NCBI GenBank assembly: GCA_026390735.1
Contig: JAPLFJ010000035.1
Span: forward strand, 1-64,000
Origin: Ignavibacteriota bacterium
GTDB taxonomy: Bacteria; Bacteroidota; Ignavibacteria; Tepidaquicellales; Tepidaquicellaceae
DNA length: 64,000 nucleotides
Direction: 5' to 3'
Below are positions 1-64,000 of the stretch, one piece after another; within the stretch, counting starts at the first letter, position 1; every line of letters starts with the position of its first letter. The translations under genes and the position numbers were made by a program. A model generated the notes under the pieces. The model was given only the letters and a program-made list of their open reading frames with translations, ran no database searches and had not been told where the DNA came from.

Positions 1-1
1 C

Positions 2-154
2 AGAACCCTCGTAAACGATAACCAAAAAGCAGGATTATACACAATCGACTTCAACGCAAAAGAATTATCATCAGGTTTCTACTTCTACCGTCTGATAACA
101 AACTCAGACGGCAACGAATTAATCATAACAAAGAAAATGACATATATCAAATAA
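2..154 (+). CDS. C-terminal end of a T9SS-secreted protein (5' truncated by window)
   Basis: Only the last 50 codons lie in the window, in frame 2, ending at TAA 152–154. The translation ends with a typical T9SS type A sorting-domain tail: a YTIDFNAKELSSGFYFYR strand pair followed by a short basic end (KKMTYIK). This matches the tails of the giant proteins encoded further along. The sorting domain directs export across the outer membrane and is normally cleaved by the PorU-type sortase. The body of the protein is outside the window, so its function cannot be told. Confidence 0.85.
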   Translation, partial: RTLVNDNQKAGLYTIDFNAKELSSGFYFYRLITNSDGNELIITKKMTYIK

Positions 155-183
155 CAGAGTTTCTCATTTTTTCTCCTTAATTT

Positions 184-214
184 AAGACGGTTTTTAGCAT
201 TAACCGTCTTTTTT
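184..214 (+). terminator. Rho-independent terminator of the truncated T9SS gene
   Basis: A perfect 9-bp stem (AAGACGGTT / AACCGTCTT) is followed at once by a T tract, 30 bases after the stop codon. Confidence 0.85.
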
Positions 215-225
215 AATTTGGCGCA

Positions 226-330
226 GGGAAGATAAGAAGAGAAGGAATGGAACGCGGATGACGCTGATTGAACTGATAAGAACGGATTTTTTCTTAGGCA
301 GAAAGATGAGATAAGATTGGAACGCCGGGA
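226..330 (+). repeat. Remnant of the modular intergenic repeat
   Basis: Contains the GGAACGCGGATGACGCTGA word at about 248 and an AACGGATTTTTT stretch that recur in the big repeat blocks at 5.8–6.6, 11.4–12.3 and 13.4–14.5 kb. No coding potential is supported here. Confidence 0.6.
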
Positions 331-364
331 GAGGAATACAATCATAAGACTCCCCTGCCTAAAA

Positions 365-670
365 CTGTAGTTCCGGCATTTCTGCCGGAAACAATTTGGA
401 ACGCTCTTTAAAATCCGGATACCGGTTTGATACTAATTATAACCTTACTACATACTTAGTTGATACTTAAAATATACTGAAACGATACAGGCCCGATATT
501 TCGTTTTTTGCAAGACATACTGAAGACGACACATAAAAACGCATTGTTCAAAACCAGAGATTATTTCAGTATACAAAAACGATACAGAAAATCTTTAAAA
601 TCTTCAGGGCTAATAACAGCAGGTTAATTATACAGAAATATTGTTTCAGGCAGGAATGCCAGAACTACGG
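365..670. repeat. Inverted pair of REP-like palindromes
   Basis: Positions 365–394 and 641–670 are inverted copies of each other, 26 of 30 bases matching. Each arm is itself a hairpin; the left one is a perfect TTCCGGCA / TGCCGGAA stem. This resembles the paired REP/BIME arrangement. The 246 bp between the arms carries no credible gene, so a small non-autonomous element with terminal inverted repeats is the alternative reading. Confidence 0.6.
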
Positions 671-769
671 GAATTAGTTTACATTTCTTACCCCAAAATA
701 AACCAAATCGCAATTTAGTTTACATCTTTAAATCTTCGAAAGAGAATAAGATATATTTAAACCATCGCG

Positions 770-905
770 GCGAATGCCAATTCCTTCTCCTGCTCTTTGC
801 CTGAATAAGATTTTGCTCTTAATCTCTCATTACTGTAATTCGTGGATGTCTCTTCTCTTCTTTAAAAATCAGCGGTCATCTGCTTCTTTCAGCTCTTATC
901 CGCGT
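770..905 (-). repeat. Modular intergenic repeat, minus orientation
   Basis: Degenerate reverse-oriented words (AATTCGTGGAT, AATCAGCGGTCATC, TTATCCGCGTGCCAATTCC) are the complement of the repeat modules found on the plus strand from 5.8 kb onward. No gene is visible between 155 and 1564; apart from the listed repeats and leader, the stretch is AT-rich and featureless. Confidence 0.55.
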
Positions 906-1019
906 GCCAATTCCTAAAACAAGATATTCGACATTATATATCTTTATACGCTCTTAACAATCTCTTAACGATTAATTAACATTAAAAAACTTGCAACTTT
1001 AAAACAGTTTACGTAAGTT

Positions 1020-1345
1020 TGTAATAAGTAAAAGGGTAAGATTTATAAAAGGGTTTGGGTAACTTGTTTTATATCATCCATCAGATTGGGGAATCTGCAA
1101 ACACACTTCATATAATTCATACTCACGGCAAAACAAAATTAAGTAAACAGGGTCAATTATTCTAAGGGTTAAGGGTTCGGGTAAAATCAGCGTCTCATTC
1201 GCGCACAAAGTTTATATCATCACACCCACAGGATAAATCCCACTAAAAATTAAGTATGTCTGTTTATTCAGAAAAAGGGTTAAGGGGTAATCTCAGCGTC
1301 TCATCACGTACAGCTTCGCATTGCATCAAATCATCATTCCCGTAT
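1020..1345 (+). promoter_or_regulatory. Repeated leader region upstream of the first giant T9SS gene
   Basis: The 5' region has three imperfect units of about 110 bp. The motif TAAGTAAAAGGGTAAG is at 1025–1040, and TAAGTAAACAGGGT at 1140–1153. A second word, AAGGGTTAAGGG followed by CAGCGTCTCAT, occurs at about 1164–1200 and again at 1274–1303. The TAAGTAAA word also recurs upstream of the genes at 7327 and 16973. A regulatory or structured-RNA role is inference. Confidence 0.4.
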
Positions 1346-1564
1346 ATATGTAGCAATTTACATTATACAATGGAAAACCTCTCTATTCATAATCTCAATA
1401 AGCACACAAACATTCAGGAACCGAAAATATAGAATAAATACTATACAGTATTTAAGCCATATCTTCACGACATAAAATCCTGAACAGAGAAAGTAATATA
1501 AAGAATATTTAAATAAGAATTACATAAAGTATAAAATTTTATTAATAAACTTAAATAATTAATT

Positions 1565-4500
1565 ATGAAACAATTTAAACTTACTTTTCTTGTCGTCGCT
1601 TTGATGATGATACTATCCAATGTTGGATGGGGTCAATGGACTTATGATTTTGGGACTGGAACAGGCTCATACGCAATAGCATCTGGAGCATCGACAACAC
1701 TTTTTACTTCAACACCTTCAAATGGGGGTACTTATAGGGTAAGGTGTGCATCAACTGGAAATTTTGGTTCTGGATTTATTTTAGCAAATCCTGGTACCAC
1801 TTTAGGGACTGGAACAGAATTACAAATTAATTCATCTATTACTGGTTCAACTAATAAATTTGGCGTTTACGATTGGACATCCCCAAGTACAGTTGCATAT
1901 ATGAAGTGCAAATTTAGAACCACAAGCACCAATAATGGTACTTTAAACATTAGCTTAGGTGTAAATACATTAGTAAGTGATGCAAATGGTTATACAAGTC
2001 AATATAATAATTCACTTACATCTTTGACAATGACTTATGCTACTGGTTCAATTTCAACAGTCACCAGAAGGATATCCGGTGCAAACTCAACAATATCAGG
2101 CTCAGGATTTTCTAAAGATGCAAACCAAGTGATTGAAATATATGCAAATAATGGTGCTGGTTCTGTTAGTTATTCAAGAAGTGGTTCAAACTATACTTTA
2201 GCAACTAAAACATGGGATTTATGGGTTGATGGAGTTCAGGTTGTTATTAACGCTGCTACAGCAGGAACCCTAGCAGCTGGCACAAATTTAAGTGGTTTTG
2301 GATTTTTTGGTGAAAGTAGTACAGGCAATGCTGCATTTATGTATATTGATGATTTGGAATATTCTAATTCATTACCATTACTGACACCGACTATTACTCT
2401 TGCTTCACTAAATCCTTCTATTGCTGCTGCAAATATTACTCAAGGTACGACAAAAAATTTAATATATAAATTTAATACAGCAGTAAGTACAGATAATGCC
2501 ACAATTAATTCAGTAGCATTTACTACAGGTGGGACTTATGTTGCCGCTGATGTTTCAAAATTTCAATTATGGTATAAAGCAGGTTCGGATGATTTTTCAA
2601 CAGCAACTCAAATTGGTAGTGATATCACTACTTCTTTAGGCACAGGTGTCCATTCATTCTCTTCGCTAACTCAAGTAATAAATAGCGGCACAACAGGATA
2701 TTTTTATATTGCCACTGATGTTCAAGGTTCGGCAACAGTTACTAATTATATTAATGTGTCTGCTATAGCAAGTGCAGACTTAATTTTTGCTTCCGGAAAT
2801 AAATCTGGTACTGCATATGCAGGAGGCAATCAAACGATTATAGTACCAATCACTTCGAATGTCGCTCTATCTTCTCCAAATCCTGCTGTTGCAGCAGGCA
2901 ATATTACACAAAATACTTCGAATAATGTTATTTACCGTTTCGATTTAGCAGTAACTACAGCAGATGCTGTTTTATCCGGATTGCAAATTACAACTGCAGG
3001 GACTTATTCTGCAACTGACTTAACAAATTTGAAAGCATGGTATTCTGCAGATAATACATTCAGTTCAGGAACAGATGTTTTACTTTCAACTAAGACCACT
3101 TCTTTAGGAACAGGGACACAAGTTTTTCCAAGTTTTACAACTCAAACAATTACTGTAGGAACAGCAGGTTACATTTTCATAACAACTGATATACCTTGCG
3201 GAGCTAACGGTAATACAATTTACGTCAGTGCAGTTACAACCTCCGATATAACTTTTCTTGCTGCAAATAAAACAGGAACTGCATATGACGGTGGAACTCA
3301 AACATTCACATATACTGTACCAAATAATGCATCATCATTTGCAGCATCAAATGAAAACTTAAAATCTACATTAACATGGGCAGCTCTAACTGGATGTTAT
3401 AATGATATAATGATAGTAGCAAGTGCTACTGCTTTTACTTCTGCTGTTCCAAGCGGGAACAGTTATGTATTTAATCTAGATTTTACAAGTCCACTAAGTA
3501 CTACATTTGATGGCGGGAAAGTTGTTTACAAAGGGACAGTAAGCCCTGAAACCGTAACAGGATTAACTAACGGAACAACATATAACTTTAAAATCTTTAC
3601 AAGAAACGGTACAAACTGGTCTTCAGGGGTTACAACTACTGCGACTCCGAGCAGTAATAAATATGCTCAAAGTATTATTACCTCATGGGCTACAGGTCCC
3701 TGGTATGATGCGGCAACAGGTGGAAGCACAACAACTGCACCTGGAATAGGTGATAATGTCTTCACGAATGGAAACACAGTGACTGTCGATGCTGATGCTA
3801 CGTGTGATAATCTTACAATAACAAACATAACCGGTGCTATCACGATAAACGATGGGATGACATTGACAGTAAGAGGATTATTGGATTTTACAGCCTCTGT
3901 TACCATTGATGTAATTGGAGGAACGGGTAATGGTACTATTAAATTTACAGGTGCTTCTTTAAACAGTGCACCATATTATGTATTTGGTAGTAATTTAACT
4001 GCTTCCGCTGTTTTTGATAATATTATTTTTTCTTCAGGAGATTTAAGCAAAGAATTAAATACAAATGCGAAACGATTAAAATTTCTCGGGACAATAACTG
4101 TTGAAACAGGAAGTGCTATTCTAAACGGTGACCGTAATTATACAACCGGAGCAAATATTGGTATAGTCACAATAAGCGAGGGAGCGCAGTTAACTCTTTC
4201 AGGTTCAAGTTTTCTTTCCGGCGCGAGTTCTGCTGGAACTAAAATAAATTCAATTAATGTTAATGGGACTTTCATTACATCAAGTGTTATTGATGCGACT
4301 TCTTTAACCATAGGTACAAATGGTTTATTAAAAATTACTAAATCAGGAGATTTTTATACTTCAACACCAACTTTTACATGCAATGGCACAACTGAATATG
4401 GTAACTCTGGTGCACAAAACATTTATGGAACTGTTTATAACAATCTAAAAATTTCAGGATCAGGGACTAAATCACTATCCGGAAACGCCACTGTAAATGG

Positions 4501-5593
4501 AACATTAACTATGACAAGTGGATTGCTTCAACTTTCAACAAATAATTTGACATTAGCTAATGCAGTATCCGGGGCAAGTTCTTCAAGTTATATAGTAACA
4601 AATAGTACAGGAGTTTTGACAATTAATAATATTGGGACTACTGAAACACTATTCCCAGTAGGGACGGCAACGTCATACAATCCTGCATTGATCATAAACA
4701 ATGGTACGGAAGTAGATAATTTTTCTGTAAAAGTTGGTTCTACTTTATCAGGGACACCAGATTTAACCAAAGTTGTTCAAAGACAATGGGATTTGGCGGA
4801 AGCCATCGCTGGCGGTTCAGACGTAACACTAAAGCTTCAATTTATCAATACAGATTGTGGTATTAATTTTGATCCAGCGGGAACAGTACAAATGGGGCAT
4901 TATGTAAGTAATGCTTGGATAGGATTAGATGGTGTAATTACAGGTTCAAATCCATACATATTAACTACAAGCGGCATTACTTCTTTCTCACCATTCTCAG
5001 TTGGGATGCAAGGATCATTACCAGTATCACTTGCAACGTTAAATTCGGCAATTACAGGAAGAAATATTAAATTAAACTGGACTACATCATCGGAACAAAA
5101 CAATGCAGGGTTTAATGTAGAAAGAGTTAAGAGTTTAGAGTCAGGAGTTCAGAGTTGGGAGAAAATAGGATTTATATCAGGTAAAGGAACTGTGAATACA
5201 CCGACGAATTATTCGTTTGAGGACAGGAATTTACAGACAGGAAAGTATAAATACAGACTGAAGCAGATTGACGTGAATGGTAACTTTGAATATTTTGCGC
5301 TGAACGGTGAGGTGGAGATTGGCGTGCCGAAAACATTTAACATGAGCCAGAATTATCCGAATCCGTTTAATCCTGTGACTAAGATTAATTTTGATTTACC
5401 TGAAAATGGTAAGGTTGATTTGAGACTTTATGATATGCTTGGCAGAGAAGTGGCTACACTCGTGAATGAAGTGAGGACGGCGGGGTATTATACTGTAAAC
5501 TTTAATGCATCTTCCCTATCGAGCGGGATTTATTTCTACAGGATGAACGCAGGAAAGTTCAGCAGTATTAAGAAGATGGCAGTTATAAAATAA
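1565..5593 (+). CDS. Giant T9SS-secreted multidomain surface protein (1342 aa)
   Basis: An N-terminal signal peptide (about residues 1–23, ending in GWGQ) precedes a ConA/LamG-like beta region (about 25–270). Two tandem repeats of about 150 residues follow (277–427 and 433–583; each starts near a SxNPxxAAxNITQ motif). After these come a fibronectin III-like segment (about 585–690) and a G8-like strand region around 715–770 with the VTVDADATCDNLTI signature. The C-terminal 180 residues are the PLPVxLxxFxxxxxGRNIKLxW module and the NYPNPFNP sorting domain. It is probably exported by T9SS and anchored or released at the surface; adhesion is inference. The coding sequence contains five heptanucleotide repeats at 5124–5158 (residues about 1187–1198). 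No Shine-Dalgarno is visible, as is usual in this group. Expression is probably monocistronic, with a terminator at 5719. Confidence 0.85.
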   Translation: MKQFKLTFLVVALMMILSNVGWGQWTYDFGTGTGSYAIASGASTTLFTSTPSNGGTYRVRCASTGNFGSGFILANPGTTLGTGTELQINSSITGSTNKFGVYDWTSPSTVAYMKCKFRTTSTNNGTLNISLGVNTLVSDANGYTSQYNNSLTSLTMTYATGSISTVTRRISGANSTISGSGFSKDANQVIEIYANNGAGSVSYSRSGSNYTLATKTWDLWVDGVQVVINAATAGTLAAGTNLSGFGFFGESSTGNAAFMYIDDLEYSNSLPLLTPTITLASLNPSIAAANITQGTTKNLIYKFNTAVSTDNATINSVAFTTGGTYVAADVSKFQLWYKAGSDDFSTATQIGSDITTSLGTGVHSFSSLTQVINSGTTGYFYIATDVQGSATVTNYINVSAIASADLIFASGNKSGTAYAGGNQTIIVPITSNVALSSPNPAVAAGNITQNTSNNVIYRFDLAVTTADAVLSGLQITTAGTYSATDLTNLKAWYSADNTFSSGTDVLLSTKTTSLGTGTQVFPSFTTQTITVGTAGYIFITTDIPCGANGNTIYVSAVTTSDITFLAANKTGTAYDGGTQTFTYTVPNNASSFAASNENLKSTLTWAALTGCYNDIMIVASATAFTSAVPSGNSYVFNLDFTSPLSTTFDGGKVVYKGTVSPETVTGLTNGTTYNFKIFTRNGTNWSSGVTTTATPSSNKYAQSIITSWATGPWYDAATGGSTTTAPGIGDNVFTNGNTVTVDADATCDNLTITNITGAITINDGMTLTVRGLLDFTASVTIDVIGGTGNGTIKFTGASLNSAPYYVFGSNLTASAVFDNIIFSSGDLSKELNTNAKRLKFLGTITVETGSAILNGDRNYTTGANIGIVTISEGAQLTLSGSSFLSGASSAGTKINSINVNGTFITSSVIDATSLTIGTNGLLKITKSGDFYTSTPTFTCNGTTEYGNSGAQNIYGTVYNNLKISGSGTKSLSGNATVNGTLTMTSGLLQLSTNNLTLANAVSGASSSSYIVTNSTGVLTINNIGTTETLFPVGTATSYNPALIINNGTEVDNFSVKVGSTLSGTPDLTKVVQRQWDLAEAIAGGSDVTLKLQFINTDCGINFDPAGTVQMGHYVSNAWIGLDGVITGSNPYILTTSGITSFSPFSVGMQGSLPVSLATLNSAITGRNIKLNWTTSSEQNNAGFNVERVKSLESGVQSWEKIGFISGKGTVNTPTNYSFEDRNLQTGKYKYRLKQIDVNGNFEYFALNGEVEIGVPKTFNMSQNYPNPFNPVTKINFDLPENGKVDLRLYDMLGREVATLVNEVRTAGYYTVNFNASSLSSGIYFYRMNAGKFSSIKKMAVIK

Positions 5594-5663
5594 TTCAGAG
5601 TTCAGAGTTCATCCGCCCAACAAGACGGCGGACGCAAAGAACGCGGAATGATGAATTGAAAAG

Positions 5664-5804
5664 ATTTTTGTGGGATTTGGATGAGGTCCCGCGATTACCC
5701 GGAACATTGGGTTACCCTAAGGCGGACGCCAGTCCGCCTTTTTTTATTTAGAAGAGATTTGTCCCCTGATTTCGCAGATTAAAACAGATTAGAGAAAAGA
5801 ATCC
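5664..5804 (+). repeat. 3'-flank repeat, copy A (pairs with 11237–11376)
   Basis: About 140 bp downstream of this T9SS gene is nearly identical to the region downstream of the next one. It runs from a TTTTTGTGGGATTTGGATGA word through the terminator hairpin to GTCCCCTGATTTCGCAGATT. The 3' flanks were therefore duplicated along with, or exchanged between, the paralogous genes. Confidence 0.85.
5719..5745 (+). terminator. Rho-independent terminator
   Basis: 9-bp perfect stem AAGGCGGAC / GTCCGCCTT with a GCCA loop, then a run of T. It lies 126 bases after the stop of the 1565 gene, inside the duplicated 3' flank. Confidence 0.8.
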
Positions 5805-6575
5805 ACTAATTACGCTAATTAGACGAATTATACGAATTAGAGATTAAAAACCTTTTCCCGCGAAATTCACTAAACACACGAAAAGAGATTAAGAATCCAC
5901 GAATTACGCTAATTAGACGAATTATACGAATTAGAGATAAAAGATAGAGATTTTACCACAGAGGAGAGCAGAGGAGAACAAGAGGCGCACAGAGAAAAGA
6001 TTTTTTTAGGGTTAGAGAAGAGCATATAAACCAATGAATCGGGATTAGAAAAGTAAGATACTTAAGAATGGAACGCGGATGACGCTGAAAGAACGGATTA
6101 TCGCCGATAGAGTTTTTCAGGGTTAGAGATGAGATAGAGATAAAAAACTTTTCCCGCGAAATACACGAAACACACGAAAAGAGAAAAGAATCCACTAATT
6201 ACGCTAATTAGACTAATTATACGAATTAGAGATTAAAAACCTTTTCCCGCGAAATTCACGAAACTCTCGAAAAGAGATTAAGAATCCACTAATTACGCTA
6301 ATTAGACTAATTATACGAATTAGAGATTAAAAACCTTTTCCCACGAAATTCACGAAACTCTCGAAAAGAGATTAAGAAACAATTTTACCACAGAGGAGAG
6401 CAGAGGAAAACAAGAGGCGCACAGAGAAAAGATTTTTTTAGGGTTAGAGAAGAGCATAAATACCGATGAATCGGGATTAGAAAAGTAAGATACTTAAGAA
6501 TGGAACGCGGATGACGCTGAAAGAACGGATTATCGCCGATAGAGTTTTTCAGGGTTAGAGATGAGATAGAGATTA
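5805..6575 (+). repeat. Mosaic block of modular 9-bp-period intergenic repeats
   Basis: Built from shuffled modules. One runs CGAATTA-CGCTAATTA-GACGAATTA, a second has CGCGAAATT-CACGAAACA steps, a third ACCACAGAG-GAGAGCAGAG steps, and a fourth GGATGACGCTGAAAGAACGG. Composite units of about 190 bp occur at 5951–6140 and 6383–6574, and an 88-bp unit is tandemly repeated at about 6184–6360. Open frames across it on the minus strand are low-complexity by-products. The remaining 6576–6960 is AT-rich with no feature I can name. Confidence 0.85.
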
Positions 6576-6960
6576 TTTGTTAGGAATTTATAGAAATCAA
6601 TGAGACAAAAGAGACGGGTAACACAGATGACAATATATCGTGATTTACGATAATATGATACTATTAGCGATTAATAGGTGCGATTATCGTTTATCGATGT
6701 ATATAGGGACAAGTTACAACCGCCATTTAATGTCTTACGAACAAATGATATTATTATATACCGAAATAATAGTAAGATAGTCCTTCCTTCCTTTATTTGT
6801 AGGGATTTCAAGACATTTTTGCTCTCGAGATTTTAATTTACCAATAGAAGAAATTGATTTTGAAAAAAAATAAATGAATATGTTACACAGAAAATATATT
6901 TCTTACCTTGTCACTCCTCTTTTTCTTTCAATATCAATAATAATATTATAATTTCAATCC

Positions 6961-7061
6961 GTTAAGTAAAGGAGTAAGGATAGTTTGGGGAAATTAATCT
7001 TCTTCCTGATTCTTAATAAATAAGTAAAGGTTAAGGCATTAGGAAAGGATTGTTTCATCCA
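6961..7061 (+). promoter_or_regulatory. Conserved 100-bp leader, copy 1
   Basis: Nearly identical to 16600–16701, and each copy lies 270–370 bp ahead of a giant T9SS gene. It has two TAAGTAAAGG-type motifs (6963–6979 and 7021–7036) spaced 58 bp apart. It could be a promoter, a protein-binding region or a 5'-UTR element; the sequence alone does not decide. Confidence 0.5.
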
Positions 7062-7326
7062 TCTTGACAATTCAAACATCGAATGCATAAAAGTAAGTTG
7101 TATATATTTTTATGCATAATTTCCTAAAATCATTAGGGGTGAGCACACCGGCATAATGTCTTCGCATAATTAAATTAATTAACATCAAATTAATATTATG
7201 AAGAAGAATATTACTACGTTCAGAACGAACACCGAAAAAGGGATAACTTCATCCCGCAACTCTATCTATTCAGAGAATAGAATCATCAAATCAAACAATA
7301 AAACAATAAACTTAAATAACAACATT

Positions 7327-10300
7327 ATGAAAAAACTATTTACAATTTTAGTGGTTTTTATTCTTGCTTCTAATTTATTTACCATGAGCTCATTTGCTCA
7401 GGATAAAAATAAAGTAAAGAATGGGTCGAGCAATTCTAGTATAAATATCGATTCAAAGAATATTTTAACACAAAGTGCTAATCTTTCTCCATTCCATAAT
7501 CAAATTCAGAATATTAATAGCCTTCAAAGCACTACGGGGAATCCTACTCCCTTTTCTCCTCAAGCAACAACAGTAACATGTTATCCAAATAGCGGAGCTA
7601 AGAACACTGGTACTGTCAATAGTAGTTCATTTGTTACTACAGATTCTATAGATATACTAAGTGGAGGAGCTTGGGAAGGTTTTGCAAAATTTAATATCAG
7701 TTCTATACCTTCCAATGCTGTTATTACTGCTGTTACTTTTAGTTTATACGTTAATTCTCAAAGTGGTAGTCCATATCATCGTATCATTAAATTATCAAAC
7801 GACCCTGTAACTACTTCAGCCGCAACTTTATATACAAATATCACTACCGGAAGTCAATATGCTGCATTTGGTTCAACTATTCCAACAGGAGCATATTACA
7901 CTTATACATTAACCGGTACTGCTGCCGCAGATGTCCAGGCAGCAATTACTCAAGGATGGTTTGCTCTTGGGATATATGAATATGAATCAGGAACAACTTA
8001 TTCTTTTAATGCATCTGGTTACGGTGCAGCAAATAAGCCATATATCTCAGTAACATATTCAATTCCAACAACATTTACATCTACAGCAACAGGAGGACTA
8101 TGGAGTTCACCAGGCACTTGGGTTAATAATGCAGTTCCTTCAACAACTGATTTTGCAGTTATAACTGCAGGTTCTACTGTAACACTTGATAATACTGTTG
8201 GTGCTACCGTAACTGTAGCTTCACTTGTCGTAAATGGAAATTTAAATTATACAAGCGCCTCTTATGCTTTATATGTTACTGGAACGACCACAGTTAGCGG
8301 AACCGGTTCTTTGAATGATAATGGTGCATACCTTCAAGCATCGGGGAATACAACTATTCAAGACGGTGGGACTCTAAATGTTTACTCAAATGGTGCAAGT
8401 ACTTGTGGTGAATTTATTTTATTTGATGGCGCTACTATGACAGTTGATATAGGTGGTACATTAAATGTTAATAATCAATATGCATCGTACGGATATGTAG
8501 TATTGGGAATAGGTAGTGCTGCAAGTGCAACTTTAACAGTAAATGGAACCCTGAATATTAATACTGTTGCTCCTTCTGGTGCAACTTCTTTTTATACGGG
8601 TTCAACTATTACAGTCAATGGAAAATTAAACTATACACAAGGTGGCTTTAATTATCCATCAACAGCTATAGTTTATGGTGCTTCTGCAACACTTAATTAT
8701 CTGGGTGGGACCGTAAATTCTTCTAACATATGGTGGCCTACAAGTTCATCCCCTTATAATGTAGGAATTAATTCATCCGGAACTATTACACTAAATGGTG
8801 CTAAAACTGTAAATGGGACTTTAACATTAGCAAATGGAACTTTATCGAATGGAACGAACTTAACATTAGGAAATGGTGCAACGATTAACCGTTCAGCAGG
8901 TTCATTATCTGCAGTACCAACATTCGGTTCAAGTGTAAATGTAATATATTCAGGAAGTTCACCAATTTCATCCGGATATGAGATTCCAACTACACCGGGT
9001 GTTTTAAATAATTTAACAACAAATACAGGTGGAGTTGTTCAGTCAGCGATACCAGGTTCAAGTTCAACAGTTGATGCATTAGCACTGCAAAATTTTGAGG
9101 GGGTTACATTTCCACCAACTAGTTGGACCACATCAGGTGGTACAAGTTGGGTAAGAAAAGCAGGAGATGGAAGTTCTACACTTGTAGGAGGAAATGGGAC
9201 TGCTAATAATGCATTTTTTCCACATTCTTCAACAACCTGGCCACAATCATTAATAACTCCTACTTTTGATTGTAGTGATAATACAGGAGCAGTAACATTG
9301 GCGTTTTATTATAATAGTAATAGGTCGTCTTCAGGCGGATCAGGTTCATCTTATGATCCGTTTACCGTTTATGCGTCAACAGATGGAGGAAATAATTGGA
9401 CAAGCATAATGACCAATAATACTCGTCAAAATGGCTGGACGCAGAAATCAATTACCTTAAGTAGTGGATTTGGTCTTACAATGACAAATAATATGAAAAT
9501 TAGGTTTGAAGCAACCAGTAAAGGAACTTATTCAAATTGTATGGGAAACTGTGTAGATGAAGTGAAAGTAACAAAACAAACAACTGGTGCATCTACTCCT
9601 TCAACCATAACGGTTAACGGTATATTTGATTTAACAAGTGGTAGCCTTAACATAGGCGCAAACAATCTTGTTTTAAATGGTGGTATTTCAGGCAGCAGTG
9701 CAATAGTTGGAGGATCAACAAGTGACTTAAGTGTCGGAGGTTCTGGTTTAAACATTTCGTTACCTTCAATCACAAATGGACTGCACGATTTTATAATTAA
9801 CAGAACTGACGGGGTTACACTATCTAGTAACCTTTTGATTAATGGCTCACTGAACCTAACAAATGGAAATATTTATATGGGGTCAAGCACATTGACATTA
9901 GGGACCGATATAACATATACGGGGACATTAAATCCTTCGGTACCGACATCAGGTTCATATATAGTTGGAAGTTTTGAGAGATGGATTCCTGCTTCAACAA
10001 CATCGGCTATATACTTCCCTGTAGGTTCAGCAGGACAATTCAGACAGGCAATAATAACATTTACGGCAGCACCATCAGGCGGGAAACTTAAAGTTAGCGG
10101 ATTCGATACGGATCCGGGAACAACAACTACCAATACATCCCTTACTGAATCAGGAGGGAGTAATTATGTGATTGACAGATATTCACAAGAAGCATGGTGG
10201 AATGTCACTCCTTCCGGTTTTAATAACGGGACATATGATATTTCACTTCAGGTATATAATATAAGCGGAGTTAGTATAGTAAACTATTCACAGTTAAGAG

Positions 10301-11061
10301 TGCTAAAAAGAGAAACAAGTTCACCTGACTGGGCTTTGGTCGGGTCACATGTAAATGCTTCAGGAACTGTTGAAGGTTCAACTGTAAAAAATATAACTGT
10401 TAACAGAACAGGCTTAAGTGGTTTTTCAGATTTCGGTATTGGCGGTTACAGCGTTGATGGGAATGTTCTGAACAATGCACCACTTCCGGTTCTATTATCA
10501 TCATTCTCATCTGTACTTAAAGGACATGATGTTAACTTAACCTGGAAGACAGACAGAGAAACAAACAATGCAGGATTTGATGTTGAAAGAAAATCAGAAG
10601 GAAGTAATTTATGGAATAAGGTTGGATATGTTAAAGGCAAGGGCTCGACGAATTCTCCTGCAAGCTATACTTTTGAGGATAAAAAACTTAACAGCGGGAA
10701 ATACAACTATCGTCTGAAGCAGATTGATTATAATGGTAACTTTGAATATCATAATCTTGCAACGATAGTGGATGTTGCATTACCGACAAAGTTTAACTTA
10801 AGTCAGAATTATCCAAATCCGTTTAATCCGACTACGAAGATAGACTTTGATTTACCGTTTGACAGTAAGGTGAATATAGTTCTGTATGATATGACGGGAA
10901 GAGAAGTGAAGACACTCGTAAACGAAACAAGAACTGCTGGATATTATACTGTGCAGTTTAATGCTGCGGATTTATCGAGCGGTATGTACTTCTACAGGAT
11001 TATAACCAAGTCTTCGGGTAAGGATTTTGTGATGACGAAGAAGATGATGCTGGTGAAATAG
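7327..11061 (+). CDS. Giant T9SS-secreted adhesin-like protein (1244 aa from the chosen start)
   Basis: I chose ATG 7327 because it opens a textbook signal peptide (MKKLFTILVVFILA…SFAQ). The upstream in-frame ATG at 7198 would add 43 polar residues in front of it. An early DNRLRE-like/CBM domain follows (FAKFNISSIPSNAVITAVTF). A G8-like strand segment comes next (GLWSSPGTWVNN…STVTLDNTVGATV), then long Gly/Thr/Ser-rich beta-solenoid stretches. Among these is one copy of the ~85-residue repeat found twice in the 16973 protein (NGTLTLANGTL…INRSAGSL). A MAM/jelly-roll-like insert lies around FEGVTFPPTSW…VDEVKV. The C-terminus carries the PLPVLLSSF module and an NYPNPFNP sorting domain. It lacks the heptamer insertion seen in three paralogues. 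Confidence 0.82.
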   Translation: MKKLFTILVVFILASNLFTMSSFAQDKNKVKNGSSNSSINIDSKNILTQSANLSPFHNQIQNINSLQSTTGNPTPFSPQATTVTCYPNSGAKNTGTVNSSSFVTTDSIDILSGGAWEGFAKFNISSIPSNAVITAVTFSLYVNSQSGSPYHRIIKLSNDPVTTSAATLYTNITTGSQYAAFGSTIPTGAYYTYTLTGTAAADVQAAITQGWFALGIYEYESGTTYSFNASGYGAANKPYISVTYSIPTTFTSTATGGLWSSPGTWVNNAVPSTTDFAVITAGSTVTLDNTVGATVTVASLVVNGNLNYTSASYALYVTGTTTVSGTGSLNDNGAYLQASGNTTIQDGGTLNVYSNGASTCGEFILFDGATMTVDIGGTLNVNNQYASYGYVVLGIGSAASATLTVNGTLNINTVAPSGATSFYTGSTITVNGKLNYTQGGFNYPSTAIVYGASATLNYLGGTVNSSNIWWPTSSSPYNVGINSSGTITLNGAKTVNGTLTLANGTLSNGTNLTLGNGATINRSAGSLSAVPTFGSSVNVIYSGSSPISSGYEIPTTPGVLNNLTTNTGGVVQSAIPGSSSTVDALALQNFEGVTFPPTSWTTSGGTSWVRKAGDGSSTLVGGNGTANNAFFPHSSTTWPQSLITPTFDCSDNTGAVTLAFYYNSNRSSSGGSGSSYDPFTVYASTDGGNNWTSIMTNNTRQNGWTQKSITLSSGFGLTMTNNMKIRFEATSKGTYSNCMGNCVDEVKVTKQTTGASTPSTITVNGIFDLTSGSLNIGANNLVLNGGISGSSAIVGGSTSDLSVGGSGLNISLPSITNGLHDFIINRTDGVTLSSNLLINGSLNLTNGNIYMGSSTLTLGTDITYTGTLNPSVPTSGSYIVGSFERWIPASTTSAIYFPVGSAGQFRQAIITFTAAPSGGKLKVSGFDTDPGTTTTNTSLTESGGSNYVIDRYSQEAWWNVTPSGFNNGTYDISLQVYNISGVSIVNYSQLRVLKRETSSPDWALVGSHVNASGTVEGSTVKNITVNRTGLSGFSDFGIGGYSVDGNVLNNAPLPVLLSSFSSVLKGHDVNLTWKTDRETNNAGFDVERKSEGSNLWNKVGYVKGKGSTNSPASYTFEDKKLNSGKYNYRLKQIDYNGNFEYHNLATIVDVALPTKFNLSQNYPNPFNPTTKIDFDLPFDSKVNIVLYDMTGREVKTLVNETRTAGYYTVQFNAADLSSGMYFYRIITKSSGKDFVMTKKMMLVK

Positions 11062-11149
11062 GCATTAGGGATGATGGATTTATAATTTAATATTAAAGGA
11101 TTTAAAATAGAGTTTTACCCCTAACGTAATAAACTCATTACGTAACGAG

Positions 11150-11180
11150 AGAGCCTTTATCTCAGAGATAAAGGCTCTTT
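11150..11180 (+). terminator. Rho-independent terminator of the 7327 gene
   Basis: Thirteen-bp perfect inverted repeat (GAGCCTTTATCTC / GAGATAAAGGCTC) followed by TTT, 89 bases after the stop. A related GAGCCTTTG stem follows the 20790 gene. Confidence 0.8.
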
Positions 11181-11236
11181 AATAACAAACATTATTCCTT
11201 GTGTAAGAAATTACAGTTACTCAGGGATGTTTGAAT

Positions 11237-11376
11237 ATTTTTGTGGGATTTGGATGAGGTCCCATAATGCCCGAAACATTGGGTTATCATAAGGTGGACG
11301 CCAGTCCGCCTTTTTTTATTTAGAAGAGATTTGTCCCCTGATTTCGCAGATTTAAGCAGATTAGAGAAAAGAATCC
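11237..11376 (+). repeat. 3'-flank repeat, copy B
   Basis: Near-identical to 5664–5804, including a second terminator hairpin and the start of the modular repeat block. Confidence 0.85.
11291..11317 (+). terminator. Second terminator hairpin, carried by the 3'-flank repeat
   Basis: AAGGTGGAC / GTCCGCCTT stem (one G·T pair), GCCA loop, seven T after the paired CC. It is redundant with the hairpin at 11150. Confidence 0.7.
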
Positions 11377-12290
11377 GCGAATTACGCTAATTAGACTAAT
11401 TATACGAATTAGAGATTAAGAACCTTTTCCCGCGAAATACACGAAACTCTCGAAAAGAGAAAAGAATCCGCGAATTACGCTAATTAGACGAATTATACAG
11501 TTACGAGTGAAAACGTGCATCCGCCACTGCGGAGCAAGAAAAGATAAAAGAAGAAATGGCACACTGATAAAAGACGATTAGAGCTGATTTTCACTGATTG
11601 TTTTTTAGGGTTAAAGATAAGAAAAGATAATTCTGGTTTACCAGCGTAGACGAATTAGAGATAAAAAACTTTTCCCGCGAAATACACGAAACTCTCGAAA
11701 AGAGAAAAGAATCCGCGAATTACGCTAATTAGACGAATTATACGAATTAGAGATTAAAGATAGAGATTTTACCACAGAGGAGAGCAGAGGAGAACTTAGC
11801 GCACAGAGAAAAGATTTTTTTAGGGTTAGAGAAGAGCATATAAACCAATGAATTGGGATTAGAAAAGTAAGAAGTTTAAGAATGGAACGCGGATGACGCT
11901 GAAAGAACGGATTATCGCCGATAGAGATTTTCAGGGTTAGAGATGAGCAAAAATACCGATGAATCGGAATTAGAAAAGTAAGAAACTTAAAAATGGAACG
12001 CGGATGACGCGGAAAGAACGGATTATCGCCGATAGAGTTTTTCAGGGTTAGAGACGAGATAGAGATTAAGAGCTTTTACCACAAATCCTCAAAAAGAATC
12101 CGCGAATTACGCGAATTAGACTAATTATACGAATTAGAGATTAAGAAACTTTTCCCGCGAAATTCACGAAACACACGAAAAGAGAAAAGAATCCGCGAAT
12201 TACGCGAATTAGACGAATTATACGAATTAGAGATTAAAAAACTTTTCCCGCGAAATACATCCGCCCAATAAGATGGCGGACTCACCAAGG
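11377..12290 (+). repeat. Mosaic block of modular intergenic repeats
   Basis: Same modules as 5805–6575. A composite ~180-bp unit lies at 11767–11947 and a shorter one follows to 12066. The CCGCCCAATAAGATGGCGGA word at about 12260 recurs at 5609, 14540 and 26445. The ~150-bp element at 11498–11648 sits inside a CGAATTA-type module. No gene is supported between 11062 and 12401. Confidence 0.85.
11498..11648 (+). repeat. 150-bp interspersed element, copy 1
   Basis: Begins CAGTTACGAGTGAAAACGTG and ends CTGGTTTACCAGCGTA. It contains a TCCGC / GCGGA hairpin near the start and a CTGGT / ACCAG palindrome at the end. Other copies are at 13267–13416, 20578–20725 and (reverse, diverged) 52640–52807. 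It encodes nothing obvious. Confidence 0.8.
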
Positions 12291-12401
12291 CGGGCGAAAG
12301 ACATGAGATTTACTGAATAGATAATATTGGATTTCTGATATATATTGAAACAATTTGAGTGATAATGCAGTATATTAATAAAATTAAACATTATTTATAA
12401 T

Positions 12402-13256
12402 ATGAAGAGAATATTACTTTTGTTCGCTGTTGTGCTGTTCAGCAGTGCGGCTTATGCTCAGCACTGGGGTGACGATAATGATTATCGTTACAAATATATC
12501 AATGTTGATAAACCCGCGATAGAGATATCTTACGGGCCTTCCACAGTTAAACTGGACGGCTACGGACAGAGTTTTGATAATGCCTCGCTGTTAGACTTTA
12601 AGATTGGGTTCTCTACGAGTAAATCGAAGAAATATTACAATGATAAGTTGAAGAAGTTTGAATTCGTTTACTTTGATGTTGGAAACTATAATACGGATAT
12701 GGATTTCAGAGAAAAGTCTGCCGATAAGATTAAGGCAAATAACTGGAGGTTTGGGTTTGGAGAGAAAGATGGTTATATGATTGCTGCCGGCAATATCGGG
12801 ATTCTACCCTATACTTCGACTGCTATGATGTGGACAAATTCAAACTGGAAAGGAATAAACTCAACCGTAACACCTATCGAAAATGATAAACTTCTTGTGT
12901 TCGGGAATCAGTTCAGGTTCGGAAGTAACTATGAAAGCGGAATAAGTTTTCAGGTAATGCCTCTGCTTTCGTTTGATTTTACGTACGAAAGAAATAATGT
13001 TTATCCGAGATTCCTGTTCTGGAAACAAACAGGCAGTATGGTTATGCAGGAAGCCGGTGTAGGGGTGATAGATTACTTTGTGAACAGAGTTCTGAGAGAC
13101 AGCCCTGTTGCAGGTTCTGTAGTTAACTTTGTTCTGAAGAGTGCGTATTACTACGGGTTTAATGAATTGAAAGCAAAGGAAATGAACTGGCCTTTCGGAG
13201 GAGATGCATCTGTTAATTACAGCACGCTTAAGTTCGGGCTGGGGTTTACCTTTTAG
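12402..13256 (+). CDS. Putative outer-membrane beta-barrel or periplasmic protein (284 aa)
   Basis: A clean signal peptide (MKRILLLFAVVLFSSAAYAQ) is followed by a mature region rich in aromatic, alternating segments (SLLDFKIGF, FEFVYFDVGNY, SGISFQVMPLLSFDFTY). The last strand ends in FGLGFTF, the terminal-aromatic signature of outer-membrane barrel proteins. I do not recognise the family. There is no T9SS domain, unlike its large neighbours. It is flanked on both sides by repeat blocks and copies of the 150-bp element, so it stands alone transcriptionally. No ribosome binding site is seen; the start is fixed by the signal peptide. Confidence 0.7.
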   Translation: MKRILLLFAVVLFSSAAYAQHWGDDNDYRYKYINVDKPAIEISYGPSTVKLDGYGQSFDNASLLDFKIGFSTSKSKKYYNDKLKKFEFVYFDVGNYNTDMDFREKSADKIKANNWRFGFGEKDGYMIAAGNIGILPYTSTAMMWTNSNWKGINSTVTPIENDKLLVFGNQFRFGSNYESGISFQVMPLLSFDFTYERNNVYPRFLFWKQTGSMVMQEAGVGVIDYFVNRVLRDSPVAGSVVNFVLKSAYYYGFNELKAKEMNWPFGGDASVNYSTLKFGLGFTF

Positions 13257-13266
13257 AGTAATTATA

Positions 13267-13416
13267 CAGTTACGAGTGAAAACGTGCATCCGCCACTGCG
13301 GAGCAAGAAAAGATAAAAGAAGAAATGGCACAGCATAAAAGACGATTAGAGCTGATTTTCACTGATTGTTTTTTAGGGTTAAAGATAAGAAAAGATAATT
13401 CTGGTTTACCAGCGTA
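13267..13416 (+). repeat. 150-bp interspersed element, copy 2
   Basis: Same ends as copy 1 (11498), starting 11 bases after the stop of the 12402 gene. It is again flanked by ATTATA on the left and GACGAATTAGAG on the right. Confidence 0.8.
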
Positions 13417-14525
13417 GACGAATTAGAGATTAAGAACCTTTTCCCGCGAAATTTACGAAACACTCGAAAATAGAAAAGAATCCGCTAATTAGACGAATTA
13501 GACTAATTAAACGAATTAGAGCTTTTTTCCCGCGAAATTCACGAAACACACGAAAAGAGATAAAAGATAAAAACTTTACCACAGAGGAGAGCAGAGGAAA
13601 ACAAGAGGCCACAGAGAAGAGATTTTTCAGGGTTAGAGATGAGCATATAAACCAATGAATCGGAATTAGAAAAGTAAGAAGTTTAAGAATGGAACGCGGA
13701 TGACGCTGAAAGAACGGATTATCGCCGATAGAGTTTTTCAGGGTTAGAGATGAGATAGAGATAAAAAACTTTTCCCGCGAAATTCACGAAACTCTCGAAA
13801 AAAGAAAAGAATCCACGAATTACGCTAATTAGACTAATTAAACGAATTAGAGATAAAAGATAAATACTTTACCACAGAGGAGAGCAGAGGAAAACAAGAG
13901 GCCACAGAGAAGAGATTTTTCAGGGTTAGAGATGAGCATATAAACCAATGAATCGGGATTAGAAAAGTAAGAAGTTTAAGAATGGAACGCGGATGACGCT
14001 GAAAGAACGGATTACCGCCGATAGAGATTTTCAGGGTTAGAGATGAGATAGAGATAAAAAACTTTTCCCGCGAAATACACTAAACACTCGAAAAGAGAAA
14101 AGAATCCACGAATTACGCTAATTAGACTAATTATACGAATTAGAGATTAAGAAACTTTTCCCGCGAAATACACTAAACTCTCGAAAAGAGAAAAGAATCC
14201 ACGAATTACGCGAATTTGACTAATTATACGAATTAGAGATTAAGAAACTTTTCCCGCGAAATTCACGAAACACACGAAAAGAGAAAAGAATCCACGAATT
14301 ACGCGAATTTGACTAATTATACGAATTAGAGATAAAAGATAAAAACTTTACCACAGAGGAGATCAGAGGAAAACAAGAGGCCACAGAGAAGAGATTTTTC
14401 AGGGTTAGAGATGAGCATAAATACCGATGAATTGGGATTAGAAAAATAAGAAGTTTAAGAATGGAACGCGGATGACGCTGAAAGAACGGATTACCGCCGA
14501 TAGAGTTTTTCAGGGTTAGAGATGA
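13417..14525 (+). repeat. Largest mosaic block of modular intergenic repeats
   Basis: Three composite units (13573–13760, 13868–14055, 14347–14524) each run in the order ACCACAGAGG module, AATGAATCGGGATTAG module, GGAACGCGGATGACG module. Between them are CGCGAAATT and CGAATTA modules, repeated nearly verbatim around 14100–14340. The block fills the space between convergent genes and shows no coding sequence. Confidence 0.85.
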
Positions 14526-14641
14526 TACGTCCTACCCTCCCAACGAGATGGCGGACGCACAGAATGCGGGTGATGGAGTGATGAATTATAATCCGACATG
14601 ACGGGGATAAGTGAAGATATTTGATTTTATATTAAATATTC

Positions 14642-16069
14642 TTACTGTATGTATATTTTTTCGAGTTCCACAAGTTTATCCGATACCCATTTTTTCATAA
14701 AGAATGATTTTTCAAGGTCGAACCTTTCACGAAGCTGCATGAGTCCCCTGCCGCTTTTTCTCTTTGCAAGTGAGAGGTTTGTCATAAATGACAGGAACTT
14801 TCCAACACTATGTTCTAATTCTTCGTTGACTTCATCTTTTCGATTCATATAATGTTTGATTGTATCTGCAAGCGACATTATTCCGCGCAGTTCATTCTTG
14901 TCGTATAAAACTTTCAGGAGTGTTAATCTGGAATATATGTACATAGAAACGTTCTTTACTCTGAGTTTGATAAGTAATGCCTTTGCAGAATTCAGTTTGC
15001 CTCTTTCATAATAAAGCATTGCATTGCATACAGACAGGACATCATCGTGCGGTACACAGAAAAGTTTGCTGCTGTATTTAGTAACAAGTTTTTCTGCAAA
15101 ATTAATATCATTAATCAGGAATGAGAAACTGAATAGAGAAAAGAAGACCAGAGGCTGGAAATTCGGTATTTTATTCATAATCCCTTTACGCTCGACTTCC
15201 TTAAAAATACCGTAAACCTTTTTCAGGTCTTCCATATTATCAACATTTATTTTAAACATGGAGAATCTCAGCACGGATTCATACGCAATTTTAAGATATT
15301 CAGGTGTTAAGAGTTTCTCGTTTTTGTTAAGGTATGAAACGACATTCATTAAATCATTTACAGATTTATTATCTTTAATCAACAAAGCAATAAGGTACAG
15401 CACGTACACATTTTTATGATTCTTTTCATAGTCTGAAATGTCTTTTTCAATTCTCTGCAGAATCATCTCGAAGTTTAGACATGGCTCGAATGACGAACTG
15501 CCAAGGAGTTTAATGTTAATAAAATTGAACAGCACATTCTGGAAATAAACGATTTCAGTTATATGGCAAATATCGCCTGCCAGGTTTACCATTCCCTGCT
15601 CATCATTGAGTGCATTCAGCAGAATATACTCTTCAAAATTAAACCTTAATGAAGTAATATCGCTTATAAGACCTTTCAGCAGTTTGTTTTTATTAAGCCC
15701 TTTTGATTTTTTAAGATAATCACTGAAGAGTTTATCCACTTTCCTTTTGCGCATTTCGTTAAGCAGAAGAATACTTTGCAACTGCTTATCTCTTTCGACG
15801 GAAACCCCCATGAAGTAGCCTTCGATTAATTTATTGAAATCGGAAAGGAACTTTCGGGATAATGTATGTTCATATGGTTTATAATCGACAGGTTTACCCT
15901 TAAGCGAATTGAGGATTTGTTCTTTCTTCCAGGACCAGTAGCCATAATAGTCAATGTTATGACTTCTGCCAAGTTTAGAGACAAGGTATCTTTCAAAATT
16001 CATAAACTCTTTTGGCTGTATAGTTTCCAGCAAAAGATCGGTTTTGGACTTCTTTGAAGCATTAACCAT
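14642..16069 (-). CDS. Cytoplasmic helical-repeat protein of unknown function (475 aa)
   Basis: No signal peptide or membrane segment. The protein is mostly amphipathic helix with Leu/Lys-rich pairs that look like degenerate TPR or HEAT-type repeats. The N-terminal LLETIQPKEFMNFERYLVSK resembles the KEFxxFExFLxS opening of a Bacteroidota/Ignavibacteria family of ~500-aa helical proteins of unknown role; this is from memory, not a search. It is the only minus-strand gene in the first 24 kb, convergent with the repeat block, with no operon partner. Its base composition is like the rest of the window. Confidence 0.75.
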   Translation of the reverse strand: MVNASKKSKTDLLLETIQPKEFMNFERYLVSKLGRSHNIDYYGYWSWKKEQILNSLKGKPVDYKPYEHTLSRKFLSDFNKLIEGYFMGVSVERDKQLQSILLLNEMRKRKVDKLFSDYLKKSKGLNKNKLLKGLISDITSLRFNFEEYILLNALNDEQGMVNLAGDICHITEIVYFQNVLFNFINIKLLGSSSFEPCLNFEMILQRIEKDISDYEKNHKNVYVLYLIALLIKDNKSVNDLMNVVSYLNKNEKLLTPEYLKIAYESVLRFSMFKINVDNMEDLKKVYGIFKEVERKGIMNKIPNFQPLVFFSLFSFSFLINDINFAEKLVTKYSSKLFCVPHDDVLSVCNAMLYYERGKLNSAKALLIKLRVKNVSMYIYSRLTLLKVLYDKNELRGIMSLADTIKHYMNRKDEVNEELEHSVGKFLSFMTNLSLAKRKSGRGLMQLRERFDLEKSFFMKKWVSDKLVELEKIYIQ

Positions 16070-16599
16070 ACATTACTCCCGCAGATGATTATAAAAATTT
16101 CTTAACCCAAAGAAATTAATTAATGATTTCTACCCCATAATTATCTGTTATTACTGTTTAAATAAACAGCAAAATCTGTAACTCTGATTATATTATCTTT
16201 TCAGATAAACTGCCCTGTACTATGTTTCTGAATATTTTTCTGATAATTCTTATTTAATATGCTAAAAACGAATATCCCGATAAATGCATAATTTTACCCC
16301 CTGAAGATAACATACTGCTATAAGCGATAACTAACATAAAAGTAATATAAGTTACAAATAGAACTTTATATCTTGTCTGCAAATAATGCATAAAAATGTA
16401 TTTGGGGAATACGGATGTGCTACAGAGCCTATATTTACTGAAGTTTTGAGTGGCATTATTTTAACATAAAAATAACAACTCCGGGTTTCAATAATTTTAA
16501 ATTCATTTCTTTAGTTACATCACACATACATTTAAAAATCGCACCTTGTCACGCATCAGTCTGTTTTATTCAGGGATAGAATATTTTAATTTTGAATCA
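16070..16599. other. AT-rich divergent intergenic region
   Basis: This is the upstream region of the minus gene at 16069 and the distal upstream region of the 16973 gene. I see no gene, repeat or clear promoter in it. Confidence 0.5.
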
Positions 16600-16701
16600 G
16601 TTAAGTGAAGGAGTAAGGATAATTTGGGGAAATTGATCTTGTTCCTGATTCTTAACAAAATAAGTAAAGGTTAAGGCATTAGGAAAGGATTGTTTCATCC
16701 A
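16600..16701 (+). promoter_or_regulatory. Conserved 100-bp leader, copy 2
   Basis: Near-identical to 6961–7061, with motifs TAAGTGAAGGAGTAAGG (16602–16618) and TAAGTAAAGGTTAAGG (16661–16676). Downstream, shorter versions occur at 16845–16856 and 16955–16969. The last lies four bases before the start codon of the 16973 gene. Confidence 0.5.
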
Positions 16702-16849
16702 GTATAACAATTCAGTAATTTTGCAAAGATGAGTAATAAATACATTACTCTTTATCAATACAACGGAGTGAAACCCTATTCCCTGCTGAACATTAAGTAT
16801 TAAAATTAATTCATGAGTTTGAGACGATTCTCAGGCATCATAAATAAGT

Positions 16850-16882
16850 AAACAGGTTTTGTGAGTCAAAGCCTGTTTATAA
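16850..16882 (+). promoter_or_regulatory. Possible leader hairpin
   Basis: AAACAGG / CCTGTTT arms separated by 15 bases, about 90 bp ahead of the start codon and overlapping a TAAGTAAACAGG motif. There is no T tract, so it is not a terminator as such; a UTR structure is possible. Confidence 0.3.
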
Positions 16883-16972
16883 AAGTTTTAGTATTTATCA
16901 CCTTTCTTAGTTTAGTAAATAGACGAATTAATCATCTAAATATTTATTAAAATTTAAGTAAAGGGTAACAAC

Positions 16973-19900
16973 ATGAAAACATTTATTACATTTCTATTGG
17001 TGCTGGCAATTGTAATTTGTTTTTTGCCAAATGATTCCTGGGGGCAGGAGAAAAGTCAGGAACAAAATTCAATTCAGAAAAATGTTCAAAGCGATAAGGA
17101 TATTGGGAATCAACAGGTAATAACATCTGCATTACCAATCAATAATGAGATTATAAGGATATCTGAACCACCAATAAATGCGCCACTTGCGAATAGAACG
17201 GCTACAGTTTCAGGGAACTGGAGTGACAGGGCTACGTGGGGCGGATCATCCGTTCCGGTGGCTGGAGACATTGTAACAATTAATTCCGGTATAACAGTGA
17301 CAGTGGATGTTGCAGCTGCTTGTGCATCAATAACTTTTGCCGCAGTAAATGCAAATTCCACTATTACAATCAGCGGCACTAATTCACTTACAGTATCAGG
17401 GCTGGTTACAATGCCAAGACCTGCAACAGGTTTTTCCTGTACAATTAACGTAAATGCAGGAACAGCCTCTTTTGGTTCTCTTACAATGTCTGCTACAACT
17501 ATTGGAAGAAATGATGTAATAAATATAACTACAGGGACACTGACTATTTCAGGAGCAATAACAACAGGAACTACAGGATGTCAAATTAATCTAACAGGCG
17601 CAGGGACTTTTAATATTGGTGGTTCATCAAATCTTTTCCTGACATTGCCCACTGTCTCTGGAAGCACAGTAAACTATACAGGTACTTCAGCACAAAATAT
17701 TTACCCTATTACATATCAGGGAAACCTTGGACTATCAGGTGCAGGGACTAAAACTATTTCAAACGGAGTATATGCAGCAAATACAGTAGTAGTCAATGGT
17801 AGCGTTACTAATAGTTCTACTCTTGTTCTCTCGGCAGGAACTAGTTCTTTGAGTACAATGATTATTATGGGAGGTAATGTAACAAATACGGGTACGATTA
17901 CTTCAACCGGGGCCTACACTAGATTTTATTTTGGTTCTGCAAATGCTCAAACATTCACAAATAACGGCACGGTGACTTCCCCTGTTGCCAGCTTCGATTT
18001 AGCAAACACAAATGCATCAGGGCTGACATTGACAGGTAATGGTTTTAATGTAACTCGTGCCAATCTGTTTTATGGAACAGTAGTAAACTCTAATAAAATT
18101 ACTCTAGGAACTGGAGGTGTTTCAACAGCTGTTGTTCAAAGAGGTGTTGCAACAAACACTTCACCGGCAGGAAGATTTGATGTTGCACCGGCATTTAATG
18201 TTGGGAGCGGCGGATTAAATTTATTATATGACAATGGTTCGGTTGCATATAATACAGGTTTCGAAGTTCCGAGTTCTTCAATATGTAATTTATTTTATAT
18301 TTTTGACGCAGCTGATGTAACTCTTAATACAAATCTTACTGTATCAAGCGTATTAAATTTCGTTGGCGGGACAGGTACTCCAACTTTAAGAATCGGAGCA
18401 AATACTTTAACTATAGGCGGAGTGATCACATATACAGTTGCTGGTGCATTCTACGGAGGAACAACATCAAATCTTGTAATGAATGGTGCTACTACAGTTA
18501 ATTCAATACTAAATGGATTAAATAACTTTACAATAAATGCAAATACAACATTAGGTGGGGCTGTAACTGTCAATGGTACATTAACACTTACAAACAGAAC
18601 TCTGACCAATGGAGCAAATCTTACTATGGCTTCAGGTTCGACTATTTCAAGAGATGTGGGCACATTAGGTTCTTCCCCAACTTTTGCAGGAACTGTGAAT
18701 TTGATTTATACAGGAACTACAGGAGTAACTACAGGGAATGAAAAGTCAACATCTTCAGGTGTCATAAATAATTTTATAGTAAATAAATCGGGTGGAGTTA
18801 CTTTGGCTTCTGCTGCTCAGGTAAACGGAACGTTGTTTTTAACAAACGGAACACTTACTAACGGAACATATTTAGTAATGGCTAATGGTTCAACTGTAAA
18901 CCGTGCAGACGGGACACTATCTTTGGCTCCTGCTTTTGGAACATCTGTAAATTTAATATATTCGGGTACAAATCCAATTACTACAGGAGTTGAAAATCCT
19001 GTTTCTTCATCAGTATTGAATAATTTAACGATTAATAACACAGGTGGAATTACACTTGGCTCAAATACTACAGTTAATGGTTCAACAACTTTATCAGGCG
19101 GATTATTAAAGACAACATCGAGTTATGCTTTATACTTTGGGACTACGGCAATATCACCATCTGAAGATTGCGGTGCATACATTGAAGGCACGGCTGTTAT
19201 GAATCAAAGGAGTGCTGGGATTAATGCATTAGATTTCTTAAACTGTTTTATTCATACGGGAGCAAATATCGGGGATGTAACAGTTACAAGAGTTACAGGA
19301 ACTGACGGAATAATAACTGCGAACGGAAACAGCGGGATAGCCGCGAACTGGGATATTGTAACAACCATTCCATTGGGTACAGGAGTAACAAAAGATGTCA
19401 CTTACAGCTGGCCTTGCGATCTTGATAACGAACATCCATTTGCACCATCAATATTAGCACAATTATATTACGTAAATGGTACTGCACTTGAACCTGTTGG
19501 AGCAGGTGTGGATGTTTCAGGATCAGACCCACGGAATATTACCGTTGCGCATTCACACTTTTCAAAATACACTATCGGCTCTTCTGATGCACCTTTACCA
19601 GTTCGCCTTTCATCTTTCACATCTTCACCAAGAGGAAGGAATGTATTACTTGACTGGGTAACAGCATCGGAAATAAACAATGCGGGATTTGAGATTGAGA
19701 GAGTTAAGAGTTCTGAGTTAAGAGTTAAGAATTGGGAAAAGATAGGATACCTGCAGGGAAAAGGGACTGTTAATACTCCGACAAAATATACTTTTGAGGA
19801 TAAGAATCTGCAGACCGGTAAGTATCAATACAGATTAAAGCAAACAGATAACAACGGTAACTTTGAATACTTTGCATTGAACGGCGAAGTGGAAGTTGGT

Positions 19901-20170
19901 GTACCTAATAAGTTTAACCTGAGCCAGAACTATCCGAATCCGTTTAATCCGAATACAGTTATCAGTTTTCAGTTGCCCGTTGATAGTAAGGTTAGTTTAG
20001 TGATTTATGATATAAGAGGAAAAGAAGTTAAGACTTTACTTAGTGAAGTAAGGACTGCAGGATATTATACTGTTCCGTTTAATGGTTCTGAATTTGCAAG
20101 CGGAATTTACTTATACAGGATAACGGTCGACAAGTATGTGATGACTAAAAAGATGATGCTTGTGAAATAG
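16973..20170 (+). CDS. Giant T9SS-secreted repetitive adhesin-like protein (1065 aa)
   Basis: Signal peptide of about 25 residues ending in SWGQ. A G8-like entry domain lies at residues 80–122 (GNWSDRATWGG…VTINSGITVTVD). A Thr/Gly/Asn-rich beta-solenoid follows, including two consecutive ~85-residue repeats (about 532–616 and 617–700; VNGTLxLTNxTLTNG … LIYxGTxxxTTG). The C-terminal module starts at PLPVRLSSF (about 875) and the sorting domain at LSQNYPNPFNP (about 983). Residues 910–920 are encoded by a heptanucleotide repeat (19701–19735). The 3' 500 bp is almost identical to that of the 20790 gene, which implies recent exchange. It is probably an exported surface or matrix protein; no catalytic motif is visible. 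Confidence 0.85.
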   Translation: MKTFITFLLVLAIVICFLPNDSWGQEKSQEQNSIQKNVQSDKDIGNQQVITSALPINNEIIRISEPPINAPLANRTATVSGNWSDRATWGGSSVPVAGDIVTINSGITVTVDVAAACASITFAAVNANSTITISGTNSLTVSGLVTMPRPATGFSCTINVNAGTASFGSLTMSATTIGRNDVINITTGTLTISGAITTGTTGCQINLTGAGTFNIGGSSNLFLTLPTVSGSTVNYTGTSAQNIYPITYQGNLGLSGAGTKTISNGVYAANTVVVNGSVTNSSTLVLSAGTSSLSTMIIMGGNVTNTGTITSTGAYTRFYFGSANAQTFTNNGTVTSPVASFDLANTNASGLTLTGNGFNVTRANLFYGTVVNSNKITLGTGGVSTAVVQRGVATNTSPAGRFDVAPAFNVGSGGLNLLYDNGSVAYNTGFEVPSSSICNLFYIFDAADVTLNTNLTVSSVLNFVGGTGTPTLRIGANTLTIGGVITYTVAGAFYGGTTSNLVMNGATTVNSILNGLNNFTINANTTLGGAVTVNGTLTLTNRTLTNGANLTMASGSTISRDVGTLGSSPTFAGTVNLIYTGTTGVTTGNEKSTSSGVINNFIVNKSGGVTLASAAQVNGTLFLTNGTLTNGTYLVMANGSTVNRADGTLSLAPAFGTSVNLIYSGTNPITTGVENPVSSSVLNNLTINNTGGITLGSNTTVNGSTTLSGGLLKTTSSYALYFGTTAISPSEDCGAYIEGTAVMNQRSAGINALDFLNCFIHTGANIGDVTVTRVTGTDGIITANGNSGIAANWDIVTTIPLGTGVTKDVTYSWPCDLDNEHPFAPSILAQLYYVNGTALEPVGAGVDVSGSDPRNITVAHSHFSKYTIGSSDAPLPVRLSSFTSSPRGRNVLLDWVTASEINNAGFEIERVKSSELRVKNWEKIGYLQGKGTVNTPTKYTFEDKNLQTGKYQYRLKQTDNNGNFEYFALNGEVEVGVPNKFNLSQNYPNPFNPNTVISFQLPVDSKVSLVIYDIRGKEVKTLLSEVRTAGYYTVPFNGSEFASGIYLYRITVDKYVMTKKMMLVK

Positions 20171-20177
20171 GCAACAG

Positions 20178-20577
20178 GAAGTAGGGTGTAGGAAGTAAGA
20201 AGTAGGAAGTAAGAAGTAGGAAGTAGGAAGTAGGAAGTAAGAAGTAGGAAGTAAGAAGTAGGAAGTATGAAGTAGGAAGTAGGAAGTAAGAAGTAGGAAG
20301 TAAGAAGTAGGAAGTAAGAAGTAGGAAGTAAGAAGTAGGAAGTAGGAAGTAGGAAGTAAGAAGTAAGAAGTAGGAAGTATGAAGTAGGAAGTATGAAGTA
20401 GGAAGTAGGAAGTAGGAAGTAAGAAGTAGGAAGTAAGAAGTAGGAAGTAAGAAGTAGGAAGTAGGAAGTAGGAAGTAGGAAGTAGGAAGTAGGAAGTAGG
20501 AAGTAGGAAGTAGGAAGTAGGAAGTAGGAAGTAAGAAGTAGGAAGTAAGAAGTAGGAAGTATGAAGTAGGAAGTAGA
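20178..20577 (+). repeat. Heptanucleotide minisatellite (GAAGTAG/GAAGTAA/GAAGTAT)
   Basis: About 57 tandem 7-mers starting eight bases after the stop of the 16973 gene. The seventh base varies among G, A and T. Because three heptamers make 21 bases, several frames stay open on the minus strand, encoding runs such as LLPTSYF; these are not genes. Length polymorphism by slippage is expected. Confidence 0.95.
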
Positions 20578-20725
20578 CAGTTACGAGTGAAAACGTGCAT
20601 CCGCCTCGGCGGAGCAAGAAAAGATAAAAGAAGAAATGGCACACTGAGAAAAGACGATTAGAGCTGATTTTCACTGATTGTTTTTTAGGGTTAAAGATTA
20701 AAGATAATTCTGGTTTACCAGCGTA
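20578..20725 (+). repeat. 150-bp interspersed element, copy 3, inside the minisatellite
   Basis: Same termini as the copies at 11498 and 13267 (CAGTTACGAG … CCAGCGTA). Heptamer repeat lies on both sides, so the element appears to have entered the tract, or the tract grew around it. Confidence 0.8.
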
Positions 20726-20756
20726 TGAAGTAGGAAGTAAGAAGTAGGAAGTAAAC
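20726..20756 (+). repeat. Short continuation of the heptamer tract
   Basis: Four further GAAGTAG/GAAGTAA units after the 150-bp element, ending 33 bases before the next start codon. Confidence 0.85.
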
Positions 20757-20789
20757 AATGAGAAGATTAATAATTTTAAATAAAGTATT

Positions 20790-23700
20790 ATGAAAAAGAT
20801 AATTATAACATTTGTTTTGCTGTTGAATGTAATTGTAAGTATATCTTTTTCTCAGGAAACAAGAGGGTTAAATGGTGATGTAGTAACACCGTATGTATTT
20901 AAGATGACTGATTTGCAATCATTTGGCGATGTGTATCTTGGCACAACTCCAAAAAGAACTTTTAATGAAGTAGAACCCCCTTACGCACCTGAGTTTCCAA
21001 CCCCTGATGCAAGAAATATTTCTAATTTCACTTATGACAAAAGTGCGAATAATCCTGCACCTTTTGCACCGGTTACAGGAACAAACTTTGAAGGAATTGC
21101 ACAAAACGGATATATTCCAAGCGAACCACAGCCTGCAGCAGGACCAGATCATATATTAATACTCGGAAATGTATCCGTAAAAATTGCAGATAAAAACGGT
21201 AACTCACTCAGCAATGTTTTGCAGACTGCATTTTTCAATATACCCATTGCCGAAGGAGCAGGATTTGATGCAAAATGCTTTTATGACTACAGAAGAAGAA
21301 GATTTGTTGCGTTATGCGAGACTCAAACATCAAGTCCTGCAGTTTGCAAATACTATCTTGCTATATCTGCTACATCAAATGCTATGGGAACCTGGTATGT
21401 TTATTCTTTTGACATGACTAAAGACGGGACAACACAGACTGCTAACTGGTCAGACTTTCCCGGTCTTGGAATAAGTGATGATAAGTTAGTAATGAGCGGA
21501 CAACAATTTACTTTTTCAGGGAATTCCTATCAGTATCAGAAATTAAGAATAATTGACAGAGCACTTGCATATTCAGGTGCAGCACTAACTTTTACAGATA
21601 TAGTAAACTGGTCAGGTCAGGTATTTGTTACAAAACCAGGGAGGAATATGAGTGCCGGTAATGACATTTATATTCTTGCTACAACTTACAGCGGAGGGAC
21701 GACTGTTGAATTCAGAACATTAACAGGAGCACCTGCCTCCCCTGTACTATCCGCCGCTACTAACATAAATGTAAATGCTTATGGTATTCCTCCTGATGCC
21801 CCCGGAGGCAGCAGGTCTGCTACAGTAAACACTGGTGACAGCAGAACATCAGATTTTTTCGTAAGAAACGGAGTTTTGAACATTGCTTTCCATATAGGGA
21901 CTACTATTTCAGGAACGAATGTCTCTGCAATAAAATTTTTAAGAATTGCTGTTAACCCTTTGAATACAACACCATTGACTGATGAAACGTATGGAGCAGC
22001 AAGCACTTATTATTATTATCCGATGGTATGCGTTGATTCTGCAGGTACTATGTTTATGGGATTCGGGAAATCGTCAAGGACTGAGTATCCTTCATCTTAC
22101 ATTACAGGAAAAAGAAGAGGTGACGCAACAATCCAATCAAGTGTTTTAGCAAAGTCCGGCATTGCTGTAACAAGCCAAACCCGTTGGGGAGATTATACAG
22201 GAATAGATATGGATGAATCTGCTACAAACCCCGGAGGGTCTTATGCCTGGTATTCAGGGCAGTATACTAAAGCTGCTGCTACTTTCGGAACCTGGGTAAC
22301 ACAATTGAATTTTACCTACGGTCAGATTCGTGGACAGGTAGTTAATGATGCAGACGGAGATGTAACAACCACAGGCGACAGGACTGCAGTTACAGGTGCG
22401 ACAGTATTACTGAAACAAGGCACGGCAACTATTGATACTAAAATAACTGATGCATCGGGTAATTATAATTTCGGGTATCTTGAGACTGCCACAAATTACA
22501 GCGTTGTTTTTGCTCCCCCATCGGGAAAACACTCTGTAGATGTAATGACAGGAACCGGCGGAACTACTCAAACGAAAACGGATTATAAAACGATTGCAGT
22601 TAACCTAACAAATTCACAAACTTCTACGGGAAACACTTATATAGTAAGTGACTGGCTGAACTCAGTAGCAACAGGTAACTGGAACAGCACATCAGCCTGG
22701 AAAGACAATGTTACCCCTGTTAATACTGATAAAATCCTTATCAATTCAGGACATACTATTACCGTAAATTCAAACTATACTTGTAACAGCATTAAAGATA
22801 ATGGTGTGTTACAATTTGATAATGTCTCTTCATGGTTACTTACAATCAGTTCAAACCTGATACTGAATAATCAAATCATTGTGCTTGGCAATAATAATAT
22901 TAATGTCGGAGGGACAATATCAGGTGCGGGTCCAGGTGCTTACATTTCAACCGGAGGAACGGGGAAATTAAAATGTACAGTTAACAATAACAATACTTTT
23001 GTACTCTTCCCCATCGGAAGAACTGCATACAACCCTATCAGCATAAAACTAAGCCCGGCTTCAACTTCGGATGCATTTTCAGTGCTGGTTAAAAATGCTG
23101 TATCATACCCCGGGCCTAATCCTGCCAGTACAGTAGCAAGAGAATGGGATATCAGCGAGGGGACATCAGGCGGTTCATATGCAACGATTGAATTTAATTT
23201 CAATACAGGGGAAGGATTAACTAATTTTACATCAGGGCAAATAGGACACTGGAATGGCACCTCCTGGGATGCAATAGCTGCAAATATATCAGGTGCAGGA
23301 CCATATAAGATTACAAGTATTCAGGAAATAACAAGTTTCTCGCCTTTTATTGTTGGTAATGAAGCCCCTTTACCTGTAACCATTTCCAGCCTGACTTCTA
23401 TTATTTCAGGCAGAAATATAAACCTGAAATGGATAACAGCATCGGAAATAAATAATGCGGGATTCGAGATTGAGAGAGTTAAGAGTTATGAGTTAAGAGT
23501 TAAGAATTGGGAAAAAATTGGATATGTACAGGGCAAAGGGACTGTGAATATTCCGACAGATTATTCTTTTGAGGACAAGAATCTGCAGACAGGAAAGTAT
23601 CAGTACAGATTGAAGCAAATAGATAACAATGGTAACTTTGAATATTTTGCCTTGAACGGTGAAGTAGAAATTGGTGTACCGATGAAATTCGAACTGAGCC

Positions 23701-23945
23701 AGAATTATCCGAATCCGTTTAATCCGAACACAGTTATCAGTTTTCAGTTGCCCGTTGACAGTAAGGTTAGTTTAGTGATTTATGATATAAGAGGAAAAGA
23801 AGTTAAGACTCTGTTTAGTGAAGTAAGGACTGCAGGATATTATACAGTTCCGTTTAATGGTTCTGAATTTGCAAGTGGAGTTTATTTATACAGGATAACT
23901 ACTGATAATTTTATAAAGACAAAGAAGATGGTCCTTGTTAAATAG
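20790..23945 (+). CDS. T9SS-secreted protein with beta-propeller-like and SdrD/CnaB-like domains (1051 aa)
   Basis: Signal peptide (about 1–21, ending in SFSQ). Residues ~100–510 form a region with sialidase/propeller-like features (AGPDHILILGNVSVKIADKNG, FYDYRRRRFVALCE, WSDFPGLGISDDKLVMS). A CnaB/SdrD B-like domain follows (IRGQVVNDADGDV … SGNYNFGYL). A G8-like segment comes next (VATGNWNSTSAWKDN … HTITVNSNYTC), then the PLPVTISSL module and the NYPNPFNP sorting domain. The heptamer repeat lies at 23476–23510. The gene starts 33 bases after the interrupted heptamer tract, so promoter spacing may depend on that tract. No catalytic residues are recognised. Confidence 0.83.
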   Translation: MKKIIITFVLLLNVIVSISFSQETRGLNGDVVTPYVFKMTDLQSFGDVYLGTTPKRTFNEVEPPYAPEFPTPDARNISNFTYDKSANNPAPFAPVTGTNFEGIAQNGYIPSEPQPAAGPDHILILGNVSVKIADKNGNSLSNVLQTAFFNIPIAEGAGFDAKCFYDYRRRRFVALCETQTSSPAVCKYYLAISATSNAMGTWYVYSFDMTKDGTTQTANWSDFPGLGISDDKLVMSGQQFTFSGNSYQYQKLRIIDRALAYSGAALTFTDIVNWSGQVFVTKPGRNMSAGNDIYILATTYSGGTTVEFRTLTGAPASPVLSAATNINVNAYGIPPDAPGGSRSATVNTGDSRTSDFFVRNGVLNIAFHIGTTISGTNVSAIKFLRIAVNPLNTTPLTDETYGAASTYYYYPMVCVDSAGTMFMGFGKSSRTEYPSSYITGKRRGDATIQSSVLAKSGIAVTSQTRWGDYTGIDMDESATNPGGSYAWYSGQYTKAAATFGTWVTQLNFTYGQIRGQVVNDADGDVTTTGDRTAVTGATVLLKQGTATIDTKITDASGNYNFGYLETATNYSVVFAPPSGKHSVDVMTGTGGTTQTKTDYKTIAVNLTNSQTSTGNTYIVSDWLNSVATGNWNSTSAWKDNVTPVNTDKILINSGHTITVNSNYTCNSIKDNGVLQFDNVSSWLLTISSNLILNNQIIVLGNNNINVGGTISGAGPGAYISTGGTGKLKCTVNNNNTFVLFPIGRTAYNPISIKLSPASTSDAFSVLVKNAVSYPGPNPASTVAREWDISEGTSGGSYATIEFNFNTGEGLTNFTSGQIGHWNGTSWDAIAANISGAGPYKITSIQEITSFSPFIVGNEAPLPVTISSLTSIISGRNINLKWITASEINNAGFEIERVKSYELRVKNWEKIGYVQGKGTVNIPTDYSFEDKNLQTGKYQYRLKQIDNNGNFEYFALNGEVEIGVPMKFELSQNYPNPFNPNTVISFQLPVDSKVSLVIYDIRGKEVKTLFSEVRTAGYYTVPFNGSEFASGVYLYRITTDNFIKTKKMVLVK

Positions 23946-24011
23946 TTGTACGATTTTAAGAAAGAGTTTGATGAATGCAACAAAAGCAGGAGAGACATAA
24001 TGCAGTGAATC

Positions 24012-24054
24012 TCCCTTTATTCCACCTCTTCAGATTAAAGAGGGGGATAAAGGG
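24012..24054. repeat. Long imperfect palindrome
   Basis: Arms TCCCTTTATTCCACCTCTT and AAGAGGGGGATAAAGGGA form an 18-bp stem with few mismatches around a short loop. No T run follows, so a REP-like palindrome is more likely than a terminator. Confidence 0.55.
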
Positions 24055-24271
24055 AAAACAAAACCACTGTATTCAACAACACGAATCATTCAGGAGGGAG
24101 TAAATGGATATAAGAATTGATAATAAGCATTTAAGAGTATTATCCGTTTTCCCTCCGATGATTCAGGGGCAATCAGAGGTCATACATTATTTAATTTTAA
24201 GATACAGTCTAAAGAGTTAGCGCTATAATAAATTGAGTTTACCTCAAGCAATAAACCCTTACTTAACGAAG

Positions 24272-24303
24272 GAGCCTTTGTGTGATGAGCAAAGGCTCTT
24301 TTT
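24272..24303 (+). terminator. Rho-independent terminator of the 20790 gene
   Basis: GAGCCTTTG / CAAAGGCTC stem with a nine-base loop and a T tract, 326 bases after the stop. The preceding TTACTTAACGAAGGAGCC stretch resembles the region before the 11150 terminator, so this 3' end was probably inherited by duplication. Confidence 0.75.
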
Positions 24304-24327
24304 ATTATATTAAGATCAAAGAAAGAA

Positions 24328-24420
24328 TTGGCACGCGGATGAAAGCAGAAAAATGCAGATTATCGCTGATAAGATATATTTAGGGTTAGAGATAAAATAA
24401 GTTACTTAAAAGAATAAAGA
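24328..24420 (+). repeat. Diverged copy of the modular intergenic repeat
   Basis: Carries TTGGCACGCGGATGAAAGCA, a GATTATCGCTGATAAGAT stretch and TTAGGGTTAGAGATAAAAT, which correspond to modules of the large blocks. Confidence 0.6.
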
Positions 24421-24463
24421 GATAATAGAATCCACCGAGATGGAATTATGTGAATTTGCATAT

Positions 24464-24571
24464 TGTTTCCCTGGTGCCGTCCGTTGTTTTCCTATATATT
24501 TCCTATAGCTTCCATATACCTTGCCTATAGCTTCCATATACCTCGCCTATTGCTTCCCTATTGCCGCCTAT
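24464..24571 (+). repeat. 11-bp degenerate tandem repeat
   Basis: About ten units of 10–11 bp, most ending in CCTAT or CATAT (for example AGCTTCCATAT at 24507 and 24529; ACCTTGCCTAT at 24518). Six consecutive units at 24496–24561 are exactly 11 bp, close to one helical turn. It lies just beyond the 3' end of the minus-strand gene at 24596. Confidence 0.8.
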
Positions 24572-24595
24572 TGGAATTCTCCGTAAATGAGGTTT

Positions 24596-26191
24596 CTACT
24601 CACCAGTCAGGCAGCCGGAAACATTCCAGTAAGAATTGTCGCCTGATGCAATTGACACTTTGAATGTGTGCTCCCCTGCTTTTAATCCGCTGAGTTTTAT
24701 TTCAAACGGAGTAACGACCATCCCCGGACACCAGTTTGAACGGCTGTAATCGGAAGATGACATTCCGTTCGGGAAGTTACCAGATGCAGGATTGTTTTCG
24801 CGGTAAGTACCGCAGTCTGTTCTCCATGGGATTAAGTTGAATACTTCAACACCATCAACGGATATTTTATGCACACGTGGAATGAACTCATCATCACCGT
24901 GACCTGTTGTAATAAATTTTATTCTGATATTATTCAGCCCTTCCGGGATTGTTGCTTTAACTGACAGCGTGTCGGTCTTAAATAAATTCGGGAATCCCTG
25001 TCCTTCCATTTCCATATAACTTAATGTGTTGAATAACGGCTGAACCCATCTGGAATTGTTTTCGTATTCGGGTTCTTCAAAATATTTCAGCCGAAGATTT
25101 ATTATATGTCCGCCCTTATCCCAGTTACCGATGAATGCACCGATGTATATATTTTCTCTGGTAAGTCCTTTTATTAAATCAGATACGTCAAGCCTGTAAA
25201 CTATTGAGTCTTTCCAGTTAAGTCCGTCGATATTTAAATCCTTACCAAAATATCCTGTACCGAATGATGTGATAAACCTCATCAGTTCAAGTGGCGGCTC
25301 ATATTCACTGCTGAGTGTCATTCCGTTGTTATGAGCAGGCAGTACATTAATCCCCTTTTCAAATGCCTCAAGTATATTCTTCTTCTTTGAGGCGGGTATT
25401 GCAAACACTGAACCGGTTCTGTCGTATGCATCTCCGTTTGAGCGGACAGTAAGTTCTGCAATTATGATTGTATTCTTAGTGGTTTCAGGCAAATTTATTT
25501 TCTTAAGAGAAATTGTCCCCTTCGATGTTTTAATAATCTCCTTCGCAAAATCATTTACGTGCGATTCATTGAATGACAGGTTTTCATTTTTAAATATTTC
25601 ATAAGTCTTATACCTGCTTTCAATAAGTTTCTGCTGAAATACGGGTTCGTTAATTTCGCTTAAGTTATCAGTCGGATACTTTGACAGATTTACATATTCA
25701 TCCGATACATCAATCTGCTTTGCATATATTTCATAATTACCGTTACGGACTACTTTTAGTATAAGCCCAGGAACCTCAGCAAGGTAAAGGATTGGAGCGC
25801 CCTTATAATCTGTTTCATCGGTATAGTATACTTCTATTTTATTTGACCTTATGCTTAAAAGTGATTTCATGCAATGATAACCGAGTATTTCAGGATATTC
25901 GTGTACGATTTCGAGTTTGGATTCAGTGTAGTTCTTTCTGAATGAATGGAAACTATTATCTTCTTTGATGAGTGTCTGGACTGTTTGTTTATTAACAAAA
26001 TCTATGTACTGCTTTTCTTTAATTAATACAGGTCTCGTTATTTGCATAGATTCTTTTGATATATAAACGACGATGGAGTCGGTTTTACTTTCTTTACCGT
26101 CCTGTTTTATACCATAGATAATTCGCATTTGCGGGAAAGCTGACTGGAATATTATCAGCAACAGGATTATTGAGAATATATATTTCATCAT
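24596..26191 (-). CDS. PNGase F-like peptide N-glycosidase with GLPGLI-like N-terminal domain (531 aa)
   Basis: Signal peptide residues 1–20. Residues ~21–175 resemble the GLPGLI family (YHCMKSLLSI, KIEVYYTDE, APILYLAEVPGLILKV). Residues ~205–531 resemble PNGase F: GDAYDR (253–258) aligns by eye with CDEWDR, placing Asp257 at catalytic Asp60. RFITSFGTGYFG and RLDVSDLI follow, and HGDDEF places Glu435 at catalytic Glu206. The end carries the WRTDCGTYRENNPASGNF and SSSDYSRSNWCPG motifs seen in type II PNGases. The Glu118 position seems to be Gly/Ala. It would remove N-linked glycans from glycoproteins in the periplasm or outside. There is no T9SS domain. Cysteines 460, 488 and 527 may form disulfides. 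Met1 and Met2 are both possible starts. Confidence 0.8.
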   Translation of the reverse strand: MMKYIFSIILLLIIFQSAFPQMRIIYGIKQDGKESKTDSIVVYISKESMQITRPVLIKEKQYIDFVNKQTVQTLIKEDNSFHSFRKNYTESKLEIVHEYPEILGYHCMKSLLSIRSNKIEVYYTDETDYKGAPILYLAEVPGLILKVVRNGNYEIYAKQIDVSDEYVNLSKYPTDNLSEINEPVFQQKLIESRYKTYEIFKNENLSFNESHVNDFAKEIIKTSKGTISLKKINLPETTKNTIIIAELTVRSNGDAYDRTGSVFAIPASKKKNILEAFEKGINVLPAHNNGMTLSSEYEPPLELMRFITSFGTGYFGKDLNIDGLNWKDSIVYRLDVSDLIKGLTRENIYIGAFIGNWDKGGHIINLRLKYFEEPEYENNSRWVQPLFNTLSYMEMEGQGFPNLFKTDTLSVKATIPEGLNNIRIKFITTGHGDDEFIPRVHKISVDGVEVFNLIPWRTDCGTYRENNPASGNFPNGMSSSDYSRSNWCPGMVVTPFEIKLSGLKAGEHTFKVSIASGDNSYWNVSGCLTGE

Positions 26192-26261
26192 AGATTTTAG
26201 TTTATTAAAATTATGTTATTCAGCATTTAAATTCTATATAAAAGGTAGGGTTGCCCAACAT

Positions 26262-26545
26262 GGTGGAACACTCAAAAAGAGTTCTACAAAGGAAAGATAA
26301 GAAATGGCACACTGATTAGAAACGATTTGGGCTGATATTCACTGATTAAAATATATTTATCACAGAGTGCACAGAGCACACAGAGAAGATCTTTTTAAGG
26401 GTTAAAGAAGAGAAATTGAAATAACTTTTCCTGCTAAATACATCCTCCCAATAAGACGGCGGACCTACGGCGAAAGTCACGAAATAAAGATAAGGATTTT
26501 AGGGTTAGAGATTACGATGAGAGAACATAGAGATTAAGAGATTAT
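26262..26545 (+). repeat. Diverged modular intergenic repeat
   Basis: Contains AAGAAATGGCACACTGATTA, a GCTGATATTCACTGATTA stretch (like the 150-bp element), CACAGAGTGCACAGAGCACA, and the TCCCAATAAGACGGCGGA word. It fills the gap between two minus-strand genes. No gene is seen. Confidence 0.65.
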
Positions 26546-26553
26546 AGAGAAGT

Positions 26554-28638
26554 TTACTTTAATAGTAGGAGTTTTTTTGTGATGGATTTGCTATCGGTTG
26601 TTAATGTGTAGAAGTATACACCCGATGGGAGGTTTGCGTAGTTGAATCTTATGGTGTATGTGCCGGGTGAGAGTGTGCCATTTGTTAATTCAGCGACTTC
26701 CCTGCCCTGTACATTGTATATTTTTAAGGTTGTGAGTGACTGTTTTGCGATAACGAATTTTATGTTTGTTGATGAATTGAAAGGATTGGGATAATTCTGG
26801 AAGAGTTGAAATCCCGATTGTACATTGTTATCATTGTTTACGGATATTGCAGACCCGTTAACCAATTTTATTATCAGAGAATTGTCGCCGCAGAGCCAGC
26901 CTGTGCTTGCGTCTGATAAGTCCATCGCGAATATCCTGAGTGAATTCGATATATACACATACTTCCACGTGATTCCCCCGTTTGTTGTACGGTAAAGTTT
27001 GTCGTATGCCAGTAAATACCCTGTGCTTTGGTTCATAAACCTGATGCTGTTTATGTTAGCAACAATGACAGAAAGTTGTGTCCAGTTTAACCCGCCGTTC
27101 GTTGTTCGCCTGATAACAGTCATAGTGTCTGCGCCTGAAGTTGTCCATCCTGTCTGAGCATTGATAAAACTGTAGTCGTTAATCAAATCCTGTGAACTTT
27201 GCGTCCAGTTAACACCGCTGTTTGAGGTCCTGAAAAGGTAACTACTGTTAGACCCGAACCCGTTCTGTTCATCGAAGAAAACTGCTTTTGTGATGTTACC
27301 AGGATTTGTGAATGTTATCCAGTTAACACCGCTGTTTGTTGTTTTGAATATACTCTGATCTGCAAAGGCCCATAATGTCTGGCTGTTCAGGTAACAGAAT
27401 GAAAATACCTCGCTTGCATATTCAAAGGAAGATGTCCAGTTATTCCCGAAGTTAGTGGTCTTATACACAGACCCTCTGCCCGCCAGTGCAAACCCTGTAT
27501 TTACATCGGTGAAAGTTGTGTAATGGATGTTCAGTAAAGTTGATAAATTATCAAACACCCAGTTCGCTCCGCCGTTTGTTGTTTTCCAGTTGTACGAATT
27601 TAATCCGCTGCTCCATAATTTATTTCCATCAATACTCTGGATTTTCAGCAGAGATGAATTATGTTTTCCTAGCAGTGTATCGAATGTATTCCCTGCGTCT
27701 GTTGTTTTGAATATTCTGCTGTGATTATCAGCAAGATAATACGATGAATTATTCATAAAGTATGAAGACTGATATTCACCTCCTGTAATATGCGTGAACC
27801 AGTTTGAACCGCCGTTTGTCGACTTTATTATCCTGTAAGGTGTTGTGATATACCCTGTATTTACATCACCAAAATAAATGTTGTCCGGTTTCTGTGAACT
27901 TACCGATGAATGCGATTCTGTCCAGTTAATTCCCCCGTTACTCGTCTTCATTGCATACAGATATTCAAACCTTGAACCTGCGCACCAGCCTGTCTGCGGG
28001 TTAAGAAAACACATACTGTTAATCTCAAAGGCATCGATAGTTGTATTGTACCACGTCCAGTTATTACCTGCGTTAGTTGTTTTGAAAATGTATGAATAAT
28101 TGTTCGTGAGGTTCAGCGCAGACACAAAACCTGTCTGCGAATTAACAAAACTAACTTTAAAATAATTATAAACAGAAGAATTATCAGGTGAAACAAACGA
28201 CCAGTTGGCGCCGCCGTTTGAAGTGATGCCGATACCTGTTTCTGCGGCTTCAAACCCAGTACTCTGATTTAGGAAGTATACATCATTAATTAAAAAGTTG
28301 AATGAAGAATTAAATATCCAGTCAGTACCGCCGTTTGAGGTTTTATAAATCCGTGAAGAATCGTCTAATGTATAAGATGTTAAGGAATCCAGTATAAACA
28401 CTTTTTTGAAATTTGCTTTTGAAGGTGAATATTGCTGAGAAAAGTTTAACCCGCCGTTTGTAGTATTAAGTATAAGCCCGTTATTCCCAGCAGCCCATCC
28501 TGTCTGGTTTACGAATTTAATACTATTGATAGATTCAGGTGAATAGTAAGGGTTCTGGTATTCAAACACATTCTGAGCAGATATGTCTGTATAAATTATG
28601 AGAAGAATGATTAAGTATTTAAGATTAAATGAAATCAA
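26554..28638 (-). CDS. Ycf48/BNR-repeat T9SS-secreted protein (694 aa)
   Basis: Short signal peptide (…LLIIYTDISAQ). The body is about thirteen repeats of 40–50 residues, each with a (Y/F)KTTNGGxNW-type motif and an F/LNxQTGW/F turn. This is the pattern of the photosystem II assembly factor Ycf48-like/BNR beta-propeller family. The C-terminus has FQLFQNYPNPFNSSTNIKF and ends KLLLLK, a T9SS type A sorting domain. In this lineage such proteins are surface or secreted propellers with unknown ligands. It ends close to a modular repeat and starts just downstream of the toxin remnant. Confidence 0.85.
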   Translation of the reverse strand: MISFNLKYLIILLIIYTDISAQNVFEYQNPYYSPESINSIKFVNQTGWAAGNNGLILNTTNGGLNFSQQYSPSKANFKKVFILDSLTSYTLDDSSRIYKTSNGGTDWIFNSSFNFLINDVYFLNQSTGFEAAETGIGITSNGGANWSFVSPDNSSVYNYFKVSFVNSQTGFVSALNLTNNYSYIFKTTNAGNNWTWYNTTIDAFEINSMCFLNPQTGWCAGSRFEYLYAMKTSNGGINWTESHSSVSSQKPDNIYFGDVNTGYITTPYRIIKSTNGGSNWFTHITGGEYQSSYFMNNSSYYLADNHSRIFKTTDAGNTFDTLLGKHNSSLLKIQSIDGNKLWSSGLNSYNWKTTNGGANWVFDNLSTLLNIHYTTFTDVNTGFALAGRGSVYKTTNFGNNWTSSFEYASEVFSFCYLNSQTLWAFADQSIFKTTNSGVNWITFTNPGNITKAVFFDEQNGFGSNSSYLFRTSNSGVNWTQSSQDLINDYSFINAQTGWTTSGADTMTVIRRTTNGGLNWTQLSVIVANINSIRFMNQSTGYLLAYDKLYRTTNGGITWKYVYISNSLRIFAMDLSDASTGWLCGDNSLIIKLVNGSAISVNNDNNVQSGFQLFQNYPNPFNSSTNIKFVIAKQSLTTLKIYNVQGREVAELTNGTLSPGTYTIRFNYANLPSGVYFYTLTTDSKSITKKLLLLK

Positions 28639-28649
28639 AAATAATTATT

Positions 28650-28751
28650 TTAAAGAATGGCAAAAAGTTCTTTTATCTTTTGGTCGACAATGACTGATTC
28701 ATCAAAAGAAATCTTTCCCGATTCCCTCAGAACAATATTACCTTTCACCAT
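28650..28751 (-). pseudogene. Internally deleted MazF/PemK-like toxin remnant (33 codons)
   Basis: ATG 28751–28749 overlaps the end of the antitoxin-like gene by 14 bases, a coupling typical of toxin–antitoxin pairs. The product starts MVKGNIVL, like the MxxGDIVLVPFPF opening of PemK/MazF toxins. It ends SGKISFDESVIVDQKIKELF, like the GKLSxExLxEIDxxLKxLF tail of that family. The core of roughly 70–80 residues, including the catalytic region, is missing. I infer an in-frame deletion that disarmed the toxin. A genuine short peptide is the alternative. Confidence 0.45.
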
Positions 28752-28983
28752 AACCAAACTTCTTTCCGTCTTTTACAGTATAAATGTTCTCACTTTCATC
28801 ATTAAGGAAATCGAATTCGGTATTATTAGCGGCTGCTTTTAACAGTTGAGAATCAGATAAGTCATCATCATCCTTGTATAATATAATAACCTTAACATCG
28901 CCCTCTTTAGTGATGTTTGATTTTTCATTCAATCTTATAATATTATCCCGTGTAATAAAGCCGATTGTTTCTATTGCTTTCAT
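28738..28983 (-). CDS. Antitoxin-like small protein (81 aa)
   Basis: Sequence layout matches small antitoxin-type proteins that sit 5' of PemK/MazF or PIN toxins. It has an N-terminal MKAIETIGFITRDNIIRL DNA-binding-like strand segment. Next comes a VKVIILYKDDDD strand and then FDFLNDESENIYTVKDGKKF, the tail normally engaging the toxin. It would repress its own promoter and neutralise the toxin. Its downstream partner here appears gutted (28650–28751), so the gene may be an orphan survivor. Start is ATG 28983. Assignment rests on pattern, not a search. Confidence 0.6.
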   Translation of the reverse strand: MKAIETIGFITRDNIIRLNEKSNITKEGDVKVIILYKDDDDLSDSQLLKAAANNTEFDFLNDESENIYTVKDGKKFGYGER

Positions 28984-29044
28984 TTATATAATTTATAAAA
29001 TGATATTAATATGCAGAGATAAATTCAAGTCTAATTCGGTTAAT

Positions 29045-29071
29045 AAAAAAGCCGTCATTGCTGACGGCTTT
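29045..29071 (-). terminator. Terminator of gdhA
   Basis: Ten-bp stem AAAGCCGTCA / TGACGGCTTT. Read on the minus strand it is followed by TTTTTTATT, 26 bases after the gdhA stop. Confidence 0.8.
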
Positions 29072-29096
29072 AAATATATTAAATATGGATTAGTGT

Positions 29097-30479
<1,383 letters not shown>

Positions 30480-30743
30480 TTATTTTTTGTATAAAAAGGT
30501 ATAGAATTATTTGTGAAGATAGTTTTATCGAAAATGGGGTTTAAATCTTTTAACATGTAAATTTAATTTATATACAAAATTATACATAATAAATTCGTTA
30601 TTCAATACAAATTTTTCTGATTAGTTTAAATTCTTAATATAATTGCAGAAACCAAACGAATGTTCAATATCCGGCCTGTAATTAAATTTTCCTGTTTTAG
30701 CAGAATAATTATTTATATTTTATAATAAATTAAAATCAAAAAG

Positions 30744-33716
30744 ATGTATAATCCAAAGCCTGACTCTAAAGACCAGGGTTACAGTTTAAAGTTTCAAAGG
30801 TTTCAGGACCTTATGCAGTTTAAGATAAAAGATGTATTGCTGGTTTCCAGCATTTACGATTTATACCTTTTTGAAGAGGACGGGCGCCTGTATGAAATGA
30901 TACGAAATGAGTATCAGGACCTGGAGTTAAGCCAGTCACCAGATATTATCAGGGTTTCGAGTGTAAAAGAAGCAAATAAGATTCTTGCTGGCAAAAGAAA
31001 CATTGACCTTATAATTACGACTCTGCATATCGAAGATTCAGATCCCGTCAGGTTTGCACAGAGTGTTAAAAAATCCTACCCTGATATTCCTATAGTAATG
31101 CTTTCTTTTGACAGCCGTGAATTGCATAACTTAATCATAAAGAAAGATATTTCCATATTTGACAAAGCATTTGTCTGGAACGGCGATTACAAACTTTTAA
31201 TCGCAATCATAAAATACCTCGAAGATAAGTTTAACGTAAAACCTGATACTGAAAGCATTGGTGTTCAGTCTATCATCGTTATCGAAGACAATATTAAAAG
31301 TTATTCGTCATTCCTGCCTGTGCTGTACACAGAACTTATTCAGCAGTCAAGGAGATTAATAAGCGAGGGTATTAACCTGTCGCATAAATTCCTCAGAATG
31401 CGTGCACGTCCGAAAATACTCCTTTGCAGCAGTTATGAAGAAGCGCAGAGTTACCTGAAAGATTATAAGGAATTTATTCTCGGAGTTATTTCCGACGTGG
31501 AATTTCCTCATAAAGGTGTTCAGGATACGAAAGCAGGGATTAAGTTTGCGAAGGAAGTAAAGAAAAAATACAGTGATATACCCATACTGCTTCAGTCATC
31601 GGACGCGGATAACGAAGAAGATGCCATAAAAGCAGGATGCAGTTTTGTCATGAAGGATTCCCCTGTTATGCATCAGCAGTTAAGAGAGTTCATGAAGAAC
31701 AGTTTCGGGTTTGGTGATTTTGTTTTCAGAACCCCTGAAGGTAAGGAGATTGACAGGGCAGAAAACTTAATCGAACTTGAGGAAAAGTTAAAAGAAGTCC
31801 CAGAGAGTTCTATAAAATACCACGGGGAAAGAAACCATTTCTCAAACTGGCTGAAGGCACGAACTGAGTTCTGGCTGGCAGATAAATTAAGGCCGCAGAA
31901 AGTTACAGAGTTTGAATCGATTGAAAAGATACGGAAGCATTTACTGTCGGGCCTGAAAAGTTACAGGAAAATTATCCATAAAGGAGTTGTCGAAGATTTT
32001 AACAGCGAAACTTTCGACCCCTCATATTCTTTCGCCAGAGTCGGCGGCGGTTCACTGGGCGGCAAGGCAAGAGGCCTGAGTTTTCTTAATTATTTAATAA
32101 ACAGTTACGGCATAGGTGATAAGTTCAAGAACATTACAATTGACGTGCCTCCCGGGATAGTTCTTGGCACGGATGTTTTCGACGAGTTTCTTGAAGGGAA
32201 TAAACTCCGCAGATTTGCATTTGAATGTGGAGATGACAAAGTACTGAAAGACAGATTCTTAAAAGCTGAATATTTCCCCGATAATATCGTGATTTCACTC
32301 AGGGAATTTCTTCATCTGATTGACGTACCGCTTTCGGTGAGGTCGTCAAGTCTGCTTGAAGATTCTCAGTACCACCCTTTTGCGGGCGTATATGATACAT
32401 ACATGATTCCCAATAATGAATCCAACATTATTGAGAAACTGGAAAACCTGATTAACTCCGTAAAACTGGTTTATGCATCTACTTTCTACAAAGCATCGAA
32501 AGATTATTTCAGGATAACATCGCACAGGATTGAAGATGAAAAGATGGCGGTCATTGTCCAGAAACTGGTCGGGACAAAACACTCAAACAGGTTTTATCCC
32601 GATATCTCTGGTGTCGCTAAATCCTATAACTTCTATCCGATTTATCCTCAGAAAACAAAGGACGGTATTGTATCCGTCGCACTTGGACTCGGTAAAACAA
32701 TAGTTGAAGGCGGCAACACAGTTAAGTTTTCTTCAAAGTATCCAGAACATTTAATTCAGTTCTATTCAACAAAGTCTTTCCTTCAGAATAATCAGGTTGA
32801 ATTCTTTGCCTTAGACCTCGATACAAAAGCCGATGACGTGCAAAGCGGTGAACTGATACAGGATGAATTTACAAAGAGTTATTCACTAAAAGAAGCCCAG
32901 CAAGACGGTACACTCGATCTGCTCGGTTCAACTTATTCAATTCAGAACGATATGATATACGACGGAATTTCGAGGGACGGGGTTAAAATGGTAACATTCG
33001 CTCCGATACTTAAATATAATACGTTTCCTTTGCCTGAAATTGTCGAAACACTCCTGAATATTGGGAGCAAAGGTATGGGTTCGGCTGTGGAAATCGAGTT
33101 TGCTGCTGATTTAAGCAGAAAGAACAAGGAATTCGGAGTCCTTCAGATGCGCCCTATGGTTGTTCACGAAGAAGTTGAACACATAAATATGCACGACTTT
33201 TCAAAGAATGACCTGCTGTGCAAATCTGACGACGTGCTCGGAAGCGGAGTCATTAATGATATCTATGATATAATCTATGTTGACAATGAAGCGTTCGACA
33301 GGAGTAAAACCAAGGAAATTGCTTACGAAGTCAGCCAGTTAAACTCTGAAATGCTCGAAAAAGGCAAACAATACCTGCTAATAGGCTTCGGAAGATGGGG
33401 TACACTCGATCCGTGGCTCGGAATCCCTGTCACCTGGTCACAGATTGCAGGTGCAAAAGCAATCATCGAAGCTGACATGAAAGACCTTGATGTTGAACCG
33501 TCTCAGGGTTCGCATTTCTTCCAGAACCTCACTTCGTTCTCAATCGGATATTTCACTGTAAAGAACTCGAACAAAAATTCATTTCTTGACTGGACCTGGC
33601 TGGAGGAACAAAAAATAAACAGAAAACTGACGTATGTAAGACACGTAGAATTACAAAAACCGCTCGCAATTAAAATCAATGCCCATAAGAAATTAGGGGT
33701 AATTTTAAAGTCCTGA
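30744..33716 (+). CDS. Two-receiver / PEP-pyruvate dikinase N-domain protein (990 aa)
   Basis: Two receiver-like domains at about 27–160 and 174–325. The first lacks a clear phospho-Asp; the second keeps Asp251 (VISDVEFP) and Lys304 (VMKDSP). Residues ~430–900 resemble the nucleotide-binding domain of pyruvate phosphate dikinase/PEP synthase: VGGGSLGGKARGLSFLN, PLSVRSSSLLEDS followed by FAGVYDTYM, and FGVLQMRPMV. The phospho-His swivelling domain and the PEP/pyruvate TIM barrel are absent. A C-terminal unit (LLIGFGRWGTLDPWLGIPV) ends the protein. It cannot be a complete dikinase. A regulated ATP-dependent phosphotransfer or sensory role is inference. No signal peptide. It is divergent from gdhA. 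Confidence 0.8.
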   Translation: MYNPKPDSKDQGYSLKFQRFQDLMQFKIKDVLLVSSIYDLYLFEEDGRLYEMIRNEYQDLELSQSPDIIRVSSVKEANKILAGKRNIDLIITTLHIEDSDPVRFAQSVKKSYPDIPIVMLSFDSRELHNLIIKKDISIFDKAFVWNGDYKLLIAIIKYLEDKFNVKPDTESIGVQSIIVIEDNIKSYSSFLPVLYTELIQQSRRLISEGINLSHKFLRMRARPKILLCSSYEEAQSYLKDYKEFILGVISDVEFPHKGVQDTKAGIKFAKEVKKKYSDIPILLQSSDADNEEDAIKAGCSFVMKDSPVMHQQLREFMKNSFGFGDFVFRTPEGKEIDRAENLIELEEKLKEVPESSIKYHGERNHFSNWLKARTEFWLADKLRPQKVTEFESIEKIRKHLLSGLKSYRKIIHKGVVEDFNSETFDPSYSFARVGGGSLGGKARGLSFLNYLINSYGIGDKFKNITIDVPPGIVLGTDVFDEFLEGNKLRRFAFECGDDKVLKDRFLKAEYFPDNIVISLREFLHLIDVPLSVRSSSLLEDSQYHPFAGVYDTYMIPNNESNIIEKLENLINSVKLVYASTFYKASKDYFRITSHRIEDEKMAVIVQKLVGTKHSNRFYPDISGVAKSYNFYPIYPQKTKDGIVSVALGLGKTIVEGGNTVKFSSKYPEHLIQFYSTKSFLQNNQVEFFALDLDTKADDVQSGELIQDEFTKSYSLKEAQQDGTLDLLGSTYSIQNDMIYDGISRDGVKMVTFAPILKYNTFPLPEIVETLLNIGSKGMGSAVEIEFAADLSRKNKEFGVLQMRPMVVHEEVEHINMHDFSKNDLLCKSDDVLGSGVINDIYDIIYVDNEAFDRSKTKEIAYEVSQLNSEMLEKGKQYLLIGFGRWGTLDPWLGIPVTWSQIAGAKAIIEADMKDLDVEPSQGSHFFQNLTSFSIGYFTVKNSNKNSFLDWTWLEEQKINRKLTYVRHVELQKPLAIKINAHKKLGVILKS

Positions 33717-34146
33717 AAGCGGGAAAAAGTTGCATTACGAACTTTAAACAGCATATTTTCGTTATAAGTATATGTATTTATAGTATATTATACACCCCAT
33801 AAATCTCTTGTTTTTTTATACGTTTGGGTAGTTTTGTAAAGAAACTATATAGGAAAAAAGAAATCTTTATTTCAAAGTCTTCTGACTATCTTTTATATCT
33901 TACTGTAATTACATGCTCTTACAGGCATACTTTTGTATTGTACAATTCATCATTTCAAATATATTTTCTTTATACTTGACAATAAAATTCATTTTCAATA
34001 TCTTGCTACCTTTAAAAACGTATACACGTAATTTTTTTAGAATAATTATATTGTTCTTTAACATAGGATAATCGCTCACTGATCAGAAGAAAAGATTAAG
34101 GCGGAAAAGTTTTTTTAATTTCGTAAACATAAACAGGAGAAGAAAT
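33717..34146. other. AT-rich intergenic region without recognised features
   Basis: 430 bp between two co-oriented genes. I see no convincing hairpin after 33716, no repeat module and no small gene. The only site recognised is the ribosome binding site AGGAG at 34135–34139. Confidence 0.5.
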
Positions 34147-35061
34147 TTGTTTAGATCATTTAGTGCGTATTTGATACTCGCATTAATTTTAGTTTTTCTA
34201 ATTAGCGGACGAGATGCAGTTGTCTTTGGACAAACTTCCGGCAGTAACTCAGAATACATGGAAGAAGGAACAGCTTCCTGGTATGGACCCGGTTTTCACG
34301 GCAGAAAAACCGCCAACGGAGAAAGATTCAACACGAATGACCTTACTTGTGCACATAAGTCATTGCCTTTCAATACTTTACTGAAGGTTACGAATCTGGA
34401 AAATGGAAGATATACCATTGTAAGAGTTAACGACAGAGGACCCTACGCCCACGGCAGGATTGTAGACCTCTCAAACGCGGCAAAAACTGAAATCGGTATG
34501 GGTGGACTGGCTAAAGTAAGGATAGAATCCTATAAGCCGGTTAATTCGACTGATTTAACAGAAGTAGAAGACGCGATGCCACTAAATCTTTTTGAAGATG
34601 CCATTACAAAGACCTCAAAGGTGTTCATTGAATTGAATGACAGAAAACTCAGTTCAAACAATACCAGAACAAACTCGAAAGATGAGTTCAGAAGAATCTT
34701 AAGCACGTTCAAAAAGGTAAAGGTTTTAGTCGATAAGAATAACAGCATTCTCGAAAATATAGCTCCGGAAAACGGTTTTGATTTAACTAATTTCATTGAA
34801 TTAACCGATAAGATAAGAACTTTCACAGGACATTCAATAGAAGTTCAGTCATTCAGCACCGAAGAAGAAGCTAACAAACTAATTGGGAAACTGGAAGCCC
34901 TGAGATACAACGACCTAATACTGGTCGAGATTGTATCAGGTGACTCCATCAACTTCAAAGTGTTTTTAGGATATTATGATAAGGCAGAAGATGCAGATGT
35001 AGATTTAAGGAATATTAGAGAGATGAACTTTGATAGCAAGGTTATTAAAATTTTGAGTTGA
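34147..35061 (+). CDS. rlpA: RlpA-like septal ring protein with DPBB and SPOR-like domains (304 aa)
   Basis: Starts at TTG. An AGGAG sits seven bases upstream, and this start alone yields the signal peptide (SAYLILALILVFLIS … VFGQ); the next in-frame Met, at residue 38, would discard it. Residues 40–126 form the double-psi beta-barrel of RlpA: EGTASWYGPGFHGRKTANGE, then VRVNDRGPYAHGRIVDLS with Asp96, the lytic transglycosylase acid position. Residues ~225–304 look SPOR-like (HSIEVQSFSTEEEANKL … FKVFLGYYDKAEDAD), which would bind denuded glycan at the septum. The middle ~100 residues are a low-conservation linker. An amidase gene lies convergently next door, consistent with a cell-wall neighbourhood. 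Confidence 0.88.
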   Translation: MFRSFSAYLILALILVFLISGRDAVVFGQTSGSNSEYMEEGTASWYGPGFHGRKTANGERFNTNDLTCAHKSLPFNTLLKVTNLENGRYTIVRVNDRGPYAHGRIVDLSNAAKTEIGMGGLAKVRIESYKPVNSTDLTEVEDAMPLNLFEDAITKTSKVFIELNDRKLSSNNTRTNSKDEFRRILSTFKKVKVLVDKNNSILENIAPENGFDLTNFIELTDKIRTFTGHSIEVQSFSTEEEANKLIGKLEALRYNDLILVEIVSGDSINFKVFLGYYDKAEDADVDLRNIREMNFDSKVIKILS

Positions 35062-35072
35062 GAAAATTTAAG

Positions 35073-35105
35073 AAAGCCGTTTCAGTTATGGAACGGCTTT
35101 TTTTA
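35073..35105 (+). terminator. Rho-independent terminator of the RlpA-like gene
   Basis: AAAGCCGTT / AACGGCTTT stem, ten-base loop and T tract, 11 bases after the stop. Confidence 0.85.
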
Positions 35106-35237
35106 TTGGGTAAACCGAATATAGTTTGAGATTTAAAATTATGAAACACAGATAATTGATTTACTCTGTAGATTTTAGCGTAAAAAGGGAAATAATTCTA
35201 TTGAAGTAAGTGTACGTATGTTAAACAGAAATCAGTA

Positions 35238-36035
35238 TCATTCCATAAGAGAGTTCTCAAAATCATAATCCATCTTAAAATACCGTATTGCTTTGAATAT
35301 TGATTTTGCGATTTCTGTCTGGCCTTTATCAGATTTCAGATAAGCTTCGTCCGATGTGTTTGAAAGATATCCGCACTCAACTAAAACAGACGGCATAGAT
35401 GCACTCAGGAGCACCCAGAAACCTGCCTGAAAGACTCCCCTGCCCGGCAGTTTGCTTCCCTTAATCATTTCAGTTTCAATAATCTTTGCAAAACGGTTAC
35501 TGTATCTCAGGTATGACTGCTGAAAGATTGAAGTTTCAATTTTTCTCTCAATTATATATGCAGAATCGGGTTTCTCGTTTTTTGCTATAAACTTATTCTC
35601 GTCGTATGTTATTGCTTTCGCTTCATCAACTCTGGCTAAATCGAGTACGTATATTTCAAACCCGCTTTTGTCATTCTCGTCGTTCTTCTTTGCGTTGCAG
35701 TGTATGCTTACGAATAAATTCCCGCCTTCATTGTTGGCAATTTTTCCTCTGTTCTTCAGTTCTATAAACTCATCCTTGTCTCTCGTTAATATCACCTTGA
35801 CATCTGTGTATTCCTTCGAAAGGAAATCATTGATTTTCTGTACAATCGGCAGTACTATGTTTCTTTCATAAACGCCTGTTGTTCCCGTAGTACCAGGGTC
35901 TTTGCCACCGTGACCTGCATCAATTATAACCGTAAAAATCCTTTTGTCACCGACAGTAAAAGAATTAATTTCCGTGTACGTTGAAAACATCACAACCGGA
36001 AAAATGAACAGTAATATTTTAGCAAAAAGCCTCAT
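35238..36035 (-). CDS. N-acetylmuramoyl-L-alanine amidase, Amidase_3 family (265 aa)
   Basis: Zinc amidase that cleaves the MurNAc–L-Ala bond of peptidoglycan. Zinc ligands are His42 (IIDAGHGGKDPG), Glu57 (VYERNI) and His112 (VSIHCNA). The catalytic Glu is Glu220 (VLVECGYLSN). An N-terminal hydrophobic segment (residues 4–18) serves as a signal peptide or anchor. A 35-residue insert (about 135–170) between the second His and the last motif contains the regulatory-helix position of AmiC-like enzymes (SAYIIERKIETSIFQQS). It is convergent with the RlpA-like gene, and daughter-cell separation is the likely role. Confidence 0.93.
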   Translation of the reverse strand: MRLFAKILLFIFPVVMFSTYTEINSFTVGDKRIFTVIIDAGHGGKDPGTTGTTGVYERNIVLPIVQKINDFLSKEYTDVKVILTRDKDEFIELKNRGKIANNEGGNLFVSIHCNAKKNDENDKSGFEIYVLDLARVDEAKAITYDENKFIAKNEKPDSAYIIERKIETSIFQQSYLRYSNRFAKIIETEMIKGSKLPGRGVFQAGFWVLLSASMPSVLVECGYLSNTSDEAYLKSDKGQTEIAKSIFKAIRYFKMDYDFENSLME

Positions 36036-36171
36036 GCCGTAACTTAAAAAATCCTGAATGAATAATATAGTGAAAAGAGTAAATGCAGAAATAAACTGAC
36101 TAACAATCTGTTACTGAATAATGAGTAGTTGGTGATTTGATTTAGAGAGATTGTAATACGCATTTAAAACG

Positions 36172-36209
36172 CATCAGATACGGGTTACACACACATCAGA
36201 TACGGGTTA
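36172..36209 (+). repeat. Short 22-bp tandem duplication
   Basis: CATCAGATACGGGTTA occurs at 36172–36187 and 36194–36209, separated by CACACA. It lies in the otherwise plain 330-bp gap between the amidase gene and the tRNA. Confidence 0.7.
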
Positions 36210-36366
36210 GAGTTTACATACTGTATTAAACTGAAAAAGGCGTAACTAAATACGTAACTATTTTCTTAGATTTTAATGATTTTGTGAGAAGTTTTGTAGT
36301 TTCCTCTTTAAACGAAAAAAGTCCGAAAACACTTTTAAACAGTGAATTTCAGACTTCTTTTCTCAG

Positions 36367-36439
<73 letters not shown>

Positions 36440-36703
36440 ATACATTAATATGCGGATTTTAAACACAAAATTCAATGTAAATATTTCACTCACAGCAAGA
36501 AATTTGAGTGAGACATTTTAAGCAAACAAAAAAACTATTCTGATGTATGGAATATGAATTATTTATTTATTATTTTAGAAGTAAATATTTATCATTATCA
36601 TCAATACCAGCCCCGGTTTGCATGTTTTGGGAAGATAGTATAGCATTATTTAGTCTTGCACTGAATATTGTTAAAGGTCAGCAAATAATCTAAATTTTTT
36701 TGA

Positions 36704-39634
36704 ATGAGAAAAGAAACAGGCAAAAGGGGAAAAAAGGGACAGGGCGAAATTAAGTTCGAGGATATTTTCGTGCTTAAAGATATCCAGCGCTTACAGGATA
36801 TGTTTTCAGACGCTACAGGCGTAGCATCTGTTATAACTACACCAGATGGTATTCCAATCACAAAACCAAGCAACTTCACACGTCTGTGCAGCAATGTTAT
36901 TCAAAAGACTCAAAAAGGCAGTGATAAATGTAAAGAATCACATTCATTAATCGGCGGGTTTAATCCCGAAGGACCGAAGGTTCAGTCATGCCTCGGATGC
37001 GGCCTCTGGGAAGCAGGCTCAGGAATCTCACTGGATGGTATACATGTAGCCAACTGGATTATCGGACAGGTCCGAAATGACGAAATCGATGAGAATAAAA
37101 TAACGGCTTATGCAGACGAAATAAAAACAGACAAAAAAGACTTCAAAAAAGCACTGAATGAAGTTCCTGTGATGTCCACAGAACAGTTCAAAAAAGTTTC
37201 TGATATGCTGTTCCTGTTTGCAAATGAAATTTCAGAAAAAACATTCAGTAATTTACAGTTTAAAAAGCAGGCTGAAGAAAACAAAAGAACAGCAGAATTA
37301 CTTAAAGTAAGCGAAGATAAATACCATAAAGAACTCAACGTAGTGCATTCCATTTTTGAAAGCCCGGTTGACATCATAATTTTCTCTCTCGACAGATATT
37401 ATTTCTATACTGAATTCACAAAATACCATAAAGAAACCATTAAGAAGATTTGGGGCGTTGACATTCGTAAAGGAATGAATATGCTCGATATAATTTCCAA
37501 CCCTGAAGACAGGATAAAAGCAAAAACCAATTTCGACAGGGCTTTAAACGGTGAACACTTCATAATCACAGAATATTACGGTGATGAAACTCTCAGCAGG
37601 ATTTCGTACGAAAACTACTACAGTTCTGTCAGGAATGAAAAAGAGGAAATAGTCGGAGTGTCTGTATTTTCCATTGATGTTACACAGCGTGAGCAGGCAA
37701 ACGATGAAATAATCAGGCAGAGAAACCTTATTTCGTCTATAATTGAAAGTTCATCAGAAGCAATTTTTGCTAAAGACCTTAACGGTAAATATCTTTTCAT
37801 TAATGAAGCAGGTGCAGAAATGCTCGGTTACAGGGCAGCGGATGTGGTTGGACGTACAGATTCTGAGTTATTATCCGACGCAACTGCAAGGGAATTCAGA
37901 AAAAGTGACGAGAACGTAATATCAGACGGACAATTGTTCATAAAAGAAGAAGAAGGATTAATCGGGGGCAAACTCTATACATTCCTTTCACATAAATCTC
38001 CTTTGCTCGATAATTCAGGAAATGCCATCGGTATTATCGGAGTTTCCAATGATATTACAGAACGCAAACAGTCTGAACTGGCTTTGCGTGAAAGCGAAAC
38101 AAAATTCCGCGATGTAATGCAGACTGCCAAAGATGCCATTATAATCGTTGATACGAAAGGAATTATAACAGGATGGAATAAAGGTGCAGAAAGCATATTT
38201 GGATACAACGAGGTTGATATATTAAATAAAGAACTGAATTTAATAATACCTGAACAATACAGGAATAATCATCATAAAAGCATTCAGAAGACAGTAAATG
38301 GTGATGAAACCGGAGTAATCGGCAAGACCCGGGAATTGTCAGGACAACACAAAAACGGCACAGTATTCCCTCTGGAATTATCAATGTCTGAATTTGAAAC
38401 TGCTTCGGGAAAGTTTTTTACTGCAATCATTCGTGATATTACACTCCGCAAACAATCCGAGGAAGAACTATTTAAAGCAAAAGAAAAAGCAGAAGAAAGC
38501 GACCGTTTGAAGTCAACATTCCTGACTAACATAAGCCACGAAATAAGAACTCCGATGAACGGTATACTCGGATTTACAAACCTGCTGAAAGAACCAAGAC
38601 TCAGCGCAAATGAACGACAGGAATATATCAGTATCATCGAAACCAGCAGTCACCGTTTGCTAAACACGATAAATGATATTGTTAATATATCACTGATTAA
38701 AGCAGGACAGACTGAAATATCCGAAGAGGAAACAAACATAAACACGCTTATTGAAAGAGTATGTAAACTTTACCAGCCCGATGCCGCCAACAAAAAACTT
38801 GAACTGGTTTTTGATAAGTCCCTTACAGAATGTGAAGCTGCAGTGCACACAGACAGTGAGAAACTGTTTGCCGTAATATCCGGCATAGTGAACAATGCGA
38901 TAAAATTTACTGCAAGAGGAAGTGTGCATATCGGATGCACTAAATCAGATAATTATTTTGATTTCTCGGTAACAGATACAGGCATCGGAATTTCTGAAGG
39001 AATGAATGACCTGATATTCGAGCCGTTCAGACAGGTAGACGAAACTAACTCTAAGAAGTTTGAAGGTGCAGGACTCGGACTGACAATAGCAAAAGCATAC
39101 ACGGAAATGCTTGGCGGGAGTATTCACTTTGAAAGCAAAGAAGGCAAAGGTACGGGATTTTATTTTACAATACCAGTAAGACCTTCTGCCTTAAAAGGCC
39201 TCAGGGATATAAAGTCCGTAACCGAAGGCAAAAAGGCAGCAGTTAAAAAACTCAGGGTTTTAATCGCCGAGGATGATGAAATATCAGGAAAACTTATATC
39301 CATTTCTTTAGATAAAATAAGCAGGGAAATTATTACCGTGAGAACAGGAAAAGATGCAGTCGATACCTGCCGTGCGAATCCGGATATAGACTTTATCGTA
39401 ATGGATATCGATATGCCCGTTATGAATGGTACAGAAGCTGCGAAGCAGATAAGATTATTCAACAGTAAGGTTGTGATAATAGCACAGACTGCATTTAATT
39501 TCGCGGGAGAAAGAGAACTTGCTCTCGAAGCCGGCTGTAATGAATACATAACCAAACCGATAGATTTCAATAACCTGAAGAAGATAATGAGCCAGTATTC
39601 AGAACAGGAATCCGATATTCTGTCACCTCTGTAA
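36704..39634 (+). CDS. PocR–PAS hybrid sensor histidine kinase (976 aa)
   Basis: Domains in order: PocR-type sensory domain (~18–175, cysteines 62, 76, 96, 99), three PAS/PAC domains (~205–330, 340–455, 465–582), HisKA with His612 (NISHEIRTPMNG), HATPase (N731; DTGIGI ~758; FEGAGLGLTIAK ~786) and a C-terminal receiver (acidic pair 857–858, phospho-Asp901 in VMDIDMP, EYITKP lysine). No transmembrane segments, so it senses in the cytoplasm. PocR domains are thought to bind small organic ligands; here the ligand is unknown. The phosphorelay partner is not in the immediate neighbourhood. A weak hairpin at 39664 follows. Confidence 0.92.
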   Translation: MRKETGKRGKKGQGEIKFEDIFVLKDIQRLQDMFSDATGVASVITTPDGIPITKPSNFTRLCSNVIQKTQKGSDKCKESHSLIGGFNPEGPKVQSCLGCGLWEAGSGISLDGIHVANWIIGQVRNDEIDENKITAYADEIKTDKKDFKKALNEVPVMSTEQFKKVSDMLFLFANEISEKTFSNLQFKKQAEENKRTAELLKVSEDKYHKELNVVHSIFESPVDIIIFSLDRYYFYTEFTKYHKETIKKIWGVDIRKGMNMLDIISNPEDRIKAKTNFDRALNGEHFIITEYYGDETLSRISYENYYSSVRNEKEEIVGVSVFSIDVTQREQANDEIIRQRNLISSIIESSSEAIFAKDLNGKYLFINEAGAEMLGYRAADVVGRTDSELLSDATAREFRKSDENVISDGQLFIKEEEGLIGGKLYTFLSHKSPLLDNSGNAIGIIGVSNDITERKQSELALRESETKFRDVMQTAKDAIIIVDTKGIITGWNKGAESIFGYNEVDILNKELNLIIPEQYRNNHHKSIQKTVNGDETGVIGKTRELSGQHKNGTVFPLELSMSEFETASGKFFTAIIRDITLRKQSEEELFKAKEKAEESDRLKSTFLTNISHEIRTPMNGILGFTNLLKEPRLSANERQEYISIIETSSHRLLNTINDIVNISLIKAGQTEISEEETNINTLIERVCKLYQPDAANKKLELVFDKSLTECEAAVHTDSEKLFAVISGIVNNAIKFTARGSVHIGCTKSDNYFDFSVTDTGIGISEGMNDLIFEPFRQVDETNSKKFEGAGLGLTIAKAYTEMLGGSIHFESKEGKGTGFYFTIPVRPSALKGLRDIKSVTEGKKAAVKKLRVLIAEDDEISGKLISISLDKISREIITVRTGKDAVDTCRANPDIDFIVMDIDMPVMNGTEAAKQIRLFNSKVVIIAQTAFNFAGERELALEAGCNEYITKPIDFNNLKKIMSQYSEQESDILSPL

Positions 39635-39663
39635 TACTATAAAAGCAAGGCCCCTGCCTCGGA

Positions 39664-39687
39664 CTGTATTTTTATAGAAAAATACAG
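39664..39687 (+). terminator. Possible weak terminator hairpin
   Basis: CTGTATTTTT / AAAAATACAG with a four-base loop, 30 bases after the kinase stop. The T run lies in the stem rather than after it. Confidence 0.35.
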
Positions 39688-39827
39688 AACCTCAATGCAT
39701 ATTTTATTTGTTATACAATTGCTGTAACAATTCAGTATTCCTTATTTCCGGAATTTTTTCTGAATGATGCGAGTGCATTTTCTAATACACGGAAATATTG
39801 TAAATTGTATTAAATTTTATTCACAAA

Positions 39828-40370
39828 ATGGACAGACTGATACCGGTTAGAAAAAAGGAAGATATACTTCCCGGATACATAGGTACACCAATAGAATTGT
39901 TGTTTGAATACCACAACCTTGGCCGTAAGACCGAAATTTACGACAAGCCGCAATTGCTTGTGGGTATGTGTATGGACAACCGCAAACACCTTCACATTCC
40001 CGATAATTTTGCATTCGTCATACGCTCGGGAGGCGCAAATTTAAGGCACAGCGAGTTTAAAGTTTCCTACGCAATAGCCGTCGGTAATGTTAAATACATC
40101 GCTGTTATAGGTCATAATCACTGCGCAATGGTTAATCTCGTCTCACGTAAAGACGAATTTGTAAAGGGCCTGATGGAAAATGCAGGATGGGATGAAGACA
40201 GAGCAGTTGAACATTTTAATCAGTTCGCTCCGACATTCGAAATCGGGAATGAGATAGATTTCGTTCTGAGCGAAACAATACGGCTCCGCAGACGTTATCC
40301 TAAGATTAAAATCGCTCCCCTTCTTTTCCTTGTGGAAGATACTAAACTTAATTTTATCAGAGAGGATTAA
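39828..40370 (+). CDS. Beta-class carbonic anhydrase-like protein (180 aa)
   Basis: Interconverts CO2 and bicarbonate if active. The zinc site is visible: Cys48 with the Asp50–Arg52 dyad (CMDNR), then His96 and Cys99 (GHNHC). The central Rossmann-like strands are FAFVIRSGGANLR and YAIAVGNVKYIAVIGH, as in the beta-CA fold. At 180 aa it is at the short end for the family. The HLHIPDNFAFVIR run shows the usual spacing after CxDxR. No signal peptide. It is followed after five bases by a LOG-family gene, probably in the same transcript. Confidence 0.85.
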   Translation: MDRLIPVRKKEDILPGYIGTPIELLFEYHNLGRKTEIYDKPQLLVGMCMDNRKHLHIPDNFAFVIRSGGANLRHSEFKVSYAIAVGNVKYIAVIGHNHCAMVNLVSRKDEFVKGLMENAGWDEDRAVEHFNQFAPTFEIGNEIDFVLSETIRLRRRYPKIKIAPLLFLVEDTKLNFIRED

Positions 40371-40375
40371 CCGGA

Positions 40376-40954
40376 ATGAGAATTTGTGTGTATTGTGCTT
40401 CAAGCCCCGTTGTCAACAAGAAATACTTCGATGCAACTGAAAGTCTCGGTAAAGAATTTCTCAGTGCCTGTGTCGAAGTTGTCTTCGGCGGCGGAGCTCA
40501 CGGTCTTATGGGAAAACTTGCGGATACAATAATCGCAGGCAAAGGAAAGATTAAAGGTATTATGCCTAAGTTTATGGATGAAGTCGAATGGGGTCATAAA
40601 GGAGTATCCGATTTTGTATACACCGACACTATGCACGAACGAAAAGCAAAGTTCCTGGAAAATGTCGATGCACTGGTTGCATTACCCGGCGGAAGCGGAA
40701 CTCTGGAAGAACTGCTCGAAGCAATCACTCTTAAAAGGCTCGGACTTTTCCTTAAACCAATCGTTATTCTCAATACAGACGGATATTACGACCCGCTGAT
40801 TGTTATGCTCGAAAGATGCGTAACAGAAAACTTTATGAACGCTAAACATCTTCAGATGTGGAAGTTTGTCAGTTTACCCGGAGAAGTTATCCCTGCAATC
40901 AGCAGCAGCACGGAATGGGATGATGGTGCTATTAATTTCGCGCTGAGTAAATGA
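40376..40954 (+). CDS. LOG family / TIGR00730 Rossmann-fold nucleotide hydrolase (192 aa)
   Basis: Members cleave nucleoside 5'-monophosphates to the base and ribose-5-phosphate. Signatures are VVFGGGAHGLMG (36–46), the MHERKAKF segment (Arg89, Lys90) and the PGGSGTLEEL phosphoribosyl-binding loop (104–113). This is the type I LOG length. It is called a cytokinin-activating enzyme in some organisms; in a free-living bacterium nucleotide salvage is as likely. It lies five bases after the carbonic anhydrase stop. Confidence 0.9.
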   Translation: MRICVYCASSPVVNKKYFDATESLGKEFLSACVEVVFGGGAHGLMGKLADTIIAGKGKIKGIMPKFMDEVEWGHKGVSDFVYTDTMHERKAKFLENVDALVALPGGSGTLEELLEAITLKRLGLFLKPIVILNTDGYYDPLIVMLERCVTENFMNAKHLQMWKFVSLPGEVIPAISSSTEWDDGAINFALSK

Positions 40955-40999
40955 TGCATTCTTTTAATCAATAAATATTTTACATAACAAATAATTGTA

Positions 41000-41701
41000 A
41001 TGACAATACATCTTAAATCTTTTCTTGTAATTTCTGCACTACTCGCGTTTACAGTACTTTCCTCTGCACAAAGCGAGTTCACTGTTAAAGACGGCTCTGA
41101 AAACTACAGTGCAAAAATATCGGTTTCTAAATTCGTTAACAACGATTGTTCAGGACCTGGTACCGTCACATTATACGACAAATCAACAGGCAACCTGTTT
41201 CAGTCGTTTAAGTCAGATAATCTTTGCTTCTATCTTGACGGGAAATCAACCCCTTCTGTCAATGTTATTGAACTCTACGGCGAACAAAGTCCGCTGATAT
41301 TCGAAGACTTTAACTTTGACGGATACGAAGACCTTGCCATCAGTAACGGGAATAACGGAAGTTACAGCTCCCCTTCTTTCGATGTTTATCTTTATTCACC
41401 TTCATCGGAAAAGTTTGTCAGGAATTCCGCCTTAACTGAAATAGCATCCGTAAACCTTGGAATGTTCAATACCGACAGGAATAAAAAGAAACTCGTCACT
41501 TACAACAAGTCAGGCTGCTGCTGGCACATAACAACCGAATATGAATTCCGTAAAAATAATTTAGTGAAAACTTATGAACTCGAGGAAGATGCCACGGGCG
41601 GAATTGAATACATAACAGTAACCGAACGTATACTTGTTAATAATTCCTGGAAATCCGAAGCCAGGAAATACAAGATTGAAGATTACTATAAGGATAAATA
41701 G
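41000..41701 (+). CDS. Secreted XAC2610-like protein (233 aa)
   Basis: Signal peptide (…LVISALLAFTVLSSAQS). The mature protein has a DFNFDGYEDLAISNGNNGSY loop, an FG-GAP/VCBS-like calcium-type motif seen in XAC2610-related proteins. A paired-cysteine segment follows (SGCCWHITTEYEF) with further single cysteines. It is probably periplasmic or surface exposed; no enzymatic residues are recognised. Co-directional with neighbours, 45 bases after the LOG gene and 14 bases before the GNAT gene. Confidence 0.65.
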   Translation: MTIHLKSFLVISALLAFTVLSSAQSEFTVKDGSENYSAKISVSKFVNNDCSGPGTVTLYDKSTGNLFQSFKSDNLCFYLDGKSTPSVNVIELYGEQSPLIFEDFNFDGYEDLAISNGNNGSYSSPSFDVYLYSPSSEKFVRNSALTEIASVNLGMFNTDRNKKKLVTYNKSGCCWHITTEYEFRKNNLVKTYELEEDATGGIEYITVTERILVNNSWKSEARKYKIEDYYKDK

Positions 41702-41715
41702 TCAACTATATATTA

Positions 41716-42567
41716 ATGAGCAAAGAATTCATAATCCGCAGAATGACCGAAGATGAAGTCGTTAACGTTGCCGTGGAATGGGCTGCAGCAGAAGGCTGGA
41801 ACCCGGGCCTCAGCGACGGATACTGCTTTTACAGGGCAGACACAAACGGATTCTTTATCGGACTTCTTGACGGCGAACCTATTGCCTGTATTTCAGCAGT
41901 TGCTTACGACAGTGATTTCGGATTTCTTGGTTTCTACATCGTTAAACCTGAATACAGAGGTAAAGGATACGGACTGCAGATATGGAATGCTGCAACAGAT
42001 TATCTGAAGGAACATAACACAGCTTTAGACGGCGTTGTTGAACAGCAGCACAATTATAAAAAGTCAGGGTTCAGACTTGCGTACAACAACATCCGCTACG
42101 CGGGAAAATCAGCAAAGTCAAATGAGACATTCGGAAATATCATACCGCTTAATGATGTTTCATTCGAAGAGATACTTCATTACGATTTAAAACTCTTCCC
42201 TGCTTCAAGACCTGCTTTCCTAAAGTGCTGGGCTCAGATTCCAGGCTCTGTCTCTCTTGCATCCGTTGGAAATAATAGCATAACAGGTTACTGTGTGCTG
42301 AGAGAATGCCGCAACGGATATAAATTCGGTCCGCTCTTTGCTGATGATGCTGATATTTCAAATAAACTTTTCCTGTCTGCATGCAATCTGCTCGATAAAG
42401 ATACTGCCGTTTATCTCGATACACCAGAAGTTAACCCGGAAGCTGTCTCACTCGCAGAAAGTTATGGTATGACTAAAGTGTTTCAAACTGCACGTATGTA
42501 CACAAAGTCACAACCTGAAATTAATATAAACAAAATCTTCGGTTTGACTACTTTTGAACTCGGATAA
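41716..42567 (+). CDS. GNAT acetyltransferase with C-terminal Acetyltransf_18-like domain (283 aa)
   Basis: The N-terminal GNAT fold (about 5–135) has the acetyl-CoA-binding signature EYRGKGYGLQIWNAATDYL after the strand FGFLGFYIVKP. The C-terminal half (about 140–280) is a second GNAT-like domain, as in YitH-type proteins (SITGYCVLRECRNGYKFGPLFADD). The substrate is unknown. Cytoplasmic. It starts 14 bases after the preceding gene and is likely cotranscribed with it. Confidence 0.88.
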   Translation: MSKEFIIRRMTEDEVVNVAVEWAAAEGWNPGLSDGYCFYRADTNGFFIGLLDGEPIACISAVAYDSDFGFLGFYIVKPEYRGKGYGLQIWNAATDYLKEHNTALDGVVEQQHNYKKSGFRLAYNNIRYAGKSAKSNETFGNIIPLNDVSFEEILHYDLKLFPASRPAFLKCWAQIPGSVSLASVGNNSITGYCVLRECRNGYKFGPLFADDADISNKLFLSACNLLDKDTAVYLDTPEVNPEAVSLAESYGMTKVFQTARMYTKSQPEININKIFGLTTFELG

Positions 42568-42704
42568 TACCAAACGACAGCCCTTATAACTCCGCATTCC
42601 ATTCTTTTAATCTCTTGTCACCCTTTCCCCGAAATGGGGCACAATAATACCCTTTACTTGAACACATATTTGTAGTTAAATTATATCAAACAAAGGAGTA
42701 TGCC

Positions 42705-43430
42705 ATGGAATACAAAACATCATTGGATATTTTCAGGAATTACTTCGAGCACAATCTTCATAAAGCACGCCTGACTATGGAGAAATCAGAACATCATAAC
42801 CAGCCTTTCATTACTGTGTCACGGCTTACAGGTGCAGGAGAAATTAATTTTCCTGAAAGACTTTTTAACTATCTTAACGAAGCAGATAATATACCGGGAA
42901 ACCCCTGGATGTACTTCGATAAGGATATTCTTGATATTGTTCTGAAGGAACACAGTCTTCCGAAAGAAATTTCGAAGTTTATGCCCGAGAAAAAGATATC
43001 TGAATTTCAGGATGTGATTGAACAGTTGTTTGGTCTGCATCCGAACGAACACAGTTTAATCACAAAAATCAGCAATACAATTCTGCATCTCTCGCATCTC
43101 GGGAATGTGGTACTGGTAGGCCGCGGCTCAAACATAATTACGGCAAACTGCAAAAACGGATTGCACCTCCGTCTTATCGATAGTCTGGAAAAACGTGTAG
43201 CTAATATTCAGGACTTCTTTAAACTCGGTAAAACGGAAGCAATGAAACTTGTACAGACACAGGACAAACAGAGGGAAGATTATGTCAGAAAGTATTTCAG
43301 CAAAGATATAAACAATCCCTGCCTTTACTCTCTGATTATTAATTTCAGCCATATAAGAACTGAAGATGCTGTGGAATTAATCAGTGAACATATGTTAAAG
43401 ACAGGAAAACTCTTATACATTAATCAGTAA
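42705..43430 (+). CDS. Cytidylate kinase-like family protein (241 aa)
   Basis: A good ribosome binding site (AAGGAG, 42693–42698) fixes the start. The protein matches the cytidylate kinase-like family: ITVSRLTGAGEINFPERLF replaces the usual P-loop region, followed by YFDKDILDIV, GNVVLVGRGSNII and LRLIDSLEKRVANI. The canonical GxxGxGKS loop is degenerate (SRLTGAGEINF), as is common in this family, whose substrate is uncertain. Lys/Arg-rich KLGKTEAMKLVQTQDKQREDYVRKYF would be the LID-like segment. Eight bases separate it from the next gene. Confidence 0.8.
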   Translation: MEYKTSLDIFRNYFEHNLHKARLTMEKSEHHNQPFITVSRLTGAGEINFPERLFNYLNEADNIPGNPWMYFDKDILDIVLKEHSLPKEISKFMPEKKISEFQDVIEQLFGLHPNEHSLITKISNTILHLSHLGNVVLVGRGSNIITANCKNGLHLRLIDSLEKRVANIQDFFKLGKTEAMKLVQTQDKQREDYVRKYFSKDINNPCLYSLIINFSHIRTEDAVELISEHMLKTGKLLYINQ

Positions 43431-43438
43431 TTTAATTT

Positions 43439-43918
43439 ATGTTACTCAGAATACTCGATTTACTCAGGATAGTAATTACCTGTGCTGCATTCTTTATCGG
43501 TTACAGTATCGGCTTTGCGAACGGATACAATCCGGAAGTTCAGCTGCATTTTATGATTCCTATTGTAATTGCTGCAATCGCGGGCCTGTCAGGACTGGAA
43601 GGACTCCTCTTCTCAGATATGACAGCCGAAATAAAAGGTTTTGAAAAAGGAAGCAATTACCAGAAACAGTCTGCTATAGCAATGCTCTCTTATGCTGTGA
43701 CAGCAACAATTATTTATTTCTGCAACTGGGGTATTAAAGCGGAACTGACTGTATTTTTTGCTTTCATTTTCTTCTTCTTTTTCTCGGGCATTAACCACGC
43801 TGTTGATGCAGTGAAAAACAAAAACTATAAATGGCAGAATATAAACCGCCCGTTCATTACACTGACTCTGATCGCGGGATTCTTTTACCCTGTGTATATG
43901 GCATTAAAGAACTTATAA
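43439..43918 (+). CDS. Small integral membrane protein of unknown function (159 aa)
   Basis: Four to five predicted membrane segments (around 9–27, 38–58, 81–97, 103–122, 138–155). The third loop has FFFFFSGINHAVDAVKNKNYKW, where a conserved-looking Asn–His pair follows a helix. I do not recognise the family. Eight bases after the kinase-like gene and two bases before the next gene, so translationally linked to both. Confidence 0.75.
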   Translation: MLLRILDLLRIVITCAAFFIGYSIGFANGYNPEVQLHFMIPIVIAAIAGLSGLEGLLFSDMTAEIKGFEKGSNYQKQSAIAMLSYAVTATIIYFCNWGIKAELTVFFAFIFFFFFSGINHAVDAVKNKNYKWQNINRPFITLTLIAGFFYPVYMALKNL

Positions 43919-43920
43919 TT

Positions 43921-44406
43921 ATGACGCTGGAAAATTTTGTTAACGGCTTATCCGGAGATAAACGACTACGGTTGACAGTTAAACTGTTGAGGAATGCAAT
44001 ACAAATTTGGGATGATTATGCTGAAGGGAAAGAGTTTGAATACACTGACTCTGTTGCCGGTTTAAAGCATACTGTAAGAAAAGATATGATAATAAACTGT
44101 GTATCGGCAGTTGAGAGATATTTAAACTCTGAGGAGAACGGAATTACTGAAGAAATAATGCACTTAAAAAAGGAATTTGTCGAACCTGTAACAGCACTTC
44201 AGGACGGCGACTGGAATTTATCCTATTCTGCTCTTAAGACGTTCTACTCAGCATATAATTTAGTAAATGCCGTAACATTGAAAGAAGAAAATGTCTTAGG
44301 AAATTCAGAAATATACGTCTCCATAAACCATGCTATTGATGCCATTGAAACATCAGGATTACTGACTACTGAACAGATAAAGCAAATCCTGAAAGAAGCA
44401 GAATAA
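43921..44406 (+). CDS. Cytoplasmic helical protein of unknown function (161 aa)
   Basis: I start it at ATG 43921, two bases after the preceding stop. The frame is open further upstream, but those 30 codons overlap the membrane protein gene. All-helical, acidic and Leu-rich (MTLENFVNGLSGDKRLRLTVKLLRNAIQIWDDYAEG…). No catalytic motif and no membrane segment. Last gene of the 42705–44406 operon, followed by a strong terminator. Confidence 0.75.
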   Translation: MTLENFVNGLSGDKRLRLTVKLLRNAIQIWDDYAEGKEFEYTDSVAGLKHTVRKDMIINCVSAVERYLNSEENGITEEIMHLKKEFVEPVTALQDGDWNLSYSALKTFYSAYNLVNAVTLKEENVLGNSEIYVSINHAIDAIETSGLLTTEQIKQILKEAE

Positions 44407-44527
44407 TAAGTATTCTAAGTGAGACTGTACACAGAGAATATATGCTGTACATGGATTAATCATCCAAGGTTAACTATAATAATTATAAGGCAATTATCAA
44501 TATCATGGTTAAGTTATTATAGCATAC

Positions 44528-44557
44528 AAAAAAGCCCCTGAATGCAGGGGCTTTTTT
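44528..44557. terminator. Strong bidirectional terminator
   Basis: Thirteen-bp perfect stem AAAAAAGCCCCTG / CAGGGGCTTTTTT with AATG loop. It works on both strands, between the plus-strand operon and the minus-strand metalloprotease gene. Confidence 0.9.
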
Positions 44558-44579
44558 GTAATCCATATTCTTGTAAACC

Positions 44580-44760
44580 AGATATTTTTGATCTTTAACA
44601 CTGAAAAATCTCATTCTCTAATCTTATCTTTAACCCTAAAAAATCTTTTAATCTGCTAAAATCCGCTCTTTCAGTATCAATCCGCGTTCCATTCCTTCTC
44701 TTAATTTATCACTCATAATTCTGAATTCATAATCGTCTTTTATGCTGTGACATAATTTTC
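44580..44760 (-). repeat. Modular intergenic repeat, minus orientation
   Basis: Reverse complement of the plus-strand modules (TTTAACCCTAAAAAATC, AAATCCGCTCTTTCAG, AATCCGCGTTCCATTCC). It lies downstream of the minus-strand gene, the same 3' position as most plus copies. Confidence 0.75.
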
Positions 44761-44794
44761 TTTACCATCTTTCACACATTTTCACACGTTACTC

Positions 44795-47047
44795 TTATTT
44801 CAGTAATATCATTTTTCTTGTTTCTGTCAATTTTCCCGCTGACAGTCTGTATACATACATTCCGCTTGAAAGCGAACTTCCGTCTACCTGGTATGAATAT
44901 GCACCCTCGGTCTTCACTTCATTGTTAATCAGTGTTGAAACTAACCTTCCGCTCATATCATATATGCTTAATGTTACTGCCGACTTCTGCGGTATCACAA
45001 AGTTTATCATCGTCATCGGATTGAACGGATTCGGGAAATTCTGTGATAACTTAAACTCCAGAGGTTCAGACCCCTGACTCGTTATACCCAGTACAGTGGA
45101 AATCGTAAAGTTTGTGTTTGAAATATCAAAGAATATATTGTCTGCCGCTTCCACTTTAATCCTTGCAGTTGTCGTCGCAACTACTGGAAGATTTACAACC
45201 TGAGAACCGTCATTCGCAGTGTTAGAGACTAATGTTGTCGGGAATGTTGTCCCTCCGTCGGTAGATAGTTTTATGTTAACGGTTGCGCAACTTACAGGCG
45301 CTGCAGTTGTATTTGCTACATCCCACGTTATCGTCTGCGGTACGTTTGCGTTTAAAGTTACTGCTGTGTTTGGCGATGTCACAAGGAATGGTCCTGCTGC
45401 CGCTGAAACCGTCATAGCTAAACTTCCCATTCCGTATCCGCCGCCACCTGTTTTATTGTCCCTTGCTATTAATTTGAAAGTTAATGCCCTTCCATATGTG
45501 GGTAATATTTCACCGATTACCTGTGTATTACCAAGTAAACTTGTCAGTTTCGGGAAAGTTCTTGACCCTGTCGTTACGGGACTGAATGACCTGAATATTG
45601 GTGCTGTACCTACTGGAACGTTCCAGTTTCCTGCGGCTCCTAAATCGTATTCTTCCCAGCAATATGTAAGAGGATCACTATCAGCATCAGTCGCACTCCC
45701 AGTAATTGTAAAAGGTGTGGATATTGGAATCGTCAGCCCTGATGCAGTTCCTACTGTGACAACTGGATTATGATTTCCGGTTGTAGTTCTTACTGCACAT
45801 GACCATCCGCCTCCTAAAGAATAAGCACCTATTTCTGTTAAACTCTTCGCAACAAAATATGCATCACTGTGCGGTTGTAAATCATTTGGAGAGCATATAC
45901 CCGCATATCCCATTATCGTCGAAGCACTCCCTGGTTCGTATGCAGCATTTGCTGCTCTGTTTCCGCCTCCGCAGGAACCGGTCGCACTGTTAAATGTATG
46001 ATTGCCGCCAAACTGATGCCCCATTTCGTGAGCAACATAATCTATGTAGAAAGGGTCCCCTATGGGAGCAGTTAATCCCGTTACTCCACCTGCTTTATTG
46101 CTGGCGCATATACAACCCAGATATGCTACACCACCTCCGCCTGTACTGAAAACGTGACCAATGTCATAATTCGCAGAACCAATTACATTATCGCAGGTAG
46201 TTTGGTTTTGCCCGAGCATTGTGCCCCCGTTGTTGTTTGTGTATGGGTCAGTTGCAGCATTAGTATAAATTATCAGATTATTATTCGCAACAAGTACCAT
46301 TCTTATAGAACATTCGTTCTCATAAACACCGTCCACTCTGTTAAGAGCAGTTACAACCGCTGCAAGTCCTAATGCAACCGTTCCGCCGTGATATGTAGTG
46401 TATTCACCGTCTGCTGCTATAGCTACTCGGTATGTATGTAAAAAACCTTCATAAACCAAAGGTGATTTATCTGCCTGTAATTTCTTTTTATAATCTTCAG
46501 TAGTGATAACTTCACAATGAAATTCTTTATCCGTTGGTTTAAAATCTCTTTTGTAATAACTTATATAATTATACGTATCGCCTTTGGCATAAGGGTCTAT
46601 AAATATCATATCAGACACAGTCATTACCATAGCGTGAAATCCCTGTGGTGTCAAATCAAGTCTGACAGATGCATATGGATCATCTACACCCCGCCCTAGA
46701 TAAGTCTTTATCTCGGGATATTTGTCAGCAAGACCTTTCTCCATAACAGGCGAATCAACAATCCTGAACCTGCCAAAACCACCGTAAGGCAATGGAAGAT
46801 TAAGTACTGTGTTCGAATTCACCGCGTACACATCCTTCTCCTGAGGAGCAGAGTAAAGTACGTTCCTGATTTCTGCTAAACTCAGAGTTAATACTCTGTA
46901 CTTATCGGGAACGATTGCCCTTTCACCTGATGACTGTACATCGGACAACGAAACATCATTCCAGTAAGAATTACTTTGTGCATTCAAAACTGCAGTTGTA
47001 CTTATAGTCAGAGCAATTACTAAAATAAAACCGAATATTCTTTTCAT
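44795..47047 (-). CDS. T9SS-secreted metzincin (reprolysin-like) metalloprotease (750 aa)
   Basis: Signal peptide 1–23 (…AVLNAQ). A propeptide-like region runs to ~200. The protease domain (~202–410) has the zinc motif HEMGHQFGGNH (His340, Glu341, His344, His350) and the Met-turn STIMGYA (Met379), as in reprolysin-like M12B peptidases. Ig/cadherin-like strands follow (NHNPVVTVGTASGLTIPIST; AVTLNANVPQTITWDV). The T9SS type A sorting domain (LSQNFPNPFNPMTMINF) ends the protein. It is a secreted zinc endopeptidase. Several Cys (GCICAS, GSCGGG) could form disulfides. It has its own terminator and repeat downstream. Confidence 0.93.
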   Translation of the reverse strand: MKRIFGFILVIALTISTTAVLNAQSNSYWNDVSLSDVQSSGERAIVPDKYRVLTLSLAEIRNVLYSAPQEKDVYAVNSNTVLNLPLPYGGFGRFRIVDSPVMEKGLADKYPEIKTYLGRGVDDPYASVRLDLTPQGFHAMVMTVSDMIFIDPYAKGDTYNYISYYKRDFKPTDKEFHCEVITTEDYKKKLQADKSPLVYEGFLHTYRVAIAADGEYTTYHGGTVALGLAAVVTALNRVDGVYENECSIRMVLVANNNLIIYTNAATDPYTNNNGGTMLGQNQTTCDNVIGSANYDIGHVFSTGGGGVAYLGCICASNKAGGVTGLTAPIGDPFYIDYVAHEMGHQFGGNHTFNSATGSCGGGNRAANAAYEPGSASTIMGYAGICSPNDLQPHSDAYFVAKSLTEIGAYSLGGGWSCAVRTTTGNHNPVVTVGTASGLTIPISTPFTITGSATDADSDPLTYCWEEYDLGAAGNWNVPVGTAPIFRSFSPVTTGSRTFPKLTSLLGNTQVIGEILPTYGRALTFKLIARDNKTGGGGYGMGSLAMTVSAAAGPFLVTSPNTAVTLNANVPQTITWDVANTTAAPVSCATVNIKLSTDGGTTFPTTLVSNTANDGSQVVNLPVVATTTARIKVEAADNIFFDISNTNFTISTVLGITSQGSEPLEFKLSQNFPNPFNPMTMINFVIPQKSAVTLSIYDMSGRLVSTLINNEVKTEGAYSYQVDGSSLSSGMYVYRLSAGKLTETRKMILLK

Positions 47048-47224
47048 TTAAGATTAAATATAATTATTAAAAAGCATTAAAATTTATGACACTTAAAGCA
47101 CCGGAGAGAAACTGCTGCAAAGAAGTACCCCCAATTTTAAAATTTAAAATATAACATTAAAACATTAATATCAGTAATAAAATACTTCATAACTCCCGTG
47201 ACTCTGCACATCTGCAGAAATACA

Positions 47225-47445
47225 TCTTTAATTATTCAATATTTAAAATCCGTGAAAATCAGTTCAATCAGCGTAAATCTGCGTTCCATTTTTAAGTTTC
47301 TTACTTTTCTAATTCCGATTCATTGGGATTTAGGCTTATCTTTAACCCTAAAAAATCTTTATCTGCGAAAATCCGCTCTTTCAGCGTCATCCGCGTTCCA
47401 ATCCTTCTATATCTCTTTTCGTGTTTTAGTGCTTTGGTGGTAAAC
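47225..47445 (-). repeat. Modular intergenic repeat, minus orientation
   Basis: Includes GTGAAAATCAGTTCAATCAG, the module around AATTCCGATTCATTGGGATT, TTTAACCCTAAAAAATC and CAGCGTCATCCGCGTTCC. It sits between divergent genes, so orientation does not always follow a 3' end. The rest of 47048–47661 is AT-rich with no gene seen. Confidence 0.75.
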
Positions 47446-47661
47446 TATCTTCTATTGATACCAGCAACCGACAACAAACAATCTTCGCTTATGTAAACTG
47501 ACTGTCGCTTGTAGAATTATATTCATGAATATATGCTTATTGATTGCTAAATTTAATAAATAGGGTTATTTTAACAATTATTTGGGTTTTAAATATATAT
47601 TTGAATTATCTGTGAGAAATACTATTTTTTAAAATTAAATGAGGACAAAGGGGTTAATTAA

Positions 47662-48849
47662 ATGTTAGAATTTTTCTCAGCAAGTACCAGAACTGTAAAT
47701 GCAGCCCGGGGTATTTCCGAATGCATGGAAACTGCACTGGGTAATGACGTTAAAAACTGTGACCTTATATTTATCAATGCATCAATCGGACATAATTTAT
47801 CTGAACTTACTGCTCAGGCAAAAAAACTCGCACCCGATGCAGTTGTTGTCGCTTCTTCCTGCTGTGGAATCATCGGCAAAGAAGGCGTCAGCGAATCGAT
47901 GAAAGATATTGCCATTATGGCAGTACGCGGAAAGGAATTTACCGAGGCACATTCAGACGGCATTTACGGACACAACTCCTATGAGAAATGTCTCGCAACT
48001 GCGCAGGACCTCTACTCGAAAAACAAGAGTATCAATATGATATATTTCCTCGCTTCGGGTATTGATATAGATAACGACCTCTGCATCGCAGCAATCGAAA
48101 AAGTTTTCGGTACAGAAGTCACAGTTTTCGGAGCAACATCATCCGATAATATGCGCGGTGTCATCAGTTACCAGGCAGTTGATTCGGCAGTCTTCGAACA
48201 TGGCGTTTTTCTCGTCGGCTTCGCAGACCCGACACTCGTGGTCGATACTCAGGCAACTCACGGATTCGTCGCAATCGGCGAACCTATGACTGTAACTAAA
48301 TCAGACGGATATAAAATAATTGAACTCGACGGTAAACCCGCCTGGACTGAATACCTCAACAGACTCGGACTTCCTGATTCTGCAACCTGCGGAGATTCCA
48401 TTCCTATCGGCGCTCTTGCAGAAGAACTTTCTCCCGCACTTGCTAAAGAATACGGTAATAAACATATTCTGAGAGTTGTTACAAGTCACGAAGATAATAC
48501 AATTTTATATTCAGTCTCTGTAAAAGAAGGTACTAAACTCTGGCTTACTAAACGCGACGAAGAACTTATCTTTAATGAAATGGACAGAATGGTAAATTCT
48601 ATGTCAGATAGAAACAAAGGGAAAAAAATCGTTGCAGTGTTTCATGCAGACTGTCTCGCACGCGGTAGGTTCCTCTTTAACCGTGTACTGAAAGAAGAAC
48701 TCGTTAACAGAATGCAGCACCCGTTCCTCGAAAACGGTGAATGCCCGCCCTGGCTCGGTATGTACGGCTTCGGTGAATTCGCAAAACTTGGTGGAAAGAA
48801 TACTTATCATAATTATACAACTGCACTGTATGCAATTTACAGAAAATAA
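47662..48849 (+). CDS. FIST-domain sensory protein (395 aa)
   Basis: FIST_N (~20–220) and FIST_C (~225–385) domains, marked by AAIEKVFGTEVTVFGATSSDN, GVFLVGFADPTLVVDTQATHGF and the C-terminal PPWLGMYGFGEFAKLGGKNTYHNYTTALYAIY. No membrane segment. FIST proteins sense small ligands and act next to histidine kinases. NosP, a haem-binding FIST protein, senses nitric oxide and controls its neighbouring kinase. Here the next two genes are a histidine kinase and a receiver. Haem binding cannot be told from sequence. Seven bases separate it from the kinase gene. Confidence 0.9.
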   Translation: MLEFFSASTRTVNAARGISECMETALGNDVKNCDLIFINASIGHNLSELTAQAKKLAPDAVVVASSCCGIIGKEGVSESMKDIAIMAVRGKEFTEAHSDGIYGHNSYEKCLATAQDLYSKNKSINMIYFLASGIDIDNDLCIAAIEKVFGTEVTVFGATSSDNMRGVISYQAVDSAVFEHGVFLVGFADPTLVVDTQATHGFVAIGEPMTVTKSDGYKIIELDGKPAWTEYLNRLGLPDSATCGDSIPIGALAEELSPALAKEYGNKHILRVVTSHEDNTILYSVSVKEGTKLWLTKRDEELIFNEMDRMVNSMSDRNKGKKIVAVFHADCLARGRFLFNRVLKEELVNRMQHPFLENGECPPWLGMYGFGEFAKLGGKNTYHNYTTALYAIYRK

Positions 48850-48856
48850 AAGGTAA

Positions 48857-51103
48857 ATGGCGGAAAAGAAAAAGAACAAAGACGGAGTACCCGTATTTTC
48901 AGGCACGAAAGATGAACTCCTGAAACGATACAGTGAACTGCAACTGAGAGTTACAAGGTTTTCTGCTGTTGAACAGGAACTTATCAACACCAGAAACCGA
49001 CTTGATATCGAAATCACGATGCATAGACGAATGCACTCTTTCAATAAAAGTGCCTTCGTCGATATAACAGATGCTGAATTCGCTAAACTAGCTGCCGAAG
49101 CAATCGTTGATATCTTCGAGGTTGAAGCAGGGCTCGTTATTGCAGGATATACAGATATGTCCGAGATACCTGTTTTCGGCGTGGAAGGTATTAATGTGGA
49201 TGTGGAGAATTATCCAAGGGTATTCTCAATGCTCGGCTCTCTGTTCGAGTCTGAATCTGACGGAAATGTTCTTAGGTTTGAGTCTTCTGCTTTTGATTCA
49301 TTAAAACCTTTTCTACCTTTCAGCCGTGCTTACGGCGTCAGGTACTACGATACTGAAAACAGCATATCTCTTATAATTCTCGGCGGTATTACCGTGGGCG
49401 GCTCACTGCTCTACGACCCTCTCGATAAGGACAGGGAAATAATCTTCAATGTCTTCGCACAGCAGGTTCTTGCTCAGGCAGTTACAAGAAGAAAAAACCG
49501 TACCATCCTTCAGCACTCTGAAAGAATCGACAAACTGGGAGAAAGACTTTCCAGAATTACGGAAAGTTTTCTGAACTTCGGTACAAACCCTAAAGACAAC
49601 ATTTACCTGCTCGTAAAACTCTGCGCCGAAATGATGAACTCCGAACTGTTCACGTATTACTATCTGGAAGATGACAACCTTAAGAAAATCGGCACCTGCG
49701 GAGAGGATACTAAGTCTTGTAATTATTGTGAAAATATTTTTAAACGTTACTCAAGCAACAATTTCAGGAATTTCAGGTACGAAGATATCGAAACACTCAG
49801 AACAGAGTTCCAGTGCAGATTATCTATCATGAAATCCTGCCTCGGCTGTGCAGTTACACTTGAAAACGAAACAGTCGGAGTGCTTGAAATTGTTTACAGT
49901 GTTGATTATGTACCAACTGAAAATGACAGGCAGATAATGGAAATTATCGCAGCCGCTATCGCAGTCGAAGAACGGCGCAATATTTCTATAAAGGCACTTG
50001 AAGAAGGTGAACGCAGGTACAGAATGATATTTGAAGGTACTCCGCACGGAATCCTGATTGCTGAAGTTGAATCCGCTAAATTCAGGTATGCAAATCAGTC
50101 TATATGCAATATGCTCGGATACGACAAAAGCGAAATACTGAACCTGGGATTAACTGATATCCACCCGCCTGATTCTATTGAAAAAGTTATCAACCATTTC
50201 AGTTCAATGGCATCAGGAACATCAAAGTCGGCTTATGAAATACCGTTTGTGAAAAAGGACGGTTCCGTTATATTCGCCGATATAGCTTCATACAACCTTA
50301 AACACGGTAAGACCGAACTGGTCGCAGCATTTATCACGGATATAACCGCCAGGAAAAATGCGACAGAAGACCTTATCAGGAATAACGTAGAACTTAAAAA
50401 GATAAACTCCGAACTCGATAACTTTGTTTACAGCATCACTCACGATCTGCGTGCTCCACTGCTTGCTATGAAAGGCCTTCTGAACCTTATCTCATACGAA
50501 GATGGCAATGCAACTTTGCAGAAAAAATACCTGAATCTCGTTGATGAATCCGCTACAAGACTTGACGATAACATTCAGGAAATTCTCGAATATTCAAGAA
50601 ATTCACGACTTGAACTCAAGTATGAGGAAATCGACCTGAGGGATATGGTTAAGAATATCTATGAAAGTCTCAGATACTACCATATAGAAGAAATGGACCT
50701 TCAGATGGATATTGAAAACGGAATAAGACTCGTTTCGGACAGGTTCAGAATTAATACTCTCCTGAAAAATATTATAACAAATTCTGTTAAATACAGAAAA
50801 CACTCGGATGAAAAATCCTTCGTAAAAGTTACCTGTAAAAAGATTAAGAATAAAATCTCAATCACTGTAAGAGACAACGGCGAAGGCATCCCCGAAAAAC
50901 ACATAGGTAAAATATTCGATATGTTCATAAGAATTTCCAATACAACCCCGGGCACGGGCCTCGGTCTCTACATCTGCAGGGAAATCGTAACTAAACTCGG
51001 AGGTACTATCAGCGTAAAATCAGAAGAAGGTAAATACACTGAATTTTTAATAATAATTGACAATATTAACACAATTAACAATATTAAAGTAATAAAAGAA
51101 TGA
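48857..51103 (+). CDS. GAF–PAS sensor histidine kinase of the FIST operon (748 aa)
   Basis: Domains: coiled-coil/GAF-like N-terminus (~30–210), second GAF (~235–370) with six cysteines in two clusters (281, 288, 291 and 320, 328, 331), PAS (~382–500), HisKA with His529 (YSITHDLRAP), HATPase with Asn642, DNGEGI (673–678) and GTGLGLYI (699–706). Soluble, no membrane segments, so it depends on an intracellular signal, plausibly from the FIST partner. The two Cys clusters could bind metal or respond to redox; this is inference. Its last codons overlap the response-regulator start by four bases (ATGA). Confidence 0.92.
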   Translation: MAEKKKNKDGVPVFSGTKDELLKRYSELQLRVTRFSAVEQELINTRNRLDIEITMHRRMHSFNKSAFVDITDAEFAKLAAEAIVDIFEVEAGLVIAGYTDMSEIPVFGVEGINVDVENYPRVFSMLGSLFESESDGNVLRFESSAFDSLKPFLPFSRAYGVRYYDTENSISLIILGGITVGGSLLYDPLDKDREIIFNVFAQQVLAQAVTRRKNRTILQHSERIDKLGERLSRITESFLNFGTNPKDNIYLLVKLCAEMMNSELFTYYYLEDDNLKKIGTCGEDTKSCNYCENIFKRYSSNNFRNFRYEDIETLRTEFQCRLSIMKSCLGCAVTLENETVGVLEIVYSVDYVPTENDRQIMEIIAAAIAVEERRNISIKALEEGERRYRMIFEGTPHGILIAEVESAKFRYANQSICNMLGYDKSEILNLGLTDIHPPDSIEKVINHFSSMASGTSKSAYEIPFVKKDGSVIFADIASYNLKHGKTELVAAFITDITARKNATEDLIRNNVELKKINSELDNFVYSITHDLRAPLLAMKGLLNLISYEDGNATLQKKYLNLVDESATRLDDNIQEILEYSRNSRLELKYEEIDLRDMVKNIYESLRYYHIEEMDLQMDIENGIRLVSDRFRINTLLKNIITNSVKYRKHSDEKSFVKVTCKKIKNKISITVRDNGEGIPEKHIGKIFDMFIRISNTTPGTGLGLYICREIVTKLGGTISVKSEEGKYTEFLIIIDNINTINNIKVIKE

Positions 51104-51495
51104 GACACTTTTTATTGATCGACGATGAAGAAGTATTCAACATGGTATCAAAATACTCTGTTGAAATGTCAGGTCTAGCAAAGGAAATTGATGCATTCAC
51201 TTCTGCCGAGAAAGCACTCGAATTCATTGAGAATAAGCGCAGGAATAAGGAAAAATGCGACTTTGTTATACTTCTCGATATCCGTATGCCGGTAATGGAC
51301 GGCTTCGAGTTCCTCGATGAATTCAGTAAATATAAGAACGACGAATGTATGGAATGTGATGTGTATTTGCTCACGTCTTCCATCGACAGCAGCGACATCG
51401 AGAAAGCAGGTACATATCCTTTCGTCAAAGGTTACCTATCTAAACCTTTAACACCTGAAGCAATGGAGAAGATAAAAGAAACTGTAGTAAACTGA
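51100..51495 (+). CDS. Single-domain response regulator (131 aa)
   Basis: CheY-like receiver without output domain. The acidic pair is Asp8–Asp9, phospho-Asp60 lies in LLDIRMPVMDG, Thr/Ser in LLTSS, and Lys115 in YLSKPLT. It is translationally coupled to the kinase upstream by a four-base overlap, which makes it the obvious phosphate acceptor. With no DNA-binding domain it must act by protein contact or feed a phosphorelay. Confidence 0.94.
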   Translation: MRHFLLIDDEEVFNMVSKYSVEMSGLAKEIDAFTSAEKALEFIENKRRNKEKCDFVILLDIRMPVMDGFEFLDEFSKYKNDECMECDVYLLTSSIDSSDIEKAGTYPFVKGYLSKPLTPEAMEKIKETVVN

Positions 51496-51600
51496 GTGGA
51501 GTTTTATCCGCTCTCTTTCCCCTGAATTACATCCGCATTATCAGTTTAGAAACTTTAATCGCATAATATCTATTAAATTAATATTTAACATTTATATTGT

Positions 51601-52479
51601 ATGTCAGTAAAAAACGCAGAGAAAATAATCGCACCGCCGCAATACCACTTTGTTGGTGACGGTTTCCGTGTGCACAATTTTATTCCTGGAGTGCGTGAGC
51701 TCAGCATGAAAAGGATGAGTCCGTTCATACTGCTTGACTACGGCGCAAAGTTTTACTTCCCTCCATCCGATACACCACGGGGAGTTGGAGTTCATCCGCA
51801 CCGCGGTTTCGAAACAGTAACGATTGCATACAAAGGAAAAGTCGAACATCACGACAGTACAGGTGCTGGCGGAATCATCGGAGAAGGTGATGTCCAGTGG
51901 ATGACAGCTGCATCGGGTGTGCTCCACAAAGAATATCACGAGAAAAAATGGTCTAAAAAGGGCGGAGACATGCACATGGTACAACTCTGGGTAAATCTCC
52001 CCTCTCAGTATAAAATGGCAGCACCGAAGTATCAGGCAATCACAAACGACATGATGGGTAAACACACATTGCCCCATAACAGCGGAACAATTGAAGTAAT
52101 ATCAGGATATTATGAAAACACAAAAGGACCTGCTTCAACATTCACACCGCTCCACATGATGAACGCAAAGTTAAACAAAAACGGGAAAGCAGAATTCTCT
52201 TTCCCTTCAGAATACAACACAGGAATCCTCATCGTCGAAGGCGCAGTAAAAATAAACGGCAGTGCATCAGTACGCGTAAACAACTTCGTCCTCTTCGAAA
52301 ATGCAGGCGAAACATTCACAATCGAAGCACAGGAAAACTCCGTCGTCCTCATACTCAGCGGCAAACCAATCAACGAACCCATCGCCGCACAGGGACCATT
52401 CGTAATGAACACAAGAGAAGAACTCGTACAGGCATTCACTGACTATTCCACAGGAAAATTCGGCCACCTCGAAGACTAA
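51601..52479 (+). CDS. Pirin family protein (292 aa)
   Basis: Bicupin of the pirin family. The N-terminal cupin metal site is complete: His65 and His67 (HPHRGFETVT), His109 and Glu111 (SGVLHKEYH). WVNLPSQYKMAAPKYQ leads into the C-terminal cupin (~165–290), which shows no metal ligands, as usual. Some pirins have quercetin dioxygenase activity; the bacterial role is otherwise unclear. It lies 105 bases after the response-regulator gene with its own AT-rich upstream, so it is probably separate from that operon. Confidence 0.93.
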   Translation: MSVKNAEKIIAPPQYHFVGDGFRVHNFIPGVRELSMKRMSPFILLDYGAKFYFPPSDTPRGVGVHPHRGFETVTIAYKGKVEHHDSTGAGGIIGEGDVQWMTAASGVLHKEYHEKKWSKKGGDMHMVQLWVNLPSQYKMAAPKYQAITNDMMGKHTLPHNSGTIEVISGYYENTKGPASTFTPLHMMNAKLNKNGKAEFSFPSEYNTGILIVEGAVKINGSASVRVNNFVLFENAGETFTIEAQENSVVLILSGKPINEPIAAQGPFVMNTREELVQAFTDYSTGKFGHLED

Positions 52480-52541
52480 CATTCAACCAGCAATAAACAA
52501 AAGCACCGAATAGCTCTGCATTTTATTTCTCCCCATTTGTC

Positions 52542-52566
52542 ATTCCCGCATACTCTTAGCGGGAAT
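52542..52566. repeat. ATTCCC…GGGAAT palindrome
   Basis: ATTCCCGC / GCGGGAAT arms around nine bases, resembling REP or dRS3-type dispersed palindromes. No T tract, so not a standard terminator, although it sits 60 bases after the pirin gene. Confidence 0.5.
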
Positions 52567-52639
52567 CTCAACAATAAAGTTTTTCTTCTCTATTGCTTTA
52601 TTCCTAATGCCTATTCCCTTTCTCTTAATTCATAATTCA

Positions 52640-52807
52640 TACGCTGGTAAACCAGAATTATCTTTTCTTGTCTTTAACCCTAAAAAATCTCTATCTGCGA
52701 ATTAGCTTGCTAATCGCTCTTTAAAATCCGCTCTTTCAGCGTCATCCGCGTGCCATTCCTTCTTCTATCTTTTTTTGCCATTTTGCGCACGTTTTCACTC
52801 GTAAATG
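52640..52807 (-). repeat. 150-bp interspersed element, reverse, diverged/hybrid copy 4
   Basis: Read on the minus strand it starts with TTACGAGTGAAAACGTGC and ends TTCTGGTTTACCAGCGTA like copies 1–3. The middle, however, has the GCGGATGACGCTGAAAGAGC module of the other repeat family. It lies between convergent genes. Confidence 0.75.
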
Positions 52808-52823
52808 TATAATTGTCTACTCC

Positions 52824-53252
52824 CTACTTCCCCAACTCTTTCATTATATCGTCATACATCATCTTCTGTTCTTCAGTAGCAGGAGTCAACTTCCCCATCA
52901 TACCCTTAATCTCATTGATTTGTTTCTCTTTCTGCTGAGCATCAATATTCGCATCTGCAGCTACCATCTTCGCCTTAAACTGAAGCATCAGCATCTCGTA
53001 TTCCGAATCGAACGTATCATCAGCAATTTTCAGAGACTTTGTCTCAGACGTCACTTCAACTTTATTTTCCGCACTCTCTTCTGACTGGCGCTTATTCCTG
53101 TACTTGCAGTTAGACGCATGCACCATCGGAGTCTTGCAAGCGTAACCGCATTCCGCACACGTACAGTTATCCTGCGCAAAAGAAACATTCACACACGGCT
53201 GAACAGCCAGCGTGACAAAAAGCACAAACAAAGCAAACAATACAGTTTTCAT
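52824..53252 (-). CDS. Small secreted Cys-rich protein of unknown function (142 aa)
   Basis: Signal peptide (…LFVTLAVQPCVNVSFAQ). The mature N-terminus has a compact CTCAECGYACKT…NC cluster that could bind metal. An acidic Ser/Glu linker and a helical C-terminal half rich in Met, Lys and Gln follow (YEMLMLQFKAKMVAADANID). I do not recognise the family. The IS3 element ends about 70 bases upstream of its start and may influence its expression. Confidence 0.65.
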   Translation of the reverse strand: MKTVLFALFVLFVTLAVQPCVNVSFAQDNCTCAECGYACKTPMVHASNCKYRNKRQSEESAENKVEVTSETKSLKIADDTFDSEYEMLMLQFKAKMVAADANIDAQQKEKQINEIKGMMGKLTPATEEQKMMYDDIMKELGK

Positions 53253-53415
53253 TATATTATAAAATTAAAATTAATAAATACCCTTACTCAAAATTATTCT
53301 AACCTTATCAAAACAACAATGAATGTCTCTTCCTGAAAAAAGTTGACAGTAGTAGGTTCTTTTTTTCTTTCTTTTTTGCTACTTTTTTCTTTCTTTTTGT
53401 TAGCATGTTAATAAC

Positions 53416-54183
53416 TTATGCTACTCGGCTTTCTCTATATTTCTCTTCCGGTGTTTTATAGTCTATACTCATATGTATGCGTTCCTTGTTATATATTTCT
53501 ACTGCCTGTCTCGTTGCTTTTATTGCGTCTTTATTGCTTTTAAATGTTTCAGATAATAGAAATTCTTCCTTTAATATTCCATTCACTCTTTCTGCTACTG
53601 CATTTTCATATGGATTCCCTTTGGCTGCCATACTTATTTGCATCTCTTTGCTTGTTAACAACTTTGTATATTCATTACTGCAATACTGGATACCTCTGTC
53701 TGAATGATGGATCGTTCCTATCAGATTCTTTTTGCCCCACATTGCTTGCTTTAATGCTCGCATACTGCCCTCTATGTTCAAACTGTCGCTTATATCGTAG
53801 CCTATTATCTTTCTTGAATATAAATCTGTTATCAACGCTAAATATACAAATGTTTCTGATACTCTTAAATATGTTATATCCGTTACCCATATCTCATCCG
53901 ATCTGCTTGCTATTAATGCGTCTATTAAATTGTCATATATCCTGAACCTGTGTTTTGAGTTCGTTGTTTTATGATATCTCTTTTTACGTTGTAACAATAG
54001 TCCCTCTGCACGCAATATATCATAAAATCTATCTCTGCCTATCTTTATTCCCATATTCTGCAAGTCCGGCTTTAACATCCTGTACAGCTTACAGCCGCCT
54101 ACCCTTGGCTGTCTTCTTCTTATCGATTGAACTAACTGTACTATCATTTCTCTGTTCAGCGTTTCCTTTGTTGTGCGTTTCAA
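53416..54183 (-). CDS. IS3-family transposase OrfB (DDE integrase core)
   Basis: An HTH_21-like N-terminus (MIVQLVQSIRRRQPRVGGCKLYRML) precedes the rve integrase core. The DDE triad is Asp102 (WVTDITYL), Asp162 (IHHSDRGIQYCS) and Glu198 (NAVAERVNGILKEEF). The ATG at 54183 is internal: the frame stays open upstream (EKAKIAKICKIFGISRQGYYQ) to the poly-A at 54301–54309. It is probably made as an OrfAB fusion by −1 frameshifting from orfA. Cleaves and joins the element ends. Confidence 0.93.
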   Translation of the reverse strand: MKRTTKETLNREMIVQLVQSIRRRQPRVGGCKLYRMLKPDLQNMGIKIGRDRFYDILRAEGLLLQRKKRYHKTTNSKHRFRIYDNLIDALIASRSDEIWVTDITYLRVSETFVYLALITDLYSRKIIGYDISDSLNIEGSMRALKQAMWGKKNLIGTIHHSDRGIQYCSNEYTKLLTSKEMQISMAAKGNPYENAVAERVNGILKEEFLLSETFKSNKDAIKATRQAVEIYNKERIHMSIDYKTPEEKYRESRVA

Positions 54184-54233
54184 GCCCTGATAATATCCCT
54201 GACGACTTATTCCAAATATCTTGCATATCTTCG

Positions 54234-54650
54234 CTATTTTTGCTTTCTCCCCTTTTGATTTACCTTTTTCGTGGGTAAGTCTGATGGTCTCAATTCTGGC
54301 TTTTTTTTTAGGCTCCTGCCTAGTTCTGCTTCTGCGACCTCAATGTATGTCTCATATGCCAGTAACTTTAAATGAGCATCTGCCAATGCCTTCTCAAGCT
54401 CTCGCGTATGTTGCTTTAACTCTTTTAACTTTGATGGTTCATCTTTCAATTCTATCCTCACTACTTTGTTTAGTAAATGGTTTTTTCCCATTTTCTTAAT
54501 CCAGTAATTTATCGTACTACTGCCTTTTATTCCATACAATTCCTTCGCTGCATTCCTGGTAATCTTTCCACTCTCTATTTCACCTACAACCTTCTGTTTA
54601 AAAGCATGGCTGTATTGTAGGTTCTCGCCTTGAATAAATCTTGTTGTCAT
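54234..54650 (-). CDS. IS3-family transposase OrfA (HTH)
   Basis: 138 aa with a helix-turn-helix (FKQKVVGEIESGKITRNAAKELYGIKGSSTINYWIKK reads as the HTH_8/tnp_8 pattern). A leucine-zipper-like coiled coil follows (LKELKQHTRELEKALADAHLKL). Near its end the minus strand has CTAAAAAAAAAG with the A_AAA_AAG slippery heptamer in the zero frame, the standard IS3 −1 frameshift signal leading into OrfB. OrfA alone regulates transposition. Confidence 0.92.
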   Translation of the reverse strand: MTTRFIQGENLQYSHAFKQKVVGEIESGKITRNAAKELYGIKGSSTINYWIKKMGKNHLLNKVVRIELKDEPSKLKELKQHTRELEKALADAHLKLLAYETYIEVAEAELGRSLKKKPELRPSDLPTKKVNQKGRKQK

Positions 54651-54746
54651 TTCTTATCCTTTCTTTAGGTTTAACTTATTAACTTCTGTCAACCTATTCC
54701 AGGAAAAGACCCATTTCCCTAATGGCAATTGCCTAATGCCTAACCC

Positions 54747-55841
54747 CTATTCACTTTCCTCAACCCTCGGCAGCGCACCGAAATTATCTATCAGGTAATT
54801 ATCATAATAATCTGCTTTCTTTACAAGCGATTTCACTGCCTCTAATCCTGTTTCATAAGTAAGGTACTGGTCGTATACCATAATCGACAATACTATATCC
54901 TGATTTGTAACACTGAAAAACACATTCTCAAGGTCAAAGTTTTCTTTCAGAAGGTATTCATATATTGCTGCAATATTCTGCTTTGGCAGTCTGCATATAA
55001 AAGCATCGCCAACGATAAAACCACTCTGATTGTAGGTGATTGCAATTTTTGCAGAGCCTTCTTCCACTTCCCATCTTTCCTGTCCTCGTCTTGAAAGTTT
55101 CACGTCCTTGCCGATTGCTTCAAGTATTTTCTCTATCGTTAATGCTGCACCTGTTGGAACGTATTCCTTCTGGTCCTTTAACTGAGGAATTATAAGCTTG
55201 GAACCGCATTCGGGACAGTAATCGTCTTCTATTCTGTCAATCGTTACTACGTTTAAACATGATTTGCATCTTACTGCAGTCTTGCCGTTGAACGGAGCAT
55301 ATTCATTCAGCGATTCAAGAAGGTATTCCGATGGTAATGCAAATCCAAGGTTGTCAGCTCCTGATATGATAAATGTGTTAACGCCGACTATTTCTCCTTC
55401 ACTGTTTACAAGCGGACCACCACTGTTACCGGGATTTATTGCCGCGTCTATCTGTATGTAATTCAATCCGTTCTGAAGTCTCTTTGCCTTCGAAACAATT
55501 CCTTCAGTCGCAGTATACTTTAATCCGTACGGATGTCCGATGGCAATAACTTTGTCACCGTCGTGAACAGGGGATATACCTATTTTTCTGTCGGGCAATT
55601 CTATGCCATCAGGTACTCTTATGAATGCAAGGTCGTATTTCTGGTCGTAGAATACAACCGATGCCGATACCTTAGGGAATGTAGTGCCGCTTATGACTGC
55701 TTCCGAACTTTCCTTTACAACGTGGTCGTTCGTTACGATTAAATTATAATCCCTTACAAAAAATCCTGTGCCAGTTCCGAAAGCATTTGAAATCTGGACT
55801 ATTACAGATTTGAAACTTTCAATTATTTCCTGTGTGTGCAT
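54747..55841 (-). CDS. Cytoplasmic trypsin-like (HtrA-type) protease with zinc ribbon and YbjN-like C-terminus (364 aa)
   Basis: Residues ~8–180 are an S1C/trypsin fold with triad His40 (VTNDHVV), Asp70 (KYDLAFI) and Ser140 (NPGNSGGPL). No signal peptide, so cytoplasmic, unlike DegP. Instead of a PDZ domain it has a zinc ribbon (Cys192, 195, 209, 212; CKSC…CPEC) and then a ~130-residue domain resembling YbjN/type III-chaperone-like folds (LEAIGKDVKLSRRGQERWEVEEG). It is separated by one base from the 55843–57099 gene, so the two form a unit. Substrate unknown. Confidence 0.82.
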   Translation of the reverse strand: MHTQEIIESFKSVIVQISNAFGTGTGFFVRDYNLIVTNDHVVKESSEAVISGTTFPKVSASVVFYDQKYDLAFIRVPDGIELPDRKIGISPVHDGDKVIAIGHPYGLKYTATEGIVSKAKRLQNGLNYIQIDAAINPGNSGGPLVNSEGEIVGVNTFIISGADNLGFALPSEYLLESLNEYAPFNGKTAVRCKSCLNVVTIDRIEDDYCPECGSKLIIPQLKDQKEYVPTGAALTIEKILEAIGKDVKLSRRGQERWEVEEGSAKIAITYNQSGFIVGDAFICRLPKQNIAAIYEYLLKENFDLENVFFSVTNQDIVLSIMVYDQYLTYETGLEAVKSLVKKADYYDNYLIDNFGALPRVEESE

Positions 55842-55842
55842 A

Positions 55843-57099
55843 TTAGTTTTTATAATTTAATTTTAAAATCTCTTCTATAGTTGTCTTCACAAAGTTGAAC
55901 TTTGTATCGAATTTTATATTCTCATAATTCAGTACGATTTCAGGGTACTCACCTTTGTCGAGTGATATGTATTCATTAAATTCTTTCACTATCATATCCC
56001 TGTTCGGTACGTCATTCATCGTTAAACCAGCATCTCCGTTTATTTCAAGAACGAAGTCGCTGTTGATTATTCTCATTAAAAGTCCGAGCAACTTTCTTAA
56101 AGATACGTTCAGTCCGTAAGTAAAAAGTGTGTAGCCCGATATGTATTCAAGTATGTTCATTGCTATCTCGGGATGGTTATTGTCTACATACCATTTTATG
56201 TTATTGATGTTGTTGTTTATAACATCGTCCACACCTTGTTTTCCGGTGGGCGGCACGATTCCGAATGTGCCTTTGGTTTTGTAGAAATTACTTTTCACTT
56301 TCTCGTCATCGTAAGCAAGAAGTTTTTTGAAGTCTTCTTCAAGGTTATTTATCTTCTGTAAAACAGGTAAGTCCTTATCGTTAAAATATGCCCAGGACAT
56401 TCTTTCGATATCACTAAGAATTGTTCCCTGCGGTATTAAGAAATAATCAAGCTTGTAAAGCAGGTTCAGGTATATGTATGAAATCCCTCCCGACATCTGC
56501 TCGTGATTCATTCCTGATACACGCTGAAGAGTATCGGAAATCCATTTGCGGTAATACTTTACCATAAGTGCTGATTCTTCGTTTGAATAGTATTCTGCCT
56601 TTGCTTCGGCATTTATCAGTGTCTTGAATTCCGATAAAAGTATGTCGTCCTGTTTGTCTGCACGTGTTGCCAGTTCCTTTAATCCGTAATAAAGTTTGCC
56701 TGGTGAACAGTCGAGTACGCTTGAATCAAACTTTAGAGCTATTTTATTGTCCTTTACCGCATACCTTGAATAATAAAGTGTGTAGTTCATTTCCATCAGT
56801 CTTCTGAATGCGGCGACGTTTGCTTTCTCATAACCCGCTATAACTGCCATCGCAGACACTTTCTTACCGTCACAATAACCGCGTATTTCCTTGGAACCCT
56901 GTATCAGCTGGAATGTCAGCATTCCGTTTTCCATAGTACAGAATACATTGTCTGCTTCATCTGATTTCAGGTACTCAAAGAATGCATCGTATGCCTGAAG
57001 ATAATTCTTTTCTGTGTACAATTTATCACATTCATTCCATTTTTCAATCTTTGCTTTTGGTTTGAACGCATCTGTAAATCTGCCGAATGTTATACTCAT
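55843..57099 (-). CDS. Unknown 418-aa partner of the cytoplasmic protease
   Basis: First gene of the two-gene unit. The N-terminus (to ~45) is a TPR-like helix pair (WNECDKLYTEKNYLQAYDAFFEYL). Residues ~50–170 look like a mixed alpha/beta domain possibly related to YbjN (MENGMLTFQLIQGSKEIRGYCDGKKVSAMAVIAG). The rest is helical and ends in a small beta segment (YPEIVLNYENIKFDTKFN). No membrane segment and no catalytic motif. Its stop lies one base before the protease start. It may be a substrate, adaptor or regulator of the protease. Function not recognised. Confidence 0.75.
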   Translation of the reverse strand: MSITFGRFTDAFKPKAKIEKWNECDKLYTEKNYLQAYDAFFEYLKSDEADNVFCTMENGMLTFQLIQGSKEIRGYCDGKKVSAMAVIAGYEKANVAAFRRLMEMNYTLYYSRYAVKDNKIALKFDSSVLDCSPGKLYYGLKELATRADKQDDILLSEFKTLINAEAKAEYYSNEESALMVKYYRKWISDTLQRVSGMNHEQMSGGISYIYLNLLYKLDYFLIPQGTILSDIERMSWAYFNDKDLPVLQKINNLEEDFKKLLAYDDEKVKSNFYKTKGTFGIVPPTGKQGVDDVINNNINNIKWYVDNNHPEIAMNILEYISGYTLFTYGLNVSLRKLLGLLMRIINSDFVLEINGDAGLTMNDVPNRDMIVKEFNEYISLDKGEYPEIVLNYENIKFDTKFNFVKTTIEEILKLNYKN

Positions 57100-57245
57100 A
57101 TTGTTTTAAATATTTTTTATGCAATATATCTTTAATAAGAATAAATCGAAATTCAAAAAATGTAAATTATTACTTAAACATAATCTTCCGAAATAATAAT
57201 AGTACTATAACTTTATCTGACCGTTTAAATTAAATTGTTTGGAAT

Positions 57246-57300
57246 TTTGAAAATTCAGACATGACTTTAGTCATGGGTAATTGTTAACTCTGAAATTCAA
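57246..57300. repeat. Nested palindrome
   Basis: Inner CATGACTTTAGTCATG (57260–57275) is flanked by outer inverted arms TTGAAAATTCAGA (57246) and TCTGAAATTCAA (57289). It lies in the 311-bp gap upstream of the 57099 start and downstream of the 57411 stop. REP-like, or an operator for the protease unit; both are guesses. Confidence 0.5.
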
Positions 57301-57335
57301 CGGTTTCTTCTTTAATGCATTTAACCTGAATAAAT

Positions 57336-57362
57336 AAAAAAACCGCCCGGTTGGGGGCGGCT
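57336..57362 (-). terminator. Terminator of the beta-helix protein gene
   Basis: CCGCCC / GGGCGG core stem (57343–57348 / 57355–57360). Read on the minus strand it is followed by TTTTTTT, about 50 bases after the stop at 57411. Confidence 0.75.
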
Positions 57363-57410
57363 TTGTTTTAGGGGGTAGGTTTGTCAACTATTCCCTAATG
57401 CTTAAACCTG

Positions 57411-58934
57411 TTATTTAATTACTGCTATTCTTTTTGCGTATGTGTTAAGAGATGTTTCCAGTCTTACAATGTATACACTGCTTGCGAGTCCTTTAGACAC
57501 CCAGTTTCTTTCGTATTCTCCTGCCTTTAAGTATTCATTAGCAATCTGCATCACTTCTCTTCCAAGTAAGTCGTAAATTCTTATTCTTGTAAAACCGTCA
57601 TTCTTAATCCTGAACTTAATCGTTACTTCGGGATTAAATGGATTCGGATACAGATTCAGGAATTCATATGTGTCAATCTTCACTCCCGGATTTCCTACAC
57701 TCGTTATTGTCCTGATAGGAAGGTAATCTACGTAACCAAGTACTGTACTGTCTGTATAGTGAAAAATATGAGACTCAATCGTATCAAGATTTGTTGTTCC
57801 CCAGTAGTTATTCTCTGCCTTTATTGTGTCGTTCGCAGACATAAGTGTATTGTTGAACAAATCAAATATTTTTCCTGTATTACCGTTTCCGTAAATAATA
57901 TTCTTCCCAACGTCAGTAGTATCAGAAGAAGTTAAATTACCAAGGTTTGGTTTGGCTGTATTCTGAATCGTTACACCCCACAGATTCCAGCGAATTGTGT
58001 TTCTTGTACAGATTACCGAAGATGATGTCCATGCACCTGAAAAACTTAAACCGCTACCTCCCAAGGTTGGCAATCCTTGTGTGTTGTTGCTATCAATTAT
58101 ATTATTATTTACATAAGCAGTTACGCCCCCGGTTATAGTAATACCGTACCTATTGTTTTTAATAATATTATTCTCGACTATCAAAGATGGAATTGAACCA
58201 ATTGGGGAGAAAGCCATTGCACCTGCATTTGTAGATGCACGAAGAAATGTATTTCCTCTTACAACTATCGGAGTAGGCCCACCAGCACCTATATTGATTT
58301 GAGGGTAATTACCATTTGCTGTACTGTTCCCGTATATCAGATTATTAATTATAGTAGGGGATGACGGAATGTTTGCGCCGGAACCTATGGCCGATCTGTA
58401 ATTACCATAAATTTTGCAGTTCGATATTATCGGATTAGACTGGTACATATAGATTGCTCCGCTGCGTGCACCTGTTCCTGCATATGTGTTGTACCTTACT
58501 ACAGAACTGTCAAGAAGAGCATTGCTGTAAAAGAAGTATATTGAATTACCGTGTTCAAATATCAGATTTCTCATTATTGATGCATCTGATAATGAATCAA
58601 GTCTTATTCCTACATATTTGCTGTTGGTGTCAATAGCAGTGAACTTTACTGAGTCAGGCGGATCAATAAGAAGTGTTCCGTATACAGTGAACAGCATTGC
58701 TGCCTGAATTTTTACGGTTGCATTAGTTCTTATTTTAAGTGTGTCTGAATTTGCAAGAAGTATATTCGTGTTAAAGAAATATTCTCCTCCGCTGAAAGTG
58801 ACCGAACCCGCGGAATTTGCAACAAGACTGTCAAGGTTCCATGACTTGCCGCTGCCTGGTGTAATGTAATCCGCTGATGAAATGCTTGTGATGATGAATA
58901 GTAGAAATGCTAAATAAACTAATTTTTTCCTCAT
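57411..58934 (-). CDS. Right-handed parallel beta-helix protein with T9SS sorting domain (507 aa)
   Basis: Signal peptide (MRKKLVYLAFLLFIITSISSA). The body is a NosD-like parallel beta-helix with repeated NNxIxxN-type coils (IISNCKIYGNYRSAI, PTIINNLIYGNS, LIVENNIIKNNRYGITI, VNNNIIDSNN). The C-terminus (~420–507) has LYPNPFNPEVTIKFRI … YEVRNW-type strands ending KRIAVIK, a T9SS type A domain. It is probably a surface carbohydrate-binding or depolymerase-like protein; no catalytic residues can be assigned. Confidence 0.88.
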   Translation of the reverse strand: MRKKLVYLAFLLFIITSISSADYITPGSGKSWNLDSLVANSAGSVTFSGGEYFFNTNILLANSDTLKIRTNATVKIQAAMLFTVYGTLLIDPPDSVKFTAIDTNSKYVGIRLDSLSDASIMRNLIFEHGNSIYFFYSNALLDSSVVRYNTYAGTGARSGAIYMYQSNPIISNCKIYGNYRSAIGSGANIPSSPTIINNLIYGNSTANGNYPQINIGAGGPTPIVVRGNTFLRASTNAGAMAFSPIGSIPSLIVENNIIKNNRYGITITGGVTAYVNNNIIDSNNTQGLPTLGGSGLSFSGAWTSSSVICTRNTIRWNLWGVTIQNTAKPNLGNLTSSDTTDVGKNIIYGNGNTGKIFDLFNNTLMSANDTIKAENNYWGTTNLDTIESHIFHYTDSTVLGYVDYLPIRTITSVGNPGVKIDTYEFLNLYPNPFNPEVTIKFRIKNDGFTRIRIYDLLGREVMQIANEYLKAGEYERNWVSKGLASSVYIVRLETSLNTYAKRIAVIK

Positions 58935-59073
58935 AAACTTAATACCCGTTTAAAGTTTTGAAAATCTGATGCAATCTGATGGTGATAATCAATAACCGAT
59001 TTAATTCATAACAAATTAATGTTATTATCACTAACTTTACGCATTAAAGTACTAATTAAATCAATAAAGAGTA

Positions 59074-60756
59074 ATGCAAATTAAAATGAACGTACCATAC
59101 ACAAGTCTGCCCGGCTATAACGACTTGTTTATTGACTATATAAATAATTACGAAAAGGTAAGCAAGTTCTATGATTTTCCGTTCGACTCGCAGGGATTGT
59201 TTAATTCTATTATTACTAAAAAGGAATCATATAATTCAGGTAAGGTCAGCAGACTTGAACTTGCCGAACTTCTTAAGACTCAGAATAAGTTTTTTAATTC
59301 AGGCGAATCTTCATTCCTCAATATTGAGTTCCTGAAAGACCCTGATACGTTTGCCATCGTTACAGGTCAGCAGATTGGTATGCTTACAGGAAATCTTTAC
59401 ACTATAATAAAAGCACTTAATGCAGTTCAGCTTTCACGTTCGCTATCTGCCAAGTATCCTGAGTTTAAGTTTGTTCCTGTTTTCTGGCTCGAAGCAGATG
59501 ACCACGATTTCCTCGAAATCAATAACATAAACGTATTTGATAGGGCGAACAATGTTGCTAACGTAAAGTACTTTGAAAAGGGAGTTGAGAAGGAAAGATA
59601 TTTAATGCCTACAGGAAGAATTGTACTCGATGAACACATTGAAACGTTCAAACAGACGTTAAAGGATTTACTGCTTCCCACTGACTTTACGGAACAGCTG
59701 TTCGATTATGTAGACAGGTCTTATAAAGTGGGGATTGACCTCCTTACTGCTTTCGCACGTTTCTTTAACTACATAGCAGGCGATACGGGTATTGTATTCT
59801 GTGACCCTACTGATAAGGAAATCAAGCGGATGCTTATTCCTGTGTTTGAAAAAGAACTGGCTACTTATCCTCAGACCTGTGAGATGATTGTAAACACTTC
59901 AGCTGAACTTGAAATTGAGAATTATGAACCGCAGGCAAAACCGCGTTCCATAAATATGTTTTACACACACAATAACAGCAGACATCTTATAGAATATAAA
60001 GAAGATAAACTTTCTCTGCGTCACACAAGACAGAAATTCGAGAAGGAAGAATTGTTCGGCCTGCTTTATTCAAACCCCGAGAACTTCAGTACGAATGTAA
60101 TCCTCAGACCAGTTTGTCAGGATTTTCTTCTGCCTACAGTTGCATACATAGGCGGACCGTCGGAAATCGCTTACTTCGCACAGTTTAAGGATGTTTACAA
60201 TTTCTACGGAATGAATGTTCCTGTTGTATACCCAAGAACATCTGTTACACTTATTGAAAAACGTGTGGAGTCGTTCCTCGAGAAGTTTGATATTGGTTTT
60301 GAAGAACTGTTTGACATTGAATCGGCTGCCAGGAAGCTGCTCGGTAAAGTGAATGAAGTGAACGTTGAAGAAATATTCACTAATTTTATCGATGACCTTA
60401 ATGCAGTGGTTTATACATACGGTCTGAGACTCGATGATGTCGATAAGAACCTTATGGTTAACCTCAGGAATAAATATGATAAGTTTGTTGAGAACCTCGG
60501 CTTCAGTAAGGATAAGTTTGTAGAATCACAGATTAAACAGAATGACTCCACGGGTTCAAAACTGAATTCGGTTGTTACAAGTGTGTTCCCTGATAATAAT
60601 CCTCAGGAACGCTTCATTAATATAATATATTTTCTGAATAAGTATGGTTTCGGTTTTATTAACGATTTGTTTGAAACCATTGAACTTAATAAACTTGCAC
60701 ATCAGGTTATTTCATTGTCAGCAGAAAAGAAATCCGACCAGCCGACTCTGTTTTGA
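59074..60756 (+). CDS. bshC: BshC, bacillithiol biosynthesis cysteine-adding enzyme (560 aa)
   Basis: Last step of bacillithiol synthesis: adds cysteine to GlcN-malate. Family signatures are IVTGQQIGMLTGNLYTIIKA (113–132), FVPVFWLEADDHDFLEINN with the DDHD motif, and VCQDFLLPTVAYIGGPSEIAYFAQ. Length is close to that of characterised BshC (about 540). It implies bacillithiol is the low-molecular-weight thiol here; bshA and bshB are not in the window. ATG 59074 was chosen; an in-frame ATG lies four codons later. Four-base overlap with the next gene. Confidence 0.95.
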   Translation: MQIKMNVPYTSLPGYNDLFIDYINNYEKVSKFYDFPFDSQGLFNSIITKKESYNSGKVSRLELAELLKTQNKFFNSGESSFLNIEFLKDPDTFAIVTGQQIGMLTGNLYTIIKALNAVQLSRSLSAKYPEFKFVPVFWLEADDHDFLEINNINVFDRANNVANVKYFEKGVEKERYLMPTGRIVLDEHIETFKQTLKDLLLPTDFTEQLFDYVDRSYKVGIDLLTAFARFFNYIAGDTGIVFCDPTDKEIKRMLIPVFEKELATYPQTCEMIVNTSAELEIENYEPQAKPRSINMFYTHNNSRHLIEYKEDKLSLRHTRQKFEKEELFGLLYSNPENFSTNVILRPVCQDFLLPTVAYIGGPSEIAYFAQFKDVYNFYGMNVPVVYPRTSVTLIEKRVESFLEKFDIGFEELFDIESAARKLLGKVNEVNVEEIFTNFIDDLNAVVYTYGLRLDDVDKNLMVNLRNKYDKFVENLGFSKDKFVESQIKQNDSTGSKLNSVVTSVFPDNNPQERFINIIYFLNKYGFGFINDLFETIELNKLAHQVISLSAEKKSDQPTLF

Positions 60757-61712
60757 GTGATGTAAAGAAAATATTAATTATCAGACTTTCATCCTTTGGT
60801 GATATAGTCCTTACTTATCCGTTCATTAACGAATTAAGAAGGTTGTACCCCGATGCAGCAATAGATATGGTGTCGAAGCCACAGTATACAGACCTCGTTA
60901 AACTGCATCCCTTCATCAATGAAGCGATTCCTTTCGACATGAATATGAAGTACTATCTTGACAGCCGTAAATTCGACGTCGTATTCGACCTTCAGAGAAA
61001 TATCAACAGCAGAAGAATCATTCCTTCTGGTACAAAAGTTATAAGAGTCGTGAAGGAATCCTGGAAGAAGTTGTTGCTCGTACACTTTAAAGTGAATTTA
61101 TTAAAGGAATACATTCCTGTTTATAAAAAGTACCTGAATGCACTGAAGAAATTCGATGACAGGGCTGATACAGGATTCACAAAAACAGATTTAAATCTTA
61201 AACCAAATGGTTTTGTCAGTGATAAGTACATTGTACTTTCCCCCTCGTCTAAGCATTTTACGAAACGACTGCCTGAAAGTAAGTTTGCCCTGTTGTTAAA
61301 GGATTTGAAGACTAAGGTTATCATTACGGGTGATAATAATGAGACCGATAAGGAAATATGCGTATACTTCGATACACAATTTAACAATTCACTAAATCTT
61401 TGCGGTAAACTCTCTTTTCCTGAACTGGCAGATGTGATTAAAGGCGCTGAATTTGTAGTATGTAATGACAGCGGCATTCTTCATCTGGCAGAAGCACTGG
61501 GTAAAAAGGTTTTTGTGTTCTTTGGTTCAACCGTTAAAGAGTTTGGTTTCTTTCCTCAGCTTGATACGTCTGAAGTTGAAGAGGTAACCGGACTGAATTG
61601 TCGTCCCTGTACTCATATAGGAAGAAAAGATTGCCCCAAAGGTCATTTTAAATGTATGAATGACATAGACGTAAAACAAATAAGACTAAAAATTAACGAA
61701 TATACAGAATGA
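60753..61712 (+). CDS. Glycosyltransferase family 9 (heptosyltransferase-like) (319 aa)
   Basis: The start is TTG at 60753, which overlaps the bshC stop in TTGA. This puts KKILIIRLSSFGDIVLTYP, the GT9 N-terminal signature, at the extreme N-terminus. The C-terminal half has VLSPSSKHFTKRLPE, KVIITGDNNE and FVVCNDSGILHLAEALGKKVFVFFGST, the sugar-nucleotide site. A late CRPCTHIGRKDCPKGHFKCM cluster is typical of heptosyltransferases. It transfers heptose or a related sugar onto lipopolysaccharide core. Overlaps the next gene by four bases. Confidence 0.92.
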   Translation: MSDVKKILIIRLSSFGDIVLTYPFINELRRLYPDAAIDMVSKPQYTDLVKLHPFINEAIPFDMNMKYYLDSRKFDVVFDLQRNINSRRIIPSGTKVIRVVKESWKKLLLVHFKVNLLKEYIPVYKKYLNALKKFDDRADTGFTKTDLNLKPNGFVSDKYIVLSPSSKHFTKRLPESKFALLLKDLKTKVIITGDNNETDKEICVYFDTQFNNSLNLCGKLSFPELADVIKGAEFVVCNDSGILHLAEALGKKVFVFFGSTVKEFGFFPQLDTSEVEEVTGLNCRPCTHIGRKDCPKGHFKCMNDIDVKQIRLKINEYTE

Positions 61713-62887
61713 AAATTTACTTAAAGAAGAACGAAGAACGACGTTTGAATATCGGACACCAGTGGATATTTTCCAACGAAATAGAAAAGTTTGAAGACGA
61801 AATTATAGACGGGGGAGTGACGGAAATCTACTCATACCGTAATGAATTCCTCGGTAAAGGGTTCTACAATAAACATTCACTGATTGCGTACAGGCATCTG
61901 ACGGATTCACAGGAAGCGATTGACGAATTATTCTTCAGGAAGAGAATTAAGACTGCTGAACAGCACAGGCTTAAGATTTATCCTGACAGAAATACATTCA
62001 GACTTTGCAACAGCGAATCTGACTTCCTCCCCGGGCTTATTATCGATAAATTTGATAATATGTACTCCATTCAGATTTTCTCAAAGGGAATGGAGAACTT
62101 CAAGAATACCATCGTTGATATACTCAAAAATGACTTCGGTGCTGAATTAATTGTCGAAAAAAATGACAATGAACTGAGAGTTTTAGAAGGTTTGGAGAAG
62201 ATGCAGAATATACTTTTCAAAAAAGATGATAACATACTTGAAAATAATGTGGTTAATGTAGATGGTATAAGTTATAATATAGATATTGTTAATGGACAAA
62301 AAACGGGCTTTTATCTTGACCAGTCATTCAACAGAATGAAGATTAAGCAGTACGTCACTGAAAACTCCACTGTGCTCGATTTATTCTGTAATGAAGGTGG
62401 TTTTGCCTTAAATGCGGCTTCTGTCGGATGCAGGGATATTACTGCCGTGGACTCGTCAGAACATTCCATTACACAGGCGAAAAAGAACGCCGATCTTAAC
62501 GGATTCCCGGGAATTGAGTTCATTAAGGACGATGTTAACGACTATTTTGATAAAGTATTCCAGTCAAAGCAGAAGTTTAACGTAATCGTTCTCGACCCCC
62601 CTTCTTTTACAAAATCGAAGAAGAATGTCCCGTCAGCAATTAAGGGATACATTGAGTTAAATTATAAGGCAATGAGACTGCTCCACAAGAACTCATTCCT
62701 TTTCACTTACAGTTGTTCGCACCATATTTCCGAAGCAGCATTCGAAGATATTCTCGTTAAAGCAGCGGCTCAGGCGAACAGAAGAATACAAATCGTTGAC
62801 TTTGCGAACTGTACGTACGACCATCCCGTACTTCCGCAAATGTCTGAAACAAAATACTTAAAAGGATATATATTATTCGTTCAATAA
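61709..62887 (+). CDS. RlmI-like class I SAM-dependent rRNA methyltransferase (392 aa)
   Basis: N-terminal PUA domain (residues 1–70; MKIYLKKNEERRLNIGHQWIF), an EEHD-like middle domain, and a C-terminal Rossmann methyltransferase. Motifs are TGFYLDQSFNR, VLDLFCNEGGFALNAA (motif I), VLDPPSFTKSK (motif IV) and TYSCSHHIS with the catalytic cysteine (motif VI). This is the COG1092 layout of 23S rRNA m5C methyltransferases such as RlmI; the exact target base is inference. ATGA overlap with the upstream gene makes a three-gene coupled run with bshC. Confidence 0.92.
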   Translation: MKIYLKKNEERRLNIGHQWIFSNEIEKFEDEIIDGGVTEIYSYRNEFLGKGFYNKHSLIAYRHLTDSQEAIDELFFRKRIKTAEQHRLKIYPDRNTFRLCNSESDFLPGLIIDKFDNMYSIQIFSKGMENFKNTIVDILKNDFGAELIVEKNDNELRVLEGLEKMQNILFKKDDNILENNVVNVDGISYNIDIVNGQKTGFYLDQSFNRMKIKQYVTENSTVLDLFCNEGGFALNAASVGCRDITAVDSSEHSITQAKKNADLNGFPGIEFIKDDVNDYFDKVFQSKQKFNVIVLDPPSFTKSKKNVPSAIKGYIELNYKAMRLLHKNSFLFTYSCSHHISEAAFEDILVKAAAQANRRIQIVDFANCTYDHPVLPQMSETKYLKGYILFVQ

Positions 62888-62902
62888 TAAATTAATAAAC
62901 TT

Positions 62903-64000
62903 ATGAGGAAAGTAGTTCTTTTATTGGCATTATTATCATTATTAGTATCTTCTGTCTATGCACAGAAAGAATACAAATATCAGAGTTTTAAAGATGACCC
63001 ACTCGGGACAAGAATCTATAAACTCGAAAACGGACTGACAGTTTATATGTCGGTTAATAAAAACGAACCGAGAATCGTTACAAGAATTCCTGTAAAAGCA
63101 GGAAGCAAGAATGACCCTTCAGACGCAACTGGTCTTGCTCATTACCTCGAGCATATGCTGTTTAAGGGTACGGATAAATTCGGCACAAAGGATTTCAATG
63201 TAGAAGGCAAATTGATAAATGAGATTATTGACCTGTACGAACAGCATCGTGCAACTACAGACCCTGACCTGAGGAAGGCAATCTACAGGAAGATAGATTC
63301 TGTATCTTACCTTGCATCAGGTTATGCAATTCCCAATGAATACGATAAAATGCTCGCATCAATAGGCGCTACAGGGACGAATGCTTATACTTCTTCAGAA
63401 CAGACTGTTTATATAAACGAAATTCCTTCCAATCAACTTGGTAACTGGCTTAACATAGAAAGCGAAAGATTCCGTCAGCCGATAATGAGACTTTTCCATA
63501 CCGAACTTGAAGTTGTGTATGAAGAAAAGAACCGTTCGATGGACAATGGTTCATCAAAAGCTTACGAGAATTTATACGCAGGACTGTTTCAGAAACATTC
63601 TTACGGAACACAGACTACAATCGGTACTGTCGAACACCTAAAGAATCCTTCACTGAAAAAGGTTGTAGCTTATTATAATACATACTACGTCCCGAACAAT
63701 ATGGCGATTATTATCGCTGGCGACTTCGACCCCGATGAAGCAATTAAATTAATAGATGAGAAGTTTGGTTCCATGAAGCCGAAGGAAGTACCTAAGTTCG
63801 TTCCGCCTGTGGAAGATGCAATCGCATCTCCGATAGAAACAACTGTCTATTCTCCCGATGCTGAAACTATGATGATGGGATTCAGGTTTCCGGGAGTTAC
63901 TACAAATGAGGCTGATGTACTAACTATGCTCGGAAGCATTCTTTCAAACGGTAGTGCAGGACTGATTGATCTGGACATAATGAAACAGCAGAAGGCTCTG
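62903..64000 (+). CDS. M16 family zinc peptidase, 3' truncated by the window (≥366 aa)
   Basis: Opens with a signal peptide ([21 protein letters not shown]), so periplasmic or exported. The inverted zinc motif HYLEH (80–84) lies within [14 protein letters not shown]. The distal Glu is in the [15 protein letters not shown] segment. TPVEHLKN-like [28 protein letters not shown] and an AGDFDP strand follow, as in pitrilysin-type M16 proteins. A ~70-residue helical insertion lies between the zinc motif and the first substrate-binding strands. It starts 15 bases after the methyltransferase stop; the second M16 half lies beyond the window. Confidence 0.93.

What the first reader, a model, noticed from the sequence alone, without database searches (positions are those of the whole stretch)
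19701..19735. Heptanucleotide repeat inserted in frame into the C-terminal module of T9SS genes
Three paralogues carry five tandem 7-mers of GAGTTAA type inside the coding sequence: 5124–5158, 19701–19735 and 23476–23510. All sit at the same spot, between the conserved NNAGFxxER and W(E/N)KxGY motifs. The 7327 protein has the same flanks without the repeat, and its loop is three residues shorter. Three heptamers are 21 bases, so copy changes in threes keep the frame; other changes would break export by removing the sorting domain. This looks like a mobile or expanding short repeat that uses a surface loop, and a possible phase switch for secretion.
Basis: partly seen in the sequence, partly recalled or inferred. 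Interest (0 to 1): 0.72.

Follow-up and report, generated by a model that had tools for sequence, protein, structure and literature searches.

The report
Genome repeats captured in secreted-protein loop
In a whole class of environmental bacteria (Ignavibacteria), short repeats that normally litter the DNA between genes have again and again landed, in frame, in one and the same surface loop of secreted proteins, so non-coding repeat DNA is turned into variable protein sequence at a fixed place; it does not look like an on/off switch.

Summary
The arrays are real, at the stated coordinates (four good heptamers plus a degenerate fifth that contains the conserved Trp codon). They sit in the tip of a beta-hairpin of the FnIII-like module that precedes the T9SS sorting domain. 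The phenomenon is much wider than the finding. In the same genome other paralogues carry different heptamers at this loop (AGGCAAT, TCAGAAT, AGAATTT). Across Ignavibacteria the loop holds other heptamer families or REP-type palindromes, and for the elements I traced, further copies lie in intergenic DNA of the same genome. Of 173 loops from 86 genomes, 172 are in frame. Seven-nt periodicity occurs in 33 loops and strong hairpins in 18; in an 83-loop subset, periodicity was absent from 246 control windows. Codons where a perfect heptamer array would read a stop are substituted in all 15 such loops. Best explanation: recurrent in-frame capture of dispersed repeats in a tolerant loop, kept by purifying selection on frame. 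This resembles Rickettsia palindromic elements, but with heptamers as well and at one shared site. A phase switch is weakly supported: one paralogue has lost exactly one heptamer and is frameshifted ahead of its sorting domain, but every other loop is in frame. How repeats arrive is not shown.

The parts
1565..5593 (+). secreted protein gene, T9SS type A sorting domain (1342 aa)
   Evidence: PF18962 43.6 bits, TIGR04183 41.6 bits, both above cut-off
5124..5158 (+). GAGTTAA-type heptamer array in the hairpin loop (loop proper 5126-5155, W codon 5156-5158)
5594..5611 (+). TTCAGAG x2.6 array directly after the stop codon of this gene
7198..11061 (+). T9SS gene with the same flanks and an ordinary loop
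10591..10611 (+). ordinary 21-nt loop (KSEGSNL), no repeat
16973..20170 (+). T9SS gene (1065 aa)
19701..19735 (+). GAGTTAA heptamer array in the hairpin loop (loop proper 19703-19732); codon TCT at 19712-19714 stands where a perfect array would read TAA
20176..20576 (.). intergenic array of 57 AGGAAGT heptamers, starting 6 nt after the stop codon
20723..20754 (.). second short AGGAAGT-type array upstream of the next T9SS gene
20790..23945 (+). T9SS gene (1051 aa)
23476..23510 (+). GAGTTAA heptamer array in the hairpin loop (loop proper 23478-23507); codon TAT at 23487-23489 in place of TAA

Best explanation
The arrays are dispersed, normally intergenic repeats that were captured in frame in the C-C' hairpin loop of the FnIII-like module before the T9SS sorting domain. 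The loop tip tolerates almost any stop-free, in-frame insert of about 8-18 residues, so insertions that would be purged elsewhere survive here. Each lineage therefore fills it with whichever repeats it has: heptamers, or REP-type palindromes in either orientation. Purifying selection then keeps the frame and removes stop codons. Shown: location, diversity of elements, intergenic copies, frame and stop avoidance, recurrence on the tree. Inferred: arrival by copying from intergenic copies (template switching or gene conversion, or transposase-driven for REPs), and exposure of the loop on the exported protein. An occasional one-unit loss abolishes the sorting domain (one case), as a rare mutation rather than a regulated switch.
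For: Own genome: about 26 paralogues with four different heptamer families or ordinary loops at the same site. Class-wide: loops hold genome-specific heptamers or palindromes. 7- and 14-nt periodicity has z about 10 in loops and is absent from control windows of the same genes: 18/83 loops against 0/246 windows. Strong hairpins (-11 kcal/mol or lower): 7/83 against 1/246. Frame: 172/173, 150/150, 51/52 (the exception is L015 again). Same elements intergenic in the same genome: G541 five intergenic and two in loops; G111 four in loops, in both orientations, and one clearly intergenic; G630 three in loops, at least five intergenic, two in frame in other proteins. In 0.86 Mb of the own genome all 9 credible in-frame lag-7 arrays lie in FnIII-type loops: 4 in the T9SS module, 5 in two giant fn3 proteins. 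Stop positions substituted in 15/15 loops. Minimum 37 state changes on a 166-row tree built without the loop. Close paralogues with about 90% identical downstream flanks and unrelated inserts (L279/L280). Loop = residues 40-48 between strands 17-39 and 49-60.
Against: No orthologous filled/empty pair in closely related strains was found; the one ortholog search gave only about 31% identity. Target-site duplications or boundaries could therefore not be defined, and in-situ slippage cannot be excluded for the heptamers. The tree has few well-supported forks (15 of 163 starred), so the number of independent gains is approximate. Many long loops (about 87 of 138) show neither detectable periodicity nor a hairpin.
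Confidence: 0.78

Rival explanations
1. Phase-variable switch: the heptamer copy number changes by slippage and turns export or cell attachment on and off by moving the sorting domain out of frame.
For: L015 (C43) carries three AGGCAAT-type units where L006/L007 carry four: exactly -7 bp, with a stop six codons after the array and the intact sorting domain in another frame. The unit length is not divisible by 3.
Against: Every other loop is in frame: 172/173, 150/150 and 51/52. Arrays are short and degenerate (56-97% identity to their own consensus) with purged stops. Palindromic inserts at the same site cannot slip in this way. L015 may be a pseudogene or an assembly error.
Confidence: 0.1
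2. An ordinary, vertically inherited loop: the repeats are old coding sequence shared by descent, and the 7-nt period is a by-product of codon usage.
For: L001 and L002, or L006 and L007, share a repeat family and are close on the tree. Some long loops in f2 genomes are ordinary and conserved (L061, L062, L064, L078).
Against: Codon-shuffled controls keep codon usage and still give z about 10 at lags 7 and 14 only. Different repeat families occur in near-identical paralogues, the same element occurs in both orientations (G111), and copies lie in intergenic DNA.
Confidence: 0.03
3. A directed or adaptive diversification system: insertion is targeted to this loop, or variants there are positively selected, so that repeats feed a hypervariable exposed loop.
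For: One loop is used class-wide. Sister paralogues with 92-94% identical flanks have unrelated loops (L017/L019). Weak continuation of the heptamer phase into both flanks (p 0.02 and 0.04), as microhomology would give.
Against: No enzyme or target motif was identified. Inserts also occur in other tolerant places: BC-type fn3 loops, an epimerase and a Type ISP enzyme. Simple tolerance explains the data with fewer assumptions.
Confidence: 0.09

Closest known systems
Rickettsia palindromic elements (RPEs) and intragenic REPs (PMC3733652, PMC3767692)
   Same: Dispersed palindromic repeats inserted in frame in ORFs; copies also intergenic; the TGTC/ATGAC-ended palindromes here look like their short CGTC-tagged form
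   Different: RPEs are 100-150 bp and lie in many unrelated Rickettsia/Wolbachia genes, with orthologues sharing the insertion; here inserts are 24-54 nt, heptamers are included, and one homologous loop of many paralogues is used across a class of Bacteroidota
CGTC-tagged REP families (PMC3733652)
   Same: The G630, G576 and G158 elements have a TGTC end, an 8-bp stem beginning with AT and a 5-nt loop, as described for the variants of this superfamily
   Different: Concentrated at one protein loop; other palindromes here (CCCCCTT..AAGGGGG, GCACAGATT..AATCTGTGC) lack the tag
Heptameric simple sequence repeats / STRR (PMC4692102, PMC4679880)
   Same: Seven-nt direct repeats, mixed families, mostly intergenic
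   Different: In those reports the repeats are mainly intergenic and were not described as recurrently translated at a defined protein loop
Phase-variable contingency loci (slipped-strand SSRs, PMC2651432)
   Same: Unit not divisible by three upstream of an essential C-terminal domain; one frameshifted copy seen
   Different: Arrays are degenerate, stop-purged and in frame almost everywhere

Membership tests
T9SS type A sorting-domain proteins (host genes) | Por_Secre_tail at the C terminus above curated cut-off | tested here: met
   all four window proteins pass PF18962 and TIGR04183
Rickettsia palindromic elements | repeat inserted in frame in an ORF without destroying it | tested here: met
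Rickettsia palindromic elements | palindromic, 100-150 bp | tested here: not met
   inserts are 24-54 nt; many are heptamers without any palindrome
Rickettsia palindromic elements | Rickettsia or Wolbachia host | tested here: not met
   named relatives are Ignavibacteria
CGTC-tagged REPs (palindromic subset only) | CGTC/TGTC/CCTC end, 8-9 bp stem starting AT, 4-5 nt loop | tested here: met
   TGTC-ATTCTGAA-CTTGT-TTCAGAAT (G630/G576) and TGTC-ATTCCGGA-CTTGA-TCCGGAAT (G158), sequences, definition; not met by the other palindromes
CGTC-tagged REPs (palindromic subset only) | association with a transposase (RAYT or similar) | not tested
   no search was made
Heptameric SSR / STRR | tandem 7-nt units, several dispersed loci per genome, mainly intergenic | tested here: met
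   7 nt is the most frequent short array period in 0.86 Mb; intergenic loci plus loop copies
Contingency (phase-variation) locus | out-of-frame states common among loci or strains | tested here: not met
   1 of 173 loops; the single case is L015
Contingency (phase-variation) locus | copy number varies within a clonal population | not testable with these tools
   no reads are held

The most novel reading that the evidence does not exclude
The hairpin loop is an actively diversified hypervariable site of Ignavibacterial secreted proteins: the cell's pool of intergenic repeats serves as a donor library that is copied into it, through microhomology or a REP transposase, generating new exposed peptides without a reverse-transcriptase diversifier.
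Probability: 0.12. Interest if true: 0.88.

Novelty: new variant of a known kind. Interest (0 to 1): 0.64.

Why it matters
It is a natural, replicated experiment on how non-coding repeats become protein. For Rickettsia elements it is unsettled whether shared insertion sites are hotspots for inserts of different origin or one old insert that diverged (stated in PMC3767692); here the inserts at one homologous site plainly come from unrelated repeat families, so a hotspot, most simply made by structural tolerance, can be studied directly. It also shows translated heptamers, with stops purged, across a bacterial class, and explains unalignable stretches in T9SS modules.

Tried and rejected
An ortholog search for an empty site with the N-terminal part of the 20790 protein gave only about 31% identical relatives. 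Rfam: nothing but a tRNA. Three apparent coding arrays (C43:27546, C65:20181, C65:20723) were rejected as chance antisense ORFs over intergenic arrays. Microhomology at the borders was tested and is only weak. Several paper searches for a description of this phenomenon in T9SS proteins or Ignavibacteria found none; the library is incomplete. A general association of arrays with stop codons was checked: only 2 of 11 intergenic arrays start within 30 nt of one, so it was dropped as a rule.

Full report
OBSERVATION. The three arrays lie exactly where stated. Each is four GAGTTAA-type units and a degenerate fifth that contains the conserved Trp codon. They are inside three genes whose products pass the T9SS sorting-domain cut-offs. 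The fourth gene, 7198-11061, has the same flanks and a 7-residue loop. The length difference is 9 nt, so the repeat replaced loop sequence.

THE SAME GENOME. A search of the window's genome (4.02 Mb, 69 contigs) with the C-terminal 192 residues found about 26 paralogues with the whole module. At the same loop they carry GAGTTAA (four genes), AGGCAAT (three), TCAGAAT or TTCAGAA (three) or AGAATTT (one) heptamers; the rest have ordinary or weakly periodic loops. A survey of 0.86 Mb of this genome found 7 nt to be the most frequent short array period. After discarding three spurious antisense ORFs, nine arrays are in frame in genes. All nine lie in FnIII-type loops: four in the T9SS loop and five between FKW/FNW and YWFE of two giant proteins for which Pfam finds fn3 domains. 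The other arrays are intergenic.

THE CLASS. Named records with the module are Ignavibacteria. Pattern searches that allow any loop length show that long loops in other genomes hold other heptamers (AGTAAGC, GGCAATA, AGTCAGA, TAGGAAT, CAGTC-type, GTCAAAA, AATTACA and more) or palindromes typical of intergenic repeats, such as GATTCTGAAACAAGTTCAGAATGACA, TGTCATCCTGAGCCCGTCGAAGGATGACA, CCCTTCCCAAAGGGAAGGG and GCACAGATTTCTAATCTGTG. In G111 one palindrome occurs in both orientations (L291 and L292). From all loci I assembled 173 distinct loops from 86 genomes, 138 of them at least 24 nt long. Of these, 33 show 7-nt periodicity at p<0.01 (16 genomes) and 18 show strong hairpins (12 genomes). In an earlier set of 83 long loops, lags 7 and 14 alone stood out (z about 10) against codon-shuffled controls. 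Windows of the same genes at +60, +150 and -150 gave 0 of 246 significant against 18 of 83 in the loop. Hairpins of -11 kcal/mol or lower: 7 of 83 against 1 of 246.

ORIGIN. The elements I traced also lie between genes. In G541 one palindrome has five intergenic copies and two in T9SS loops. In G111 it has four loop copies and one clearly intergenic copy; a sixth lies under a short doubtful ORF. In G630 it has three loop copies, at least five intergenic copies, and two in frame elsewhere: in an NAD-dependent epimerase and in a Type ISP specificity domain. So the T9SS loop is the main recipient, not the only one. A tree built without the loop needs at least 37 changes of repeat state for 166 rows (few forks are well supported). 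Paralogues with about 90% identical downstream flanks can carry unrelated inserts (L279/L280), and L001/L002 share 97% of the loop with 70% and 86% in the flanks.

SELECTION. Frame is kept in 172 of 173 loops, 150 of 150 spans listed, and 51 of 52 short loops. For 15 of 33 heptamer loops a perfect array would hold an in-frame stop, 19 positions in all; every one is substituted, for example TAA to TAT, TCT or TTA in the three window genes. The predicted structure (24 sequences, mean pLDDT 88) puts the loop at residues 40-48 between two long strands, with locally lower confidence. Foldseek finds FnIII domains and PorU. Exposure on the exported protein is inferred from this.

PHASE SWITCH. L015 (C43:32080-32135, minus strand) has 23 nt between Arg and Trp codons where L006 and L007 have 30. 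The frame shifts and a stop follows in six codons; the sorting domain remains open in another frame. This shows what losing one unit would do. It is one case, possibly a pseudogene or an assembly error, and no population data are at hand. I therefore rate a regulated switch at about 0.1.

COMPARISON. The nearest known phenomenon is in-frame insertion of RPEs and REPs (PMC3733652, PMC3767692). Part of the palindromes fit the CGTC/TGTC REP description. RPE membership fails on size and host. Heptameric repeats are known as mainly intergenic features (PMC4692102, PMC4679880). I found no report of heptamers and REPs recurrently translated at one homologous loop, within a library that is incomplete. 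Hence 'new variant of a known kind'.

LIMITS. No filled and empty orthologue pair was found, so the arrival mechanism is inferred. Most genomes are MAGs. Long loops with neither periodicity nor a hairpin may be ordinary or decayed inserts. The class-wide searches use one sequence pattern and list only part of the matches.

Noticed in passing
window 5600-6600, 11380-12300, 13480-14350: Intergenic blocks of dispersed 94-, 111- and 293-bp repeats built from 9-mers such as CACGAATTA and from ACCACAGAGGAGAGCAGAGG; a further repeat family of this genome.
   Followed up: no
window 20176-20576: 57 AGGAAGT heptamers starting 6 nt after the stop codon of a T9SS gene; similar arrays directly follow stop codons of other T9SS genes (C1:9671, C58:136822).
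   Followed up: partly
L374:3764-8650 and L367:8193-17129: Giant fn3 proteins with dockerin-like (one also cohesin) matches whose fn3 loops hold long heptamer-encoded stretches, (RTTDNKQ)n, with two heptamer families side by side.
   Followed up: partly
L148:847-1950 and L149:377-1771: In-frame TGTC-type REP inside an NAD-dependent epimerase and, twice, inside a Type ISP specificity domain in genome G630.
   Followed up: partly
L024 (own genome C42:2496-3020): A T9SS paralogue that lacks the NNAGFxxER strand through an in-frame deletion next to the loop.
   Followed up: no
own genome: At least 150 places match the T9SS C-terminal region, an unusually large secreted repertoire for 4 Mb.
   Followed up: no
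window 24491-24573: Array of an 11/22-bp unit, CCTATAGCTTCCATATACCTCG, between genes.
   Followed up: no
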